This document shows, one piece after another, positions 1 through 64,000 of a DNA stretch of 64,000 nt. Both the position numbers and the translations under genes were made by a program. The first letter of the stretch is position 1. Each line of letters begins with the position of its first letter. A model generated the notes under the pieces. That model did no database searches. It was not told the DNA's origin and worked only from the letters and a program-made list of their open reading frames with translations. Source of the stretch: Candidatus Poribacteria bacterium (GTDB lineage Bacteria > Poribacteria > WGA-4E > GCA-2687025); NCBI GenBank assembly GCA_028818695.1, contig JAPPNK010000018.1, positions 1 to 64,000 of the forward strand, written 5' to 3'.

Positions 1-167
1 CTCGTCTTGGTCAAAAATATGCCCTAATGAATTCCATCGCCTTCAGGTACTACCCATTTTTGCGGGCTCTTGCGACGTTTACGCGGTTTATGCCACTATA
101 GAACGGAACGGCGGAGCCGGTATGAAACGGTGGACGAGAGGGGAATTGGGGCAGGTCGAGGAAGCAA

Positions 168-1106
168 ATGAGATATAGATTGAGATGGGTTATAGCGGCG
201 GGATGTTTGCTGATTGCGGCGCTCATCTGGCTGTTGCGGCCTGGCGCGGACAACGACCTCCATATGCGCGAAGCGCATGACGCAGCAAGCGGGGGGAGCG
301 CATCTCCGTTGACGGTAAACGATCAGACGCCCCCGGCGCTACAGCCGTCGATGGATGACGACAGCAAGGATGCGGAGACGGAGCCGACCGCGCCGGTCCT
401 CCCTCCTTCAACGGGAAAATATCAATTCACAAAATGGCAAGACGCCATGGACGAATATGCGCGGCTGGTAGGAATTGAGTATGAGAAATTGGTCGCAGAA
501 GGACACCCCCAACCCGTCGTTTGGGCAAGTATGAATGTGGACGCTCGACTGTTCAAGAACGGGGAAAATCCCGAGCTAAGAGACGCGCTGCATCGCTTTA
601 TGCCAATTGGCAATCTTGATGAGTTCTCCCCTGAGCAGCGGAGTCAAATACCCAACATTGACAACCGCATACCAGATAAGATATGGCGCAATCCAATATG
701 GATACTGGTCTGGGCGGGGAAGCTGCCGGAAGGAAGGCAATACGGCAGGCTGAGGCTTCCTAACGGAGAACTGCTCTACTTGGAGGAATACCAGCAAGCG
801 CGCGTTTCCTGGAAGGTAAGGCGTCCTCCAGCAGCGCAAACCGAGGCGGGTAAGTTGGAGTTGGAGGCTTTGCGCCAGCGCGAAACGCAACTGGCGTCCT
901 CAATTCAGAAGGCTCAAGATGCGGAGTTTGACAAGCTATTCATTCAATTAGAGCAGGTGCAGAACCGCATTCATCAAATAGAATCGCCGTCCATTACCAA
1001 CCATTACATGGAATCCGGCGCTTCTAACGAGGCCGCCGACCATCCCGAATTTGAGATCATTGAGAAGGATTTGGGCGTCATTGACGCGGCGCGAAATGAT
1101 GATTAA
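168..1106 (+). CDS. Membrane-anchored or secreted protein of unknown function (paralogue of 31100-32056)
   Basis: The 312-residue protein begins with a basic stretch and one hydrophobic helix (about residues 5-23), so it is probably exported or anchored with its bulk outside the cytoplasm. A Pro/Asp/Glu-rich linker follows to about residue 82. A conserved region then starts with TGKYQFTKW and contains GIEYEKL and LRLPNGELLYLEE. Residues about 220-270 look like a coiled coil. The leftward gene at 31100-32056 shares this layout, with TGPYKFEGW, GLEYDEL and SLPNGERYYF at matching places, so the two are diverged paralogues. I recognise no catalytic motif and assign no function. The gene faces convergently into the glycosyltransferase gene. 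The ATG at 168 is the first start that keeps the whole signal helix. Confidence 0.8.
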   Translation: MRYRLRWVIAAGCLLIAALIWLLRPGADNDLHMREAHDAASGGSASPLTVNDQTPPALQPSMDDDSKDAETEPTAPVLPPSTGKYQFTKWQDAMDEYARLVGIEYEKLVAEGHPQPVVWASMNVDARLFKNGENPELRDALHRFMPIGNLDEFSPEQRSQIPNIDNRIPDKIWRNPIWILVWAGKLPEGRQYGRLRLPNGELLYLEEYQQARVSWKVRRPPAAQTEAGKLELEALRQRETQLASSIQKAQDAEFDKLFIQLEQVQNRIHQIESPSITNHYMESGASNEAADHPEFEIIEKDLGVIDAARNDD

Positions 1107-1123
1107 CGAAGGGGGCGCTAGCC

Positions 1124-2677
1124 TCATGGCTCCGTTTCACCCGTCGCGTTTCGGACATAAACGCGCAGCTCTGGATGAAACAGCGCGTTGTGCGGAAACG
1201 GCGGCTCTCGACCCAAAAAAAGAAACGCGCGAACCCAAGCGGGGCGCTCCGCCGAAAAACGCGCCGCCATGCGATACTCCCCCGATTCCGCCAGCCGCGC
1301 GTGGAACCCGCCCGTTGTAAAATGCGCGCGCGTCAACGGGAAAAAATCCGCCTCGCGGTAATGTTCCGCCCTCTCCCAGACAGCGCGCTGCAGCTCCGCC
1401 TCTGCCGACGCAGCGACAACCGCCTCCGCCTCCGACGCAGACGACAGCCCCGGCGGATAGATCCAAATGAGCGTCGGCTCCGAGGGACCGTGGGAGACCT
1501 CCAGCCCGCTCTCGGCGATCCAGGATTCGCACCGCTGAATCGTTGAGGGCAGGCGCGTCTGCATGTCAAGCGAGGCGGTCAACAGAAGCGAATGCCCCGC
1601 CGCCAAACCCAGCGCCGTCCAAGCCGCCCGCCGTCTCGATTCCCCCATAACCGCCGACGCCAGCAGCGCCAGCGGAGGCAGCGCCAGCAGCCAATGCCGC
1701 GAAAAACTGAAATGGTGAAGCGCAACCGAAAGCGCCGCCGTCAGCGTCCACGCCATCAACGCAAGCCGCTCCCGTTTTTGTTGTTTATTTAAGCTCCCGC
1801 CTAAAAGCGGAATGAACGAGATGCAGAAAACGCCTGCAAACGCCAACGCCAGCCCTGGCCCCGCCGCCCAGACAAACGCCTCCGCATGCCGCAGCGCCGG
1901 GGAGAAAATGCCGTCCTCGGCTGTCGGAAAAAGGGCGAAATGCCCGGCTCTGTAATGCGACAGCTCATAACGCAGCCCCTCCCAGACCTGCGGAAAATCC
2001 ATGAGAAGATACGGGCAGCCGATAAGAAGACCGACAGCTCCCCCGCCCGCCGCCGACAGCAAAGCCCCCGCCTTGGAGCGCCGAGGGGAATCGTCCAACA
2101 GAAGAAGAACGGACGCAGGGACGGCATAGACGCCCGCCGTCCATTTGAACGCCATGCCGAATCCGATGAGCGCCCCGACCCAGAACGCGCGGTTTGAAGA
2201 GAGCGGGCGGTTTGAAAAGGCGCATGACATCGCTGCCATGCCGAGCGCCAGCGCAGGAATGTCGACCAGCGCCGCGTTCGCCTCCCCCGCCGAGAAAGAG
2301 GGCGTCAACGCCAACAGCAGCGGAGCCAAAACGCTTTGCCCGCCCAAACGGCGCCCAAGCTGGTACATAAACAGCAGGCAAGCCGCCCCAAACAGCAGCG
2401 ACGCCCCGCGCATCAACCCCGCCAAACGCCAAGCGTCCGCCGTCTGAAACAGCCAGGAGAAGAGCGCGGCAAGATGCGTCCACGGCGTCCCAGGCCAATT
2501 GAACAGCTGCGGCGCCCCGCCGTTTAGAACCGCCAGCGCGTCTTGAACAATCAGAGCTTCACGCGGGTCGGGCGCCGACGGCATCTCCGCGATCGTCCAA
2601 AACCGCAGCGCGAGCCAGATCATCAACGCCGCGATAGGGGCGGCTGTCCGCAGAGCGCCTCTTGCGGGGAGTCTCAT
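1124..2677 (-). CDS. GT-C fold membrane glycosyltransferase (family 39/ArnT-like)
   Basis: The 517-residue polytopic protein has about ten hydrophobic segments in its first 370 residues and a soluble C-terminal domain. The first loop after membrane segment 1 contains DPREA (Asp37, Glu40), where GT-C enzymes keep their catalytic acidic residue. The text that follows (GTPWTH, then an LGRR loop) resembles the PMT/ArnT group. Such enzymes transfer a sugar from a polyprenyl-phosphate carrier to a protein, lipid A or polysaccharide on the outer side of the inner membrane. The acceptor cannot be told here. It is 34 bases downstream of the amidase gene on the same strand, so the two may be co-transcribed and act in envelope assembly. 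The family call is moderately firm; the substrate is unknown. Confidence 0.7.
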   Translation of the reverse strand: MRLPARGALRTAAPIAALMIWLALRFWTIAEMPSAPDPREALIVQDALAVLNGGAPQLFNWPGTPWTHLAALFSWLFQTADAWRLAGLMRGASLLFGAACLLFMYQLGRRLGGQSVLAPLLLALTPSFSAGEANAALVDIPALALGMAAMSCAFSNRPLSSNRAFWVGALIGFGMAFKWTAGVYAVPASVLLLLDDSPRRSKAGALLSAAGGGAVGLLIGCPYLLMDFPQVWEGLRYELSHYRAGHFALFPTAEDGIFSPALRHAEAFVWAAGPGLALAFAGVFCISFIPLLGGSLNKQQKRERLALMAWTLTAALSVALHHFSFSRHWLLALPPLALLASAVMGESRRRAAWTALGLAAGHSLLLTASLDMQTRLPSTIQRCESWIAESGLEVSHGPSEPTLIWIYPPGLSSASEAEAVVAASAEAELQRAVWERAEHYREADFFPLTRAHFTTGGFHARLAESGEYRMAARFSAERPAWVRAFLFLGREPPFPHNALFHPELRVYVRNATGETEP

Positions 2678-2711
2678 TATTTTAGGTTAAGAAAAACGGA
2701 AAGCCGCGCTC

Positions 2712-3797
2712 TCATGAACTCGCGTTGGAGCGCTCAATATAGGACAGGATGCCGCGCGCCAGCCCCTCCGCCAAGAGTTGTCGATAGGATGAAAGCTCTA
2801 AACGAGCCGCCTCCGAGCGATTCGACAAAAAACCCATTTCGACCAGTATCGCTGGGACGCGCAGCCCCCTCAGCGCCTTAAAAGCTGCCTCCTTGACGCC
2901 GCGGTCTTTCGCCCCCGTCTTGACCGTGAGCGTCCGCTGCGCGATCTCCGCAAACGCGCGGTTCTCTTCATAGATGCGGGACGCCGTCTCCGGGGGCAGC
3001 GCCGCAAATTCGGGATGCGACAACGGAGCCACCCAGGTCTCAATGCCGCTCGCAGAAGAGAGGCGCGCCCAGTTCACATGCAGGCTCACAAAGACCCCCG
3101 TCTGACGATGCCGGCCCATGCGGTTTCGGCGCAGCAGCGGAACGAAACGATCCTCGCCCCGCGTCAACAGCACATCGTATCCGCTTCTGGACAGTATTTC
3201 CGACAGGCGGCGCGCCACATCGAGAACAATCTCCTTCTCTTGACGCCCCCCGCGTCCGATAGCTCCAGGGTCGATTCCCCCGTGTCCTGCGTCAACGACG
3301 ATCCAGCGGGAACGCGCGCCGCCCTGCCCCGCCCCGCGTATCAAGACGCCCCCTGCGACGCCGGACAGATAATGCGCCGCCTCCTTTGCGTATTGATTGC
3401 CTGGAAACTCGCGGACCAACCGACTCAGCATGCGCGTCGCCTCCGCCGACCGTTCCAGCTCCTCATACGCGACCGCGAGGAAGTAAAGCGTCTCCGGCAG
3501 ACGCGGCGAATTCGGATAATCGGACAGGAGACGCTCAAACGTCGCCGCCGCGCGCGCCATCGCGTCGGCGTCGTAGTAACTGATCGCCGCGCCGAACAGC
3601 GCCTCGCAGCCCGCGTTTGGCTCCTGCGCCTCAAACGCCTCGCCCAGCGACACCCACTCCGACGGCGACGCCCCCTGCGCCGCATAACGCCTCTGCGCGT
3701 CAATCAACGGACCCAGCCCAGAATCGGACGCGCAGCCTAAACAAACGAACAGCAGCAAATAACGCCAAAAAATGTGCGGCTTCATAAACCTACGCAA
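2712..3797 (-). CDS. N-acetylmuramoyl-L-alanine amidase with TPR-like N-terminus
   Basis: The enzyme cleaves the amide between N-acetylmuramic acid and L-Ala of peptidoglycan. The C-terminal half is an Amidase_3 domain. VVDAGHGG (His172), the EKEI glutamate near residue 187-189, SLHVNW near residue 240 and VEMGFLSN near residue 330 supply the usual zinc ligands and catalytic Glu. The N-terminus has a hydrophobic export segment ending in a Cys (LGCASD), which could be a weak lipobox. Residues about 64-145 form two helical TPR-like repeats of the kind seen in outer-membrane division proteins, perhaps for docking partners. At 361 residues it is longer than a bare amidase because of this module. 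It lies 141 bases downstream of rsmA. Confidence 0.88.
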   Translation of the reverse strand: MRRFMKPHIFWRYLLLFVCLGCASDSGLGPLIDAQRRYAAQGASPSEWVSLGEAFEAQEPNAGCEALFGAAISYYDADAMARAAATFERLLSDYPNSPRLPETLYFLAVAYEELERSAEATRMLSRLVREFPGNQYAKEAAHYLSGVAGGVLIRGAGQGGARSRWIVVDAGHGGIDPGAIGRGGRQEKEIVLDVARRLSEILSRSGYDVLLTRGEDRFVPLLRRNRMGRHRQTGVFVSLHVNWARLSSASGIETWVAPLSHPEFAALPPETASRIYEENRAFAEIAQRTLTVKTGAKDRGVKEAAFKALRGLRVPAILVEMGFLSNRSEAARLELSSYRQLLAEGLARGILSYIERSNASS

Positions 3798-3819
3798 GAG
3801 AGTTGTAGTAGAAGTCTAG

Positions 3820-3888
3820 CTACAGACGACGCTTTGAAGGTCAAAAGGCGCTTGAAACAGCGCGCAAAATGAATCTCGTCGTCTATAG
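3820..3888. repeat. Short inverted-repeat element between rsmA and the amidase gene
   Basis: CTACAGACGACG at the left end is matched by CGTCGTCTATAG at the right end, giving near-perfect 12-base inverted ends around about 45 bases. The ends resemble those of the longer elements at 6407 and 22096 (CTACAGGCGATGA type), so this may be a shortened or related copy. The remainder of the 141-base gap shows nothing else. Confidence 0.5.
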
Positions 3889-3938
3889 ACGCCCTTTTGT
3901 TGAAGCGTCAATTCAAACGAATCAGAACGGCGGATGTT

Positions 3939-4709
3939 TCAGCGAATGCATAAAGCGTCCGAAAGAGCGCGCAGTTCCTCCATACTCAACGTCTCGCCTC
4001 GGCGGCTGTCGTCAATGCCGGCTTCGCGCAGCGCCTCGATCCGATTTGGGAAACGGCTTTTTAAAGCGTTCCGCAGCGTCTTGCGCCGTTGACCAAACGC
4101 CGCGCGCGCCGCCGCAAAAAAAACCTCTTCGTCCAGAGGTTGGACCCGCGGTTCCTTCAAAGGCTTCAAGCGAAACACGGTCGACCAGACCTTTGGGCGC
4201 GGCGTGAACGCTCCAGGGCCGACATCGAAGAGCGTCTTCACCTCAAAATAGTAATGCACAAAAACGGAGATGGAACCGCAGCCTTTCTCGCCTGGCGCCA
4301 GAGCCGCACGGCGCGCAAACTCGCGCTGCGCCATGAGCGTCGCCGACGTACACATGGAACGGTGCTGAACGAGCCACTCTATAACAGGCGTCGTGATATG
4401 GTACGGCAGATTTCCGATCACAGGTCCCGGCGCCTTCAGCAGCGTTGGCAGGGGCGTTTTTAAGATGTCCGCATGGACAACCTCAACATTCTCCATGTCT
4501 CTCAACGACTCCAAGAAAGAGTCGTCAATCTCGACTGCAACAATTCTGCCGCCGGGGCGGACGCGCTCCGCCAAGACGCGCGTCAAGCCGCCGGAACCCG
4601 CCCCAATCTCAACCGCCTCCGTCCCCGGCGACAGCCCCGCCGCCTCTGCGATACGGTTCAATACGCCAGGGTCGCGCAAAAAATGCTGGCTAAGGCGCTT
4701 TTTTGCCAA
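3939..4709 (-). CDS. rsmA: 16S rRNA (adenine1518/1519-N6)-dimethyltransferase
   Basis: RsmA (KsgA) dimethylates two adjacent adenines near the 3' end of 16S rRNA during small-subunit maturation. The start QHFLRD is typical. EIGAGSGGLT (about residues 35-43) is the SAM-binding motif I, and NLPYHI (Asn100 to about residue 105) is the N6-adenine methyltransferase motif IV. The length of 256 residues is normal. The start is TTG at 4709-4707, with an AGAGGCGGA ribosome-binding site before it; no in-frame ATG precedes the conserved KKRLSQHF. It follows the SMP-30-like gene by 15 bases, so it probably belongs to the same leftward transcript. Confidence 0.95.
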   Translation of the reverse strand: MAKKRLSQHFLRDPGVLNRIAEAAGLSPGTEAVEIGAGSGGLTRVLAERVRPGGRIVAVEIDDSFLESLRDMENVEVVHADILKTPLPTLLKAPGPVIGNLPYHITTPVIEWLVQHRSMCTSATLMAQREFARRAALAPGEKGCGSISVFVHYYFEVKTLFDVGPGAFTPRPKVWSTVFRLKPLKEPRVQPLDEEVFFAAARAAFGQRRKTLRNALKSRFPNRIEALREAGIDDSRRGETLSMEELRALSDALCIR

Positions 4710-4724
4710 ATCCGCCTCTCGCTC

Positions 4725-5618
4725 TCAAAGCAGATACCCCTGCTGAACCGCTCCGTCCGACGGATAGATCAGAAAGCCGCGCAGGTCCGTCTCCGCGCGG
4801 TAGAGGCATCCGCCCGCCGTCACATACAGCGTCTGCAGGTCGTCCCCTCCCCATGTGCAGTTGGTCGGCTTCGCCTCGATCGGATGCGTTTCAAGGACGC
4901 GCCCTGACGGCTCAAACACATAGATCATCGGTCCTGGGCCCGATTCCTCCCAGCCCGCTGTCGCCACGATGCGCCCCTCCGAGTCCAAACACATTCCGTC
5001 GATGCCGCGGTGCGGGTAGAAGTTATGCAGCGTCTCATACTCGCCGACGGAGCCGTCCTCCAAAATCGGATAGGCGCGCAGCTCGCGGGGCCGCCCTTCG
5101 CCATATTCGCTCTGCGCCACATACAGCGTCTTGCAGTCGGGCGACACGAGCAACCCGTTCGGCTTCGTTGTGTCAAAGGAGGCGCGGGTCAAGCTCCATG
5201 CCCCGCCGTCCGCGGGATCGCACCGGTACACCGACTGATGCGTCAACTCTAGGTCGTCTTCGGCGCCGTAGCGCGGGTCGGTGAACCAGAGCCTTCCCGC
5301 TGAGTCGAATGCAAGGTCGTTTGGGCTGTTGAACCGCTTGCCTTCATACCGGTCGACAATTGAGACGGTTCTTTCCCCGTCATACAGCGCAATGCGCCGC
5401 CCGCCGCCTTCGCATGCAAACAGGCGCCCCGACTGGTCAAACATCAGCCCGTTTGCCTGCTGCGTGCCGGTTCGCGCCTCCGCCGTTTCGCCGGTCGACG
5501 GGTCGTAACGCATGATGCGGCTGTTCGGTATGTCCGTAAAAAGAACGCCTGCCCCGTCCCAAGCGGGTCCTTCGGTGAAGGCAAAAGGTCCCGCGACACG
5601 TTCAAATTGCCAACTCAA
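4725..5618 (-). CDS. SMP-30/gluconolactonase-like six-bladed beta-propeller
   Basis: The 297-residue protein belongs to the SMP-30/gluconolaconase/LRE family, whose known members hydrolyse sugar lactones such as glucono-1,5-lactone. It has no signal peptide, so it is cytoplasmic. FTEGPAWD near residue 15, the NSPNDLAFD block and YPHRGIDGMCLD carry the family's metal-binding Glu, Asn and Asp. The start is TTG at 5618, three bases after the stop of the upstream hydrolase. A strong GGAAGG ribosome-binding site sits inside the end of that gene, and the nearby ATG is out of frame. The coupled layout suggests co-translation with the hydrolase. The true lactone is unknown. Confidence 0.87.
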   Translation of the reverse strand: MSWQFERVAGPFAFTEGPAWDGAGVLFTDIPNSRIMRYDPSTGETAEARTGTQQANGLMFDQSGRLFACEGGGRRIALYDGERTVSIVDRYEGKRFNSPNDLAFDSAGRLWFTDPRYGAEDDLELTHQSVYRCDPADGGAWSLTRASFDTTKPNGLLVSPDCKTLYVAQSEYGEGRPRELRAYPILEDGSVGEYETLHNFYPHRGIDGMCLDSEGRIVATAGWEESGPGPMIYVFEPSGRVLETHPIEAKPTNCTWGGDDLQTLYVTAGGCLYRAETDLRGFLIYPSDGAVQQGYLL

Positions 5619-5621
5619 GTC

Positions 5622-6311
5622 TCATTCCTTCCTTTCCGCGACGCTTTTCACCCATCCGCATATGACGCGCGCCATTTCGTCAAACACATCTTCGTCCGTA
5701 TTGCGTGTGCGTTTCAACGTCTTAAAGCCATGGTCGGCAGTATGGAGCCAGTGGAGAACAGCGCGCTCGCCCAGCTGAGCGATCGACGTTTTCAACAAGT
5801 TTTCTTCGGCTAATTTGTCGCGCGTCCCTGACAGAAACAGCATGGGAACCGTCACCCCGCTGAGATGCTCCGCGCGTTCGGTTGCGGGCTTGCCGGACGG
5901 ATGCAGCGGAAACGCAAAGAAAATAAGCCCCGCCGCCCCCTCCAGAGCCTCTTCAGACGCCGCCATGGAGGTCATGCGCCCGCTGAACGAATGCCCGCCC
6001 GCAAAAACAGGCAAGCCGTCCGCAATCTCCCCCGCCGTTCGGACGATGGAGCGTATCGTCTCCATGCAGTGCGCGTTGGAGTTGCGCCCGCGTCCATGTT
6101 CGCTGTAGGGAAAGTTGTAGCGCAGAGACGCGACGCCCGCCGCTGCGCATCGTTCCGCGATCGTCTCAATCGTCCCATGGCGCATGGTTGTGCTTGCCCC
6201 ATGCCCTAGAACAAGCAGCGCCGACGCCCCTTCAGGCCGCATCAACAGCGCCGAACATTCTCCATGCTGTTCTGTGGCATGGAACTTCAACTCCTGCGCT
6301 TCTACGTTCAT
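5622..6311 (-). CDS. Alpha/beta hydrolase of the KANL3/Tex30 type
   Basis: The 229-residue serine hydrolase has an oxyanion segment LVLGHGAS, a nucleophile elbow GGHSFSG, an acid in SGTRDKL and a C-terminal histidine in TADHGFK, so the catalytic triad is complete. The family is related to dienelactone hydrolases; substrates are mostly unknown. I place the start at the ATG at 6311 (MNVEAQ) because AAGGAGAG lies just upstream. An in-frame ATG at 6389 would add 26 unconserved residues. No signal peptide is seen. It heads a leftward block with the SMP-30-like protein and rsmA. Confidence 0.82.
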   Translation of the reverse strand: MNVEAQELKFHATEQHGECSALLMRPEGASALLVLGHGASTTMRHGTIETIAERCAAAGVASLRYNFPYSEHGRGRNSNAHCMETIRSIVRTAGEIADGLPVFAGGHSFSGRMTSMAASEEALEGAAGLIFFAFPLHPSGKPATERAEHLSGVTVPMLFLSGTRDKLAEENLLKTSIAQLGERAVLHWLHTADHGFKTLKRTRNTDEDVFDEMARVICGWVKSVAERKE

Positions 6312-6406
6312 CCGCTCTCCTTTCTTGAAAACCGCCCGCGTTTTGCCGCGCAACGATGCAATCATGCGCCTTTCTCTTCCCCCTGTCAACCCTCCCCTTA
6401 AATTGA

Positions 6407-6572
6407 CAGTCTCTTATAGGCGATGATTTTGAAAGAGCCGCTTTAGAATGCGGAGGCTGTCTGGAAGAACTCTGGATTCCCTCCCCGTTTTTCACGGGGA
6501 CATGGCTTTCGAGGAAATGACGCTCTGCCCGATTTGAACAGGATTTTCGTACGTCATCGCCTGTAGAGGCTG
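6407..6572. repeat. MITE-like element, copy 1
   Basis: This gap between divergent genes holds an element of about 166 bases. Its ends are inverted repeats of about 19 bases (CAGTCTCTTATAGGCGATGA on the left; TCATCGCCTGTAGAGGCTG on the right). The interior carries the hairpin CCCCGTTTTTCACGGGG. A second copy in opposite orientation lies at 22096-22241 with the same internal order. No coding potential is seen, which suggests a non-autonomous mobile element or a large REP-type repeat. Confidence 0.7.
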
Positions 6573-6629
6573 CCGGCTGTTTAGACATAAGGCGCCACAA
6601 GCGCTAAGATAGATACGGGAGACCCGCAT

Positions 6630-6917
6630 ATGACGCTCTGCAAAGTGGTCGGTTCGATTGTCGCCACGCAAAAAGACGAAAAGCTCACCGGCGGAAAACT
6701 GCTCGTCGTCCAAGAGATGAGCCTAGACGGCAGCCTGCTTGACCGGCACGCTGTCGCCATCGACTCGGTCGGAGCGGGGGAAGGAGAGGTGGTTCTCGTC
6801 GCCGGCGGAAGCTCCGCCCGGCTCACCAAGTCCACCGCCGACAAGCCTGTCGACGCGGTCGTCATGGCGATTGTGGACGCCATCGAAATACAGGGGCGAA
6901 CGGTTTATAAAAAATGA
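6630..6917 (+). CDS. EutN/CcmL-family bacterial microcompartment vertex protein
   Basis: The 95-residue protein matches the EutN/CcmL family across its length: LCKVVGSIVATQKDEKL at the start, GGKLLVVQ, VAIDSVGAGEGEVVLV and GSSAR in the middle, and DAVVMAIVDAIE near the end. Family members form pentamers that cap the vertices of protein-shelled metabolic organelles. No hexameric shell protein or encapsulated enzyme is seen anywhere in this window, so it is an orphan here. The start has a GGGAG ribosome-binding site. Its stop overlaps the start of the next gene (ATGA), so translation is probably coupled to the formyl-THF cyclo-ligase. It may serve a shell encoded elsewhere or have been recruited to another role. 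Confidence 0.9.
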   Translation: MTLCKVVGSIVATQKDEKLTGGKLLVVQEMSLDGSLLDRHAVAIDSVGAGEGEVVLVAGGSSARLTKSTADKPVDAVVMAIVDAIEIQGRTVYKK

Positions 6918-7543
6918 CCGTCGACGCAATACGACGCAACGCGCTGAAGCGGCGCCGAAGCCTCTCCCAAAAAGAGAACCGGCGGCGCGGCAAACAGATT
7001 CAACGGCAGGCCGCTCAACGCCTCCGAACGCTGGACGCGCGCGTTGTGTACTGTTATGTGAGCGTCTCCCCGGAAGCGCCGACTCGACAGCTCATAAAAC
7101 GGCTCCGCGCGGAGGGAAGGCGCGTCGCCGTTCCGCGCGTGGAGGCGGACTCGACAGCGATGCGGCTCCACGAGCTGACCGACATGCGCCAGCTGGAGCG
7201 CGGACGCTGGGGCGTTCCTGTTCCGCCGTTGACCGCTCCGCGCGTTCCTAAAGAAGCGCTGGACGCCGCGCTCATCCCATGCGCCGCCGTCGACAGCCGG
7301 GGGAATCGCATCGGGCGCGGGGGCGGGTTTCATGACCGCTTCTTCGCCGAGGAGCCGCGCCCAAGGATGATCGGACTTGCCTTCGATTGTCAGCGTACGG
7401 CTCCGTTTGAGCCGATGCCGTGGGACGTTCCGCTGGACGAGTTGATCGCCGAAAGCGGGGCATTTTTCTTTCAAAGTAAACAAGCGGCGCCCGCCGTTCG
7501 TTCATACCGCCAGACGACGTCAACGAAACGGAGACCCTCTTGA
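6914..7543 (+). CDS. 5-formyltetrahydrofolate cyclo-ligase
   Basis: The enzyme uses ATP to convert 5-formyl-THF to 5,10-methenyl-THF and so returns a stored folate to one-carbon metabolism. The family signatures are present: a basic N-terminus (ALKRRRSLS), GRWGVPVPP in the middle, and DSRGNRIGRGGGFHDRFF near residues 120-140, which is the conserved nucleotide/substrate-binding block. At 209 residues it is slightly longer than usual, with about 15 extra residues at the C-terminus. It overlaps the vertex-protein gene by ATGA and the SprA-like gene by TTGA, so the three are translationally coupled. Confidence 0.92.
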   Translation: MTVDAIRRNALKRRRSLSQKENRRRGKQIQRQAAQRLRTLDARVVYCYVSVSPEAPTRQLIKRLRAEGRRVAVPRVEADSTAMRLHELTDMRQLERGRWGVPVPPLTAPRVPKEALDAALIPCAAVDSRGNRIGRGGGFHDRFFAEEPRPRMIGLAFDCQRTAPFEPMPWDVPLDELIAESGAFFFQSKQAAPAVRSYRQTTSTKRRPS

Positions 7544-10500
7544 CATCCTTTGCGCCTCGTTTGGCGGCTGCGGCGCTTCTTCTCGGCGCGGCTTTTCTAT
7601 GCTCCGCCCAGACCGAAGAGAACGCCCCCCGCGAATTCGCCCCCAGCCCTGAAACGCGCGACGACTGGACTCCCTCTCAAACGACTGAAGAAATGGACGG
7701 AGGGGAGGACAGCGACTCATACGCCGCCAACCTCGTCGCCGCCACGATCTCGTACCACCGCGCGCAGCGGATGAACGGCGACGGGTTGCTCGCGGCTCTG
7801 CCCGACGGCGGCATCCCCGACCTTGAAAACAACCGCCCCGTGGGAGGCGGTCCCGCCAATTTCAATCTGCCGCTCAACTCCAGCCTAGAGGTGAAGGGGT
7901 ATAAGTCGTTCCTGTTTCAGTATAACCACACGCACTACTTTGGGCGCGAGGGCTTGACAGGCCTCTACGGCAGCAGCCTCGGCGGCGGGCGGTTCTCCAC
8001 AGGCTACTCCGACTTCGAATACGGCAGCTACGGCTCCTACGACAGTTACGGCGGCTTCGGCTCATCCTACGGGGGCGGCTTCGGTTCATCCTATGGCGGC
8101 GGCTTTGGTTCATCGTACGGCGGATACGGCGGCTTCGGCTCATCCTACGGCGGATACGGGAGATACGGCGGAGGCGCCGACGGGTTCAACATACGCCAAG
8201 AGCTGCAGATCGGCATCCACGGCAGAGTCGGCCGTCACACGCATGTGGCGGTCGACTATTCAGACGCCGCGCGCTCCTACACGGGCTTCGGGGAGAAGCA
8301 GCAGCGCATCGCCGTCTGGTATGAGGGCGGAGAAGAGAACATCATCAAGCGCGCCGCATTCGGAGACATCACGCTGGACCTTCCGAACACGCGCTTTGTG
8401 CGCATGAACAGGAACCTGTTTGGGGCGCAGCTGGTCGCCGAATCGGGCGGAGCGCGCGCGACGCTCTTCGGCTCCCGCACAAAAGGGCTTAAAGGAAAAT
8501 GGAAGTCGAGCGGGCAGTCCAGACGCGCCGGCGGAGGCCCCGGACGGCAGATCGCCGACACTAGCTTCGCCCGCCAGCGGTACTATCAGCTGCATCTCGG
8601 CGAAGACGGAGAGATACACCCTGAATATCTGCCCATCAAGAAAAACAGCGAACGCATCTATATTGATGACGGGGACGGAACGAACAACGTCGCCGGGACG
8701 CAGACCATCGACGGCTACTTCAACCTGCAATACTCCGGCGACAATTACGCCATCGACTACGAAACGGGGCAGATCGAATTTTTCAACCAGGTTTCTCCGC
8801 GCGCCAAGATTGTCGTCGCGTATGAATATATCGGCGCAGGCGGCGGAACCGTCGGCGACACAGAAGATCCGCTTGCGGAAGGCGGGGGGCATGTCGTCTT
8901 AAAACAAGAATCGCTGCGCGGAACGGAGCTGATGAATGTGTACAGCCTCGGCAACCGCAATATCAGCCCTACCGACTTTGAACTCACGATATGGAGAGGC
9001 GGAAAGCAGGCGTACCAGGACGAGTCGGGCAACCCGATCCCGTACATCCAGATTTTTGGGTTAGACAGGGACGGCGACGGGCGGGTCGACATCGAATACG
9101 ACAGAGACGGCGACGGTCAATACGACTCGCTCATCATCGACTTTGAAAAGGGGCTTCTCATTTTTCCGGACGCGCGCCCCTTTGCGCTGGAAGATCCGCA
9201 TCCGTACGCGCACTTGCGGGAGGAGCTCGCCAACCCAGCGCTCTACCGCGATACGCACAACCCGAACGCGTCGATCTACGCCATTCAAGCCGCCTACTCC
9301 TACCGCTCGGACGAGTACAACCTGAACGTTCTGAACATCATTCCCGGCAGCGAAATTGTCCGCGTCAACGGACAGCGGCTCGCGCCCGGCGACTACAACA
9401 TGTTTTACGAATTCGGCTCGCTCACCTTCAACCGCCCCTTGAGCGAGTTTGACGAGGTGGAGGTCGAGTATGAATACTCGCCGTTTGGATCGTCGCTTCA
9501 ACAGACCGTCGCGGGCGTCTGGCTCAGCTACGAGTGGACGCCGAAACGGTCTGAAGACCCGCAGGACGCGCAGTCGAATATGCTTGACCAAGCGCTCGCT
9601 CCATACGGCGGGAGCTCCTCTTTCGGCTCATCATACAACAATTACGGCTCCTCCTACGGGAGTTCCTACGGCTCCTCTTACAGCAGTTACGGCGGCTCCT
9701 ACGGCGGCGGATACGGGGGAAGTTACGGCGGCTCCTACGGCGGCGGATACGGGGGAAGTTACGGCGGCTCCTACGGCGGCAGCTATTCCCGCCGCGCGTA
9801 CGGGTTGACCTCCGGCAGCTTTTTCGACCCTGTCTTTATCGACGGTCTTCAGATCGCAACAGGATATATTTACAACGCCGGGCAGCGTTCCGCCGGTCCG
9901 CCGTCCATCGCCGAGACGCCAGGACGGCTTCAGGCGTTCGATGTGAACGGCAGCCTCGGACGCGCTTTTGAGCTGTCGGGGCTGATCAGCTCGCTTCCGT
10001 TTGTCGATGTCGGCAAGATGCCGCTCGCGCTCCATTTCAGCGGCGAGGCGGCATTTAGCCACAACAACCCGAACTCGTACGGACTCGCGCTCATTGACAG
10101 CATGGAAGGCGCGCGCGACTCCTCTTCCATGCCGGTCTTCAAACGCAGATGGCAGATCGCCGCGCCGCCTATCGAGACGCGCCTGTCCAACTTTTCCCGC
10201 GTCCACTTCCCGATTCAGCAGCGCGACGACGACAACCCGCCCGACAACTACTTCCGCAACCAGCGCGTCGCCTCCTCCTCCATCGACGGCATCCCAAGAG
10301 GCGGCGAGGAACGGCTCATCGGCGAAATCGGGTACCGGTTCAACGATGTCTCCGCTGAGTGGGGCGGGCTGACCTATCCGATCAGCGCCGAGGGAGAAGA
10401 TTATCTGAACCGGCAGTCGCTGGAGGTGTGGATACGCTCCGTCGGCGACGACAGCGCGACGCTCCACATCGCCGTTGGGCATTTCAGCGAGGATGTGGAC

Positions 10501-13500
10501 GACGACAAGCGACTCGACAGCGAAGACCTGCCGCCCGACCTGACCGATACGAACGGCGACAACGTCGTTGACCTGCTTGACCTGGACCTAGAAAATCTGT
10601 CGGACGAGAACAAATTTCGGGGCAACGGCAAGCTGGAGCTGGACGAAGATGAGGGTTGGGTTTGGAACGGTCCCGTCTCCAACACGCGCATCGGCGCCAA
10701 CAACACGATCCTGGACACCGAGGACCTGAACGGCGACGGCGCGCTTGACACGCTCGATTCCTATTTCACGATCGCCATTCCGCTGAACGCGATCCCGGAC
10801 AGCTGGGTAAAGAAGGAGAACGCGGCGACCGGCTGGAAGTTTCTCTCCATTCCGCTGAACGAGGCGGAACCTGTCGGGCTGCCGAACTGGGGCTTTGTGA
10901 AACAGACGCGCATTCTGCTTGAAAAAAACAGGCCTGGGACGATAACAGGCAAGCTGCAGTTTGCGTCGCTTGAAATCGTCGGCAACCAGTGGGAGCAGGG
11001 GATCGTCGCAGGGAAGGACGGGGAGCTGCGCGCCGATACGGGCGAATATATGCGGGTCAGCGCGAAAGACAACTTCAACTTTGACTCCTACCGCTTCGCA
11101 TATCAGCAGATCGAAGACAACGACGAGTTTCAACGGCTGCATCCGCTCGTTCAATCGGCGTACCAGCTCGGCGTGACGGAGCGGCGGGAGCAGTCGCTCG
11201 CGCTGGAATACGGGCTGGACCCTGACTCTCTGGGCGTCACCTGGCGGCGGGTTGAGGGACCGCGTCAAGGCGACGGCGCCGACTTTTCCAAGCACCAGAC
11301 GCTCAAGATATGGGTCTACAACCCGGCGGGGCGTCCGACCGGCGCGTCGCTTGTGCTGCGGCTGAGCGCGGCGCTGCGCTCAAACCTCTCCTACAGTTAC
11401 CGTCATTCTGGGAGCGCCTATGACGAGGAGGAGTCGAAGGTGAATGTCTTAGAGGGTCTGGACGATTACTACGAATTCACCCTTCCCATCGATTTCACGG
11501 GCTGGAAGCAGGCGGTCATTTCGATAGCGGACGAGGACAGGGACGGGAATCCGGACGGGCTGCGCGTCGTCGGTTCGCCGTCGTTGACGAGCGTCAGCGG
11601 CGTTGTTCTGGGCATTCAGAACAAGACGGGCGAGACGATGGAGGGAGAGCTGTGGGTGAACGACATCTACCTCGCCGATCCGCTTGTTCAATCGGGCTGG
11701 GCGCGGCGGGGGGACAGCCAGTTTCGGCTTGGGAATCTGCTGCAGGTGCGGGTGAGCGCGTCGAGCCAGGACCAGGATTTTGAAGAATCTGCCGCGCAGC
11801 CCGCCAGCTCCTCTTACGGCAGGCGGTATCAGCAGTTGAGCCAGAGCGCGAACGATTTCAGCATGAACGCGCGTTTGACGCCAGCGCCGTGGCTTCCGCT
11901 GGAGTACAGCGTCCGGAACCAGGAGACAGAGACCGATGAGAGTTACAGCATCATTCAGACAGCGCAGCTGGGGCGCAACACCGTCTCAAACCGCACGGCG
12001 CGCGGCGGCGTTCAATTTCAGAAATGGCCGTCGCTGAATGTGATGTACGACTCGCAGGAGCATTGGAACGAGAGTCGCGGCACCGAGTTCAGCGATCTAT
12101 ACGTGGCGACGCTGCGGTATGACGCGGCGCGCAAATTCGGTTTGAACGCCGAATACCGGCATGAGGATGTGAAGGTCGACCGCGAAACGGCAGATCCGAA
12201 CAGCTCCGACGACGGCGGCGGGTACGGATACTACGGCAGCAGCCTGAACGACCGCATCATCGACAGCGGCTCAATCAGTTTACAGCTGAGCCCATTTGCG
12301 TCGCTGCGCCTTCAGCCGACCTACGATGTGACGCGGGAGATGGAGCTGTTTACGGAGGAAGACGAATCGGAGGGGCGTTACGGGTTGTCGGAGCGGGGGC
12401 AGCGGGTTTCGATTCGTCCGACGATCAACCGCTCCTTTTTCGGCGCGCGTCCGAACGTCGGGGCGCAGATGAACGCGCGGGAGAACTGGTTTGAGCAGCA
12501 AAAAGACATCTCGCTCAACTTCAACGCGCGGTTTGGCGCGACATTTCGGCTCGCCGAGATCGTCAGTTTTGAGACGAAGCGGGCGGAGCCGATGGAAGCG
12601 CCGGGCATAGGTCCGCTTGCTATGGAAAACGGCGCCAAATCGACCGAAGCAGAGGGGGCGGCAGCCGATTCAAACAAAGATAAAACAGAAATGGCGGAAG
12701 AGACAACCCCAACCGAAGACCCAACGAAAACAGAAACAGCAGAAAAGACCGAGACGGCAGCCGATTCCACAAAAACGGGAACAGCGGAAGAGACAACCCC
12801 AACCGACGATTCAACGAAAACGGAAACGGCAGAAAAGACCGCAGCGGCAGCCAATTCTACAAAAACGGAAACAGCGGAAGAAACAGCCTCAACCGAAGAC
12901 CCAACGAAAACAGAAGCCGCAGAAAAGACCGCGGCGGCAGGCGATTCCACAAAAACGGAAACAGCGGAAGAGACAACCCCAACCGACGACCCAACAAATA
13001 CAGAAACCGGGGAAGAAACCGAGACAGCAAACGATTCAAACAGATCTGAAAACGAAACGGCAGCAGAGGAAGGTTCAACCGAAACGGAACCTGCCCCGTT
13101 GCCAAGCGGCTCTTCGAATCCGTCGTCGGTCGAAATCGATGAGGAGTTTTTCCGCGAGCAGGAGAGCCTCGACCGCATGAACCGATACGGATACGATCCA
13201 TACGCCTATGAAGAGGCGCAGCTGAACCGCGCCGACTGGCTTGGAGCGGGCAATATGCAGATGGACCGCGCCCTTGCCGGCGGGCGAGATCGGTTTGCCG
13301 ACGATGGATTGAACCCGTTTCAGCGCTCCGTCAACACGCTGACGCTCAGCGCCGATTACAGCATCGACATACGCGACTATCTGCGCAGGCTGAAATCCGA
13401 CGCGACGGTCCTGGACGCGCTGCGTATGCCGGAGGACGCGCCGGAGCGGTCGTCGTCAACGCGCTCCGTCCGCCTGTCGCTGCGCGGGTCGTTCGATCCG

Positions 13501-14145
13501 CTTCAATGGCTTGCGCTCAGCGCGGACGCCTCGCTGCGCGACAGCTACACCAAAAATGTCGGCGCAAGTTCCCAAGACGACTCGCTTCTCGCCGGGGCGG
13601 ACGCGCAGATATTCGCCCGCGGCGGACGCTCAACGATTCAGCTCAGCTACAATTTCAACACGACGGAGCGTTCCAACAGCGCCTCCATTTTTGGGGACAG
13701 CCGCTCCCATGAAAGCGCGCTCACCTGGCGGCAGTCGCTGGGCGAAACGCGCTTGTCTCTCGGCAGCCGCGTCAACTTTAGGCGCCAGGAGCGCAGCGGC
13801 GTTGAAACGAACTCGATCATCGTGACGCCCAGTATGAGCGTCGACTACACCTTAAAAACCGCCGCCGGCTGGCGCGTTCCGATCGTCGGAACGGTTCTGA
13901 AGTTGGAGCAGAACCTAAACGTGACAAACTACTTGACGACGGTGGTTCGGCGCGGAAATCTGGGCAACCAGTCCGAAGAGCGGTCGGAGCGTTACCAGAC
14001 GGCGCTGCAGCTTGGATACCGTTTGAGCCAGCATGTGCGCGCCGACCTGAACCTTAGCCTGAGTTATCTGAAAGACAGGGTGGAGGCGGGGCGCGACTAC
14101 TTTGCCGTTTCGTCGGCGCTGATGGTGCGCGGAGAGCTGTTGTAG
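7540..14145 (+). CDS. Giant SprA-like outer-membrane/cell-surface protein
   Basis: The 2201-residue protein starts with a signal peptide (LAAAALLLGAAFLCSAQ). It shows several features I associate with SprA, the giant translocon barrel of type IX secretion: LDRDGDGRVDIEYD followed by FEKGLLIFPDARPF, a VNGQRLAPGDY block, sugar-binding-like segments rich in LEVWIRS and WKFLSIPLNE, and TGKLQFASLEIVGNQW. Tyr/Gly/Ser-rich low-complexity tracts occupy about residues 157-215 and 687-755. A Thr/Glu/Lys/Ala repeat fills about 1718-1830. The C-terminal part is rich in alternating beta-strand patterns and ends LMVRGELL without a clear sorting tail. The start is TTG at 7540, overlapping the preceding stop, with GGAGA upstream. 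The relation to SprA is by pattern only. Confidence 0.75.
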   Translation: MTSFAPRLAAAALLLGAAFLCSAQTEENAPREFAPSPETRDDWTPSQTTEEMDGGEDSDSYAANLVAATISYHRAQRMNGDGLLAALPDGGIPDLENNRPVGGGPANFNLPLNSSLEVKGYKSFLFQYNHTHYFGREGLTGLYGSSLGGGRFSTGYSDFEYGSYGSYDSYGGFGSSYGGGFGSSYGGGFGSSYGGYGGFGSSYGGYGRYGGGADGFNIRQELQIGIHGRVGRHTHVAVDYSDAARSYTGFGEKQQRIAVWYEGGEENIIKRAAFGDITLDLPNTRFVRMNRNLFGAQLVAESGGARATLFGSRTKGLKGKWKSSGQSRRAGGGPGRQIADTSFARQRYYQLHLGEDGEIHPEYLPIKKNSERIYIDDGDGTNNVAGTQTIDGYFNLQYSGDNYAIDYETGQIEFFNQVSPRAKIVVAYEYIGAGGGTVGDTEDPLAEGGGHVVLKQESLRGTELMNVYSLGNRNISPTDFELTIWRGGKQAYQDESGNPIPYIQIFGLDRDGDGRVDIEYDRDGDGQYDSLIIDFEKGLLIFPDARPFALEDPHPYAHLREELANPALYRDTHNPNASIYAIQAAYSYRSDEYNLNVLNIIPGSEIVRVNGQRLAPGDYNMFYEFGSLTFNRPLSEFDEVEVEYEYSPFGSSLQQTVAGVWLSYEWTPKRSEDPQDAQSNMLDQALAPYGGSSSFGSSYNNYGSSYGSSYGSSYSSYGGSYGGGYGGSYGGSYGGGYGGSYGGSYGGSYSRRAYGLTSGSFFDPVFIDGLQIATGYIYNAGQRSAGPPSIAETPGRLQAFDVNGSLGRAFELSGLISSLPFVDVGKMPLALHFSGEAAFSHNNPNSYGLALIDSMEGARDSSSMPVFKRRWQIAAPPIETRLSNFSRVHFPIQQRDDDNPPDNYFRNQRVASSSIDGIPRGGEERLIGEIGYRFNDVSAEWGGLTYPISAEGEDYLNRQSLEVWIRSVGDDSATLHIAVGHFSEDVDDDKRLDSEDLPPDLTDTNGDNVVDLLDLDLENLSDENKFRGNGKLELDEDEGWVWNGPVSNTRIGANNTILDTEDLNGDGALDTLDSYFTIAIPLNAIPDSWVKKENAATGWKFLSIPLNEAEPVGLPNWGFVKQTRILLEKNRPGTITGKLQFASLEIVGNQWEQGIVAGKDGELRADTGEYMRVSAKDNFNFDSYRFAYQQIEDNDEFQRLHPLVQSAYQLGVTERREQSLALEYGLDPDSLGVTWRRVEGPRQGDGADFSKHQTLKIWVYNPAGRPTGASLVLRLSAALRSNLSYSYRHSGSAYDEEESKVNVLEGLDDYYEFTLPIDFTGWKQAVISIADEDRDGNPDGLRVVGSPSLTSVSGVVLGIQNKTGETMEGELWVNDIYLADPLVQSGWARRGDSQFRLGNLLQVRVSASSQDQDFEESAAQPASSSYGRRYQQLSQSANDFSMNARLTPAPWLPLEYSVRNQETETDESYSIIQTAQLGRNTVSNRTARGGVQFQKWPSLNVMYDSQEHWNESRGTEFSDLYVATLRYDAARKFGLNAEYRHEDVKVDRETADPNSSDDGGGYGYYGSSLNDRIIDSGSISLQLSPFASLRLQPTYDVTREMELFTEEDESEGRYGLSERGQRVSIRPTINRSFFGARPNVGAQMNARENWFEQQKDISLNFNARFGATFRLAEIVSFETKRAEPMEAPGIGPLAMENGAKSTEAEGAAADSNKDKTEMAEETTPTEDPTKTETAEKTETAADSTKTGTAEETTPTDDSTKTETAEKTAAAANSTKTETAEETASTEDPTKTEAAEKTAAAGDSTKTETAEETTPTDDPTNTETGEETETANDSNRSENETAAEEGSTETEPAPLPSGSSNPSSVEIDEEFFREQESLDRMNRYGYDPYAYEEAQLNRADWLGAGNMQMDRALAGGRDRFADDGLNPFQRSVNTLTLSADYSIDIRDYLRRLKSDATVLDALRMPEDAPERSSSTRSVRLSLRGSFDPLQWLALSADASLRDSYTKNVGASSQDDSLLAGADAQIFARGGRSTIQLSYNFNTTERSNSASIFGDSRSHESALTWRQSLGETRLSLGSRVNFRRQERSGVETNSIIVTPSMSVDYTLKTAAGWRVPIVGTVLKLEQNLNVTNYLTTVVRRGNLGNQSEERSERYQTALQLGYRLSQHVRADLNLSLSYLKDRVEAGRDYFAVSSALMVRGELL
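8010..8175 (+). repeat. Gly/Ser/Tyr-coding short repeats, block 1
   Basis: Imperfect 15-27-base units of the type GGCTTCGGCTCATCCTACGG repeat within the SprA-like gene and encode SSYGGGFG and SSYGGYG. All units keep the reading frame. A second, similar block lies at about 9610-9785. Confidence 0.85.
9610..9785 (+). repeat. Gly/Ser/Tyr-coding short repeats, block 2
   Basis: Units encoding GSYGGSYGGGYG repeat in frame, including two nearly identical runs around 9695-9775. Low-complexity tracts like this usually form flexible or adhesive surface segments, and they vary in length by slippage. Confidence 0.85.
12694..13053 (+). repeat. 90-bp in-frame tandem repeat
   Basis: GCGGAAGA recurs at 12694, 12784, 12874 and 12964, an exact 90-base period. 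Each unit encodes 30 residues of the pattern AEETTPTEDPTKTETAEKT and so on, made of two related 15-residue halves. The last unit decays towards 13050. The block inserts a highly charged linker into the SprA-like protein. Confidence 0.9.
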
Positions 14146-14220
14146 CGGATAGCGGCCGAGTAGTGCGCTTATACAGAGGTTTTATTTTTTAACCCTAAAG
14201 CGTTCACGCCGCGCGTCGTC

Positions 14221-14240
14221 ATTCCCGCGCAAGCGGGAAT
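14221..14240. repeat. REP-like palindrome ATTCCC-N8-GGGAAT
   Basis: A 20-base palindrome (ATTCCCGCGCAAGCGGGAAT) followed by CCAG lies in the 224-base gap between the SprA-like gene and tRNA-Ser. The same motif recurs at 22146, 50906, 51664, 54956 and 55113, in both orientations. The rest of this gap shows no other clear feature. Confidence 0.85.
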
Positions 14241-14369
14241 CCAGAGTCCAACAGACAACGTCCGCGTTCGCATGCCGACATGCCCAACTAAAGCCTCAAG
14301 ATCAGAGTAATCCATTTGACCTTGAAGCGGCTGAGGCGTATGATTTAGGCTGTCGATTGTTCGCAGAAC

Positions 14370-14459
14370 GGAGAGATGCAGGAGCGGCTGAACTGGCATG
14401 ACTGGAAATCATGTGTGGCGGCAACGTCACCGAGGGTTCGAATCCCTCTCTCTCCGCCA
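14370..14459 (+). tRNA. tRNA-Ser(GGA)
   Basis: The acceptor stem GGAGAGA pairs with TCTCTCC at 14449-14455. The anticodon arm CATGACTGGAAATCATG presents GGA. A long variable arm (class II) and the T-loop TTCGAAT follow. Discriminator G and an encoded CCA complete 90 bases. It reads UCC and UCU serine codons. Confidence 0.95.
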
Positions 14460-14469
14460 CCGCCTCCGT

Positions 14470-14772
14470 TCACAGCTCCACATACACATACCCTTCCTTG
14501 ACGACAACCGGAAAGGTGGGCAGTTTCAGCGAGCAGTCGGTCAGGCACTCCCCCGTGTCGACTCGCAGTTCATAGCCATGTTCCCAGCAGATGAGTGTAT
14601 GTCCGTTCAGGCTGGCTCTGTCCAGTTCAATCTCTTCGTGCGGGCAGTAGTTGCCGGTGGCGTAGATTTCTCCGTCGATGTTGAAGAGCAGCGTTTCGAT
14701 GCCATGGATGTCGACGAGCAGTCGGTTTCCTGGAGGTATTTCCCGCAGCCTTGCCGCCTTGAAGAGCGCCAT
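14470..14772 (-). CDS. Rieske-type [2Fe-2S] ferredoxin
   Basis: The 100-residue soluble protein has the Rieske cluster motif NYCPHEE near residue 43 and CWEHGYEL near residue 62: two Cys and two His in CxH...CxxH order. Its small size and lack of a membrane helix match ferredoxin components of aromatic-ring or nitrite-reductase-like systems (NirD-type), which pass single electrons to a partner oxygenase or reductase. No such partner is nearby, so its role is open. It is divergent from the cell-wall cluster and ends 11 bases from the tRNA-Ser gene. The ribosome-binding site AAAGGCG lies eight bases before the ATG. Confidence 0.88.
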   Translation of the reverse strand: MALFKAARLREIPPGNRLLVDIHGIETLLFNIDGEIYATGNYCPHEEIELDRASLNGHTLICWEHGYELRVDTGECLTDCSLKLPTFPVVVKEGYVYVEL

Positions 14773-14872
14773 CAGAAGTTCGCCTTTCTGCGTTTTAAAC
14801 GCCGTTCAACCGATAATGATGGCTGTTTTGGGGTTTCAGGTCAAGAAAAAGGCGAAAATGCGCATTTGAGCA

Positions 14873-14901
14873 TTGACACGTCGGCCGCCTTTTTGTAGAA
14901 T
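14873..14901 (+). promoter_or_regulatory. Sigma-70-type promoter of the cell-wall/division cluster
   Basis: TTGACA (14873-14878) and TAGAAT (14896-14901) are separated by exactly 17 bases. The predicted start lies about 50 bases before rsmH. It is the best consensus match in this gap. Confidence 0.75.
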
Positions 14902-14956
14902 AAGGCTAAGTTAGGCGTTTTGTTTTAAGCGCGCCGTTGAGTTGAGGGAAATGCGC

Positions 14957-15835
14957 ATGCCTTACGGACATCACCAGCCGGTTTTGCTTGAAGAAACGCT
15001 GGGATGTCTTCAACCAAAGCCGACCGGGTTTTATATTGACGCGACGGTCGGCCTTGGCGGACATGCGGAGGCGATTCTTGAGGCGTCCGCGCCCAGCGGC
15101 CGTCTGCTTGGAATTGACCAGGACCCTGAAGCGGCGTTTGCGGCGAGGCGGAGGTTGGCGCGTTTCGGAAAGCGCGCCGTCCTTGAGCAGGCGAATTTTG
15201 CCGACCTTGCCCGTATGGAACTTCCAAAGGCGGACGGGATTCTCATGGATCTGGGCGTATCATCCGCACAGCTGGAAGATTCGGGGCGCGGATTCTCTTT
15301 TAAACGCGATGAACCGCTTGATATGCGTATGAATCCTGAAACCTCAACAACGGCAGCTGACGTATTAAACACATACACGCAGAAGCGGTTAGAACAGGTC
15401 TTCCGCGAATATGGAGCTGAGCGGCGATCCAAACAGATTGCGAATGCAGTGGCGAAACAGCGGCGAACCGAACCATTTGAGACGACGGGACAGCTTGTCA
15501 GGGCGGTCGGCTTGCGCGGAGCGGGCGGGCGCATCCATCCTGCGACGCGCGTCTTTCAGGCTCTGCGAATCGCTGTCAACCAAGAGCTGGACAGGCTGCG
15601 GGAGGGTCTGGACGCGGCGATCCCGGCGTTGAATGCCGGCGGAACCTTGTGCGTCCTTTCCTTTCATTCTCTGGAGGATCGGCTCGTCAAATGGCGGTTT
15701 CGGAACGAGGCGCGGCGCAACCCCGCCTACGAAATCTTGTGCGAGAAGCCGACGACTCCGACTAGCGATGAGCTTTGTATGAACCCGCGGTCTCGCAGCG
15801 CGAAGTTGCGCGCGTTGCGGTTCGCGCCATACTAG
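14957..15835 (+). CDS. rsmH: 16S rRNA (cytosine1402-N4)-methyltransferase
   Basis: RsmH (MraW) methylates C1402 in the ribosomal P site. HHQPVLLEE at the N-terminus, DATVGLGGHA (SAM motif), GIDQDPEA, DLGVSSAQLE, and RGFSF with PLDMRM are all diagnostic. LSFHSLEDR and NPRSRSAKLRALR close the protein. I choose the ATG at 14957 because GAGGG lies eight bases upstream; the earlier ATG at 14951 and TTG at 14942 are too close to that site. It is the first gene of the division/cell-wall cluster, and no mraZ precedes it. Confidence 0.95.
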   Translation: MPYGHHQPVLLEETLGCLQPKPTGFYIDATVGLGGHAEAILEASAPSGRLLGIDQDPEAAFAARRRLARFGKRAVLEQANFADLARMELPKADGILMDLGVSSAQLEDSGRGFSFKRDEPLDMRMNPETSTTAADVLNTYTQKRLEQVFREYGAERRSKQIANAVAKQRRTEPFETTGQLVRAVGLRGAGGRIHPATRVFQALRIAVNQELDRLREGLDAAIPALNAGGTLCVLSFHSLEDRLVKWRFRNEARRNPAYEILCEKPTTPTSDELCMNPRSRSAKLRALRFAPY

Positions 15836-15852
15836 AAATGTTAGGGCAATTG

Positions 15853-16317
15853 ATGACGACGAATTTGAAGCCCCATAGCAGCGCGGCGCGGAGCAGGCGC
15901 TTGGAAATGCGCAGGTCTCAGCGCGCTGAATTGAAAGACGCGATGGCAAAATGGCCCCCAATTATTTTAATGGGCGCGCTTGCGGCTGTCTGCGCCGTTC
16001 AGATATGGCTTGCCAACTCGCAGACGCAGATTTCGTTTGAGATCAAGGAAATCAACGACAGGATCGAATCGGTCAACAACGCCATCGACATTGCGCACAT
16101 CGAGGTGGAGCGCCGGCATGCGCCCGCATATGTCGCCTCGGTGGCGCAGGAGCTCGGCTTTGTGAAAGCGGAGAAGGGACCTGAAGTGGTGCCTATGGGC
16201 GCGCCGATGCCGCAGATAACGGCGCAGGTCGGCTTGTCGCTCAGAGCAAGGAAAACGGCGGCCGTTCAAGAAACGTTCCTGCTCAATCGACAGAACGACC
16301 TGGAGATCGAAGAGTAG
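15853..16317 (+). CDS. ftsL: FtsL-like division protein
   Basis: The small bitopic protein has a basic cytoplasmic N-terminus, one membrane helix (IILMGALAAVCAVQIWLA) and a heptad-patterned periplasmic helix (FEIKEINDRIESVNNAID). That is the layout of FtsL, which pairs with FtsB and FtsQ to activate septal synthesis. Sequence conservation in FtsL is poor, so the call rests on topology and on its place between rsmH and ftsI. The ATG at 15853 has AGGG six bases upstream. An in-frame ATG at 15838 lacks a site. The C-terminal 50 residues are longer than in typical FtsL. Confidence 0.75.
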   Translation: MTTNLKPHSSAARSRRLEMRRSQRAELKDAMAKWPPIILMGALAAVCAVQIWLANSQTQISFEIKEINDRIESVNNAIDIAHIEVERRHAPAYVASVAQELGFVKAEKGPEVVPMGAPMPQITAQVGLSLRARKTAAVQETFLLNRQNDLEIEE

Positions 16318-18147
16318 ATGAAACGCAGCCGAAAGGCGCAGCCGCGTCTTCCGTTTCGTCCAAACGCGCGCATACAGTGGATGGTCTACGCCGCGGCTCT
16401 TCTCGCCCTAGGACTTATCTACCGCCTGTTCGATATCCAGTGGATACGGACGGAAGAGTTCAAGTCGCTCAGCAATCAGACCGTCGGCAACTTTGATGAG
16501 AACATCCAGCGCGGCGGAATATGGGACCGAAAAGGGCGCGAACTCGCCGTCAGCAAGAACAAATACTCTATCTCGGTCGATACCAGATATTACAAGGATC
16601 TGGCAAGCAGGTACTCTGCGGGATTTTTAGATCGGCGAAAGAAAAAGATGGCGGAGATTCTTGCGGCGCATCATCCGCAGAACGCCAGCCCTGCCGACAT
16701 GCTCAAAAAGATTGAGAGCGCCCGCGGTTTTGAATATGTGATTCGCTGGATTGATCCGCCGCAGTTTGAGGCGTTGGAGCGCGAGCTGGATGAGAACGAC
16801 TTCCGCTGGTCTCCCAAGGGGGCGCTGAAAGAGAAGGTGGAAAGCAGCAGGGCGTATCCGCGCGGAACGCTCGCCTCCCATGTCGTCGGATTCACAAACA
16901 TTGACGGAAAAGGAATCGACGGCGTCGAATTGACCTACGACAAGACGATACGCGCGCGCACGGTCAAACGCACAGGGGTGAAGGACGCGCGCGGGCGGAT
17001 TATTGACCTGGAGGTTGTCAAAGGCGGCGCCCCCAAACGCGCCGAGGGGGTTGTTCTCACCATCGACCAGGAGATTCAGTTTGCGCTGGAGAACGCTTTA
17101 GAAACGCAGGTTGCTGAGCATAAAGCTGCCGGAGCTGTCGGCGTTGTCATGGACCCGCGCAGCGGCGATGTGCTGGCGATGGCGAATTACCCAACCTACG
17201 ACCCGAACCTGTATAACGATCCGTCTCTCAAAAAAGAATCGAAGCGCAATCAGGCGATCTGGAGTCCGTATGAGCCAGGTTCCGTCTTCAAGGCGCTCAC
17301 GATTGCCGCGCTCATCGAGTCGGACAGAGTGATCGATCTGAACGAGATCATCTTTTGCGAGAACGGCTCCTTCAAGCCGGCGCCGCGCATCAAGCCGATC
17401 CGCGATTCGCATCCGTACGGCGACCTGACCGTCGCAGAGGTGATCTACAAGTCAAGCAACATCGGCGTTACGAAACTGGCTCGCCGTATGACGCAGGACG
17501 AGTACCGGGAGCAGATCAAGCAGTTCTTGGTTCACCAAAAAACGAACATCGACCTGCCCTATGAGCGTTCCGGTTCCATACGCGACCTTTACAACCGCGC
17601 CGGCTTTGCGATCAACTTTGCGCCCTGGGGGCAGGGCATTTCGATGACGCCGATACAGCTGCTGACGGCGTTCAACGCGATCGCGAACAAGGGCGTCATC
17701 ATGCAGCCGCGCGTCGTTCAGGAAATGCGGAATCAGAACGGCGAGACGGTTGAGAAGATCAAGCCTGAGAAGATCGGGCAGCCGATCAGCGCGCGGACGG
17801 CGCGCATCGTCACAGAGCTGCTTGTCGGCGTTGTTGAGGAAGGGACAGGGCGGGCTGTTCAGGTGGAAGGCGTCCCGATTGCGGGCAAGACAGGCACCTC
17901 GCAGAAGGCTAGCCCGCACGGAGGCGGCTACAAGCGCGGCTCCTACATCAGCAGCTTTGCCGGCTTTTTCCCGGCGTACGCCCCTGAGTACTCCATGATC
18001 ATTCTGATCGATGAACCAAGAAGCGGGGCGTACTACGGCGGGGCGGTCGCAGGACCGGCGTTCAAGGCGGTTGTCGAGGCGATCATGCGGAACAAACGCA
18101 TCGCTTCGTCAAACCCGTTCCTCTATGAGGCGCAGGCGAACGAATGA
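16318..18147 (+). CDS. ftsI: Division-specific peptidoglycan transpeptidase (PBP3/FtsI)
   Basis: The 609-residue class B penicillin-binding protein forms the septal cross-links of peptidoglycan. A membrane helix lies at about residues 20-38, followed by a dimerisation domain and the transpeptidase domain. Active-site motifs are complete: SVFK with the nucleophile Ser322, SSN at 379-381, and KTGTS from residue 524. It begins immediately after the ftsL stop and overlaps murE by ATGA. There is no PASTA domain, as is usual for Gram-negative FtsI. Confidence 0.95.
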   Translation: MKRSRKAQPRLPFRPNARIQWMVYAAALLALGLIYRLFDIQWIRTEEFKSLSNQTVGNFDENIQRGGIWDRKGRELAVSKNKYSISVDTRYYKDLASRYSAGFLDRRKKKMAEILAAHHPQNASPADMLKKIESARGFEYVIRWIDPPQFEALERELDENDFRWSPKGALKEKVESSRAYPRGTLASHVVGFTNIDGKGIDGVELTYDKTIRARTVKRTGVKDARGRIIDLEVVKGGAPKRAEGVVLTIDQEIQFALENALETQVAEHKAAGAVGVVMDPRSGDVLAMANYPTYDPNLYNDPSLKKESKRNQAIWSPYEPGSVFKALTIAALIESDRVIDLNEIIFCENGSFKPAPRIKPIRDSHPYGDLTVAEVIYKSSNIGVTKLARRMTQDEYREQIKQFLVHQKTNIDLPYERSGSIRDLYNRAGFAINFAPWGQGISMTPIQLLTAFNAIANKGVIMQPRVVQEMRNQNGETVEKIKPEKIGQPISARTARIVTELLVGVVEEGTGRAVQVEGVPIAGKTGTSQKASPHGGGYKRGSYISSFAGFFPAYAPEYSMIILIDEPRSGAYYGGAVAGPAFKAVVEAIMRNKRIASSNPFLYEAQANE

Positions 18148-19619
18148 CAGCGGCGGAGCTTGTTCGAGCGGCGAAGGGGGCGCGTCTTTTTGGGGACGGC
18201 GCAACGCGCGTCGGCTCCATTGTCTTAGACAGTCGAGAGGCGCAGCCTGGGTCGTTGTTCGTGGCGGTGCGCGGCGTTCATACCGACGGACATCGCTACA
18301 TTGAGCAGGCGGTTCGAAGCGGAGCGTCGGTCGTCGCCGCGGAGACGGAGCCGACCGTTCCGACCGCCGCATGGATACAGGCTCCCAATACGCGCAAGGC
18401 GCTGGCAGAGCTGGCAGACGCCATGTACGGCTACCCGGCGCGCGAGCTGACGTTGGCGGGCGTCACCGGCACAAACGGCAAAACCTCCACAACCTATTTC
18501 CTCAAAAGCGTCTTTGAAGCGGCCGGCATGCCGTGCGCCCGCATCGGCACAACTGGACATGAAACGGGCGGACGGACGATTGAGGCGCGCTCCACGACGC
18601 CCGATCCGATCGAGATGAACGCTCTCTTGCGCGAGGCGGTCGACAAAGGAGGCAAGGCGGCGGCGATGGAGGTTTCCTCCCACGCCCTAGACCAAGGGCG
18701 GCTCATTTCAACCCGCTTCGATGCGGCTATTTTCACCAACTTAACCCAAGACCATCTCGACTATCACGGCACGATGGAGGCGTACGGCGAATCGAAACGG
18801 CAGCTGTTCCGTCAACTGAAACCCGACGGAGCGGCGGCCGCGAATATCGACGATCCGAAGGCGGGGCTGTATCTTGAGACGGCGGATGAGATCGAAGGAG
18901 CGCGCCTTGTTCGTTTCGGTTTCAGCGAAGAGGCAGACGTCCGCGCCGACAATCTGGAATCAACCGCCTCGTTCACCGCGTTCGACCTGGTCATAGACGG
19001 CAGAAACGCAGGCGGCGTCCGTCTTCAGCTCCTCGGCGAATACAACGCGCTGAACGCCCTGGCGGCCGCTGCCGCGGGGCATGGGCTGGGCTTTTCGGCG
19101 AAGAAGCTGATCGACGGTATGGAGTCGGTGGACGCCATACCGGGGCGGTTTCAGTCGATAGATGAGGGGCAGCCGTTTCGCGTCATTGTCGATTATGCGC
19201 ACACGCCGGACGCGCTGGAGCGGCTTCTACTGGCGGCGCGCGCGTTGAAGCCGACCGGCGTCATCGTCGTCTTCGGATGCGGAGGCGACCGCGACCCCGG
19301 CAAACGCCCCAAGATGGGCGAGATCGCCGGACGGCTCGCCGACCTGAGCGTCGTCACAAGCGACAACCCGCGCGGCGAAAAGCCCGAAGCGATCATTGAA
19401 CAGATCGAGAAAGGCATGCCTGAAGGCGCAAACCGCGTCCCCGAAACGGATCGGAAGGAGGCGATACGCATCGCCGTTGACGCGGCGAAACCTGGAAGCG
19501 TCGCGCTCATCGCAGGGAAAGGGCATGAGACCTATCAGGAGACAAACGGGGTTCGCGCCTCGTTTGACGACAGAGAGGCGGCGCGCGCTTGTCTGCGCGC
19601 TGCTGGGTACGGCGTTTAA
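18144..19619 (+). CDS. murE: UDP-MurNAc-L-Ala-D-Glu:meso-diaminopimelate ligase
   Basis: MurE adds the third amino acid of the peptidoglycan stem in the cytoplasm. The ATP loop GVTGTNGKTS is near residue 106-114. STTPDP and MEVSSHALDQGR bind the UDP-MurNAc dipeptide and magnesium. DNPRGEKPE from residue 407 is the motif that selects meso-diaminopimelate rather than lysine, which supports a Gram-negative-type wall. The 491-residue length is typical. The gene overlaps ftsI by four bases and abuts murF directly. Confidence 0.96.
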   Translation: MTAAELVRAAKGARLFGDGATRVGSIVLDSREAQPGSLFVAVRGVHTDGHRYIEQAVRSGASVVAAETEPTVPTAAWIQAPNTRKALAELADAMYGYPARELTLAGVTGTNGKTSTTYFLKSVFEAAGMPCARIGTTGHETGGRTIEARSTTPDPIEMNALLREAVDKGGKAAAMEVSSHALDQGRLISTRFDAAIFTNLTQDHLDYHGTMEAYGESKRQLFRQLKPDGAAAANIDDPKAGLYLETADEIEGARLVRFGFSEEADVRADNLESTASFTAFDLVIDGRNAGGVRLQLLGEYNALNALAAAAAGHGLGFSAKKLIDGMESVDAIPGRFQSIDEGQPFRVIVDYAHTPDALERLLLAARALKPTGVIVVFGCGGDRDPGKRPKMGEIAGRLADLSVVTSDNPRGEKPEAIIEQIEKGMPEGANRVPETDRKEAIRIAVDAAKPGSVALIAGKGHETYQETNGVRASFDDREAARACLRAAGYGV

Positions 19620-21002
19620 ATGAGCCGTCGGCGCCTGCTCGCATCGTTTTCGGCGCGGGGCGTTCAGAAGGCGGTTGAGGGAAGCGTCCTGCATGACGCA
19701 TCGGGCGCAGCCGCGGTTGGCGTCTCAACCGATTCGAGGACGGCGGAGCCAGGGGAGCTGTTTGTCGCTTTAAAAGGCGAAACGGCGGACGGGCATGCGT
19801 ATCTAAACGAAGCGGCGGACCGGGGAGCGGTCGGCGCGCTCGTCTACGAGGAACGGACGGACGCCGCCGGCTTGGACAGGTTCGCGTTCGCTGTCGCTGC
19901 GAAGGACACGGGGGATGCGTACATCGCGCTCGCAAAGCATGTGCGCAAGCGCGTCGATTTGCCGGTCGTCGGCGTCACCGGCAGCAACGGCAAAACAAGC
20001 GCGAAGGAGTGGATGGCGGCCGTTCTCGGGCAGGACGCGCTCAAGCCGTTTAAAAGCTTCAACAACCGCGTCGGAGTCCCGCACACGCTCCTTCGGCTGA
20101 AATCGACGCATCAATACGCCGTTCTTGAGATGGGAACGAATCGCTTTGGAGAGATCGCCGAGCTGGTTGAAATCGCCCGCCCGACGATCGGAGTCCTCTT
20201 AAACGTAAGCCTGTCCCATTCGGAGTATCTGATCAACGAAGAGCGCATTTTGGAGGAGAAGAGCGCGCTGCCGCTCTCAGCCGAATGGGCGGTTCTGAAC
20301 GCGGACGACCGGCGCGTCGCCTCTTTGGCGGAACGCTGCGCGCAGGTTGCGACCTTCGGAATGCGCATGGAGGCGGACGGGCGGGCGGAAAACATACAAG
20401 CGGGCGCGGACGGCGTCCATTTCGACCTGCGTTTAGAAGGCAAGCGGGCGGGGCGCGCGTTCGTCCCGGCGCCGGGGGCGCATCAGGCGATGAACGCGCT
20501 GGCGGCATTCACGGTCGGCAACCTTCTCGGCGTCTCAGCGGAGACGATGATCAAACGCCTGGCTCAAGCAGAACCGCCGCCCATGCGCATGCAGCCCGTC
20601 TCGGCGGACGGCTTTCGCTTCATCGTCGACTGCTACAACGCGAACCCCGCCTCCACGCGCGCCGCTTTGGCGTCGTTTCAGGAGCTGCCGTGCGAGGGTC
20701 GGCGCTGGGTCGTTCTCGGCGAGATGCTAGAGCTCGGGGAGCGGGCAAGGCGCATCCATGAAGAGATCGCAGGCGGGCTGAATCCGTCATGGTTATGGGG
20801 GTTCATTCCTGTCGGGCGTTTTCGGCATGCGATGTCGGAAGCGGCAACGGCGGCGGGCGTCTTTGAAACGGCGCCATGCGAGACGGTTGAAGAAGCGGCG
20901 CTGGAGTTGCGCAGGCGTCTTCAGCCGACCGACTGCGCCCTGCTCAAAGCCTCGCGGTCGATTCAGCTGGAAAAGATTCTGGAAGCGTTTGGAGACGGCT
21001 AG
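19620..21002 (+). CDS. murF: UDP-MurNAc-tripeptide:D-Ala-D-Ala ligase
   Basis: MurF adds D-Ala-D-Ala to complete the UDP-MurNAc pentapeptide. The N-terminal domain keeps STDSRTAEPGELFVAL. The ATP loop GVTGSNGKTSAKEW lies near residue 118. LEMGTNRFGEI and DCYNANPASTRAAL are family blocks. The 460-residue length is normal. It starts at the base after the murE stop, so the two are translationally coupled. Confidence 0.95.
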   Translation: MSRRRLLASFSARGVQKAVEGSVLHDASGAAAVGVSTDSRTAEPGELFVALKGETADGHAYLNEAADRGAVGALVYEERTDAAGLDRFAFAVAAKDTGDAYIALAKHVRKRVDLPVVGVTGSNGKTSAKEWMAAVLGQDALKPFKSFNNRVGVPHTLLRLKSTHQYAVLEMGTNRFGEIAELVEIARPTIGVLLNVSLSHSEYLINEERILEEKSALPLSAEWAVLNADDRRVASLAERCAQVATFGMRMEADGRAENIQAGADGVHFDLRLEGKRAGRAFVPAPGAHQAMNALAAFTVGNLLGVSAETMIKRLAQAEPPPMRMQPVSADGFRFIVDCYNANPASTRAALASFQELPCEGRRWVVLGEMLELGERARRIHEEIAGGLNPSWLWGFIPVGRFRHAMSEAATAAGVFETAPCETVEEAALELRRRLQPTDCALLKASRSIQLEKILEAFGDG

Positions 21003-21011
21003 GCGGGTTTT

Positions 21012-22094
21012 ATGCTATACCATCTCTTTTTTGAGCTGTTGCGCGATTATTTTTCGCCCCTCCGCATTTTTCAATACATCACATTTCGGTCGATCTACGC
21101 CGCCGCAGTCGCGTTCATCGTGTGCGTTGCGGCGGGACCGTGGATGATCCGCAAGCTGAGAAAGATGAAGATCGGCCAAAAAGTGCGCGAGGAGGGACTG
21201 CAGGAACATCTCTCCAAAGAAGGCACGCCGACGATGGGCGGGCTGCTGATCTTGGTCTCATGGCTCGCGGCGACGCTTTTGTTCGCGCAGCTGACGAACC
21301 CGCTTGTCTGGGTCTGTCTGCTGTCGGCGCTCTGGTTCGGAGCCATCGGCCTTCTGGACGACATGTCGAAGATACGCAAGAACCAGTCCCTCGGATTGAG
21401 AGGCAGGCAGAAGATCGTTCTGCAGGCGGCGGGCGGGCTGGCGATCGGCCTTTACCTCGCATACAACGGACCTGGAACGACGCTGGCGCCGCCGTTTTTC
21501 AAGCAGTTTCAGCCGGAGCTGCCGGTTTGGCTTTACGCCGTCTTCGCCGCGTTTGTGATGACCGCGTCCGCAAACTCGGTCAACCTGACGGACGGACAGG
21601 ACGGGCTGGCGATCGGATGCGTCCTTCCGGTGACGGCAGTGTTTGCGGGACTCTCCTATGTGGCGGGGCATGCTGTCGCGGCGCAGTATCTGGACATCGT
21701 CCACGTTGAGCAGGCGGGCGAGCTGGTCGTCTATGCGATGGCGCTGACGGGGGCATGCCTCGGCTTCCTTTGGTGGAACGCCTATCCCGCAAAGGTGTTC
21801 ATGGGCGACACCGGCTCCATGGCGCTCGGCGGGGCTGTCGGAGCGGTCGCGCTCTGTATCAAACAAGAGCTGCTGCTGCCGATACTGGGCGGCATCTTCG
21901 TGGCGAACGCGCTGTCCGTCATCCTGCAGGTGTGGCATTTCAGACGGACAGGCGGCAAGCGCCTCTTCCGTATGGCGCCGCTGCATCACCATTTTGAGAA
22001 GGGCGGAGCGCCTGAGCCGAAGGTGACGGTTCAGTTCTGGATCGTCGGAATCATTCTGGCGCTGATTGCGGTCAGCTCGCTGAAGATACGTTAG
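21012..22094 (+). CDS. mraY: Phospho-N-acetylmuramoyl-pentapeptide transferase
   Basis: MraY moves phospho-MurNAc-pentapeptide to undecaprenyl phosphate, forming lipid I at the inner membrane. About ten membrane helices are visible. GTPTMGG, IGLLDDMSK, NLTDGQDGLA, MGDTGS and LHHHFEKGG are the conserved cytoplasmic active-site loops, including the catalytic aspartates. It starts nine bases after murF. No murD, ftsW or murG follows: a repeat element begins two bases after its stop and mutS converges from the other side. Confidence 0.96.
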   Translation: MLYHLFFELLRDYFSPLRIFQYITFRSIYAAAVAFIVCVAAGPWMIRKLRKMKIGQKVREEGLQEHLSKEGTPTMGGLLILVSWLAATLLFAQLTNPLVWVCLLSALWFGAIGLLDDMSKIRKNQSLGLRGRQKIVLQAAGGLAIGLYLAYNGPGTTLAPPFFKQFQPELPVWLYAVFAAFVMTASANSVNLTDGQDGLAIGCVLPVTAVFAGLSYVAGHAVAAQYLDIVHVEQAGELVVYAMALTGACLGFLWWNAYPAKVFMGDTGSMALGGAVGAVALCIKQELLLPILGGIFVANALSVILQVWHFRRTGGKRLFRMAPLHHHFEKGGAPEPKVTVQFWIVGIILALIAVSSLKIR

Positions 22095-22095
22095 A

Positions 22096-22241
22096 CTTTA
22101 CAGGCGGTGACATACGACAACCCTGTTCGAATCGGGCAGTTCGTCATTCCCGCGAAAGCGGGAATCCAGAGAACTTCTAGACAGCCTCCACATTCCAAAA
22201 CGGCTCTCTAAAATCAACATCATCGCCTATAGAGATTGCTG
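22096..22241. repeat. MITE-like element, copy 2 (inverted relative to copy 1)
   Basis: The ends CTTTACAGGCGGTGA and TCATCGCCTATAGAG are inverted repeats. Read on the minus strand, the internal order matches the element at 6407-6572: a GAGAGCCG block, then GGAGGCTGTCT, then a hairpin, then TGCCCGATT and GAACAGG. The hairpin here is the REP palindrome ATTCCCGCGAAAGCGGGAAT at 22146-22165. It occupies nearly the whole gap between convergent mraY and mutS and may act as a terminator for both. Confidence 0.7.
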
Positions 22242-22259
22242 AACAGACGGCGCGCTTGT

Positions 22260-24926
22260 TTATTCGTCCGGTTCCGCTTGCTTGCGGAGCGCATGCAGCG
22301 CGTTCAGCGCCTCTATCGGCGTCATCTTGTCCACATCCAGCGCCAAAACCGCTTCCCGCAGCGCCTTCAAAGCGGGGTCTGGCTCGCCCAAAGACGGCGG
22401 CACAAACAGCGACATCTGAAGCGGCCCGCCCGGCGGCCCGCTTTTCTTTTTCGGCGAACGGCGGGGACGCGCGCGCCGCCGCGCGTTCACGGACAATTCC
22501 TGCCGCTCCAGTATCTCCAAAATATCCATCGCGCGGCTCACAACGCGGCTCGGAAGCCCCGCAAGACGCGCAACCTGTATTCCGTACGATTCATCCGCCC
22601 CCCCTTCGGCGATCTTTCTCAAAAAGGTGATCGTCTCCCCGTCCTCAGACGCCGCCGCGTTGTAATTCCGCACGCCTGGGTTGTGGGACGCGAGCTCCAC
22701 CAGCTCATGATAATGCGTCGCAAAAAGCGTCTTCGCGCCGATCGATTGAACGATATGCTCCGAAACCGCCCACGCGATGCTTAGCCCGTCAAAAGTGCTG
22801 GTGCCGCGCCCGACCTCGTCCAGAATCAGCAGGCTTTTTGAGGTGGCGTTATGCAGAATGTTCGCCGTCTCGTTCATCTCAACCAGAAAGGTGCTTTGCC
22901 CCCCGGCGAGATTGTCGGAAGCGCCGACGCGCGTGAAAACCCGATCCACAACGCCGATGGACGCCTCCGAAGCGGGAACAAAACTGCCCATCTGCGCCAT
23001 GAGCGCGATGAGAGCCACCTGCCGCAGATAGGTCGATTTGCCGGACATGTTCGGTCCCGTGACGATATGAAACTGATCTCCCTCGCAATTTAAAAGAGTG
23101 TCGTTCGGAACAAACCCTTCATCCAGCGCGAGCTGTTCAACGACAGGATGGCGTCCGTCGCGGATGCGTATGTCGGCGCCGTCATGAATTTCAGGCTTGG
23201 CGTAATCATGCCGCGAGGCGGCAAAGGCGAGCGTCGATAAAAAATCCAGGTTCGCAAGCGCGGCGGCGGCGGACTGAATGCGCGCCGTTTCATGCCGCGC
23301 CTTCTCCCGCAGCTCAACAAACAGATCGTACTCCAGCTCAACAGAGCGCTCCTCGGCGTTCAGCGCCTTCTCTTCAAACGATTTCAGCTCCTCGGTGAGA
23401 TACCGCTCGGCGTTCGCGAGCGTCTGCTTGCGGATGTAATGGGCGGGAACCTTGCTCAAGTTCGCCTTCGTAACCTCAATATAGTATCCGAACACCTGAT
23501 TGAAGCCGACCTTGAGCGACTGTATGCCGGTCGCTTCCCGTTCCCGTTCTTGCAGCTCGGCGATGGCGTCCTTCGCGTTCGTCATGATGTTTCGGAGCTC
23601 GTCCAGCTCCTCGTCGTAGCCGGTTCTGATGATGCCGCCGTCGCGCAGCCCGGCGGGGGGCGATTCATGTATCGCGCGGTTGATCAGCTCCGCGATGTCT
23701 TCGCATGTGTCGGTCGAGTCGCGGAGCGTGATGAGCAGGCTCGACTCGCGGTCGGCAAGAATGTCCGCCTTAATGCCGGGCAGGACGCGGAGCGACGCAG
23801 CCATCGCCCGCAGATCGCGCGCGTTGGCAGAGCCTAGACCGACTCGCCCGATGAGCCGTTCGACGTCGTGAACTCCTTTCAACGCGGTTCGCAGCTCGTC
23901 TAGGTCAAGCGGATTCTCTTTCAGCTCTGCGACAGCGTCCAGCCGCGCCTGTATCTCGCCAATGTTCAGCAGCGGCTCTAGGAGGGCGCGGCGCAGCTTC
24001 CGCCCGCCCATCGGCGTCAAGGTCATATCGAGGACATGCAGCAGCGTCCCGTGGGCGTCGCCTGTCCGCATAGAGCGTATCAGCTCCAGGTTGCGTATTG
24101 TGGAGCTGTCGAGCGTCATGAAGGCGTCCGTCGAATGGACATACAGCCCTGTGATGTGCCGTATGTTCTCCTTTTGGGTTTCGGATAGGTAGGAGATGAG
24201 CGCGCCGGCGGCTCCGACGGCGGCGGGCATCTGCGCGCATCCGAACCCGTCCAGCGAGCGCGTCTGAAAATGGCGCATGAGCGTATGCCGCGCCGTTTCG
24301 GGGTCGAATTCCCAGGCGGGCCGCTCCGCCGTTTGCGGCCGCGCGTCCAGGTCTAGATTCTGATAGGCGTTGGGGAGCTGAAAGTTTTCAGGCAGCGTCA
24401 ACTCGGCGGGGCTGATGCGCGCCAGCTCCGTCGCAAGCGTCTCGTCAGAATCGGTTTCTAGGACATAAAATTCGCCGGTCGACAGGTCGGCGGCGGCGGC
24501 TCCCCACTGCTTCTCATATAGATAGAGCGAGGCGATGAAGTTGTTCGCTTTCTGTTGAAGGGAATGCGGGTCTGTCACCGTGCCGGGCGTGACAACGCGC
24601 ACAACAGCGCGCTTCACAATGCCTTTCGCTTTTTTCGGGTCTTCAATCTGTTCGCAGACAGCCACCTTATGCCCCGCCTTGATCATCTTATGGAGGCAGT
24701 CGTCCAGGGCATGGTGCGGAAAGCCGGCAAGCGGTATTTTTTTTCCTTCGGGGTCTCTTTCGCCGCGCGCGGTGAGGGCGATTTCCAACACTTCGGAAAC
24801 GATCGCCGCGTCGTCGTAGAAGGTTTCGTAAAAATCTCCCATTCTGAAGAAGAGAATGGCGTCCGGATTTTCCGCCCGTATTCGGCGGTACTGCTCCATC
24901 ATGGTGGTGCGCTTCTTACGCGCCAT
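22260..24926 (-). CDS. mutS: DNA mismatch repair ATPase MutS
   Basis: MutS recognises mismatches and starts strand-specific repair with MutL. The N-terminal mismatch-binding domain contains FFRMGDFYETFYDDA, with the Phe-x-Glu mismatch probe just before MGD. The ATPase core has TGPNMSGKST at about residues 623-632, LILDEVGRGTSTFDG (Walker B) and ATHYHEL. At 888 residues it is full length. The ATG at 24926 is preceded by GGGGAA. The gene stands alone on its strand; mutL is not in the window. Confidence 0.96.
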   Translation of the reverse strand: MARKKRTTMMEQYRRIRAENPDAILFFRMGDFYETFYDDAAIVSEVLEIALTARGERDPEGKKIPLAGFPHHALDDCLHKMIKAGHKVAVCEQIEDPKKAKGIVKRAVVRVVTPGTVTDPHSLQQKANNFIASLYLYEKQWGAAAADLSTGEFYVLETDSDETLATELARISPAELTLPENFQLPNAYQNLDLDARPQTAERPAWEFDPETARHTLMRHFQTRSLDGFGCAQMPAAVGAAGALISYLSETQKENIRHITGLYVHSTDAFMTLDSSTIRNLELIRSMRTGDAHGTLLHVLDMTLTPMGGRKLRRALLEPLLNIGEIQARLDAVAELKENPLDLDELRTALKGVHDVERLIGRVGLGSANARDLRAMAASLRVLPGIKADILADRESSLLITLRDSTDTCEDIAELINRAIHESPPAGLRDGGIIRTGYDEELDELRNIMTNAKDAIAELQEREREATGIQSLKVGFNQVFGYYIEVTKANLSKVPAHYIRKQTLANAERYLTEELKSFEEKALNAEERSVELEYDLFVELREKARHETARIQSAAAALANLDFLSTLAFAASRHDYAKPEIHDGADIRIRDGRHPVVEQLALDEGFVPNDTLLNCEGDQFHIVTGPNMSGKSTYLRQVALIALMAQMGSFVPASEASIGVVDRVFTRVGASDNLAGGQSTFLVEMNETANILHNATSKSLLILDEVGRGTSTFDGLSIAWAVSEHIVQSIGAKTLFATHYHELVELASHNPGVRNYNAAASEDGETITFLRKIAEGGADESYGIQVARLAGLPSRVVSRAMDILEILERQELSVNARRRARPRRSPKKKSGPPGGPLQMSLFVPPSLGEPDPALKALREAVLALDVDKMTPIEALNALHALRKQAEPDE

Positions 24927-25061
24927 GTTGTTATTCCCCGTTGAGTGTGCGCCGCGCCTTCGCTATTGTATCATAAGGGCGCGGATTCAACGAAGGAATC
25001 TGACCCGACCCCCGCTTTGCGCGGATTGCGCTGTTCCGTTCCCGTATCCTCGTCAGGATGA

Positions 25062-25856
25062 TCATGGGAGATGGAATCTCAGACCTGCGCCAATAGCGCG
25101 AACGTCGACTTTGTTGTCTGGAGAGACGCTTGTCGCGCTCGCATAAGCTGCAACAATGCTCGTGAAACGGTACTCCGCGATCGCGCCGAGAACATTGTAA
25201 TCCGAAACCTCATCCGAAATGCCGCGTTGAATAAACGCCCTCGCCATGAATTCATCCGTGAGGCGGTACTGCGCTGAAACGCCAAGAAAGAACTCAAGGA
25301 CGAACTCGGTCTCATCGTCTATTTCAATGCGCTCAACGTCTGCCGCCAATCCCAATTTCGGAATTGGGAATGCCTTGACGCCGAGTGAAGCGATGTAACC
25401 GTCCCAACTCCCGCTGCCGCCTACGCCGACGCTATCGACTCGCGTCTCCATGAATATGAATCCGATCCGGGCGAAGACGCTAGCGTACTCCGAAACGTCC
25501 AATTGAGTTCCAACGCCGATGTTGAAAATGGAGTCTGTCAAGCTCGCATCGGATTCTGTGGATTCAAAGCTGTTGCGCCCGCCGTTTCCCCACACGTGAA
25601 AATTGTCGCCGAACGACTTTGAGCCGGCGAACTCAATGCCGAAGCCGTTGGACGCATCCTCATCAGCAAAGTTTGATCGGAAGAAACCGGCATAGAGATA
25701 GTCGTAGCTTGGTTCAGCGTTGACATTGCGGGAAATCTGCTGCTGGGCTTTGGACGGCGCCGTCAGCGCGGGCAGAACTGTCAGAAGGATCGCGAGAACT
25801 CCCGCGGCGCGTCCAGCGGATAAAGATTGATGAAACGGCGCTCGCTTCGCCCTCAA
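25062..25856 (-). CDS. Outer-membrane beta-barrel protein (OMP_b-brl-like)
   Basis: The 264-residue protein has a signal peptide ending near APSKAQ and then repeated amphipathic strands with aromatic girdles. It ends in GLRFHLP, a small 8-10-strand barrel pattern related to opacity/porin-like proteins. The start is TTG at 25856, only three bases after the stop of the sugar-permease gene, with AAGGG as ribosome-binding site. Co-translation with a sugar importer suggests, but does not prove, a role in passage of the same substrate across the outer membrane. Confidence 0.75.
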   Translation of the reverse strand: MRAKRAPFHQSLSAGRAAGVLAILLTVLPALTAPSKAQQQISRNVNAEPSYDYLYAGFFRSNFADEDASNGFGIEFAGSKSFGDNFHVWGNGGRNSFESTESDASLTDSIFNIGVGTQLDVSEYASVFARIGFIFMETRVDSVGVGGSGSWDGYIASLGVKAFPIPKLGLAADVERIEIDDETEFVLEFFLGVSAQYRLTDEFMARAFIQRGISDEVSDYNVLGAIAEYRFTSIVAAYASATSVSPDNKVDVRAIGAGLRFHLP

Positions 25857-25859
25857 TGC

Positions 25860-26705
25860 TCAACCCTTCACCGTCCCAAACGTAAGGCCGCGCAGCAGGT
25901 ATTTTTGAAGCAAAGCCGCCGCAATCAGCACAGGCAGAATGTAAAGCGTCTCAATCGCCGCCAACTTTCCCCAGTCCACGCCGCGTTCGCCTTGAAGCGT
26001 CTGCGCCAGCGCGATGGGAACCGTGCGCGTCTCCTCGCCGGTCAACATGGACGCAAACAGAAACTCGTTCCATGTAAACAGAAGCGAAATGACCGCCGCG
26101 CCTGCAATGCCCGACTTCACCTGCGGCAGCGCCACCCTGTAAAACGCGCGGAAACGGGACGAGCCGTCCATCATCGCCGCCTCCTCAATCTCGCGCGGTA
26201 TTTCGTCAAAAAAGCTGCGCATCATCCAGATCACAAACGGGAGATTGAACGCCGTATAAAGCAGCGTCATCCCAAGATAGGTGTTCATCAGGTTCAGCGT
26301 CCGATACAGCAGATAGACCGGTATCACGACCGCGACGGCGGGCAGCATGCGCGTTGAAAGGATCGAGAACATCGCAAAGTCGCGGTTTTTGAACGGGAAG
26401 CGCGACGCGGCGTAGGCGCCCATCGTTCCGAAGACGATCGCTGTGAAGACGCTGCCGAACGACAGCAGCGCGCTGTTCAAAAAATAACGACCGAAGTCGG
26501 AGCTGAATGCGGAACCGTCAGAGGCGGAGTCTGAAAAAATGCTGGCGAAATTGTCCAGCGTCGGCGTGAAAAACAGCTTCGGCGGCTGCGTAAAAATATC
26601 GATCCGCTCCTTGAACGCCGTCAACACGACCCACAGAACGGGAAACGCATACAGCGCCGATACGGCAACAATCAAAACGACGCGCAGCATTTTTTTCAAG
26701 TTCAT
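25860..26705 (-). CDS. Carbohydrate ABC transporter permease, MalG-type
   Basis: The 281-residue inner-membrane protein has six hydrophobic helices. Its cytoplasmic EAA loop (IPREIEEAAMMDGSSRFRAFYRVALPQVKSGI region) contacts the ATPase and is typical of MalG/UgpE permeases. I place the start at the ATG at 26705 (MNLKKML), which overlaps the previous stop as ATGA and has GGAGG seven bases upstream. A longer reading from 27098 only runs through the preceding gene in another frame. Neither the binding protein nor the ATPase is adjacent, so a shared MsiK-like ATPase elsewhere is likely. Confidence 0.92.
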   Translation of the reverse strand: MNLKKMLRVVLIVAVSALYAFPVLWVVLTAFKERIDIFTQPPKLFFTPTLDNFASIFSDSASDGSAFSSDFGRYFLNSALLSFGSVFTAIVFGTMGAYAASRFPFKNRDFAMFSILSTRMLPAVAVVIPVYLLYRTLNLMNTYLGMTLLYTAFNLPFVIWMMRSFFDEIPREIEEAAMMDGSSRFRAFYRVALPQVKSGIAGAAVISLLFTWNEFLFASMLTGEETRTVPIALAQTLQGERGVDWGKLAAIETLYILPVLIAAALLQKYLLRGLTFGTVKG

Positions 26706-27634
26706 GTTTCCCCCTCCGGCGACGACGCGCGAGACGCTAGACGCAGATAAAAATTGCTGAGAACAATCACAACCGCAAGCATCAGATACGCGAGAGCCGA
26801 AGCGCGCCCGGTGTTGTAGTATTGAAAACCGACGCGGTAGAGCGCCAGCGCCAGCGTCTCCGTCGCATCCCCTGGTCCGCCCTGCGTCATAATCCAGATC
26901 GTGTCGAACAGCTTGAACGACTCCATCGTGCGGAGCAGAACCGCCAGCATCATGAGCGGCTTGATGTGCGGCAGAAGGATGTATCGAAAGGTGAGGCTGC
27001 GCCCCGCCCTGTCGATCTGCGCCATTTCCAGCAGATGCTTCGGCGCCGACAGCAAGCCCGACAGCGTCAACAGCATCACAAACGGCGACCACATCCATGT
27101 GTCCGCAATGATGACGCCGAGCATGGCGGGCGCGGGCTTCTCCAGCCAGCCGACCTGGACGCCGAACAGCGTCTTCGTTACATAGGTCAGAACGCCGAAG
27201 GATGGGTCGTAGATCAGCTTAAAAAACGCGCCCGCCGCGACCGGCGCCATCATCATCGGCGCAATCAATATCGACAGGACGATCTTGCGCCCTTTGAATT
27301 CGCGGTAGAGCAGAAACGCGAGCGAGACGCCGATCAGAAACTGCAGCCCGACGGAGCCTGCCACCAGAACGCCGGTCGCGATAAAGCGCTGCCAGATGGA
27401 CAAGTCGGTCAGGAGCCAGGCGTAGTTTTCAAAGCCGACAAAGCGCGGCGCCTGCTGCGGACGCAGCGCCGAGTAGCGGTAGAAACTTAGCCCAAGCGAC
27501 CAGAGCAGCGGAAAGATGAACAGTCCGAACAGCAGTACCGCTGTCGGCGCCAGCATCCACGCCGGGAGCGCCCTGTCTATGCGGCGTTTCCAAGATTGTT
27601 TTGCCGCGGGGCGCCTCCCGCGCAGGCTCCGCAT
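26702..27634 (-). CDS. Carbohydrate ABC transporter permease, MalF/UgpA-type
   Basis: The 310-residue partner permease has a basic N-terminus, six helices and an EAA loop (HLLEMAQIDRAGRSLTFRYILLPHIKPLM region). WIMTQGGPGDATETLALALYR is the usual C-terminal family block. It starts three bases after the aldo/keto reductase and overlaps the MalG-type gene. The substrate is probably a mono- or oligosaccharide, judged from the family only. Confidence 0.92.
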   Translation of the reverse strand: MRSLRGRRPAAKQSWKRRIDRALPAWMLAPTAVLLFGLFIFPLLWSLGLSFYRYSALRPQQAPRFVGFENYAWLLTDLSIWQRFIATGVLVAGSVGLQFLIGVSLAFLLYREFKGRKIVLSILIAPMMMAPVAAGAFFKLIYDPSFGVLTYVTKTLFGVQVGWLEKPAPAMLGVIIADTWMWSPFVMLLTLSGLLSAPKHLLEMAQIDRAGRSLTFRYILLPHIKPLMMLAVLLRTMESFKLFDTIWIMTQGGPGDATETLALALYRVGFQYYNTGRASALAYLMLAVVIVLSNFYLRLASRASSPEGET

Positions 27635-27637
27635 CGT

Positions 27638-28453
27638 TTACCGCGCTTCAAGACCGCCGATGTTCGGACGCATATTGAGCGGCGCCGAGCCGGACGACGG
27701 GTTGAAGAGCGAGCGGATATAGTCGACGTTGCGGTCGATCTCTTCTCGGCTCTGCATTCCGATGGTGACGGCGTCGACGCAGTCCAGATCGAACACAAAC
27801 TTGATCGCGCCTTTCCAGTTGTCCGCCAGCCGCGCCTGTCCGATCACCTTCATGCCGTACACCGCTTTTCCGTTCGCCTTCATGCGTTCGATGACGGGGA
27901 TCGCCTGGTCAGGCGGAGCGTCCATGGCGACGCCGTCGTAGTTGACGCGGGCGAGGACGATGTCGACCCACTCTTCTTCGGCGGCGTTTTGGAACGCGGC
28001 GAAGTCGTGGCATGAGACGCCGACCGCGCGGATCACGCCCCTGCGTTTGTAGTCGGAGAGGACGTCCATGACGGGGCGCATCGCAGTCGGCCAGTCGCCG
28101 CGCGTCATGCAGTGCATGAGGACGATGTCCAAGTAATCGGCGTTCAGCTCTTTGAGGAATCGGGGGATGTCCGCCTTCGCCTTCTCCGCGTCTTTGGCGA
28201 CGGTCTTCGTGGCGATGACAAGGTTGCTTCGCCCGACGCGCTTGCCGAGCTCGGCGGTTTCGCGGTGCGAGCCGTACATATCGGCGGAGTCGATGAAGGC
28301 GACCCCGTTGTCGTAGGCGTATTCCAAGAGATTGACGCATTTTTCAAATCCGAGGCGCGTCTGGTTGGAGGAGCCGTTCCATCCGTTCGTGCCGGTCCCG
28401 ATGGCGAGATAGGAGGTTTCGATGCCGGTGTTGCCGAGTTTAACCCGCTGCAT
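27638..28453 (-). CDS. Aldo/keto reductase
   Basis: The 271-residue NAD(P)H-dependent oxidoreductase is of the (beta/alpha)8 type. The catalytic tetrad is visible as Asp and Tyr in FIDSADMYG, Lys in IATKT and His in VLMHCMTR. AVGVSCHDF and the C-terminal IGMQSREEIDRNVDY fit the family. A strong AAAGGAGA ribosome-binding site precedes the ATG. It leads the leftward operon with two sugar permeases and a barrel protein, so it may reduce or oxidise the imported sugar or a derivative. Confidence 0.9.
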   Translation of the reverse strand: MQRVKLGNTGIETSYLAIGTGTNGWNGSSNQTRLGFEKCVNLLEYAYDNGVAFIDSADMYGSHRETAELGKRVGRSNLVIATKTVAKDAEKAKADIPRFLKELNADYLDIVLMHCMTRGDWPTAMRPVMDVLSDYKRRGVIRAVGVSCHDFAAFQNAAEEEWVDIVLARVNYDGVAMDAPPDQAIPVIERMKANGKAVYGMKVIGQARLADNWKGAIKFVFDLDCVDAVTIGMQSREEIDRNVDYIRSLFNPSSGSAPLNMRPNIGGLEAR

Positions 28454-28593
28454 GGGGGTCTCCTTTAGAGGTTGCCGTTTTCATTGATCAACTTTACAGC
28501 TGTTTGGGCTGCAGGTCAACCGGCGCGTTTGACATTGCCCTTTAAGTTTGGACATCGCAATGAACAGCGCGCAAGCTGCCGCGTCCTAAAAAA

Positions 28594-28624
28594 TTGGACG
28601 CCTGCGCAGTCCGTACCGTATGAT
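28594..28624 (+). promoter_or_regulatory. Promoter-like sequence of Y-like RNA unit 1
   Basis: TTGGAC and TATGAT are separated by 19 bases. The same arrangement is kept at 28779 and 28983. The -10 lies six bases before the hairpin GCCGAG, so transcription would begin at the base of the RNA stem. Confidence 0.55.
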
Positions 28625-28630
28625 ATAAAT

Positions 28631-28692
28631 GCCGAGGCGATGGTCGATGGTTACCGGAAGATTCCCGTCGTCCGCTCCTTTCTCGGCGTTCT
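28631..28692 (+). ncRNA. Y RNA-like small RNA, unit 1
   Basis: GCCGAG (28631-28636) pairs with CTCGGC (28682-28687). Above it, GCGATGG faces CGCTCCTTT, and CGATGG pairs with CCGTCG. The apical loop begins GGTTACC. The unit is one of three tandem copies before the Ro60 gene, and its stem resembles the Ro-binding stem of Y RNAs. Unlike the downstream RNA it has no tRNA-like module. Confidence 0.6.
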
Positions 28693-28778
28693 TCATGGCG
28701 TTGGCGCGCGTTTCAGCGCGTCTTGCGGAGCCTTCGCCGCTCTGTCCGCTGTCCGTTCAAAAGATTCTTTAACTTTAA

Positions 28779-28809
28779 TTGGACGCCTGCGCAGTCCGTA
28801 CCGTATGAT
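28779..28809 (+). promoter_or_regulatory. Promoter-like sequence of Y-like RNA unit 2
   Basis: TTGGAC and TATGAT with a 19-base spacer, identical in arrangement to unit 1. Confidence 0.55.
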
Positions 28810-28817
28810 AGAGAAGC

Positions 28818-28897
28818 GTCGAGGCGATGGACGATGGTTACCCCTATAAAGGGAGCAATCCCTCGTTCCCGTCGTCCGCTCCTTTCTCGGCGTTTTT
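28818..28897 (+). ncRNA. Y RNA-like small RNA, unit 2
   Basis: GTCGAG pairs with CTCGGC (one G-U pair replaces G-C of unit 1). GGACGATGG pairs with CCGTCGTCC without mismatch apart from one G-U. The loop starts TTACC and contains an extra GGGAGCAATCCC hairpin. CTCGGC is followed by GTTTTT, a possible 3' end. Confidence 0.62.
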
Positions 28898-28982
28898 CAT
28901 GGCATTGGCGCGCGTTTCAACGCATCTTGCGGGGCCTTCGCCGCTCCGTCCGCTGTCCGTTCAAGAAATTTTTTAACTTTAA

Positions 28983-29013
28983 TTGGACGCCTGCGCATTC
29001 CGTACTGCATAAT
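28983..29013 (+). promoter_or_regulatory. Promoter-like sequence of Y-like RNA unit 3
   Basis: TTGGAC and CATAAT with a 19-base spacer. Because this unit ends just before the Ro60 gene, the same promoter could also drive that gene. Confidence 0.5.
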
Positions 29014-29021
29014 GTAACGAC

Positions 29022-29083
29022 GCCGAGGCGATAGACGATGGTTACCTGTTATGTCCCGTCGTCAGCTTCTTTCTCGGCGCGCA
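29022..29083 (+). ncRNA. Y RNA-like small RNA, unit 3
   Basis: GCCGAG (29022) pairs with CTCGGC (29073-29078). GACGATGG pairs with CCGTCGTC. The GGTTACC motif follows the stem, as in the other copies. It ends 27 bases before the Ro60 start codon, so it could be a free RNA or the leader of the Ro60 mRNA. Confidence 0.55.
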
Positions 29084-29109
29084 TTAAATAAGCGTAAAGG
29101 GGGGGATCC

Positions 29110-30705
29110 ATGAAAGAACTGAGGAATGCGCTAGGGCCGGTTCCGCAGAAAGAGCCAATCCCCGGCCGAGAGGCGGACATGGCGCGCAACAACGCGGGCG
29201 GCTTCGCCTTTCTGGTCGACAAATGGACGCAGCTGGACAGGTTTCTCATACTCGGAACCGCCGGCGGAACCTACTATGTTGGAGAGCGCGAACTGACCCT
29301 GGAAAACGCCGAATGCGTCAAGGAGTGCGTCGCCGAGGACGGCCTGCGCGCTGTTGAGCGCATCGTCGACATCTCCGACAGCGGGCGCGCCCCGAAGAAC
29401 GATCAAGCAATTTTTGCGCTCGCCATGTGCGCCTCATACGGGGACGTCGAAACAAAGAAAGCGGCGCTTGAGGCGTTGCCGAAGGTGTGTCGAATCGGAA
29501 CGCATCTGCTCATGTTCACCGCGTTTTTGAAAGAGATGCGCGGCTTCGGGCGAAGCGTCAAGCGCGCCCTCGGACGCTGGTATACCAGCAAGGAGCCAAA
29601 CAAGCTGGCGGAGCAGGTCATGAAGTACCGCAACCGCCATGGCTGGACGCACCGCGACATTCTGCGGCTTGCGCATCCGCGCGGGCCGTCGATCGGCGCC
29701 GAAGTGAACGACGTCTTCAACTGGGTCGCGCAGCCTGACGAGCATGAGGTCGGCGAGTCGACGCCGGCGGCGCTTGCCGCGTTTTTGGAATTGCAGACGG
29801 CGTCCGATTCGGCGCAGGCGGCGCGCCTGATTGCTGAAAACCCGGCGCTGTCGCATGAGATGGTCCCGACGCATCTGAAAGACGCGCGTGTCTGGCAGGC
29901 GATCCTGGAGCGCGGCCTCGGCATGACGGCGCTCATCCGCAACCTGCCGACGATGACGCGCGTCGGGTTGCTGAAGCCGATGTCGCGCCACGCGCAGCTG
30001 GCGGCGGAGCGGCTCGCCGACCAGGACGCGCTCAAACGGCAGCGCGTTCATCCGATCAACCTGCTCATCGCCTACCGAACCTACGCAGCCGGCAAGTCGA
30101 TTCGCGGGACGGCGACGTGGGAGCCGACGCAGGAAATCGCGGAGGCGCTGCAGGCGGCGTTTTATGCGGCGTACAACAGCCTTGAGACGCTGCCGAAGCG
30201 CGTCTATGTCGGCGTCGATGTGAGCGGATCAATGGGGCATGCGCATCTTTGCGGCGTCCCCGGGTTCTCGCCGAGGGTCGCGGCGGCGGCTCTGGCGGTC
30301 TGCTATGCGCGGCAGTTTGAGCGGGCGGCAGTGTTCGGCTTTTCAGACAGGATGAAAGACCTGCAGATCGGGGCTAAGACCTCCATCGAAACGGCGATGG
30401 AACGCGCAGACGCGATGGACTTCGGCCGCACCGACTGCGCCATGCCGATGATCCACGCGACGGCGGAAAACATAGAGGCAGACGCCTTCGTCATTTTGAC
30501 CGACAACGAAACATGGGCGGGCGATGTACATCCCGCCGAAGCGCTGCGCGACTACCGCCGGCGCACGGGAATCGGCGCGAAGCTGCTTGTATGCGGAATG
30601 GCTTCAAACGGCTTTTCGATTGCGGATCCGCAGGACGGCGGAATGCTGGATGTGGTCGGCTTCGACACGGCGGTTCCGCGGCTGATGGACGATTTTTTGT
30701 CCTGA
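29110..30705 (+). CDS. rsr: Ro60/TROVE-domain RNA-binding protein
   Basis: The 531-residue protein is a bacterial Ro60 orthologue. The N-terminal TROVE domain of helical repeats is recognised by NNAGGFAFLVDKWTQLDRFLILGT and APKNDQAIFALAM. The C-terminal von Willebrand A domain has an intact metal site DVSGSMG (370-376). Ro60 is a ring that binds the ends of misfolded RNA in its hole and Y RNA on its outside. In bacteria it works with exoribonucleases such as PNPase in rRNA maturation and stress decay. The ATG has GGGGGGAT upstream. It is flanked by Y-like RNA genes on both sides. No RtcA/RtcB repair genes are adjacent. Confidence 0.95.
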   Translation: MKELRNALGPVPQKEPIPGREADMARNNAGGFAFLVDKWTQLDRFLILGTAGGTYYVGERELTLENAECVKECVAEDGLRAVERIVDISDSGRAPKNDQAIFALAMCASYGDVETKKAALEALPKVCRIGTHLLMFTAFLKEMRGFGRSVKRALGRWYTSKEPNKLAEQVMKYRNRHGWTHRDILRLAHPRGPSIGAEVNDVFNWVAQPDEHEVGESTPAALAAFLELQTASDSAQAARLIAENPALSHEMVPTHLKDARVWQAILERGLGMTALIRNLPTMTRVGLLKPMSRHAQLAAERLADQDALKRQRVHPINLLIAYRTYAAGKSIRGTATWEPTQEIAEALQAAFYAAYNSLETLPKRVYVGVDVSGSMGHAHLCGVPGFSPRVAAAALAVCYARQFERAAVFGFSDRMKDLQIGAKTSIETAMERADAMDFGRTDCAMPMIHATAENIEADAFVILTDNETWAGDVHPAEALRDYRRRTGIGAKLLVCGMASNGFSIADPQDGGMLDVVGFDTAVPRLMDDFLS

Positions 30706-30720
30706 CGAAATGAGATGAGA

Positions 30721-30836
30721 AGGGCGGGGCGAATGCGGTTGGTTACCGGTCGCAGGTTCGAATCCTGCCGTTCGCGTCAGCGGGCGTAGCTCAGGGGTAG
30801 AGCGTTTTTTCCGACGGCAATCCACTTCCCCGCCTT
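30721..30836 (+). ncRNA. yrlA: YrlA-type Y RNA with circularly permuted tRNA-like module
   Basis: The T-arm GCAGG-TTCGAAT-CCTGC (30752-30768) comes first. CGTTCGC (30769-30775) follows, then GTCA, then GCGGGCG (30780-30786), which pairs with it as a seven-pair acceptor stem. TA and a D-arm GCTC-AGGGGTA-GAGC (30789-30803) come last. The order is reversed from a tRNA, so this is a permuted tRNA mimic with the acceptor stem closed by a tetraloop. Outside it, GTTGG pairs with CCGAC, TGC with GCA, and GGCGGGG (30723-30729) with CCCCGCC (30828-30834), forming one long stem. It begins about 16 bases after the Ro60 stop. Confidence 0.85.
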
Positions 30837-30956
30837 CTTATCATACGCTTCTCCCGCCCTATTCTTATGGGGCTGTCCGTTAGGCGGCGGCTGGTTGAAA
30901 CGGCTGCCTTTAGCGATGATCTCTTGCCGTCGCTTGATCCATCCCTTGTCCGTCAA
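30777..30956 (-). CDS. Possible short gene or gene remnant (59 codons)
   Basis: From a TTG at 30956 a 59-residue reading runs to 30777, with a peptide-like composition: DKGWIKRRQEIIAKGSRF near the start and AGEAYDKKAGKWIAVGK near the end. There is no ribosome-binding site, and the last third lies antisense to the Y RNA, where base pairing and not coding explains the sequence. It may be a relic. The 394-base gap to the next gene otherwise holds a degenerate copy of that gene's start region at about 30985-31020 and the hairpins noted below. Confidence 0.25.
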   Translation of the reverse strand: MTDKGWIKRRQEIIAKGSRFNQPPPNGQPHKNRAGEAYDKKAGKWIAVGKNALPLSYAR

Positions 30957-31023
30957 TAGAATGATCTGACGTTGACGCTGCGGCGGCGGTTATTTTTCAG
31001 TCATGCCGCGTCGCCTTTCTATC

Positions 31024-31085
31024 GCCGCTCCAGAGGAGACGGAGCGGCGAAGGCTGAGCTGGGGGAAGGCGCCTTCCCCCAGCTC
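31024..31085 (-). terminator. Strong double hairpin after gene 31100-32056
   Basis: GAGCTGGGGGAAGGC followed by its exact complement forms a perfect 30-base palindrome (31056-31085). A second hairpin, GCCGCTCC/GGAGCGGC, lies at 31024-31048. The pair starts 15 bases beyond the leftward gene's stop and probably ends its transcript, although a U-run is lacking. Confidence 0.6.
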
Positions 31086-31099
31086 GCCGCTTTATTGCC

Positions 31100-32056
31100 T
31101 CATTCATCAATGACGTCCAATCGCAAAACCGTCAGCCGTAAATCTGGACGAGAAGGCTGAAGGTCTTCGGGCTTGATCTCAGTCGATGTGCGCTTCTTCT
31201 CCCTGCGCCGCTCCCTCTCCTCGGGGCTTAGACCAATCCGCAGCTCTTTCCTGTGGGTTTGGAATTCAGGCGTATTCATCTTGACCATCGCCTCCTGTAT
31301 GGCTGCGACAGCTTCCTGCGCCTCCGTATTTCCAGGGTCATGCGCCAGCTTGGTTTCCCACTGCGCGTACTCCTTTTCCATCTCCGCCAGAACCTGTCGA
31401 CCCTCTTCCGTATCTGTAGGGAAGGACCGCGTTTGCCATATCACAACCACCTCCTCGTCCTTGTCGAAGTAGTAACGCTCTCCGTTGGGGAGGCTGAGCG
31501 AGCCTGCCTTCAATGCCAGGGGCGGCAAACGACCCGAGCGGACAAGAAACTCTGCCGGCCCGTACTCTTCCGCTGGTATCGCGTCCCGCGTTCGTTTTTC
31601 CATCGGCACATCCTTGTGATACGGCAGGTATTGCAACAGTGTCGCATAGAGAGCGGGGTCTTCTTTGTCGTAAAGGATGCGTTGGCGGACGTTATCATAC
31701 GCTTGCATCCGCGCTTCTAGCGGATCCACGCCCGCCGCGATCAGCTCGTCGTACTCAAGCCCGATCAGCTCGGCAAAATGGTTCGCCGCGTCTTCCCAGC
31801 CTTCAAATTTGTACGGTCCCGTATCCAATTCAGGCACCTCCGAATCGGCACTCGGCTTCCCGTCTGCCCCGGGCGTCTCCTGCGGCTGAACGGGAGATTG
31901 CGCCTCTTCCATCAATGCGGCGTCCCCGCCGCCGACGCCCTCCATGGGCGCCGGCGTTTCAGACAGCATGGGATCGTCCCTCAACGAAAGCCAGATGAAC
32001 GCGGCAAGGAGCACCGCCGCCGCCAGCACCGCGGCGACGGTTATTTTTCGAGTCAT
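31100..32056 (-). CDS. Membrane-anchored or secreted protein of unknown function (paralogue of 168-1106)
   Basis: The 318-residue protein has an N-terminal hydrophobic helix (VAAVLAAAVLLAAFIWLSL), a Pro/Glu-rich linker to about residue 77, and then a conserved domain beginning TGPYKFEGWEDAANHFAELIGLEYDEL. Later blocks are SLPNGERYYFDKDEEVVVIW and a charged coiled coil. It aligns along its whole length with the protein at 168-1106 at low identity, so this is a small family with unknown role. The C-terminus (RERRREKKRTS) is strongly basic. GGAGACGCG precedes the ATG. A degenerate duplicate of this start region lies at about 30985-31020. Confidence 0.8.
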   Translation of the reverse strand: MTRKITVAAVLAAAVLLAAFIWLSLRDDPMLSETPAPMEGVGGGDAALMEEAQSPVQPQETPGADGKPSADSEVPELDTGPYKFEGWEDAANHFAELIGLEYDELIAAGVDPLEARMQAYDNVRQRILYDKEDPALYATLLQYLPYHKDVPMEKRTRDAIPAEEYGPAEFLVRSGRLPPLALKAGSLSLPNGERYYFDKDEEVVVIWQTRSFPTDTEEGRQVLAEMEKEYAQWETKLAHDPGNTEAQEAVAAIQEAMVKMNTPEFQTHRKELRIGLSPEERERRREKKRTSTEIKPEDLQPSRPDLRLTVLRLDVIDE

Positions 32057-32085
32057 GTCGCGTCTCCTTTCTTGGATCCCTGCAA

Positions 32086-32868
32086 TCAGGGGCTAGAGTA
32101 CCTCGCCTCCACACAGCAGTCGCCGCCGGGGTGGCTGATTCCAGTGGGCAGCCCAACGACGCTTACATGTCCGGATCCGTTGTGTAAGGATAACGTTGTT
32201 GTTGAGGGGTCCGTGTAAGTCCAGTCCCTGGCTTCCACGGACTCTGAAATCTCCTTGGATTCCGATTCTGACCAGTACCACGCCAGCATCCCATTTTTGT
32301 CGGTGTAATCGACTTTCTTTCTTACCATGGTGACATTGACGGTGTCGTTCTTGTTCTTTGTTTTGCTTAGGGCCGTGGCTGAAATCCTGTAATACAGCTC
32401 AACCTCATGTTCGCCCCCTTTACCGCCGGATCCGGAGAACCACACGCCCACGTCTGCGTATGTGTTTGAGTATACGCGCCAACGGTAACGATCTCCTCTG
32501 TACCAGCGCCGGTAATCAATCTTCCAAAGTCCCTCTCTTAAGCCATGGGATCCTTCCCCGTAAACTACGGCGCTGCCGTAAAGGCACTCGTTATTGGTGC
32601 GACGAGGAGGCAGATAACGCCACGACCTATAAACATCCAGAGGAACGCTTGCGCCAAAGACGTATTCGACACGGTTGTCGGCGGCATCACGGTAGTAGAA
32701 AATCTTGGTGTTTGTCGCCCCTTCGCCATGATCCTTCCATTCATGCGCGCTTGCGGTGAAGGCGACAGTGAGTGAAAAGAAAAGGAAGAGAAGAACGGTC
32801 AGCCCAGAGCTAACCCAGTTGGCGCGAAAATTGTGGGGGGGGGCTTGACATGTGCCATGAGACATCAT
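32086..32868 (-). CDS. Secreted protein of unknown function
   Basis: The 260-residue protein has a long N-region followed by a signal helix (GLTVLLFLFFSLTVAFTASA) with probable cleavage before HEWKDHGEG. The mature part is rich in Tyr, Trp and Arg with alternating hydrophobic residues (DYRRWYRGDRYRWRVY, VELYYRISATAL), which suggests a beta-sandwich. Only a Cys pair (DCC) is near the C-terminus. I recognise no family. The ATG at 32868 has AAAGG upstream and a second Met next to it; an in-frame ATG at 32925 would add 19 residues before the signal. It lies 29 bases upstream of the paralogue gene on the same strand. Confidence 0.7.
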   Translation of the reverse strand: MMSHGTCQAPPHNFRANWVSSGLTVLLFLFFSLTVAFTASAHEWKDHGEGATNTKIFYYRDAADNRVEYVFGASVPLDVYRSWRYLPPRRTNNECLYGSAVVYGEGSHGLREGLWKIDYRRWYRGDRYRWRVYSNTYADVGVWFSGSGGKGGEHEVELYYRISATALSKTKNKNDTVNVTMVRKKVDYTDKNGMLAWYWSESESKEISESVEARDWTYTDPSTTTLSLHNGSGHVSVVGLPTGISHPGGDCCVEARYSSP

Positions 32869-32931
32869 ATGTTGCCTTTCTAATGATTGTGTTGCGACGG
32901 TCAAGATCATCTCGACCGCCTCCATTCATCA

Positions 32932-33150
32932 TAGCGGAAACTCGTTTGCTCGTCAACATCTTTTTCTCGGGCAACGAACTCCGCCTCAGTTTGTATCGTA
33001 GCAGCGATTCGCTTGCGCGTCAACAACTTTTTCGCTGCGCAACGAATTCGCGCCAAGAATTATCTTAGCAGCGAATTTGACGTGCGTCAACAATCTGATC
33101 AACGCCCGCGAATTGCCGCCGCATTTTCACCTTAGCAGAGACGCCTGCGC
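32932..33150. repeat. 67-bp tandem repeat
   Basis: TAGCGG/TAGCAG recurs at 32932, 32999, 33066 and 33133, an exact 67-base period. Each unit carries CGTCAACA and, in the first two, CAACGAA at fixed offsets, with considerable drift between copies. No open reading frame or start is evident. The array fills the gap between the secreted protein gene and the chain-length determinant gene. Confidence 0.85.
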
Positions 33151-33157
33151 GCGTAAA

Positions 33158-34540
33158 CTATTCCCCGCGGACGCCTTCAGACGATCCCCTAGAGACCATT
33201 TCGGCAATCAATGTCCAGATCAGCGACAGCGCCAGGGCAGCCAATAACCCCGCCAGCAGATTCACCGACAGGCGGGGGCGCGCCGGCCGCGTGTCCGGCT
33301 CCGCTCTGTCCAGAGCCTGAAAAACGGCTTGCTCGCGTATCTCGTCCGCCTTTGCGATCTCATACTGCTGCTCTAAAAGCAGATACAGCGTCTCTTGAAG
33401 CTTCTTCTCGCGCGACAAACGCGCATACTCCCGCTCCACATCCGGCAAACTCTCAATCGGCCCGACGCTCAAAAAATCTCCTCCGGTCTCGATCTGCGAG
33501 AGCGACCTGTTCAACTCCTCAATCTGCCGCTCCACCGCGTTCAACTGCGGATTGCCGGCCGCCGCCTTTGCCGCTGTCAAACGCTCCCGCTCAATCTTCA
33601 CGCTCTCCAGCAGCGCCTGTATCTCGCCGGCGCGCAGCGCGATGGAGGCGACCTGATCAGGCAGCGACACGATTCCGTTCTCCCGCTTGAACTCCGCAAG
33701 CGCGTCTTCTGCCTCGCGCAGCTGACGCTTCACCGCGTCGCGCCGCGCTTCGATGAACCGGCGGCGGCGCGACGACTCGGTCAACGCCGTCTCCTGGAAA
33801 TACTTATCCAACTCGTCCGCAAAGGCGTTTGCCGCGTCCGCCGCCAGCACGGCGCTGCCCGGCGCCTCAAAACGAATCGTCAACGCCAGATTCTTGTCCG
33901 TCTGAACGACCAGCCCCTCCCGTATCTTCGACACCGCTTCCCGCGTCTTGCGGTACCACGCCCACCGTATTTCCTCAAACGGATACGGCGCGTCCGGCAG
34001 GCTCTCAACGCCGACCGCCTGCGCCATGCGCCGCCGCAGCGCCTCGTCCGACATCGTCAAGATGCCCTCGTCAGGACGGTCTTGCAGGCGTCCGTCCAGA
34101 ACATCGGGATGCGCATACGCCAGCGCGAGCGCCGCTTTCATCGGGTCTAAAAGCTGCTCTGCCGTCTCCGCGCCATGCCGGCGCCTCTCCGCCTCTAGAT
34201 ACCGCGCCGTCAAATTCAACCGGCGCGCCACCGCATGCGCCATCCGGCGCGTCATCAACACCGCCGTCAGTTTCTTGTTTTCCGACGCGCCCATCTCTGA
34301 AATGAACCCGCTCACAGGCGCTGCCTGCAAAAACGGACTCAGCGCGTCCAGCGACGGACCCGACGAATCGACCGTCCGTATTGAAACGGAGGAGCGGTAT
34401 ATTTTAACCGCAAAAAAGAAGGTATAGACGCAGGACGCGCCGACGCAGGACGCAAAGATGAGCGCCATGGCAAGACGCCGCCGCCAGACGCTTTTCAGCA
34501 GCGCGGCTAAAGAGAGGCTGTTTTGGTCGGCGCCGTTCAT
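33158..34540 (-). CDS. Polysaccharide chain-length determinant (Wzz/GNVR type)
   Basis: The 460-residue inner-membrane protein has a membrane helix near residues 20-40 and another near the C-terminus (LSVNLLAGLLAALALSLIWTLIA), with a long periplasmic coiled coil between. VYTFFFAVKIYRSSVSIRT matches the Wzz N-terminal domain, and EYARLSREKKLQETLYLLLEQQYE is the GNVR-type block. These proteins set the length of, or help export, surface polysaccharide. No tyrosine-kinase domain is fused. I choose the ATG at 34540 (MNGADQ), five bases after the methyltransferase stop. Confidence 0.85.
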   Translation of the reverse strand: MNGADQNSLSLAALLKSVWRRRLAMALIFASCVGASCVYTFFFAVKIYRSSVSIRTVDSSGPSLDALSPFLQAAPVSGFISEMGASENKKLTAVLMTRRMAHAVARRLNLTARYLEAERRRHGAETAEQLLDPMKAALALAYAHPDVLDGRLQDRPDEGILTMSDEALRRRMAQAVGVESLPDAPYPFEEIRWAWYRKTREAVSKIREGLVVQTDKNLALTIRFEAPGSAVLAADAANAFADELDKYFQETALTESSRRRRFIEARRDAVKRQLREAEDALAEFKRENGIVSLPDQVASIALRAGEIQALLESVKIERERLTAAKAAAGNPQLNAVERQIEELNRSLSQIETGGDFLSVGPIESLPDVEREYARLSREKKLQETLYLLLEQQYEIAKADEIREQAVFQALDRAEPDTRPARPRLSVNLLAGLLAALALSLIWTLIAEMVSRGSSEGVRGE

Positions 34541-34545
34541 CGTTT

Positions 34546-35376
34546 TCAACGCTTCTGTCCAATATAGGTGTAATGGGTAAAAAACGGAGCCGCCCACGAC
34601 GGCAGGCGGCGTTCCAAGCTCTCAAAGCGGCGCGCCCAGGCGGCGTTCGGCAGCGCGCGGAAATACTCCACCCGCCGCTTCACAACGCCGCCCCGGGCGA
34701 ACGCGCGCGACAGGCTCTGCGGCGTCAAAATGCGCTCGTTGCCGTAAAGATGCTCAATCCCGTCCTCGTCCGTGTATGTTTTGATCGTCCGAAAACCGCG
34801 CTGCCGAAAAAAATTCAACTGAATGAGCGGGTTCCATGCGTTCGGCTCCGACGCCGCCGCATATCCGCCCGGCTTGATGAGCGAGGCGATCTTTTCAACC
34901 GCCTCCGCCCGCGGCTCAATATGATGAAAGGTCTGCTGCATCCAGACAGCGTCAAACGCCTCCTTTTCCGCCGTCTCAAACAGGTTTCCGCGCCGAAACT
35001 CAACCTGTAAAGGACGCCCGCTTCTTCCGCGCATCGTCTCAAGGCAGCGCGCGGCGGTTCGAAGCCTGTCGGCGCGCAGGTCCTGCCCGACAACCGACGC
35101 CCCCGTCCGATACGCGACCCAGAGCGCCTCAATGCCGCATCCGCAGCCCAAATCCAGCAGACGAAACTTTTCCGCCGAGTCCGCCAGCTCCATCAACCGC
35201 TTCAACTGCCGAGAGTACTGCGTCTCGATATATCGGTCCCAAAGGCGCACATAGCTGGCGTAGTATTCGTTAAAGGTCTCCCGTTCGGCTCCGTCCAGCA
35301 GAGGCGTTTTGAGCCATGCGCCGAGAAACTCCCCCGCCGTTGACGCCGCGAGCGGGTCGGTCGTATCAGGCTTCAC
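34546..35376 (-). CDS. SAM-dependent class I methyltransferase
   Basis: The 276-residue enzyme has motif I LLDLGCGCGIEAL near residue 73, an acidic end of strand 2 (VVGQDLRADRL) and MQQTFHHIEP before the LIKPGG post-I block. The fold resembles UbiE/small-molecule methyltransferases. Since it sits between a glycosyltransferase (overlap of 11 bases) and a chain-length determinant, it may methylate a sugar or terminate a glycan chain, but the substrate is not shown by sequence. Confidence 0.88.
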   Translation of the reverse strand: MKPDTTDPLAASTAGEFLGAWLKTPLLDGAERETFNEYYASYVRLWDRYIETQYSRQLKRLMELADSAEKFRLLDLGCGCGIEALWVAYRTGASVVGQDLRADRLRTAARCLETMRGRSGRPLQVEFRRGNLFETAEKEAFDAVWMQQTFHHIEPRAEAVEKIASLIKPGGYAAASEPNAWNPLIQLNFFRQRGFRTIKTYTDEDGIEHLYGNERILTPQSLSRAFARGGVVKRRVEYFRALPNAAWARRFESLERRLPSWAAPFFTHYTYIGQKR

Positions 35377-36514
35377 GGCGCGCCGTCTCCTCGTAGAGTT
35401 TCATATACTTCCGCGCCGCGGCGCGTATGCCGTATTTGCGCTCCACGCGGGCGCGCGCCGCCTCGCCAAGCTCCGCCCGTTCCGGCGGTTCCATCGCAAA
35501 GAAACGCGCCCATGCGTCCGACATCGCCTCCAAGCTTCGGGGCGGAACGACAAACCCTGTCTCCCCGACAATCTGACGCGATTCGCCGACATCTGTCACA
35601 GCGCATGGAACGCCGCATGCCATCGCTTCCCCGACAACATTCGGAAACCCTTCTCCGTAAGCGGAGGTCAACGCCATGAGATCGAAAGCGGGGTACACAT
35701 TCTCCGTGTCCGGCCGTTGTCCGATGAGGCGGAGCCGTTCCAGCATGCCTGCGCGCTGCGCCTCTGCGTTCAGCTGGGCGTTGGAGCTCTCCATGCCCTC
35801 GCCGCATAGGATGAAATGCGCCCTCGGCTGTTGTTGAAGAAGCCGCGTCGCCGACTGCAGAAAGTTGCCGAGGTCCTTTTTTTCATGGTAACGGCACACA
35901 ATGCCGACGACAGGATCGTTCAGTTCTATGCGCAGTTCGCGCCTCAGTTTTGCGCGCGCCTCTTGGTTCGGCTGAAATCGGCGCGTGTCGAATCCGTTCG
36001 GAATGACGGCGATCTTGTCCATCGGGTAGCCGAAGGCGGCGTGGCTGTCCGCGGCGGCGCTTGAGCAGGAGACGATGCGCGTCGGCAGTCTGTCGGACAA
36101 GGCGGCGCAGAGCCTCATGACCGCCATGGTGCGGCGCGGCAGCTCGTTCGGGTCGACGGAGCTTTGGCGGATGTTCCACACAACGCGGGGGCAGGCGGCA
36201 AGTTTGGCGGCGATTCCGCCCATCAGGTCGGCGTGCGGCATCCATGTCTGTACGATATGGGGGCGGAACGCTCGAAGCTGGCGCGTCAAACGCCAAAAGG
36301 CGAACAAACTCGGCGCGGACGGGCGCATGTTGAGCGCGGCGAACGGCGTCTCCGCCTCGTTCAGCAGGGGCGCGATGTCGTCATGGGCGGAGAGGCCGAA
36401 GACGCGCGGTTGAGCGTTCGCGCGGTCGGTGTTCCGCAGTAGTTTGACAAGCATCATCTGCGCGCCGCCGTACTCAAGGCTTGTGATGATATGGGCGATG
36501 CGGAGCGGTTTCAC
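35366..36514 (-). CDS. Glycosyltransferase family 4
   Basis: The 382-residue GT-B enzyme starts with RIAHIITSLEYGGAQMMLVKLL, the usual glycine-rich acceptor loop. It has VIPNGFDTRRF, CRYHEKKDL and the C-terminal donor-site motif SAYGEGFPNVVGEAMACGVP with its EX7E glutamates. It transfers a nucleotide-activated sugar during polysaccharide synthesis. I choose the GTG at 36514, because upstream residues lack family similarity and AAGGAG lies 11 bases before. It leads the three-gene surface-glycan block. Confidence 0.9.
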   Translation of the reverse strand: MKPLRIAHIITSLEYGGAQMMLVKLLRNTDRANAQPRVFGLSAHDDIAPLLNEAETPFAALNMRPSAPSLFAFWRLTRQLRAFRPHIVQTWMPHADLMGGIAAKLAACPRVVWNIRQSSVDPNELPRRTMAVMRLCAALSDRLPTRIVSCSSAAADSHAAFGYPMDKIAVIPNGFDTRRFQPNQEARAKLRRELRIELNDPVVGIVCRYHEKKDLGNFLQSATRLLQQQPRAHFILCGEGMESSNAQLNAEAQRAGMLERLRLIGQRPDTENVYPAFDLMALTSAYGEGFPNVVGEAMACGVPCAVTDVGESRQIVGETGFVVPPRSLEAMSDAWARFFAMEPPERAELGEAARARVERKYGIRAAARKYMKLYEETARREA

Positions 36515-36662
36515 TCGCCTTTTCTCCTTAAGCGTCTCTTGCGCCTCATTATAGCGCGCCGCCCTCTTTCCGTCATCCCCGCGACCCGCGCAGACCGGAA
36601 CGAGATGCGCCGCCCTCAAAGGCATGATATATTCGCCATAAGACCGCGCAAGGAGACGTAAC

Positions 36663-38051
36663 ATGCAGCCCCAACCGTTCCAACCCACATGGGCATCGCT
36701 CCAACGTTACCGGGCGCCGAACTGGTTCCGCGACGCCAAATTCGGCATCTATCTGCACTGGGGGGTGTATTCTGTCGTTGAACGCGGAGAATGGCACGCC
36801 CGAAATATGTATATACAGGGGCATGCGAACTATCAGCGGCATCTCGAAACTTACGGTCATCCCTCAAAATTCGGATACAAAGACCTCATACCGCTCTGGA
36901 AAGCGGAGCGGTTCGACCCCGACCGGCTCGTCCAACTCTTTGAAGACGCAGGCGCGCGCTATTTCACCCCCTGCGCCGTTCATCACGACAACTTCGACCT
37001 GTGGAATTCCAAACATCACCGCTGGAACTCCGTCAACATGGGTCCCCAAAAAGACATCATGAAAATGTGGCGCGAGGCGACTCTCAAAACAGACATGCGC
37101 TTCGGCGCGACGACCCATCTTGAGCGCGCCTACAGCTGGTTCAACGTCAACAAAAACGCCGACACGAGAGGGCCGCTCAGGGGCGTCCCCTACGACGGAG
37201 CCGATCCCGCCTACGAAGAGTATTACTTTGAAAAACATGACGACACCGACCTGCGCCATCCCCGAAACGCTCCGCCCAGTTGGCGGCGCGCATGGGCAGA
37301 CCGCATCAAAGACCTGATTGACCAGCATGAGATCGACCTGCTGTATCTGGACGGCGCCGTCCCGTTTCAGGGGGACGACGACGGAGCGGCGGGGCGCGAG
37401 GTGATGGCGTACCATTACAACCGCAGCATCGAACGGCACGGCAAACTGGACTCGGTCATGTGCGTCAAAAAGCATGACCATCATGGAGTCTGGATGGACG
37501 GCGTCGCGACGCGCGATATGGAGCGGAGCCGAGCCGACCGCATTCTGCGCAGTCCCTGGCAAACAGACACGTCGATCGGGCCATGGGGTTACGTGGCGGG
37601 AGCAAAATACCGCGATACGATCGAAATTATCCATGAGCTGATCGACATCGTCAGCAAGAACGGCAACCTGCTGCTGAATGTGCCGCCGAAAGCGGACGGA
37701 ACGCTGGATGAGGCGACGGAGCGCATACTGGCGGAGATCGGCGCGTGGATGCGCGTCAACGGCGAAGGGCTTTACGGAACGAGGCCGTGGCGCGTGTACG
37801 GCGATGAAGAGAACGCGGTTCGGTTTGTTAAAAAAGACAGGTTTCTATACGCGCACTTTCTGCGTTGGCCGAGCGGAGGCGCATTTCAGGTTCGGCATCT
37901 TCCGCGCAGCGCCCGTGTGAGAGACGTTCAGATGATGGGCTTGGACGGCTCTTTAGAATGGACGCGGGACGGGGACATGCTGTCGGTGAAGGCGCCGCTG
38001 GAGCCGCCCTGCGAGCATGCATATGCGCTGCAGATTGAGCTGAACCGATGA
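36663..38051 (+). CDS. Alpha-L-fucosidase, GH29
   Basis: The 462-residue glycosidase releases terminal alpha-linked L-fucose. FRDAKFGIYLHWGVYS is the family N-terminal block. Substrate histidines appear in HHDNFDLWNS, and Asp230 in LLYLDG is the predicted nucleophile. NLLLNVPPKADG marks the end of the catalytic barrel, and a C-terminal beta domain follows. No signal peptide is seen, so it would act on imported, already short glycans. The gene overlaps the UxaE-like gene as ATGA, which is followed in the same way by the dehydrogenase. Confidence 0.92.
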   Translation: MQPQPFQPTWASLQRYRAPNWFRDAKFGIYLHWGVYSVVERGEWHARNMYIQGHANYQRHLETYGHPSKFGYKDLIPLWKAERFDPDRLVQLFEDAGARYFTPCAVHHDNFDLWNSKHHRWNSVNMGPQKDIMKMWREATLKTDMRFGATTHLERAYSWFNVNKNADTRGPLRGVPYDGADPAYEEYYFEKHDDTDLRHPRNAPPSWRRAWADRIKDLIDQHEIDLLYLDGAVPFQGDDDGAAGREVMAYHYNRSIERHGKLDSVMCVKKHDHHGVWMDGVATRDMERSRADRILRSPWQTDTSIGPWGYVAGAKYRDTIEIIHELIDIVSKNGNLLLNVPPKADGTLDEATERILAEIGAWMRVNGEGLYGTRPWRVYGDEENAVRFVKKDRFLYAHFLRWPSGGAFQVRHLPRSARVRDVQMMGLDGSLEWTRDGDMLSVKAPLEPPCEHAYALQIELNR

Positions 38052-39223
38052 GCGCGCCCTCTCTGCTTGGGTTAAAGCCCTCGTTTGGCTTTGGCGACAG
38101 GCTCGGTTTGGCGGGTCCTGGGCATGTACGCGCCGCGCGGAAGGGACCGTATGCGCCTGTGTTCGCGCAGCAGTCGGCGCGCGAGATCGCCAGAACGCGC
38201 CGTACCCCGGAGGAGACCCTCTCCGCCGCGCGGGAGGCTGTCCAAAGCGAAAATTGGAACGAAGCATGGGGCGCAGACGCCGACCATCTCAAAACGCGCG
38301 AGGATGTGTTTCAATGGGCGAAGGCGGGATACACCTTTTTTACGATTGACCCGTCCGAGGAGGTCGACAAGCCGCCTCAGCCTGAAGCGGTCAAGATGTA
38401 CGAGTCGCTCTATCTGGGAAAGACGCGCGAGCTGGACGATTTCGCCGTGACGTTTGAAAAAGAGAGTCTGTCGGCGGCGGCGCGAAAATACGGACGCGCG
38501 TTAGACCGAGCGGAGCAGACGGCGCGCTGGATCGCCGAGGCGGCTCCTGAGCATGAGATCGAGATCTCCGTCGATGAGACGGAAGAGCCGACAACGCCGC
38601 TTGAGCATCTGTTCATCGGGCTGGAGCTGAAACGGCGCGGCGTTCAGATTGTGAGCCTAGCCCCGCGCTATGTCGGCAGCTTTGAAAAAGGAATCGACTA
38701 CAAGGGCTGCCTCAAAACCTTTGAAGCGTCGCTGCGGAAGCATGCCGCCCTCGCGCGCGCCTGCGGACCGTATAAGTTGAGCGTACACAGCGGCTCGGAC
38801 AAGTTCGCTCTCTATCCGATCATCGGACGGGTATGCGGCGAGCTGCTTCATGTGAAAACGGCGGGAACAAGCTATCTGGAGGCGCTGCGCGTCGCCGCCC
38901 GGCAGAACGCGCCGCTGTTTCGGGAGATCGCCGAGTTTGCCTTGACGCGCTTTGAGACGGACCGCGCCACCTACCATATCTCCGCGGACCTTCGGCGCGT
39001 TCCCAAACCTGCCGACCTCAGCGAAACGGAGCGGGAAAAAGCGTTTCTGGACGAGAACGGCGGACGGCAGGTTCTGCATGTGACCTTCGGCTCCGTTCTG
39101 GCGGACCCGCAGAATCGGTTCAAGGACAGACTCATGGAGACGCTTCATGCGCATGCGGAGCTGCATGCGTCTCTCTTGGAGGCGCATCTAGGGTGCCATA
39201 TTGAAGGCTTGCAGGCGGGATGA
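38048..39223 (+). CDS. Tagaturonate epimerase family protein (UxaE-like)
   Basis: GFGDRLGLAGPGHVRA, FAQQSAREIARTRRTPEE, WGADADHLKT and YTFFTIDPSEEVD are typical of the UxaE family, which interconverts the keto-uronates tagaturonate and fructuronate. The C-terminal half contains LSVHSGSDKFALYP and TAGTSYLEALR, with probable metal and substrate residues in the His/Asp positions. At 391 residues it is shorter than UxaE as I know it, so it may use another keto-sugar acid. It is sandwiched by ATGA overlaps between the fucosidase and an alcohol dehydrogenase, which argues for a shared sugar pathway. Confidence 0.8.
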   Translation: MSAPSLLGLKPSFGFGDRLGLAGPGHVRAARKGPYAPVFAQQSAREIARTRRTPEETLSAAREAVQSENWNEAWGADADHLKTREDVFQWAKAGYTFFTIDPSEEVDKPPQPEAVKMYESLYLGKTRELDDFAVTFEKESLSAAARKYGRALDRAEQTARWIAEAAPEHEIEISVDETEEPTTPLEHLFIGLELKRRGVQIVSLAPRYVGSFEKGIDYKGCLKTFEASLRKHAALARACGPYKLSVHSGSDKFALYPIIGRVCGELLHVKTAGTSYLEALRVAARQNAPLFREIAEFALTRFETDRATYHISADLRRVPKPADLSETEREKAFLDENGGRQVLHVTFGSVLADPQNRFKDRLMETLHAHAELHASLLEAHLGCHIEGLQAG

Positions 39224-40239
39224 AAACGATCATCTTGGAGCGTCCGGGGCGTTTTACCGCCTCAGAGACGCCCGCGCCGACGCGCCCTCAACCTGGAAAC
39301 GCGCTCGTAAAAGTGCGCAGCGTCGGCATATGCGGAACCGACCTGCATGCGTACCGCGGACGGCAGCCGTTCTTCACCTATCCGCGCATTCTGGGGCATG
39401 AGCTGGGCGTTGAGATTGTTGAAGCGGAAGAGAACGCGCGCGGCATAGGCGTCGGCGACAGAGCTGCCGTTGAGCCGTACCTAGACTGCGGGGAATGCGC
39501 CGCCTGCCGAATGGGCAAGCCGAACTGCTGCGAGCGGCTTTGCGTCATGGGCGTCCATGTGGACGGCGGAATGCGCGAACTCATTGAGGTTCCAATACGC
39601 AAGCTCCACCGCTCCGACGCGCTCAGCTGCGATCAGCTGGCGCTGGTCGAAACGCTCTGTATCGGGCGGCATGCCGCGGCGCGCGGACGGCCGGCGGAGG
39701 GCGAATGGACGCTCGTTGTCGGAGCGGGACCGATCGGATTGAGCGTCATGACAGCGGCGAAGTTGGAGGGGGCGCGCCTCATCGCGGCAGACCTGAACGC
39801 GGACAGGCTGCGTTTTTGCCGAGAGGCGCTTGGGGTTGAACATACGATCTGCTCGGCTGAAGAAGATCTTCCGCAGCGGCTGTTGGAGATAACGGGCGGC
39901 GCGCTTCCCTCGCTTGTGATGGACGCGACCGGCAGCCCCGCGTCGATGGAGGCAAGCTTTGCGTATGCGTCAAGCGGAGGGCGGCTTGTGTTGGTCGGCT
40001 TGGCGCAGGCGCGCGTCTCGTTTGACGATTCTGAGTTTCACCGCAAGGAGCTGACGCTGATGTCGTCTCGAAACGCGGCGCCGTCCGACTTTGCGGCGGT
40101 CATTCAGCAGATGGAGCGGGGGTTGATTGACGCGGGGGCATGGATCAACCGACGCGCATCGGCGGATGAGATGATTGAGGCGTTTGAAGACTGGACAGAC
40201 CCGTCGTCAGGCGCGGTGAAGGCAGTCGTTTCGTTTTAA
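39220..40239 (+). CDS. Zinc-dependent sugar-alcohol/sugar-acid dehydrogenase (MDR family)
   Basis: The 339-residue enzyme has the catalytic-zinc block VGICGTDLHAY and GHELGVEIV. The structural zinc site lies in CGECAACRMGKPNCC, and an NAD(P) loop VVGAGPIGLSV. Its nearest relatives by pattern are threonine, sorbitol and galactonate dehydrogenases. As the last gene of the fucosidase operon it probably oxidises a fucose-derived sugar acid or an intermediate made by the epimerase. The exact substrate cannot be read from sequence. Confidence 0.9.
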   Translation: MKTIILERPGRFTASETPAPTRPQPGNALVKVRSVGICGTDLHAYRGRQPFFTYPRILGHELGVEIVEAEENARGIGVGDRAAVEPYLDCGECAACRMGKPNCCERLCVMGVHVDGGMRELIEVPIRKLHRSDALSCDQLALVETLCIGRHAAARGRPAEGEWTLVVGAGPIGLSVMTAAKLEGARLIAADLNADRLRFCREALGVEHTICSAEEDLPQRLLEITGGALPSLVMDATGSPASMEASFAYASSGGRLVLVGLAQARVSFDDSEFHRKELTLMSSRNAAPSDFAAVIQQMERGLIDAGAWINRRASADEMIEAFEDWTDPSSGAVKAVVSF

Positions 40240-40304
40240 GGCGTCGGGCGCGCTGTCATTCTTCGTCTGACATCGCCGTCTTAAGCGGAAGACGATCGGA
40301 ATGT

Positions 40305-41633
40305 TCATGCCCAAGACGCAAAAACGGCGTTGTATTCAGGGTCGGTGCGGTGGTTCCAAGGGACGGTCAGATCCTGCCAAAGACGCTCATACGCGGCAGG
40401 ATTGGCAGAGCGCATCGCCTCGGCGTATTCAACCGTGAAATGCCGGCAGGCGGAGCATTCGTTCAGCGCGGTTGTTTTATCGGCAAGCGCGCGCAGGCGG
40501 ACTGTCGCCGACGGATACGCCGCTTCAATCGCTTCTACCGCCCGGCGCGGCTCGCCGAGATGCATCGCCAGCGCGAGCGGGTCCAGCGTATAGGCGAGCA
40601 GCGTCTTGCTGACGGAGCGCCCGCGGACGTCTCCCAGCGGAAACTCCGTGAACCAGCAGCATGGGTATGCGTATCCGCCGTTAATGGCGATCTGGTCGTC
40701 CCCGTCTGAACCTAGAAAGCCGCGCGCCCCTGCGTGCCGGCTGCAGTATCGAACGCCGTTGTCCCGCTCTGAAATCAGCCCGGCGCGCACGGCGCGGATG
40801 TTCGGCGCCAGGTCTTCAATGATGAACCCATCGAAACGGTTCTGAATGTCGGCGCCGAAAAAGTGAACGGAGAGAACGCGCGGATCGTCCGGCAGCTCCT
40901 GAAAATTGCCGCTTTTGACGACGACCGATGGAATCTGTTTCAGGTTCTTTCGGATGCGCGCATAATGTCGGAGCCGCTCCTCAAACTGCTCCTGCGCCGA
41001 CGAACCGCGCCCATGGTAGATGTCCATGCTGGCGACAACGAGACGGCGCAGACCGCAGCGTTGAAGCGCCCGTATCGTCTCGACGCACCGGCGCGGCGAC
41101 AGGAGAAAATCGCCGTTCGTTTGGAGCGACAGCATGAGGTTTGAGCCGTAACGCTCGGAGCAGAGGCGCAGCGTGTGGAGTGTCAACGGGAGCGTCTCCG
41201 GCATGAGCGTCTCCCCGCCGCTGATTTCGATCTCCCGCAGCGGAAACGGCATGGAAGCAACCGTCTCTTCGATCTCCCGCTCCGTCATGGAGGCTCCGTT
41301 CGGGCCGGAGCCGTTCAAGCAGTGGGCGCATGTTCGGAAGCGGACGCCGCCGTTTTCGTCTGGATAGGCGCGGCCGTTGTTGCAGCGCGTTGTGATGACG
41401 AAATAGACGGAGTCTTTACGGGCAAGGTCGGACGGCAGGGCAGCTTTCTCCAGCGCGCTCCAGAAGGACGGCTCCGCCGCGGCGCGCGTCAAACGGACGA
41501 ATCCGCCGGCGCCGAGACCAGCCCCCTCAGCCGCGTCCTCAATGCGCAAATTTAGCGGGCGGACGTCGTTCCGATTTAAAAACGAAGGCGACCGAACCGC
41601 CCTAGCCCAAGCGTATAGGTTTTCAAGAGCCAT
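40305..41633 (-). CDS. Radical SAM protein with unusual Cys spacing and C-terminal auxiliary cysteines
   Basis: The 442-residue protein reads VITTRCNNGRAY, then after an insertion FRTCAHCLNG, so the cluster cysteines are Cys84, Cys102 and Cys105: C-x17-C-x2-C instead of C-x3-C-x2-C. The SAM amino-group motif SGGE (residues 138-141), LSLQTNG and LVVASMD support a radical SAM barrel. Cys297, Cys325, Cys326, Cys393 and Cys396 (CSAC) look like a SPASM/twitch-like auxiliary cluster site, as used in peptide-modifying enzymes. No precursor peptide is obvious nearby. It is convergent with the dehydrogenase and divergent from the secreted triplet. Confidence 0.78.
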   Translation of the reverse strand: MALENLYAWARAVRSPSFLNRNDVRPLNLRIEDAAEGAGLGAGGFVRLTRAAAEPSFWSALEKAALPSDLARKDSVYFVITTRCNNGRAYPDENGGVRFRTCAHCLNGSGPNGASMTEREIEETVASMPFPLREIEISGGETLMPETLPLTLHTLRLCSERYGSNLMLSLQTNGDFLLSPRRCVETIRALQRCGLRRLVVASMDIYHGRGSSAQEQFEERLRHYARIRKNLKQIPSVVVKSGNFQELPDDPRVLSVHFFGADIQNRFDGFIIEDLAPNIRAVRAGLISERDNGVRYCSRHAGARGFLGSDGDDQIAINGGYAYPCCWFTEFPLGDVRGRSVSKTLLAYTLDPLALAMHLGEPRRAVEAIEAAYPSATVRLRALADKTTALNECSACRHFTVEYAEAMRSANPAAYERLWQDLTVPWNHRTDPEYNAVFASWA

Positions 41634-41686
41634 CCGCTTCCCCTTTACGCTAACAAGTGTATGTTAAAAATGAGCGCAGCGCAAAC

Positions 41687-41715
41687 TTGACGCGCCCTCC
41701 CCTTTCCTGTAGCAT
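41687..41715 (+). promoter_or_regulatory. Sigma-70-type promoter of secreted paralogue 1
   Basis: TTGACG and TAGCAT are separated by exactly 17 bases; GGAGGGG follows as ribosome-binding site before the ATG at 41746. Confidence 0.65.
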
Positions 41716-41745
41716 GCAAACGCTGAGCATGAATGGAGGGGACGT

Positions 41746-42558
41746 ATGAAACGATTGTTATGTTTCGCCGCCGTATTTGCCGCGGTTGGCGCGGTTGAGG
41801 CGTTAGCTGTGAATGTGAGCGAGAACAACGGCGTCTGGATCATTGAAACCGACACATATGTGTTGCATTTCAGAGAGATGAACCGCGCCGGTTATTCAGA
41901 GATCTATCCGTCCAGGCTGCTGGACGCAACATCGCTCGTGGGACCGGATCAGCCGCGCTCATTTTACCATTCGGCGCAGTACGACGGGTGGGTTCAGTGG
42001 GGCAACGCGGTGAGCGTTGACGAGGTCCTGAACGAAAAGAAGACGCTCATCATGGAGTATGAGGTGGACGACGGGAACAGCAAGCGGTATCTCGTCACGG
42101 CGACCTACTGGGACGGCGCGCCGTACTGGAAGCATGAGGTGGTTGTGGAGGCGAAAAAGCCTGTCGTATCGTTTTCGAACGCGCATGAGCCGATGAGCGA
42201 GCCTCGAAACGGCATGGGCGCGAACAACGAGTATCAGGCTTGGGACGATCCGATCGCGCATGTCGCGTTTGCGAACGAGAACGGCTTTTTCGCGCTGTAT
42301 ACGGAGATGGGCAGTGCGATTGCGGTCGGCGGATGGCAGGGGGACGGGCGCATGCATCTGAACCACAACGATCTTGGCGTCCAATTAGAAGAAGGCGATT
42401 CCAGCGACCCGCTGGTGTACTACATGGCGGCGGGGACGGGAGATTTGGAAGACGCGCATGATCTGGCTGAACAGGTCACGCAGGAGCCTGCGTCGCTTTC
42501 GGTCGATCCGGCGGAGAAGCTGGCGATGCGTTGGGCGGATTTGAAACGCTCTTTTTGA
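41746..42558 (+). CDS. Secreted protein of unknown function, tandem paralogue 1 of 3
   Basis: The 270-residue protein has a signal peptide (LLCFAAVFAAVGAVEALA) and a mature beta-rich domain. The three tandem copies share ETDTYVLHF-like, SFYHSAQY, TATYWDGAPYWKHE, HEPMSEPRNG, DGRMHLNH and SDPLVYY blocks at the same places. The many Trp and Tyr residues, HE and DGRMH suggest a carbohydrate-related beta-sandwich, but no catalytic signature is evident and I do not know the family. This copy differs most, for example LLDATSLVGPDQP in place of SLFGAGQGRNF. Confidence 0.8.
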   Translation: MKRLLCFAAVFAAVGAVEALAVNVSENNGVWIIETDTYVLHFREMNRAGYSEIYPSRLLDATSLVGPDQPRSFYHSAQYDGWVQWGNAVSVDEVLNEKKTLIMEYEVDDGNSKRYLVTATYWDGAPYWKHEVVVEAKKPVVSFSNAHEPMSEPRNGMGANNEYQAWDDPIAHVAFANENGFFALYTEMGSAIAVGGWQGDGRMHLNHNDLGVQLEEGDSSDPLVYYMAAGTGDLEDAHDLAEQVTQEPASLSVDPAEKLAMRWADLKRSF

Positions 42559-42592
42559 GAGCGGCGCGAAGAAACCGCTTGCCATTTACATG

Positions 42593-42621
42593 TTGACGCC
42601 GCCGATAAGATTTGGTAAAAG
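42593..42621 (+). promoter_or_regulatory. Probable promoter and leader hairpin of secreted paralogue 2
   Basis: TTGACG and TAAAAG are 17 bases apart. Downstream a leader hairpin forms between GCCGAG at about 42643 and CTCGGC at about 42670, ahead of an AAAGGAGG ribosome-binding site. Separate promoters suggest the paralogues are not one simple operon. Confidence 0.45.
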
Positions 42622-42699
42622 AACACGTTCGTTCTATTTTATGCCGAGTTTCCTTTTTCAGCAGGAGGCTCGGCAGGCTGATTGAAAGGAGGCTGAAGG

Positions 42700-43512
42700 A
42701 TGAAAAGGCTGTCGACGATTGCCGCTGTTTTTTGTTTTTTGGCGGCGTTCGCATTTGATCTTGGCGCCGTGCAAGTGGATGAAAACGGCGGCGTCTGGAC
42801 CATCCAAACGGACAGTTACGAGTTGCATTTCAAAGTAGCGGCGCAGGCGGGCTACTCTCAAGTGTTCCCCTCCATTGAAGCGGGGGCGGAGTCGCTCTTC
42901 GGAGCTGGGCAGGGGCGCAATTTCTACCACGCCGCCAACTACAACGGTTGGAAGGACTGGGGAACCGCGGTGGATGTGGAAGAGGTTTCGAACGCCAACA
43001 GCACGCTCATCATGAAATACACCCTGGACGATGGCGACAGCAAAGTGTATGAGGTCACCGCGACCTATTGGGACGGCGCGCCATATTTCAAGCATGAGCT
43101 AGTTGTGACGGCGAAAAACGCGGTGATGTCGCTCAGCGACGGTCACGAACCGATGGTGGAGCCGCGCAATGGAAAAGGCGCAGGCAACCAATATATGGAG
43201 TGGGACGCCCCGTTCCCCCATGTGGCAATGGAGAGCGACGGCGCTTATTTTGCCATGTACACCGAAGTCGGCACAACTGCGTTCAATGCCGCTTGGAATA
43301 CAGACGGACGCATGCATCTTCTTCATAATGAACAGGGCGTCAATCTGCAGGCGGACGCTTCGAGTGATCCGCTTGTGTACTACCTTGCCATTGGTCCAGG
43401 TGGCTTGGACAACGCGCACGATCTGGCTGAGCAGGTCACCGAGGAGCCGGCGTCGCTCTCTGTTCAACCGCAAAACAAACTGGCCGCCCGCTGGGCGGAA
43501 TTGAAAAAATAA
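42700..43512 (+). CDS. Secreted protein of unknown function, tandem paralogue 2 of 3
   Basis: The 270-residue protein has a signal peptide (IAAVFCFLAAFAFDLGA) and the same domain as its neighbours: QTDSYELHFK, AGYSQV, SLFGAGQGRNFYH, TATYWDGAPYFKHEL, HEPMVEPRNGKGA and DGRMHLLHN. AGAGGCT-type spacing and a strong AAAGGAGG site precede the ATG. Copies 2 and 3 are closer to each other than to copy 1. A GCTGCGC/GCGCAGC hairpin lies in the 40 bases between copies 2 and 3 and could attenuate read-through. Confidence 0.8.
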   Translation: MKRLSTIAAVFCFLAAFAFDLGAVQVDENGGVWTIQTDSYELHFKVAAQAGYSQVFPSIEAGAESLFGAGQGRNFYHAANYNGWKDWGTAVDVEEVSNANSTLIMKYTLDDGDSKVYEVTATYWDGAPYFKHELVVTAKNAVMSLSDGHEPMVEPRNGKGAGNQYMEWDAPFPHVAMESDGAYFAMYTEVGTTAFNAAWNTDGRMHLLHNEQGVNLQADASSDPLVYYLAIGPGGLDNAHDLAEQVTEEPASLSVQPQNKLAARWAELKK

Positions 43513-43552
43513 CGCTGCGCATCAAGGCGCAGCATATCTTGAAAGGATACGC

Positions 43553-44356
43553 ATGATCATACGAAAAACCATCATCTGTCTTCTTGCCTCGGCTGTCATG
43601 ATTCTCGGCGCCGGCGTTGCTTCCGCCGTGTCGGTGTCCAGTGCCGATGGCGTTTGGATGATCGAAACGGACGGGTACACTGTTCATTTCAAAGAAGCGG
43701 CGCAAGCCGGTTACTCGCAGGCGATTGCAAGCGGCGAGAGCCTCTTCGGAGCTGGACAGGGGCGCAATTTCTACCACTCCTCCAACTACGGCGGATGGCG
43801 CGACTGGGGAGCCGCCGCTGAGGTGAGCGTCGTTGAAGAAGGCGCCGGATATCTTGTCATGAAATATGTGATGAACGACGGCGGCAGCAAATTGTACCAT
43901 GTCACCGCCACCTACTGGGATGGCGTCCCCTACTTCAAGCATGAGCTTGCCATTGAAGCCAGCGCCGCCCTTGCTTCACTCTCAAACGGGCATGAGCCGA
44001 TGGTGGAGCCGCGAAACGGAAAAGGCGCTGAAAATCAATATATGTTGTGGGAAGACCCGTTCCACCATGTCGCCTTCGCAAACGGCGACGGTTACTTTGC
44101 CATGTACACCGAAAACGGGACAGCGGCGATGAATGATGCCTGGAATGTAGACGGGCGGATGCATCTTATCCATGACAACCTTTCCCAAGACCTGACCGCG
44201 GGGCAGACGAGCGACCCGATCGCGTTCTACATGGCGGTCGGCTCCGGCGGCCTGGACGACGCGCACACGCTCGCCGACAGCGTCACGGACGTCCCAACCT
44301 CGGTCGATCCAGCCGGCAAATTGACCTCCACATGGGCGGCGGTCAAGACGCAGTAA
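43553..44356 (+). CDS. Secreted protein of unknown function, tandem paralogue 3 of 3
   Basis: The 267-residue protein has a signal peptide (TIICLLASAVMILGAGVASA) and shares SLFGAGQGRNFYHSS, YHVTATYWDGVPYFKHEL, HEPMVEPRNGKGAENQY and DGRMHLIHD with copy 2. GAAAGGA precedes the ATG. The triplet is followed by a strong hairpin and then a carrier plus two-component system. The function is unknown; lateral expansion by tandem duplication is evident. Confidence 0.8.
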   Translation: MIIRKTIICLLASAVMILGAGVASAVSVSSADGVWMIETDGYTVHFKEAAQAGYSQAIASGESLFGAGQGRNFYHSSNYGGWRDWGAAAEVSVVEEGAGYLVMKYVMNDGGSKLYHVTATYWDGVPYFKHELAIEASAALASLSNGHEPMVEPRNGKGAENQYMLWEDPFHHVAFANGDGYFAMYTENGTAAMNDAWNVDGRMHLIHDNLSQDLTAGQTSDPIAFYMAVGSGGLDDAHTLADSVTDVPTSVDPAGKLTSTWAAVKTQ

Positions 44357-44370
44357 GCCGGTCTTTGACT

Positions 44371-44399
44371 GAAGCGCCTCGGTTTCGCCGGGGCGCTTC
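44371..44399 (+). terminator. Hairpin terminator after the secreted triplet
   Basis: GAAGCGCCTCGG pairs with CCGGGGCGCTTC around a TTTCG loop: a 12-pair stem with one G-U. GTTCCT follows rather than a pure T-run, so efficiency is uncertain. Confidence 0.6.
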
Positions 44400-44405
44400 G
44401 TTCCT

Positions 44406-45662
44406 GTGAGAATGACGATGCCTAAAACGCGCCTTGCGTACCCGCGTCTCTCCCTGATGATGATGCTGCAGTTTGCGGTCTGGGGTTCGTGGGCTGTCCT
44501 GATTGCGGGGCATCTGGATTATCTGAACTTCACCGAGTTTCAGATCGCGCTGGTGTTTGGGACGACAGCGTTCGGTTCGCTTCTGTCGCCGTTGATTGCG
44601 GGCTGGATTGCGGATCGGTTCGCTTCTGCGCAGAAATTCGCCGCTATTTCGCATTTTCTCGGCGCCGGGGCGCTCGTCGTCGCGCATCGACAGACCGAGT
44701 TTGGCCCGCTCTGGACGGCGATACTGATCCATGCGGTTCTGTATATGCCGACGATCGCGCTCACGAACGCTGTCGCGTTTCGCCATATGGGCGAATCGGA
44801 GAAGTTTGGCAACATCCGCGTCTGGGGAACAATCGGCTGGATCGCCATCAACTGGGCGATCGGGCTGTATCTGGCGTATTGGGAAGGAAAAGGTCTTAAA
44901 GGCGAAAAGGTGGGGGACGCGCTTCTGTTCGGCGCCGCCGTCGGCGTGTTGATGGGCGTTTACTGCCTCACGCTCCCTAAAACGCCCCCCTCCAAAGAGG
45001 CGAAGAACCCGTATGCGTTCCTAGAGGCGTTCTCGTTGACGCGCAACCGCAACTTTGCGGCTCTGCTCGCCATCTCGTTTCTGGTGGCGATTGAGCTGCC
45101 GTTCTACTACAACCTGACCTTTCTTTTCTTTACGGACGCGGCGGCGGGAATCGGTCTTCCAGACAGCGCGGCAACCTTTGCCATGAGCATCGGGCAGGTC
45201 GCCGAGATACTGGTGATGCTTCTGCTGTTTCCGTCGATTCGGCGCCTCGGCATGAAAACGACGATTCTGTTAGGGATACTCGCCTGGCCGGTTCGTTACT
45301 CCATCTTCGCGTTGGGCGAACCGACCTGGCTTGTGATCGGGTCGCAGGCGCTGCACGGGGTCTGTTATGCGTTCTTTTTTGCGGGCGGGATGGTCGCCGT
45401 GGAGCGGCTCAGCTCGTCCGACATCCGCGCGAGCGCGCAGGGGCTGATCGTGTTTGCGACGAACGGTCTTGGAATGCTTGTTGGACATTTTTTGAGCGGA
45501 TGGATCCATAAACATTATGCGCTGCCTGAAGGCGGGCATCAATGGGCGTCCATCTATATGGTTCCAATTGCGTTGACGGTCGTTGCGGCAGGGGCGTTTT
45601 TTCTGCTGTTTAACGAGAGCGCGTACCGGCGCGATACGGAACGCATCGCCGAGGCGGACTGA
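44406..45662 (+). CDS. MFS transporter of the nucleoside:H+ symporter type
   Basis: The 418-residue protein has about twelve membrane helices. LQFAVWGSWAVLIAGHLDYLNF at the N-terminus, GWIADRF and MGESEKFGNIRVWGTIGWI match NupG-like nucleoside transporters, as does the C-terminal half (YAFFFAGGMVAVERL, RASAQGL). Such proteins bring nucleosides, or in some phyla sugars, into the cell with protons. Possible starts are GTG at 44406 and ATG at 44412 or 44418; none has a strong site. Five bases separate it from the sensor kinase, so the carrier and signalling genes probably form an operon. Confidence 0.82.
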   Translation: MRMTMPKTRLAYPRLSLMMMLQFAVWGSWAVLIAGHLDYLNFTEFQIALVFGTTAFGSLLSPLIAGWIADRFASAQKFAAISHFLGAGALVVAHRQTEFGPLWTAILIHAVLYMPTIALTNAVAFRHMGESEKFGNIRVWGTIGWIAINWAIGLYLAYWEGKGLKGEKVGDALLFGAAVGVLMGVYCLTLPKTPPSKEAKNPYAFLEAFSLTRNRNFAALLAISFLVAIELPFYYNLTFLFFTDAAAGIGLPDSAATFAMSIGQVAEILVMLLLFPSIRRLGMKTTILLGILAWPVRYSIFALGEPTWLVIGSQALHGVCYAFFFAGGMVAVERLSSSDIRASAQGLIVFATNGLGMLVGHFLSGWIHKHYALPEGGHQWASIYMVPIALTVVAAGAFFLLFNESAYRRDTERIAEAD

Positions 45663-45667
45663 AGCCG

Positions 45668-46468
45668 TTGGGTTGGTGGATCGTCGCGGGCTTTGTCGGG
45701 TTTGGCGTTGGCGCAGCTCTGGTTGCGCTTCTTCGAACGCGCCTGCCAAAACGGGACGCGCTCCCATGGGCGCCGCCGCAGTATGAGGTCATGCGCGGGC
45801 TGGCGCATGAAATACGCAACCCGCTGAACGCTATGAGCGTCACGGTTCAGCTTCTGGAAGAAGACCTGAAGGAGGGCGGCTTAGACAGAGAAGAGCTGAA
45901 GGCGCAGCTCGGACTCATCCGTAACGAGGCGGAGCGGCTTGAGTCGGTGCTGTCCGATTTTCAGCGTTACGCGCGAATCATCATGCGCGCCGAAGCGGCA
46001 GATATTGGTCAACTCATTCACGACACGCTAGACTTCATGACGCCGACAGCGGAGCAGAACGGGATCGAGATTGTTCGAGAGATTGAACCGCTGCCGATCA
46101 TGGCGGCAGATCCGAAGCTGCTTCAGCAAGCGTTTTTGAATGTGATTCTGAACGCCTTTCAGGCGATGCAGGACGGAGGCGAATTGAAGGTGGAGGCGCG
46201 CCAGGACGGCAGCGAGTCGCCCTTGACGGCGCAGGTTCTGTTTTCGGACACCGGCCCCGGCATCGCCGCGGAGGCGGAGGGGCGCGTCTTTGAGCCGTTT
46301 TTTTCAACGAAGCCCGGCGGCACCGGACTCGGCATGTCGGTTGCGCGGCAGGCGGTTGAGCTGCATGGCGGAAGCGTTGAGGCGGGAGACCGCCCAGGGG
46401 GAGGCGGCGCGCAGGTGGTATTCCGCTGGCCGATTCGAGTTGTCAAAACGATGAACGGGGAACGATGA
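45668..46468 (+). CDS. Sensor histidine kinase (NtrB-like, no sensory domain)
   Basis: The 266-residue kinase has one N-terminal membrane helix ([20 protein letters not shown]) and almost no periplasmic part. The HisKA domain carries [13 protein letters not shown] with His47. The ATPase domain has [10 protein letters not shown] (N box), SDTGPGIA (G1) and [12 protein letters not shown] (G2). The start is TTG at 45668, and the gene overlaps the regulator by ATGA. With no input domain, the signal may come from the adjacent transporter or from a soluble partner. Confidence 0.92.
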
Positions 46469-47856
46469 ACAGCGAGACGCAGCCGATCGTGCTGATTGTG
46501 GACGACCAGGCGTCGGAGCGGGAGGCGGTCGCGCGCATCTTTAGACGCGAAAATGTGCAAACGCTGCAGGCGGGCAGCGGCGAAGAAGCGCTCAAGATAC
46601 TGGAAAAAGAGCCTGTCGCCGCCGTGTTGACCGACCTGAAGATGCCTTCTATGAGCGGGCATGAGCTGCTTTCAAAAGCGAAAAAAGCGCGCCCGAACGT
46701 TCAGATGATCGTCATGAGCGGGTACGGTTCCATTGAGGATGCTGTTTCGGCGATGCAGGCGGGGGCGCTTGATTTTTTGGAAAAGCCGCTCAACATTGAA
46801 GCGGCGAGGGCGCGCGTTCAAAAAGCGCTTGAGAAATATGAGCTGGAGCGGCAGAACGAGGCGCTGCAATCGCAGCTGGATTCCGCCTTCGGCTTAGAGA
46901 ACATGATCGGGCGTTCAAGCGCGATGCGCAATGTGTATCAGGAGATACGGCGCGTCGCCCCGACAAACGCGACCGTGCTGATCATGGGCGAAAGCGGCAC
47001 GGGGAAAGAGCTGGCGGCGCGCGCCGTTCATAACCTTAGCCCGCGGCGGGAGAGGCGGTTTCTCGCGTTCAACTGCGCGGCTGTCACGCGCGAACTGGTC
47101 GAGAGCGAGCTGTTCGGGTATATGCGCGGAGCGTTCACGGGCGCAACGCGCGACAAGCCCGGCTACTTTGAAGAGGCGGACGGCGGAACGCTCCTGCTGG
47201 ACGAGATCGGCGAAATGACGCTGGAAGCGCAAGCAAAGCTGCTGCGCGTCCTGGAAGAAAAGGAGATCATGCGCGTCGGCGGAACGCGCCCGATACCGAT
47301 CGACGCGCGCATTCTTGCGTCGACGAACCGCGATCTTGAAACAGCGGCGGCGGAGAACGAGTTCCGAGAAGACCTGTTTCATCGGCTCAATGTGTTTCCG
47401 ATCACGATGCCTCCCCTGCGCGATCGGCGCGACGACATACCGCTTCTCATTGAGCATTTTTTAGAAAAAGCGATCGAGGAGCATGGCGTCGCTCCAAAGC
47501 GCATGGACGCCGCAACCGTGCGCATTTTGCAGGCGCGCGGCTGGACGGGCAATGTGCGCCAACTGCGCAACACGGTTCAGTATCTCGCGCTGAATGTGGA
47601 CGGGCCCGAGATACGCCCCTCCGACCTGCCGGACGCGCCGGCGCAGCTCTCCTCCAAAGGCGCCGTTTTTCAGGTCGGCATGCGGATGGAGGAGATCGAA
47701 AAGATGGCGATCATGGAAACGCTGAAGGCGGCGGGCGGAAATAAATCGGAAGCAGCGCGCATACTCGGCATCGGCTTGCGGACGCTTTACAGACGGCTAG
47801 AGCAGATGGACGGTCAGGACGAGGACGGCGCCGCCGCTCTCAGCGCCTGCGAATGA
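46465..47856 (+). CDS. Sigma-54-dependent response regulator, NtrC family
   Basis: The 463-residue activator has a receiver domain with Asp13, Asp14, phospho-acceptor Asp57 and Lys in EKPLN. An AAA+ domain follows with GESGTGKE from residue 175 and the sigma-54 contact loop GAFTGA from residue 222. The C-terminus has a Fis-type helix-turn-helix ([20 protein letters not shown]). It activates sigma-54 promoters on phosphorylation by the adjacent kinase. Its 3' end overlaps the convergent lipid-kinase gene by 43 bases. Target promoters were not found in this window. Confidence 0.95.
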
Positions 47857-48692
47857 ATCCGCGAATCGAGCGGCGCTTCGCCTATCAGGTCGCCGTCCAG
47901 CAGTTTTAGCATGGGCATCTCGCTTTCGATGCGTACGACGCTGGATCGGAACACATGGCATGCGGGATGCTCTATATGCCGTCCGGAATAGACGCGCGGG
48001 AAGATGCGCAGCAGCTCCAGCCGACCGACCGGTTCTACAACGACCACATCCAGCTTTCCATCGTTGATGAGCGCGTTTGGCGCCATGAGCTGTCCGCCGC
48101 CGCAGTAGGGTATGTTCTGCGCAAGGACAAACAGTGCCTCCATCTCGCGCGTTTCGCCGTCCAGATGCAGCCGCATGGGAACGGGGCGCATTTGGAGAAG
48201 CGCTTTGACGACGCCGTAGGCGTAAGCGGCTGGTCCCCGAAAGAGGCGGGCGTTTGCGGCGTTGCGCGTTACCTCGGACGCGAAGCCGACGCCGCTCATA
48301 CACACAAAGAGTCCATCCGCGTCTTCGCCGACATCGATCGGGCGGAATTCGGCGTTCAGAAGCGCGTCTAGCGCTTTGTCCAGTTGAAGCGGTATTTTGA
48401 GAGCGCGGGCGAAGTCGTTGCCGGAGCCGAGGGGAAGAACGCCGAGCGCCGTGTTGGAGCCGAAGAGGCCGGCGGCTGTTTCGCGCACGGTGCCGTCTCC
48501 GCCGAGAGCCGCCGCAATCTCAACGCCGCGTTCCGCCGCCGCTTTGGCGAGCTCCGTCGCATGGCCGGGGCGCTCGGTGAAACAGACCTCGGCGAACGGC
48601 ATCGCCGCCTGAACCTGTTCCGCATACCGTTTCGCGCGTCCTTTTCCAGCCGCAGGGTTCACAATCACCGCGACGGAGCGCTCCTGGGTCAT
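47814..48692 (-). CDS. YegS/BmrU-type lipid kinase
   Basis: The 292-residue protein is of the diacylglycerol-kinase catalytic family, which phosphorylates diacylglycerol or related lipids with [14 protein letters not shown] at the N-terminus, [10 protein letters not shown] (GGDGT at residues 64-68) and [16 protein letters not shown] are the nucleotide and metal motifs. [11 protein letters not shown] is the C-terminal family block. The actual lipid is unknown. It overlaps folB by ATGA on the upstream side. Confidence 0.9.
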
Positions 48693-49105
48693 TTTTCTTT
48701 ATCCAGCGTTTCGGCATTCAGTTCGTTGTCGCGGACAATCTCGACGGCGGCGTATTCCAGCGTCCCCGCCCTGCTCAGCTCGGCAACAAGCTCTCCCGGC
48801 GGCGTCTTGACAACGCGGACGCGGGCGTTTTCAACGGACGGATGCGCCTTGAAGATCTCCTGCGCAATCTGATGCGCCAGCGCCTCCATCAACCGAAAGC
48901 GCCGGCGCGTCCCCGTTTTGGCAATCAGCTTGCATATCTCCGCATAGTCGACGGTCTGCTTCAGGTCGTCCGTTTCGCCGGCGCGGGTTAAGTCCAGGCG
49001 GAGGTCTATGTCGACGGAGTACCACTGCCCGGTCCTGCGCTCGCGCCGGTTGACGCCGTGCCTGCCGAAAAATCGGACGCCCCGCAGCATGACGCAGTCG
49101 CCCAT
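48689..49105 (-). CDS. folB: Dihydroneopterin aldolase
   Basis: FolB makes 6-hydroxymethyl-dihydropterin for folate synthesis. VRFFGRHGVNRRERRTGQWYSVDIDL, the DDLKQTVDYAEI block and LAHQIAQ-like helix are typical. The 138-residue length is slightly longer than average at the C-terminus. It starts six bases after kamA and overlaps the lipid-kinase gene, so the three are probably co-transcribed, though no shared pathway is evident. Confidence 0.9.
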   Translation of the reverse strand: MGDCVMLRGVRFFGRHGVNRRERRTGQWYSVDIDLRLDLTRAGETDDLKQTVDYAEICKLIAKTGTRRRFRLMEALAHQIAQEIFKAHPSVENARVRVVKTPPGELVAELSRAGTLEYAAVEIVRDNELNAETLDKEK

Positions 49106-49111
49106 TGCGGT

Positions 49112-50215
49112 TCAATCAGGATTGAACGCGGAGAGGCGGTCGTCGGCGTTGTTGAGGTTCGGATAGCGGTAGAGATTGCCTTCATAGTTGCGCAGTACGA
49201 TCTCGTCGTCGTTCCAGTCGACAACCGCTTCGGGGGTAAGGGCGATTTTTCCGCCGCCGCCCGGCGCGTCGATCACATAATGCGGCACCGCCATTCCCGA
49301 TGTATGCCCCCGCAGGGCGCGGATGATCTCTAGCCCCTTTTCAACCGTTGTGCGAAAATGCTCCGTGCCGTACACCAGGTCAGCCTGGTAAATGTAGTAC
49401 GGCTTGACGCGGATTCTCAGCAGTTTTTGCATGAGCTCCTTCATGACGTCAGGGTCGTCGTTGACGCCTTTCAGCAGGACGGTCTGACAGCCGAGCGGTA
49501 TGCCCGCGTCCGCCAGCATTCCGCACGCTTTCGCCGCTTCGGGCGTGACTTCGCGCGGATGGTTGAAGTGGGTGTTGATGTAGAGCGGGTGGTATTTGCG
49601 CAGCATCTCGCACAGCTCAGGAGTGACGCGCTGCGGCAGGGCGCACGGAATGCGCGAGGCGATGCGCAGGATTTCCAGATGAGACACGCTTCGGAGCTGC
49701 TGCAGAACCCATTCGATGCGGTTGTCCGAGAGCATGAGCGCGTCGCCGCCGGAGATGACGATGTCGCGTATCTCGGTATGTTCGCGGATATACTCAATGC
49801 CGCGCAGGATCTCGTCTTTCGGGAGAGAGTGCGGATCGCCCACCTTCCGCTTTCGGGTGCAAAATCGGCAGTAGATGGGGCATTGATGGTTGATGTAAAA
49901 GAGAACTCGATCGGGGTATCGGTGCGTGAGATTCAGGACGGGGCTGTCGCCCTCTTCATCAAGCGGGTCTTCGCATCCGTATGTGTCGATCAGTTCCAGT
50001 TTGTCGGGGACGACCTGTTTCCATATCGGGTCGCCTTTTTCTTCGATGAGGTTCAGGTAGTACTGATTGATTCGCACCGGGAATTCTTTTTCGATTCGTC
50101 TGGCTTCCTCCATCTCTTCGGCGTTGAGAAACGGCTCAAGGTCTTCAACTTTTTTGACGCCTTTTCTGAAGAGATCGCGCCAGTCGTCTTTCCACGCTGC
50201 TGACTGCTCTGACAT
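49112..50215 (-). CDS. kamA: KamA-family lysine 2,3-aminomutase
   Basis: The 367-residue radical SAM, PLP-dependent enzyme moves the alpha-amino group of L-lysine to the beta position. The cluster motif is CPIYCRFC (Cys112, Cys116, Cys119), followed by TRKRKVG. DIVISGGDALM binds SAM. HYVIDAPGGGGK carries the lysine-binding Asp and the family C-terminus, and VVLRNYEG-like text closes the barrel. It is shorter than clostridial KamA. Beta-lysine is used in osmoprotection or catabolism; no beta-lysine acetyltransferase is adjacent. The start at 50215 has GGAGG seven bases upstream. Confidence 0.9.
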   Translation of the reverse strand: MSEQSAAWKDDWRDLFRKGVKKVEDLEPFLNAEEMEEARRIEKEFPVRINQYYLNLIEEKGDPIWKQVVPDKLELIDTYGCEDPLDEEGDSPVLNLTHRYPDRVLFYINHQCPIYCRFCTRKRKVGDPHSLPKDEILRGIEYIREHTEIRDIVISGGDALMLSDNRIEWVLQQLRSVSHLEILRIASRIPCALPQRVTPELCEMLRKYHPLYINTHFNHPREVTPEAAKACGMLADAGIPLGCQTVLLKGVNDDPDVMKELMQKLLRIRVKPYYIYQADLVYGTEHFRTTVEKGLEIIRALRGHTSGMAVPHYVIDAPGGGGKIALTPEAVVDWNDDEIVLRNYEGNLYRYPNLNNADDRLSAFNPD

Positions 50216-50302
50216 GTACGCCCTCCGTCTTAGGTCGGCATGGCTGCGCCCATGGGTTGCGCGCGCGGTCGGGATCGTTCGGAGAGGGCCGCTCAGTAGC
50301 GT

Positions 50303-50378
50303 TGGCGCGCCCAGGAGGATTCGAACCCCCAACCCTCAGATCCGAAGTCTGATGCTCTATCCGTTGAGCTATGGACGC
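50303..50378 (-). tRNA. tRNA-Arg(TCG)
   Basis: On the minus strand GCGTCCA pairs with TGGGCGC as acceptor stem, the anticodon arm TCAGA-CTTCGGA-TCTGA presents TCG, and the T-loop is TTCGAAT. Discriminator G and CCA are encoded. It is a 76-base class I tRNA for CGA-type arginine codons. Confidence 0.95.
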
Positions 50379-50509
50379 CTGCCCTTTAATATAGCGCGCC
50401 TTTTTGGATTTGGCAAGTTCTTTGCCTTCTTCTCGTCATCCCGCGCAAGCCATGTTCCCGTGAAAACGGGGAGGGAATCTTAGCGGCGGACGGGTTGCGT
50501 TTGGGTTTT

Positions 50510-50619
50510 GAACTAGGATTTTCAGGATTGATAGGATTACAGGATTTTGGGCGGGCGGCATTTCAGGCGCCGAGTGTCGGTTTTCGGCACTCCTCCTGTC
50601 AATCCTTTAATCCTAGTTC
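50510..50619. repeat. GAACTAGGATT palindromic element, copy A
   Basis: GAACTAGGATTTTCAGGATT at the left faces AATCCTTTAATCCTAGTTC at the right, giving long imperfect inverted ends. The right flank reads CAGACAACGGCT in all three copies. Confidence 0.8.
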
Positions 50620-50751
50620 AGACAACGGCTCATATTCGCGCGCCCGGCAATCGCCATTCCCGCGCGTCTTCTCCCTGTCTTCCTGCGCCAGCCATGTTCC
50701 CGTGAAAACGGGGAGGGAATCTTAGCGGCGGACGGGTTGCGTTTGGGTTTT

Positions 50752-50869
50752 GAACTAGGATTTTCAGGATTGATAGGATTACAGGATTTTGGGCGGGCGG
50801 CATTTCGGTCGCCGCGTGTCGGTTTTCGGCACTCCTCCTGTCAATCCTTTAATCCTTCAATCCTAGTTC
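50752..50869. repeat. GAACTAGGATT palindromic element, copy B
   Basis: This is like copy A but with one extra AATCCTTC unit near the right end (118 bases instead of 110). Confidence 0.8.
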
Positions 50870-50905
50870 AGACAACGGCTAAGATTCCCGCGCCCGGCAA
50901 TCGCC

Positions 50906-50925
50906 ATTCCCGCGAAAGCGGGAAT
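50906..50925. repeat. REP-like palindrome ATTCCC-N8-GGGAAT
   Basis: ATTCCCGCGAAAGCGGGAAT followed by CCA, same orientation as the copy at 14221. Confidence 0.85.
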
Positions 50926-51011
50926 CCAAAATCCCGGCAGAAACCGCCTGCACAGGAATGACAATGCGTCATGACAGAGAGGGCAAGCGCCGCCCCCCTT
51001 GCCTTTGCGGA

Positions 51012-51491
51012 TCAAATGATTTCGTCCCGCGGATTCGACCGTCGCAATGAATCATCATCATGCGATAGCTCGCGCGATAGTCCGCGCGATAGTCTGCGCA
51101 GGACCTCGTGGGTTATTGCGTTGACAAAATTTTTGCGCGTATCCTCACCGATCCGCCGGAACTGCTCTTGAATCTCTCGCATCTGCGCTGATTGTTTTGC
51201 GTCGTATCTCGCCATGGCATCAGCGTACTGCTTGTGAAGCGCTGATTGACTCGCGCAGGATTCCGCCAGAATGTCAGCGTACTGCTTGTAAGACGATGAT
51301 CCTAGCGTACCGATTCCTGCCACCGCCGCCGTATCAATTCCCACCGCTGTCGCATCAATTCCTGCCACCGCTGCTGCAGCAATTTCCGCCGGGGTATAGT
51401 TTCCTGCCGCCGCCGCCATACCAATTCCCTCCTGTTCTGCCAGTTTCGCCAGATCGGTTGTCTTCAAAGTGGTTGCCTGTTTCTGTTTCAT
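51012..51491 (-). CDS. Ala/Gly-rich protein of unknown function
   Basis: The 159-residue protein has no signal peptide. Residues about 37-65 form a short hydrophobic repeat (AVAGIDATAVGIDTAAVAGIG), and about 66-100 contain two related blocks, SYKQYADILA and LHKQYADAMARYD, which look like an internal duplication. The C-terminal region is charged and helical, with SRGLSRELSHDDD. No family is recognised. A good sigma-70 promoter and GAGGG ribosome-binding site support that it is real. It stands between repeat blocks. Confidence 0.65.
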   Translation of the reverse strand: MKQKQATTLKTTDLAKLAEQEGIGMAAAAGNYTPAEIAAAAVAGIDATAVGIDTAAVAGIGTLGSSSYKQYADILAESCASQSALHKQYADAMARYDAKQSAQMREIQEQFRRIGEDTRKNFVNAITHEVLRRLSRGLSRELSHDDDSLRRSNPRDEII

Positions 51492-51560
51492 TCGTTCCCT
51501 CTAATTTGGCTTCTCAATGCTTAACGGATGGAGTGCATTGACGATCCCTCCCTTAAATCT

Positions 51561-51589
51561 ATAATATTACATGCGCTCCACACTGTCAA
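51561..51589 (-). promoter_or_regulatory. Sigma-70-type promoter of the Ala/Gly-rich gene
   Basis: On the minus strand TTGACA (51589-51584) and TATTAT (51566-51561) are 17 bases apart. The leader is about 60 bases. It is the nearest to consensus in the window. Confidence 0.78.
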
Positions 51590-51663
51590 GTATTCACCGA
51601 ATTAAATGCTTCAGTTGGGACAAATCAGAATGCGAATGCGTACGGTTTCTGCCATGATTCTGG

Positions 51664-51683
51664 ATTCCCGCTTTCGCGGGAAT
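51664..51683. repeat. REP-like palindrome ATTCCC-N8-GGGAAT
   Basis: ATTCCCGCTTTCGCGGGAAT preceded by CTGG and followed by GAC lies 15 bases downstream of the restriction-modification gene's stop. Orientation is opposite to the copies at 14221 and 50906. Confidence 0.85.
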
Positions 51684-51698
51684 GACGACATGGGGATA

Positions 51699-54600
51699 CT
51701 ACGCCGTCTCTAGCGGAGGGAGCGCCTTGACGATCTCAACCGTCTTGAGGCTGACGGAAACGACGCGCTTGATCAGCTCCACGATATACTGCGGATCGTC
51801 GGGTCGGTTCGGGTCGTTCACGATGCCGCTCCGCTTGTCCGTCTTCACCTGATACTGATTGACGACCCACTCCAGCGCCGACCGATTCCCCAGACGATAC
51901 TCCAGCGCCGCAGGCGGAATGCCCGACAGCGTCAAAAAGTCGTTATAGACGATCGCCGTCTTGTCTTTGGAGAAGCGCATCTTTTCAACCAACCAATTCA
52001 GCGGCTTGCCATCCGCCTCGACCATCTCCAGCGCGTACCGCTCCGCCGATTCGTAGTTCACATGCAGATTCGCCAGCTCCGCCCCCGCCGACGCAAACGC
52101 GCGGAATTCAGGCGCAAACGGAATATGCGGCAGATCCCGCTTCAGGTTCTTCTCATAACGGGAGCGGTAGTCGGGATGATGCAGCAGCCCGTAGACGTAA
52201 TGGAAAATGTCCCGTTTGGAAATGGACGAATCGCTGTAATGCGAACGGAACGCGGACAACGCCCAATCTGTGATGTTCTCGCGCCGGTTGGAGCCGTCCT
52301 CGTCGTAGGTGTAGAACGGGAAGCATTGGGCATCGCCTGTGAGATGAAGGTCTGGAATCACATTCACTATCAACGTTTGAAACGCATTAGACGCCCCTGG
52401 GGAATTGACGCAAATCGCCCGATTTTCCGTTTCGGTCATCGGCGTCGGAAAGATGGACGGGAAGACGTACCTTACATCGTTTAGAGTCTTATCGAAGAAT
52501 AAGCCCGTTTTAGTGAAGGGTCGATAAAGCGAAGTTCGCAACTTCTCTTCATCGAATTCAGCAAACACTCCTCGCTTCAATTTCAACTTTAAATCGCGAC
52601 TCCAGCTGATTTTTGTATCGTTATACCTCACAAAATCGTCCGGCTTTGCGGCATCATCTTCCCGCCGGTTCCACCTGCCCACTTCAGAATTGTAGTTTTC
52701 AATCATCTGCTGAACGTTGGCGGCAAGGGCGCTTCGGTTGAAGTTGTAAACCCAAGCGTCGCGGCAAGTAACCACTCCTCGACTATAAGTTTTGAAGATC
52801 GCATCAACGGTCTCCTCTTTTGCCGCTTTCGCTTTTTTCGTTCCTATTGGAGTAAAGGTTTCAAACTCAGCGCGCATGCCGTCGGTCAACCAAGTATGCT
52901 TTGAATCCACCTCCGCCCGCTTCATTGGAACTCCAGAATAGTCTCTGAACCTGTTTAAAAGTTGCTGTTTCTCTTGCGCTTTCATATAGTCGTCAGCGGA
53001 GTAGATCCAAACTTCAGCCTGGTCAGAGGAGGCGTCCGCTTTTTTAATGAAAAACGAAATGCCGACGCCAACCCGAATCTGATCGTCAAATACGTTTCCG
53101 CCTTCTTGCCGCCGCCGTTCACCGGAGGTGCGCGCGTTCCCTTTCAGATTGATATGGTAGATCTTCGTAAAATTCTGCTCCATATGTTTCCGCATGCCGT
53201 CGAACGCGATGCCGTCTAGAAAGCCGTTGTTTGTCACGAACGCGATGACGCCCTCATCTTTAATACGATCAGACGCCCAACGAATCGCTTTGACGTACGG
53301 ATCATAAAGCGCATTTTTATTGGTCGCTTTAGAATCGGCGGCGTAGGTGTCGCGGACGCGCTGATCCATGATCTCGTATTTGCGGTTCTTGTTGTTGTCG
53401 TTCTCGTTCACCTGCCATGCGTTGTACGGCGGATTGCCGATAACGACGAACATATCCGCTTCTCTCTGCTTCTCGGCGCGCTCCGTATTCTCTTCTGTGA
53501 ACAGATATCCCTGCGGCGTCTCCATCAGCTCAAAGGTGTCGGCGAGAACGATGCCTTCAAATTGGCGGTAGGTCGGCATTTGCCGCCAATACTCCTGCTC
53601 GATGTTCAGGCTGGCGATGTAGTACGGCAGCAGCATGACCTCGTTGCAGTGCAGCTCATGCTTGTATTTGCGCTCCAGCGCCGTCCCGTCGATCTCCCGC
53701 ATGAGCCGGACGATGAAGTTGCCCGTCCCGACGAACGGGTCGATGATATGGACGCCTTCGCTGGAGAGGCTGCGGTTGAACTCGGTTTCCAGGATCTGCT
53801 GGACGCTGTTGACCATGAAGTTGACGATCGGCTGCGGCGTATAGACGATGCCGTGCGTGTCGGCGACGTCTTCCGAAAAGCTTTGAAAAAAGGTTTCATA
53901 GAACGCGTTCAGGAGATGCTGTTTTTGCGAGAACTCTTTGCAGAATTGGGCAGCGCGTTCGACGGCGGCGTAATACGGGTCAAGCGGTTTCAGAAACTCT
54001 TCTAGGCTCGGCATCTGCCATGTGAGCGCGTCCACCACTTTTTTGACTTCGCGCGCGACCACGTTTTGGCTGGTGAAGTTGGAGTTGTTGAAGACGGTTC
54101 GGAAGATGCGCTCCGTCAGGATATGCTGAATGAGCATCTCTTCGACCGCCTCCGCCGACAGGTCGGGGTTGATCGATTTGCGGCAGGTTTCATAAAATCG
54201 GTCGAAGGCTTTAGCAAATCGGCTGTCCGTTTCGCGCTGGGTTAGCGCCATCTTTTTGAGCGTGTTGGCGATGTCGGGGACATGCTCTCGGAACTCTGCC
54301 GCCGCCGCTTCCCATTTGCCGAATTCGGGCTGTTCATATTCAAACAGCAGCTTCAGCGTTTTGACGAGGTCTGCCGGTTTGGAGAGGTCGGCGTTCAGCG
54401 CGTCTTGCCCATTTTGGATCAGGATCGCCTCTTTGGGCGTCTGGAAAAGGATGTTGTCGAACGGGTAGCCCGCCTCCTGTTTCTGCTGAACCGCTTTGTC
54501 GAGGTTGTCATGGATGTCTTTCGCTTCCCAGTAGGCGAACGGCAGCCCCAGCTCATGGAGGACGGCTCCGTCGATGAAGATGTTGCCGCGGCTGCCCTGC

Positions 54601-54776
54601 ATTCGATACTCTCTTTGGCAGGCGGCGTTCACCTTTTTTGCGCAATGCTCCATGAGCGTGTAGAACGGGGCGCTGACGGCGCCTTCTTTGTCGGCTCCAT
54701 GCGCGTCTAGGGCGTTCATGGCGGCGTAGTAGTCCTTGACCGCCTTATGCGTCGGTTTCAGGTTCAGCAATGGCAT
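51699..54776 (-). CDS. Single-chain restriction-modification enzyme (N6-adenine methylase, type IIG/ISP-like)
   Basis: The 1025-residue protein probably both methylates adenine and cuts DNA. Near the N-terminus FIDG (Asp69) and WEAK (Glu84, Lys86) fit a PD-(D/E)xK nuclease. The central methylase has DPFVGTGNF from Asp346 (SAM motif I) and NPPY at 448-451 (catalytic motif IV). The C-terminal region, with LYRPFTKTGLFFDKTLND and HYVYGLLHHPDYR, resembles the target-recognition part of type ISP enzymes. There is no helicase, unlike ISP enzymes, so it is nearer type IIG. The recognition site is unknown. No ribosome-binding site precedes the ATG. Confidence 0.85.
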   Translation of the reverse strand: MPLLNLKPTHKAVKDYYAAMNALDAHGADKEGAVSAPFYTLMEHCAKKVNAACQREYRMQGSRGNIFIDGAVLHELGLPFAYWEAKDIHDNLDKAVQQKQEAGYPFDNILFQTPKEAILIQNGQDALNADLSKPADLVKTLKLLFEYEQPEFGKWEAAAAEFREHVPDIANTLKKMALTQRETDSRFAKAFDRFYETCRKSINPDLSAEAVEEMLIQHILTERIFRTVFNNSNFTSQNVVAREVKKVVDALTWQMPSLEEFLKPLDPYYAAVERAAQFCKEFSQKQHLLNAFYETFFQSFSEDVADTHGIVYTPQPIVNFMVNSVQQILETEFNRSLSSEGVHIIDPFVGTGNFIVRLMREIDGTALERKYKHELHCNEVMLLPYYIASLNIEQEYWRQMPTYRQFEGIVLADTFELMETPQGYLFTEENTERAEKQREADMFVVIGNPPYNAWQVNENDNNKNRKYEIMDQRVRDTYAADSKATNKNALYDPYVKAIRWASDRIKDEGVIAFVTNNGFLDGIAFDGMRKHMEQNFTKIYHINLKGNARTSGERRRQEGGNVFDDQIRVGVGISFFIKKADASSDQAEVWIYSADDYMKAQEKQQLLNRFRDYSGVPMKRAEVDSKHTWLTDGMRAEFETFTPIGTKKAKAAKEETVDAIFKTYSRGVVTCRDAWVYNFNRSALAANVQQMIENYNSEVGRWNRREDDAAKPDDFVRYNDTKISWSRDLKLKLKRGVFAEFDEEKLRTSLYRPFTKTGLFFDKTLNDVRYVFPSIFPTPMTETENRAICVNSPGASNAFQTLIVNVIPDLHLTGDAQCFPFYTYDEDGSNRRENITDWALSAFRSHYSDSSISKRDIFHYVYGLLHHPDYRSRYEKNLKRDLPHIPFAPEFRAFASAGAELANLHVNYESAERYALEMVEADGKPLNWLVEKMRFSKDKTAIVYNDFLTLSGIPPAALEYRLGNRSALEWVVNQYQVKTDKRSGIVNDPNRPDDPQYIVELIKRVVSVSLKTVEIVKALPPLETA

Positions 54777-54783
54777 GGGAGAT

Positions 54784-54812
54784 TATATAGCGCATTTGGC
54801 GGAGGAGGTCAA
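54784..54812 (-). promoter_or_regulatory. Probable leaderless promoter of the restriction-modification gene
   Basis: TTGACC and TATATA are 17 bases apart on the minus strand, and only seven bases separate the -10 from the ATG at 54776. Transcription would start at or beside the start codon, which fits the lack of a ribosome-binding site. Confidence 0.6.
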
Positions 54813-54848
54813 GCGGCGCATGAGGGGCGCGGCGCGCCTTTGGGTTTT

Positions 54849-54941
54849 GAACTAGGATTATCAGGATTGATAGGATGACAGGATTGGAGGGCGGCGCGTC
54901 GGCTTTCGGCAATCCTCCTGTCCATCCTTTAATCCTAGTTC
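54849..54941. repeat. GAACTAGGATT palindromic element, copy C
   Basis: Same ends as copies A and B (GAACTAGGATTATCAGGATT, then AATCCTAGTTC), 93 bases long, with the same CAGACAACGGCTAAGATTCC flank that runs straight into a REP palindrome at 54956-54975. The 518-base gap to the next gene also holds a REP copy at 55113-55132 and a CCCCCTTGTCAAGGGGG palindrome near 55060; no gene is seen in it. Confidence 0.8.
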
Positions 54942-54955
54942 AGACAACGGCTAAG

Positions 54956-54975
54956 ATTCCCGCTTTCGCGGGAAT
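54956..54975. repeat. REP-like palindrome ATTCCC-N8-GGGAAT
   Basis: ATTCCCGCTTTCGCGGGAAT followed by GACG; a decayed copy (ATTCCCGCTTGCGCGTGAAT) lies at 55113-55132. Confidence 0.85.
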
Positions 54976-55227
54976 GACGCTTTGGTGGGCGGAGCCTTTT
55001 CCCCAAAATAAAGCGATCAGTCGCTCAAATGTCCCTACTCTACGCATGACGATAGACTCCCCCTTGTCAAGGGGGGCTTGGGGGGTTTGAGCGGTTTCTG
55101 GACTGCCTCTGGATTCCCGCTTGCGCGTGAATGGCGGGAAGAGAAAGCGGGAATGTCGGCGCGACAGGCGTAACATGGCGGTTAACCGATACGTTCTTGA
55201 GCTTGGGCAGACCGTCGCCCGCGTGTG

Positions 55228-55256
55228 TTGCGTCAGGCGCGGAGGCGGGTTATGAT
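55228..55256 (+). promoter_or_regulatory. Promoter of the amino-sugar operon
   Basis: TTGCGT and TATGAT are 17 bases apart. The predicted start lies about 30 bases before the GTG of the YvcK/GlmR gene. Confidence 0.65.
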
Positions 55257-55294
55257 AGATATAGACTTATCCGTCCTCCTCGAAAGGCGGGCTT

Positions 55295-56464
55295 GTGAAA
55301 CCCTTGAACATCGCGTGTATCGGCGGAGGGACGGGACTCTCCACCCTGCTCCGAGGCTTTCGCCAGTATGCGAGGGCAAACGACGGCGGACCTTACGACA
55401 TGGACGAGCTGACCGCTATCGTCTCCGTCTCCGACGACGGGGGCAGCTCCGGCAAGCTGATTGACGAATTCGGCGTCCTTCCCCCAGGCGACATCCGCAA
55501 CTGCCTCGTCGCGCTCGCCGAAGAGAACGAAACGATGAGCCGTCTTTTTGAATACCGATTTGACAGCAACGGCGCGTTGCGCGGACACAGCGTCGGCAAT
55601 CTGCTGCTCATCGCGCTCACCGATCTGTTCGGAACGTTTCCGCTCGCCATACGCGAAGCCGCCAGGGTGCTTGCCGTGCGCGGGCGCATCCTGCCGGTGA
55701 CCGTCGAACAGACGCTCCTGTGCGCCGAGCTGGTGGACGGCGACATCGTCTGCGGCGAGTCGAACATTCCAGACCGAAGAAACCGCGCGCCCATCCGCCG
55801 CGTCTTTTTAAAACGTCGACTCGAAAATGGAGCCGGCGTACAGGAGCTCGCAAGCGACTCGATCAAGGCGCATCCGGAGGCGGTCAAGGCGATCGTCGAA
55901 GCGGACGCGGTCGTCATCGGGCCGGGCAGCCTCTATACCAGCATTCTTCCAAATATCGTTGTGCCTGGAATTGCGGACGCGCTGCGGCAGTCCAAAGCGC
56001 TCATGATTTATGTCGGAAATGTCATGATTGAACCGGGCGAAACGGACGGGTTCTCGCTTGCGGACCATGTGAGCGCTGTTCGGCGGCATGGCGACCTGCG
56101 CATCGACTATGTGCTGGCGAATTCAGGTCTCGCGTCGGACGCGCTTCTGCGGCGGTATTACAGGCAGGCGCAGCAGGCTCAGCGCCCGTCGGACAACTCC
56201 AAACAATGGACATCGTTCAACGACTTCATGAACCAGATCGATCCGGCGGCAGACCCGCGCGATCCGCCCGAGCGCGCGCTTGTGCAGACGCTTTACCGCC
56301 CCGATGTGGACGATGTCGCGCCCGCCGAGATCGTGGAGGAGAACCTGATCTGGGAGGCGGACATTCAAGAGCGGGGCGAGAAGCTGCGCGTGCTGCGCCA
56401 TCATCCGCTCAAGCTCGCCGACGCCATCGCGCGCCTGCTTGAGAAGCGCTACGGCGAACGATGA
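55295..56464 (+). CDS. YvcK/GlmR-type UDP-sugar-binding regulator (CofD-like fold)
   Basis: The 389-residue protein has the CofD/YvcK N-terminus ACIGGGTGLSTLLRGF. SVSDDGGSSGKLIDEFG, LPPGDIRNC and GNLLLIALTDLFG follow, and VIGPGSLYTSILPNI closes the binding site. In Bacillus this protein (GlmR) binds UDP-GlcNAc and stimulates GlmS, tuning wall precursor supply. It starts at GTG 55295 with AAAGG upstream and overlaps the next gene by ATGA. Its partners here, a GlmU-like fusion and NagB, point to the same amino-sugar node. About 60 residues beyond the usual C-terminus are charged and unassigned. Confidence 0.9.
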   Translation: MKPLNIACIGGGTGLSTLLRGFRQYARANDGGPYDMDELTAIVSVSDDGGSSGKLIDEFGVLPPGDIRNCLVALAEENETMSRLFEYRFDSNGALRGHSVGNLLLIALTDLFGTFPLAIREAARVLAVRGRILPVTVEQTLLCAELVDGDIVCGESNIPDRRNRAPIRRVFLKRRLENGAGVQELASDSIKAHPEAVKAIVEADAVVIGPGSLYTSILPNIVVPGIADALRQSKALMIYVGNVMIEPGETDGFSLADHVSAVRRHGDLRIDYVLANSGLASDALLRRYYRQAQQAQRPSDNSKQWTSFNDFMNQIDPAADPRDPPERALVQTLYRPDVDDVAPAEIVEENLIWEADIQERGEKLRVLRHHPLKLADAIARLLEKRYGER

Positions 56465-58884
56465 AGGCGCTGGACGAGGCGTTTGGATTTCCGCTCACAG
56501 AAACGCGCCCCGACATCGCCAAACAGCTTGCGTCCGCGCTTTCGGCAGAAACGCCCCGCCTCTCCTCGGAGGATATACGCCGCCGGCTCTCCATTCAATG
56601 GGTCGTTCTCGCCGCCGGGAAAGGCAGCCGCATCGATCCGACGGGGCGGTTTAACAAGAACATGGATCTCTGGTTTGGAACGCAGAACGCTCTTCAGCGG
56701 GTTTGTCGGAATCTGCCGGGGCGGCTTCCTCCGCTTGCAGTGGTCAGTCCAGCGATGGCGCGGCGCGTTTTAAAAAAAACGGACGGCGGAGAGCCGCTCT
56801 CTGGACTTATTGACGAGGCGCGTCTGGACGTCCGTCTTCGAGACCGTCTTTTCGGCGAGGGCGCGCCGATTGCGGTTCAACCTGCGCCGAACGGGCCTGG
56901 GGGGGCGCTCATGGCGGCGGAGGCGTTTTTGCGCGCGTCTGAAGCGGAGTTGGCGGGCGTCCTTTACGGGGATGAGCCGTTTGCGCCGCCGCGCGCGGCT
57001 GTTGAAACGCTTGCCGCTTTCATTTGCGCCGGGGCGGACGCGGCGCTCTGCGGGAAGCGGCCTGAAACGGTCGTCGGAAAAGGAGCCATGCTTTTCGACA
57101 AGGACGGACGGTTCCGCGGAACGCTGGAATGGCGCGAAATGAAGCCCGAAGAGCAGGAACGCATGCGCGCCTTGCATGCGCAAAACGACGCCGTCACGAA
57201 CGCGGGCGTCTCCGTCTTCCGCCGAGAGCGCATGCTGGAATTGCTCGGCTCGCTCTGGCTTCATAACGGGACGGAATACCATCATACCGATCTGTTTCGG
57301 CTCTTTTATGAGCGCGGTTTCAAAACGCATGCGCACATCTATGAGGGGTTCATACCTTCTGGGGTGAACCGTTGGACGAACGTTCTGGACGGGGAGACGG
57401 CGCTTTTTGAGCAAGCGCGGAGGCGGCTTGCTGAAGAGGGCGTTCGCGCCTTGCCGGACGCGCAGGCGCATATTGTAAGCGGAGCGGCGTTCGGCGTCGG
57501 GTGCGCTGTTTCGGGGAAGATTGTTGTCGAGGAAAAATGCGGCGTCGGGGGTTATGTACATCTTTCAGACGCCGTTTTAGAAGGAGAAACCAGCGTCGGC
57601 GACCGGGCGCGAGTCCGGGATTCAAGGCTGCGGAACGCCTCCGTTGACGCATGCGACGACGGATCGCCCGTCGGGACAGCGATCGACCTGCTGCATACGC
57701 TGACAAACATAGACGGCTGCTCGCTTGAGAATGTTGTTGTTGGGCGGGGCTGCCAGCTTCAGAACGTTCAGGCGCGTTTTACGGTTCTGCCGCCGAATCT
57801 GCGTTTGCGGAATCGGCGTCTCGGCGTTTGGCGCGATCCGTCGCTTGGGCTGCCGTATGAGGATACGCCGGCGCTGTACCGTCTCGTCCTGGAGAGCTAT
57901 CTACCGGGCGTGTTCACTTTCGCCGACCGGAAACATGAGCCTGACTGGGAGAAGCTGCGGGCGCATGTTCGGCGCATGTCGGTAGAGGAGCTGGCGCCGC
58001 GCCTCTCCCGAAGCGAGGAGACGCAGCGCATGTTCACAAGCAGCGTTCATCGGCTTCTGGACGCGCAGTTTGAGGATAAACATCTCATTGACCCGTTGAC
58101 GCCTGAGGAGCTGTGGGGGGTTGTGTATGAGCTGGCGCGGCTATGTTCCGGCAACCCCGATCCGTACGCCCCTGAAAAACGCGCCTCCCGAAACGAAGCG
58201 GATCGACTATTCAATCGAATGAACGCGCGCGGCATGGAATGGCAGGCGCTGCTGCGCGCCGCGACCGCCGCAAACTTGATCGATTACAGCAGCGCGCGCA
58301 TGACCGCCGCAATGCGCCTTAACCCAAACCTGCTCGCCGAAACGCTTGAAGAGGCGCAATCGAAGCCCTTCGCCATCGACTCCTTCAAGGCGTTTGAACG
58401 GCTGCTGTTGAATGGAGACAGGCGGCGCGTTCTCTGGTTGACCGACAATGACGGCGAGATCGTGTTCGATATGGAGATCGTCCGCCGGCTCGCGGCGGAG
58501 GGGCATCATGTTGAGATCGCCGCCCGTTCGTCCGCCGCCGGCAACGACATGACAGCGTCCGATTTATCGGTTATACTGGGCGGGATGAACCTTCATATCG
58601 GCGTTATGGGCAGCGGCTCGCGCACGGCTGGAACGAATCTGTTTCAGGCGTCCGCCCGTTTTGCGCATGCGCTTCAGGAGGCGGATGTCGTCGTCTCAAA
58701 AGGGCAAGGAAACTGGTACACGACGCAGGGGCTGCGCAAGGACAGATTTTATATGCTGATGTCGAAGGGTATGACGGCGGAGCGGACGACAGGAGTTTCG
58801 GCGGAGGGGCTGATACTGGCGCATCTGTCCGCCGGCGCCGGGCGCGGCGATCAGCCGCTCATCGAAACTGCCCAGAACGAGTGA
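56461..58884 (+). CDS. Fusion of GlmU-like nucleotidyltransferase with DUF89/ARMT1-type phosphatase
   Basis: The 807-residue protein joins two enzymes. The N-terminal part has WVVLAAGKGSRIDPTG near residue 47, QPAPNGPGGALMAAE, GDEP and TNAGVSVFRRERM: a sugar-1-phosphate nucleotidyltransferase core like GlmU, but with a changed glycine-rich loop. Residues about 350-460 contain hexapeptide-like repeats. The C-terminal third has LWLTDNDGEIVFDMEIV from about residue 657, GNDMTASD near 695 and VVSKGQGNWYTTQG near 745, the DUF89 metal-dependent damage-control phosphatase signature. Members dephosphorylate sugar phosphates. The fusion is unusual in my knowledge. Overlap with yvcK is four bases; nagB follows after 18. 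Confidence 0.82.
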   Translation: MKALDEAFGFPLTETRPDIAKQLASALSAETPRLSSEDIRRRLSIQWVVLAAGKGSRIDPTGRFNKNMDLWFGTQNALQRVCRNLPGRLPPLAVVSPAMARRVLKKTDGGEPLSGLIDEARLDVRLRDRLFGEGAPIAVQPAPNGPGGALMAAEAFLRASEAELAGVLYGDEPFAPPRAAVETLAAFICAGADAALCGKRPETVVGKGAMLFDKDGRFRGTLEWREMKPEEQERMRALHAQNDAVTNAGVSVFRRERMLELLGSLWLHNGTEYHHTDLFRLFYERGFKTHAHIYEGFIPSGVNRWTNVLDGETALFEQARRRLAEEGVRALPDAQAHIVSGAAFGVGCAVSGKIVVEEKCGVGGYVHLSDAVLEGETSVGDRARVRDSRLRNASVDACDDGSPVGTAIDLLHTLTNIDGCSLENVVVGRGCQLQNVQARFTVLPPNLRLRNRRLGVWRDPSLGLPYEDTPALYRLVLESYLPGVFTFADRKHEPDWEKLRAHVRRMSVEELAPRLSRSEETQRMFTSSVHRLLDAQFEDKHLIDPLTPEELWGVVYELARLCSGNPDPYAPEKRASRNEADRLFNRMNARGMEWQALLRAATAANLIDYSSARMTAAMRLNPNLLAETLEEAQSKPFAIDSFKAFERLLLNGDRRRVLWLTDNDGEIVFDMEIVRRLAAEGHHVEIAARSSAAGNDMTASDLSVILGGMNLHIGVMGSGSRTAGTNLFQASARFAHALQEADVVVSKGQGNWYTTQGLRKDRFYMLMSKGMTAERTTGVSAEGLILAHLSAGAGRGDQPLIETAQNE

Positions 58885-58902
58885 ACGAAAAGGAGTGAAC
58901 GC

Positions 58903-59691
58903 ATGGAGGTGGTCGTCGCGCCGGACGTGGATCAATTCGCCGCGAACTGGCTTGTGGAGCAATGGGACGAGATCAACGCCCTTGGACTGGCGACCGGCTC
59001 TACCCCTGAAAATTTATACGGCTGGCTCATTCAGCGGTATTACGACGGCGACATAGGTTTCGCAGACAAGACCACATTTAACCTGGACGAGTATCTGTCG
59101 CTTGCGCCGAATCATCCGCAGAGTTACAGGGCGACGATTCACCGTCAGCTGATTCAGTATGTGGACCTGAAACCTGAGAATTTTCATGTGCCGCCGGGTT
59201 TGACAAACGACGTGGAGGCGGCGTGCGAAGCGTATGAGGACGCCATCGCGGCGGCGGGCGGCATTGATATGTGGATACTCGGCATCGGGCATGAAGGGCA
59301 TATCGCGTTCAACGAGGCGCCGAGCGAGAAGGAGACGCGCACGCGGCTTGTGGACCTGTCGGACAGCACGTTGTACCATAACGCGCGTTTTTTTGACAAC
59401 GATCTCTACCGCGTGCCAAAGCAGGCGATCACCGTCGGCGTGGCGACCATTTTAGAAGCGCGGAAGCTGCTGCTCCTCGCTAAAGGGGACGCGAAGGCGC
59501 AGCCCGTTGCGGAAGCGGTTTTAGGGAGTCAAACGGAGAAGCTGGCGGCGTCGTGGCTTCAAAGCCATGAGGCATGCGTCGTCGCGCTTGACCATGCGGC
59601 GGCGTCGGAGCTGCTGACGCGCGCGCCCGCGGGCGAATCGGTCATCGAGAGCGCGGACGGAATACGGCATACGATCACCTTCGCCGCGTGA
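58903..59691 (+). CDS. nagB: Glucosamine-6-phosphate deaminase
   Basis: NagB converts glucosamine-6-phosphate to fructose-6-phosphate and ammonia, the reverse of GlmS. GLATGSTPENLYGWL binds phosphate, FNLDEYLSL carries the proton-transfer Asp, and LGIGHEGHIAFNE holds the catalytic His. The 262-residue length is typical. AAGGAGTG precedes the ATG. Together with the GlmR-type regulator and the GlmU-like fusion it could set the balance between wall synthesis and amino-sugar breakdown. Confidence 0.94.
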   Translation: MEVVVAPDVDQFAANWLVEQWDEINALGLATGSTPENLYGWLIQRYYDGDIGFADKTTFNLDEYLSLAPNHPQSYRATIHRQLIQYVDLKPENFHVPPGLTNDVEAACEAYEDAIAAAGGIDMWILGIGHEGHIAFNEAPSEKETRTRLVDLSDSTLYHNARFFDNDLYRVPKQAITVGVATILEARKLLLLAKGDAKAQPVAEAVLGSQTEKLAASWLQSHEACVVALDHAAASELLTRAPAGESVIESADGIRHTITFAA

Positions 59692-59704
59692 GGCGCTCCT
59701 TTGC

Positions 59705-60709
59705 CTAAAACGGCTCCTCAAACAGCTCAGCGATTTCGACCATCGCGCGCTGTTCGTGCGACCGAGCGCACGCCTCAATGACCGCCAACGTGTACAGGTT
59801 GTTGCGGCCCGAGATGCCCGGCTCAACCCCCTCTGCGATATACCGGTAAAAGTCGTCCATGACGCCCTGCTCGGATCGACCCGTCTGAATGAGCGGGACA
59901 GACTCTCCCGCTCCTGAATTGATCGGTCGAAACTCGACTCCGCCGATGTCGTAGGCGCGGATGGTTCCCTTTGTGGTGTGGAAAAAGGCGCGGTAGAAGC
60001 TGTTCTGCGCGACGTGCGTCATTGTGTAGGCGCAGACCGCTCCGCTCTCGTATGTGATCACTGCGCTGATGTTGGCGTTGTGCGGGGCGTATTTGCTCCA
60101 CGAGGCGCCGTAGGTCTGCCCAATCGCCGTTTTGGGACGCCCTAGAAAGAAGTTCAGATTGTCAAAATGGTGGCAGCTCATGTCCCACATCATCGCGTTT
60201 TTGTAGTTGAGCGTGCGCGGCTCAGGGCGGTAGCGGTGGTGCGTGACGTCCATGAATTCGGCGTCGCCGTATGCGTCTGTTCCGAGCATATTCTTGATCG
60301 TTTGCTCTACGCGGTTGTAGCGGTAGTTTTGCGAGACGCAGAATCGACTTCCCGCCTGCTCCGCCTCTTGGACGAGCCGCCGCGCGAGGCTCCATTCCAG
60401 CGTCATCCCTTTTTCGACGAGCGCATGCAGCCCCGCCTCAAACGCGGCGCGCGCGATGGGCGCATGCATGACGGTCGGAGCGCACCCGACAACCAGATCC
60501 GCCTCGACCGCTTCGGCGGCTTTGGCGGTGTCGTCGAAGCAGACGCTTTCGGACAGACCTGTCTTCTGGCGCGCGGCTGCCAGATGATTCGGGTTGATGT
60601 CCACCAGCGCAACCGACTCAAACCGCGCGTCCGAGCCGACCAGATCCAGCGGCCAGCGCCCCCTTCCTCCTGTGCCGACATGAATCACGCGCAACGGCCG
60701 CTCCGACAT
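59705..60709 (-). CDS. Gfo/Idh/MocA-family oxidoreductase
   Basis: The 334-residue NAD(P)-dependent sugar oxidoreductase starts with RVIHVGTGGRGRWPL (Rossmann loop). EKGMTLEWS takes the place of the usual EKP motif, keeping the catalytic Lys. MSCHHFDNLNFFLG carries the His of the active site. Family members act on inositol, glucose derivatives or other polyols. The ATG at 60709 has GGAGAAGG upstream; two in-frame starts further back add only a few charged residues. It converges on nagB with 13 bases between. Confidence 0.88.
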   Translation of the reverse strand: MSERPLRVIHVGTGGRGRWPLDLVGSDARFESVALVDINPNHLAAARQKTGLSESVCFDDTAKAAEAVEADLVVGCAPTVMHAPIARAAFEAGLHALVEKGMTLEWSLARRLVQEAEQAGSRFCVSQNYRYNRVEQTIKNMLGTDAYGDAEFMDVTHHRYRPEPRTLNYKNAMMWDMSCHHFDNLNFFLGRPKTAIGQTYGASWSKYAPHNANISAVITYESGAVCAYTMTHVAQNSFYRAFFHTTKGTIRAYDIGGVEFRPINSGAGESVPLIQTGRSEQGVMDDFYRYIAEGVEPGISGRNNLYTLAVIEACARSHEQRAMVEIAELFEEPF

Positions 60710-60874
60710 CGCCTTCTCCATTTCTATCCGTTTTGTCCGCGCCCGCATCATATCCGCGTTCGTTCAAAAACTCAACCGCGTCTTACTGAACTTCTCCCTT
60801 GAGTTTAGGACAACGATGGCGCAGGGGGAGGGAAATGACGAAAGAGGCGCATGAATGACAAGCAGCAGGAGATT

Positions 60875-61085
60875 CTAGATTTCCGCCTGCTTGTTGTCGC
60901 CGGCAGGCGGCGTTTTAAACTCTTCAGGCGCAGCCGGCTGCGCAACAGGGGTCTGTGTCGTTTCGTCGGGACGCCGACTCATCCGCCTTGCGCATGTCAA
61001 GCCAAAGATACACAAAAACAGCGAGAACGACCGCGCCGGCGACGCCCGCAACCGCCGCCCATCTGCGACTCCTGCGCCGGGGCAT
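60875..61085 (-). pseudogene. Frameshifted relic of the tandem paralogue family (copy 4)
   Basis: The ATG at 61085 overlaps the stop of copy 3 and opens with a sequence almost identical to the other copies (WAAVAGVAGAVVLAVFVYLW, then LDMRKADE). A one-base change then shifts the frame: DETTQTPVAQPAAPEEFKTP and GDNKQAE of the family linker are read only in another frame, which ends at TAG (60875). Nothing of the C-terminal domain remains. The region beyond, to 60710, shows no gene. Confidence 0.85.
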
Positions 61086-61849
61086 CATTCAAACGCGGCT
61101 TTGAATCGTTTCAGCAGGTCGCGAAACTCCTGCCATTCTTTTTCTGCCAGCGAACGCTCTAGTTCGGGAACGACGATGTGCTTTGCAACCCCGTCTAGCA
61201 GGTCGCGGTTTGTTTGCCAGATGGGAACAAAAATATCTGCGGCATACCTAATCTCCGGAAAATCCTCCTTAAAGTAGGGGATCACAAACGGAATGGACGG
61301 CGGTCCCAGATTGATCATCTGTGTAAAATAGCTAGGTGAAAAACCGTTCGTATCAAAGATGTACGCCGTCAGCACCTCCGCCGACCGCGGATCGCGGTAC
61401 TTATAAAGCTCCATGAGCAGCTCCATCGATTCTTCGCCGGACGCTTCGTCAATCTCCCAGACAGGCATGAGGCGGTCCATGATCGCTTCTGCCTCGGGCG
61501 AGAAGTCTCCCCACTCATGAAGGTTCTCCTTGATGTGGTTCACTACTGCCCAAGCCTCGGCGACCGGGTCAAGGGTTTCGTTCGGACCCTTTGGCTCTTC
61601 TTGGGTTTCGCGCTGCAGCGGCTGGGAAGATTCAACCTGTGTAGCCTCTGCCCGTCCGTTGTCATCGGAAACCGGCAGAGGTATCAGCTCTTCAGGCGCA
61701 GAAGGCTCCACAACAGGAGTCTGCGTCGTTTCGTCCGGAGCCGCCAGCTTATCCGCCTTGCGCGTGTTAAGCCAAAGGTAAGAAAACGCGGCAAGGACGC
61801 ACAACAGCGCCAGCGCAACGCACAATCGAACGATCAGACCGCGTTTCAT
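61085..61849 (-). CDS. Membrane-anchored paralogue of unknown function, copy 3
   Basis: The 254-residue protein has an N-terminal helix (LCVALALLCVLAAFSYLWLN), then the linker TRKADK, TPVVEPSAPEELIPLP and ATQVESSQP. The C-terminal helical domain begins NETLDPVAEAWAVVNHIKENLHEWG and ends IPFVIPYFKEDFPEIRYAADIFVPIWQTNRDLLDGVAKHIVVPELERSL. The membrane helix differs more from copies 1 and 2 than the linker does. The helical repeats with PPSIPFVIPY look HEAT-like, but no function is known. It overlaps copy 2 by four bases. Confidence 0.82.
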   Translation of the reverse strand: MKRGLIVRLCVALALLCVLAAFSYLWLNTRKADKLAAPDETTQTPVVEPSAPEELIPLPVSDDNGRAEATQVESSQPLQRETQEEPKGPNETLDPVAEAWAVVNHIKENLHEWGDFSPEAEAIMDRLMPVWEIDEASGEESMELLMELYKYRDPRSAEVLTAYIFDTNGFSPSYFTQMINLGPPSIPFVIPYFKEDFPEIRYAADIFVPIWQTNRDLLDGVAKHIVVPELERSLAEKEWQEFRDLLKRFKAAFE

Positions 61850-62658
61850 GGCTCCACTTTCTTCAGTCGATTCAACGCTTCGCGCAGCTCCTTTTTGTCA
61901 TAATAAACAGTTTTGCTCGGATCGTCGACTGCAAGCAATCGCTCCATCTTCGGGACAATAATATGCTCCACTGAACCTCCCAATTTCGCGCGATGCGCTT
62001 CTCCAATCCGGGCTAATATGTGCGCGGCAATGTAAACTCGCCCGACGTCTTCTTCCAAATATGGAAGTATGAACGGAACAGAAGGAGGGCCAAGAGCGAT
62101 CAAGGCTTCTATTTGGGGTCGGCCCAGCATTACATTAAAGAGGTATTCCGTAAAGACTTTGGCAGAACGCGGATCCCCATAGTCGTCCAACTCCTCAAGC
62201 AACGGGATAGAGTCAATGACGCCTGCATCTGTTTCAACGACGCCTTCAGGCATCACATTCAATATCGGCGTCAATTGGTCTATGAGCTCTTCAGCGCGGG
62301 TCGAGAAGGTTCCCCATTCGTGAAGATTCGCTTTGATGTAATCCAGCCGCGCCCACGCCTCGGCGACAGGATCAAGGTTTCCATTCGTACCCTTCGACGC
62401 TTCTTGAGTTTCTCGCTGTGGCGTCCGTGGAGGTTCAACCTGCGTCGCCTCCGCCTGCCTGTTGTCATCGGCAGGCGGAGTTTTCAGCTTTTCAGGCGCA
62501 GAAGGCTCCACAACAGGGGTCTGAATCGTTTCGTCGAGAACCGCCGGCTCATCCGCCTTGCGCATGTCAAGCCAAAGATACACAAAAACAGCGAGAACGA
62601 ACGCGCCGGCGACGCCCGCAACCGCCGGCCATCTGCGGCTCCTGCGCCGGCTCATCAT
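61846..62658 (-). CDS. Membrane-anchored paralogue of unknown function, copy 2
   Basis: The 270-residue protein (269 if the second ATG is used) shares its first 60 residues almost exactly with copy 1: RRWPAVAGVAGAFVLAVFVYLWLDMRKADE. After NLDPVAEAWARLDYIKANLHEWG the domain diverges sharply, although PPSVPFILPYLEEDVG and HIIVPKMERLL keep the pattern. The start reads ATGATG and overlaps the stop of copy 1. The protein probably faces outside the inner membrane. Confidence 0.82.
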   Translation of the reverse strand: MMSRRRSRRWPAVAGVAGAFVLAVFVYLWLDMRKADEPAVLDETIQTPVVEPSAPEKLKTPPADDNRQAEATQVEPPRTPQRETQEASKGTNGNLDPVAEAWARLDYIKANLHEWGTFSTRAEELIDQLTPILNVMPEGVVETDAGVIDSIPLLEELDDYGDPRSAKVFTEYLFNVMLGRPQIEALIALGPPSVPFILPYLEEDVGRVYIAAHILARIGEAHRAKLGGSVEHIIVPKMERLLAVDDPSKTVYYDKKELREALNRLKKVEP

Positions 62659-63443
62659 TCAAGCGCGGCTTTGAGCTGGTTCAAGTATGCGCGTATTTCC
62701 CGCATATTGTTCACCTTCAGCGAGCGCTCCAGTTCGGGAATGACGAGATGCTTGGCGACCCCGTCTAGCAGCTCCCGATGCGTTTGCCAGATGGGAACGA
62801 ATATATCGGCGGGATATGCGTTATACGGGTAATCCCTCTTAAAATGGGGCATTAAAAATGGGACGGACGCCGGCCCTAACGCTATCGCAGCCTCGATAGT
62901 TCGTCTTCCGCCTGGCCCCTCAATCGTGTACTCAACAAAAACCTCCGCCGCCCGCGGATCCGGATACAGCCTCAGTTTCTCAAGCAGCTCAATAGCGTCC
63001 TCCATGTCGCCATGGTCATAGTCGGGCATTACCTTTTTCCATACTGGAAGCAGCTGATCTATGAGCTTTTCGGCTTCAGGGTAGAAGGTTCCCCACTCAT
63101 GAAGGTTCTCCTTGATGTGGTTCACGACCGCCCATGCCTCGGCGACAGGGTCAAGATTTTCGTTCGGTTCGCCAATCGTTTCCTCTGGAGCCGCGCGCTG
63201 CGGCGTCTGGGGCGATTCAACTTGCGTCGCCTCCGCCTGCCCGTTGTCATCGGAAACCTGCGGAGTTTTCAGCTTTTCAGGCGCCGGAGGCTCCACAACA
63301 GGAGTCTGAGTCGCTTCGTCCGGCGGCGCGCACATCTCATTCGCCTTGCGCATATCAAGCCAGAGATACACAAACACAGCAAGAACGACCGCGCCGGCGA
63401 CGCCCGCAACCGCCGCCCATCTACGGTACCTGCGCCGGCTCAT
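62655..63443 (-). CDS. Membrane-anchored paralogue of unknown function, copy 1
   Basis: The 262-residue protein has one membrane helix (WAAVAGVAGAVVLAVFVYLW), a Pro/Glu/Gln linker (TPVVEPPAPEKLKTP, QAEATQVESPQTPQR) and a helical domain from NLDPVAEAWAVVNHIKENLHEWG to YPADIFVPIWQTHRELLDGVAKHLVIPELERSL. The layout resembles the family at 168 and 31100, but I see no sequence match to those. The four copies are coupled stop-to-start in one leftward run, so a single promoter before 63443 should serve all. Confidence 0.82.
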   Translation of the reverse strand: MSRRRYRRWAAVAGVAGAVVLAVFVYLWLDMRKANEMCAPPDEATQTPVVEPPAPEKLKTPQVSDDNGQAEATQVESPQTPQRAAPEETIGEPNENLDPVAEAWAVVNHIKENLHEWGTFYPEAEKLIDQLLPVWKKVMPDYDHGDMEDAIELLEKLRLYPDPRAAEVFVEYTIEGPGGRRTIEAAIALGPASVPFLMPHFKRDYPYNAYPADIFVPIWQTHRELLDGVAKHLVIPELERSLKVNNMREIRAYLNQLKAALE

Positions 63444-63673
63444 CTCTTTTCATCCCCATCGGTTTCAAACAAACTTTTAATTGTAATACACGAGCATTTT
63501 GCGCGGCGCAACCTTTCTTTACGCGCCGCGCTCGCCTTCTGCCGGTCTTGTGAATTTCCGCCTCCTTCTCCCGTTTCCCGCTTACGCGGGGCATGCTGCG
63601 CGGGAATGGGGTTGCGCAGCTGGACGCCCCGCGCAAAATGAGGCTCATCGTTCGCTGAGAAAATCGGAGCGCC

Positions 63674-64000
63674 TTACCGTTTGACAGAACGAGTCGACGC
63701 AAGCCCTTTTTCTTCATGAATCTCCAGCAGCTGATTCGCCGCGACGTTCGCAAGCCGAACCGCCTTGCCGGACGGGAATGTAACGACAAGTTCCAGCGCC
63801 TCCGCCGCGTCTCCTAAGCCGAATGTGAGCGTCTTTTCGCTCTGCGAGCAGTAGCTCCCTCCGCCTTTGAGCGTCTGCGTTTGGCGCCCGCCGGCGGTTC
63901 TCAAGGCCGCTTTCGCGCCGACAGCGTCTCGGTTGGAGCGGGAGCCTGTGAGACGGATGCGCAGTATTCCAGCGCTTGTCGGCGAGTCGTTTCGATAGAC
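63674..64000 (-). CDS. C-terminus of an ASPIC/UnbV-domain protein (cut by window edge)
   Basis: The reading frame enters from the right edge and ends at 63674. ILRIRLTGSRSNRDAVGAKA, GGGSYCSQSEKTLTFGLGDA and ALELVVTFPSGKAVRLANV are the ASPIC/UnbV domain, found at the C-terminus of secreted FG-GAP/CRTAC1-type beta-propeller proteins. The upstream propeller should lie beyond the window. The 230-base gap to the paralogue array holds only a decayed REP-like palindrome near 63575. Confidence 0.85.
   Translation of the reverse strand, partial: VYRNDSPTSAGILRIRLTGSRSNRDAVGAKAALRTAGGRQTQTLKGGGSYCSQSEKTLTFGLGDAAEALELVVTFPSGKAVRLANVAANQLLEIHEEKGLASTRSVKR

Follow-up and report, generated by a model that had tools for sequence, protein, structure and literature searches.

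The stretch of DNA analysed here (the window) comprises the first 64,000 nt of contig JAPPNK010000018.1 of a Candidatus Poribacteria genome. It carries a Ro60 (Rsr) gene, three hairpins upstream of this gene that are predicted to be short Y RNAs, each with a promoter-like site of its own, and, behind the gene, an element that is almost certainly a YrlA-type Y RNA (Table 1). Judged by its sequence, the open reading frame is a genuine Ro60: it matches the Pfam families vWA_Ro60 (E 2.2e-57) and TROVE (E 5e-43) and aligns with the Rsr of D. radiodurans (PDB 2nvo) at E 2.4e-113. The YrlA-type element begins 16 nt past the Ro60 stop codon (30705), in agreement with the original prediction for this locus, which had placed it directly downstream of Ro60. 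That prediction saw one of the four predicted Y RNAs; the YrlA was found and the three short Y RNAs upstream of Ro60 were missed.

Table 1. Features of the Ro60 locus in the window; RNA elements and promoter-like sites are predictions.
Feature	Position	Strand	Basis
Promoter-like site of short Y RNA 1, TGGACG-18-TATGAT	28595..28624	+	site scan; repeated unit D3
Short Y RNA 1, no tRNA module	28630..28688	+	repeats, R2 top three, pair covariation, fold
Promoter-like site of short Y RNA 2, TGGACG-18-TATGAT	28780..28809	+	repeats, site scan
Short Y RNA 2, no tRNA module, longer loop	28817..28892	+	repeats, R2 top three, pair covariation, fold (z -4.26)
Promoter-like site of short Y RNA 3 and Ro60, TGGACG-18-CATAAT	28984..29013	+	repeats, site scan
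Short Y RNA 3, no tRNA module	29021..29079	+	repeats, R2 top three, pair covariation, fold
Ro60 (Rsr) gene, TROVE and vWA domains	29110..30705	+	Pfam; PDB 2nvo; alignment with relatives
YrlA-type Y RNA, whole structured element	30722..30835	+	model R1, RF02553, fold
Y stem 5' strand: 8-bp outer helix, bulged C30730, GA, inner helix	30722..30742	+	fold
T-arm GCAGG-TTCGAAT-CCTGC, GGTC just before	30752..30768	+	fold; near-invariant in 17 relatives
Acceptor stem as closed hairpin, CGTTCGC-GTCA-GCGGGCG	30769..30786	+	pair probability 0.95-1.0
TA and D-arm GCTC-AGGGGTA-GAGC	30787..30803	+	fold; TAGCTCAGNGGTAGAGC common to relatives
Y stem 3' strand, unpaired CACTT facing the bulged C	30811..30835	+	fold

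The minimum-energy fold of the YrlA-type element confirms the order of parts that had been proposed for it, i.e., T-arm, 3' acceptor strand, GTCA loop, 5' acceptor strand and D-arm, and the loops TTCGAAT and AGGGGTA are present in the T-arm and in the D-arm (which alone occupies 30789-30803), respectively. All seven acceptor pairs form, as predicted, between CGTTCGC (30769-30775) and GCGGGCG (30780-30786) around GTCA (30776-30779), five of them Watson-Crick and two G-U. The GGTC 5' of the T-arm lies at what we take to be the variable-region position of a tRNA, and the TA 5' of the D-arm presumably corresponds to tRNA positions 8-9. The closing stem with inner helices that had been proposed is also recovered: the outer stem pairs 30722-30729 with 30828-30835, and the inner helices, broken by small mismatches, pair 30731-30742 with 30811-30822. 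The resulting basal stem unites the 5' and 3' ends of the element and has the bulged C30730 opposite CACTT; its 5' strand, with pair probabilities of 0.83-1.0 and a bulged-C layout common to the short Y RNAs, would be the Ro60-binding part. Folding energy alone is weak proof of such a structure because it is only modestly better than that of shuffled sequences (z -2.1 to -2.2, with 3-4 of 200 shuffles folding equally well). The order of the tRNA parts seems circularly permuted because the Y stem replaces the missing anticodon arm. The original prediction was right about this permutation, although the arrangement is the standard architecture of YrlA (RF02553; PDB 6CU1), a known trait of the whole family, and not a novelty of this locus.

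Rfam searched at its gathering scores gave no match at the place of this element, an outcome that, taken alone, would have led to its wrongful dismissal. The YrlA covariance search that the original prediction had proposed aligned RF02553, the Rfam YrlA family, with it from end to end (model positions 1-114 of 114) at 41.5 bits and E 3.8e-7, which falls short of the gathering score of 69 bits, a cut-off set by curators and not a biological feature. Ro60-linked YrlAs of Methylobacteriaceae, Chloroflexota, Actinomycetota, Verrucomicrobiota, Armatimonadota and Acidobacteriota score 32-58 bits with RF02553, and none of those scored reaches 69 either, so that the low score is a trait of a narrow model and not of the locus; the cut-off does not discriminate beyond the core group of the model. 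The score on its own is not decisive, because RF02553 also fires on adjacent tRNA genes. It matches in 76 of the 84 genomes of the phylum and in 9 of 14 control genomes, and the seven matches far from Ro60 that were fetched all turned out to be tandem tRNA genes. The wide distribution of RF02553 matches in the phylum was for this reason rejected as evidence, and only Ro60-linked matches were used.

Since RF02553 is indecisive in the face of such tRNA decoys, a separate covariance model (R1) was built from 17 YrlA copies located just upstream of Ro60 in Ca. Poribacteria; the window was excluded from it because a MAFFT alignment that included the window misplaced its 3' strand. R1 finds precisely the element of Table 1 at 57.5 bits (E 1.5e-13), without a non-standard pair and as its sole match in the 64 kb, and this is also its best match across the whole 3.57-Mb genome. 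The probability that we are dealing with an ordinary-tRNA decoy, in which the 3' half of one tRNA and the 5' half of the next mimic a T-arm, acceptor strands and a D-arm, is practically negligible: both models do respond to tandem tRNA pairs, but the decoys tried reached at most 42.7 bits with R1 and ~38 bits with RF02553, neither ARAGORN nor the Rfam tRNA model reports a tRNA at 30721-30836 or next to it (as had been anticipated for ordinary tRNA models), the cloverleaf with anticodon arm that marks an ordinary tRNA or a tandem pair is absent from the locus, with no anticodon arm on either side of the element, and the outer stem and the linkage to Ro60 are conserved.

This conservation is seen in the Ro60 loci of relatives, which were found by an alignment query of genome contigs, a single-protein query having given no relative. 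Each of the 13 Ro60 loci examined in Ca. Poribacteria has one or two YrlA units just upstream of the gene. In other phyla and in viral contigs, 93 Ro60 loci yielded 104 R1 matches with E up to 0.1, all but one (103/104) on the Ro60 strand. When 46 YrlA copies are aligned (alignment A6), 96.8% of the cells form standard pairs, helices 1 and 2 of the basal stem covary, and each of the 8 acceptor pairs in the family alignment shows two-sided changes. The covariation score is 0.747, where shuffles reach 0.199 and slid structures 0.09-0.12; the alignment was fitted to the structure of the model and is thereby biased towards it, but the margin is still large. The original prediction had named a significant covariance-model score and conservation of the paired positions in relatives among the points on which it could fail; the R1 match is highly significant and 28 of the 31 pairs change on both sides. 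With independent covariance models, covariation across phyla and conservation of the locus in agreement, the element passes every YrlA test run except the numerical cut-off of Rfam, and its assignment as a YrlA-type Y RNA seems nearly certain. Among the Poribacteria, one Y RNA (L056:5766-5961, minus strand; G046 contig C70) has two tandem tRNA-like modules inside one stem, and the Ro60 gene adjoining it is broken by an in-frame stop; a search of 109 further Ro60 loci gave no other double-module Y RNA.

A permuted tRNA gene of the kind known from some algae and archaea would present its parts in this order, too; its transcript would be cut within the GTCA loop and its ends sealed at the anticodon to yield a functional tRNA. 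That the element is such a gene is highly improbable: it has neither an anticodon nor a stem-loop for one, the interval between D-arm and T-arm forming a bulged-C Y stem, it encodes no CCA, and the homologues adjoin Ro60 and match YrlA. An improbable explanation, too, is that the element acts in cis, as a structured 3' UTR or as a processing or termination element of the Ro60 mRNA, without giving rise to a free RNA. Its start so close to the Ro60 stop codon with no predicted promoter of its own, and the pyrimidine-rich stretch that follows its long GC-rich outer stem, would fit such a role. However, in the relatives one or two separate units of the same RNA precede Ro60, so that its place with respect to the mRNA varies, and homologues in other bacteria have been reported as free RNAs (PMC8394870). 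For the YrlA-type Y RNA that we prefer, the same short distance from the stop codon and the lack of a promoter-like site ahead of it in the site scan of the region suggest that it is probably transcribed together with Ro60 and then trimmed.

The three short hairpins and their promoter-like sites form three tandem units at 28592-29079, with start-to-start distances of 185-187 and 204 nt. Six promoter-like sites were found in the region where 0.6 are expected, and the second hexamer of each unit's site ends 5 to 7 nt before the hairpin. Each of these hairpins folds into a helix of 7-8 bp (6-8 bp over all the short Y RNAs folded) with one bulged C, followed by a short GA helix; the small bulge on the opposite strand measures 3 nt in most of the short Y RNA folds (in the window, in the first two copies). 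The YrlA downstream has the same 5' strand (GGCGA...GGTTACC). No Rfam family matched the window's short hairpins; in Poribacteria relatives a homologous hairpin, GCGGGCCGAAGTATTGCGTTACC...CCTTGCCCGC, is situated between YrlA and Ro60. A model made from six of these homologous hairpins (R2) gives those of the window the top three places out of 26, although at E-values that are weak (0.013, 0.054, and 0.56), while the scores of a joint model (R3) on them arise by construction, since R3 includes the window copies. In the nine short Y RNA copies 98.5% of the cells are paired and 7 of 16 pairs have changed on both sides; two-sided changes affect 21 cells (mean of shuffles 7.0, 0/500 shuffles as high, slid structures 0-3), but they represent few independent events because they mostly separate the window from genomes of the Ca. 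Poribacteria genus g6. The R3 hairpin occurs in 10 of 12 genomes with Ro60 and in none of 46 without it, a co-occurrence that likewise does not comprise many independent events because the genomes with Ro60 are mostly of one genus. Around the Ro60 genes of other phyla, every R3 match up to E 1 is on the Ro60 strand (67 including the three of the window). The three copies combine a bulged-C stem, a short bulge opposite, adjacency to Ro60 and covariation, the features that characterise short bacterial Y RNAs, and on these sequence characters they are assigned to that class.

The third hairpin likely lies in the Ro60 leader, because it ends only 30 nt before the ATG; relatives have it at a similar position relative to Ro60, and in the g6 genomes about 20-25 nt separate the end of the homologous hairpin from the ATG. 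A short Y-RNA hairpin ~20-30 nt before the Ro60 start (29021-29110 in the window, and Poribacteria loci L046-L055) may be a site of self-regulation.

The Ro60 gene itself appears to have a history of its own. In a quick tree with long branches, the protein of the window groups with one from the Vicinamibacteria (Acidobacteriota) with a support of 98, apart from the single clade of Poribacteria g6, and five other genomes of the window's own family, some of them incomplete, are without Ro60. Transfer or repeated loss is therefore likely; no part of the YrlA assignment depends on this tree. At the Vicinamibacteria locus with the closest Ro60 (L066), short Y-RNA-like hairpins flank the gene on either side (2849-2922 and about 4690-4760; motif GAGCCGAAG...GGGTTAYC), and no YrlA match was obtained within the stretch examined there. 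The three short Y RNAs with their promoter-like sites and the history of Ro60 are the less usual features of the locus.

In several respects the locus resembles systems that are known already. Salmonella YrlA (PDB 6CU1, cited in PMC8394870) has the standard order of T-arm, acceptor hairpin and D-arm. The YrlA of the window shares with this RNA and with RF02553 its adjacency to Ro60/Rsr, a terminal stem closing these three parts and a length of about 110-120 nt; it differs in its RF02553 score and in lying directly after Ro60 instead of in an rtcBA repair operon. The YrlAs of genus g6 come from the same phylum and have the same module and linkage to Ro60, but they are located upstream of Ro60 and have a longer acceptor loop, and the Ro60 of the window groups with the Vicinamibacteria protein and not with theirs. 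Salmonella possesses a second Y RNA, YrlB, in its rsr-yrlBA-rtcBA operon (PMC9879122), and the short Y RNAs are comparable to it in arrangement and fold, in that the Ro60 locus holds more than one Y RNA and that the additional ones are hairpins with a presumed Ro60-binding stem; in the window, however, there are three tandem copies, upstream of Ro60 and with separate promoter-like sites. The vertebrate Ro60 site consists of a helix of about seven pairs with one bulged C and a 3-nt bulge on the other strand (PMC4726728). This helix, bulged C and 3-nt bulge of the vertebrate Y RNA lower stem and of nematode stem-bulge RNAs recur in the short Y RNAs, the 3-nt bulge in most of them, whereas no replication-type upper stem was recognised in those of the window. 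A short Y-RNA-like hairpin beside the bacterial Ro60 of an uncultured Pedosphaera (Verrucomicrobiota; L141:2828-2897) scores 38.4 bits, at a cut-off of 38, with RF01656, the nematode stem-bulge RNA family ceN72-3_ceN74-2.

In D. radiodurans and Salmonella, Y RNA stems are reported to bind Ro60 and the opposite ends of these RNAs to tether PNPase, which yields a machine that degrades structured RNA (PMC8394870, PMC7790460, PMC4726728); this Ro60/Y RNA/PNPase assembly is termed RYPER. By analogy, the closing stem of the YrlA, with its bulged C and the asymmetric bulge opposite, would be a handle that binds Ro60, and its inner part would be a tRNA body in which the Y stem has taken the place of the anticodon arm and the acceptor has become a closed hairpin. 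The short Y RNAs would have the same handle without the tRNA body. The Y stems may then occupy the outer surface of Ro60 and gate the access of other RNAs, and the tRNA-like module of the single YrlA may dock an effector, for which PNPase, as in RYPER, is the best candidate; the genome encodes a PNPase (891.6 bits). We consider this explanation as a whole, a Ro60-binding YrlA with an effector-docking module accompanied by short Y RNAs, very probable, whereas the chances that tethering PNPase is the main task of YrlA seem about even.

A different partner for the YrlA module is a somewhat doubtful but serious alternative to PNPase. The module could be a competitor for an anticodon nuclease or a tRNA-modifying enzyme, an idea raised in PMC7790460, or a part of RtcB repair. 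According to PMC8394870, both TruB and DusA use YrlA as a substrate, and the genome encodes TruB (238.5 bits), a Dus protein (293.5 bits), and RtcB. Conversely, the effector shown for bacterial Ro60-Y RNA particles is PNPase (PMC8394870, PMC7790460), a nuclease would find no anticodon arm to cleave in YrlA, and RtcB is unlinked to Ro60 here; because its gene is on another contig, the repair-operon arrangement of Salmonella does not apply. Most likely, to go by the systems described above, the short Y RNAs would occupy or gate Ro60 and YrlA would bring an effector, PNPase being the first to be considered. One may go further and envisage a division of labour among the Y RNAs, in which the three promoter-driven short ones serve purely as gates or stabilisers of Ro60, the tRNA mimic made together with Ro60 recruits the effector, and the leader hairpin lets Ro60 bind its own mRNA and so regulate itself, but this extended scheme is speculative and on balance unlikely to hold in full.

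RNAs of this basic kind, permuted tRNA body included, were already known, and the locus is a clear new example of YrlA; since the permuted body is a known YrlA trait, it represents a further example of a known family. It adds the Poribacteria to the phyla with Ro60 and Y RNAs, and our literature search retrieved no paper that names both Poribacteria and Ro60 or Y RNAs. The current Rfam threshold for YrlA misses every Ro60-linked YrlA scored in other phyla, and R1 and R3 are practical finders of such Y RNAs. A locus with four of these RNAs could, finally, be used to test whether Y RNAs with and without a tRNA module do different jobs.
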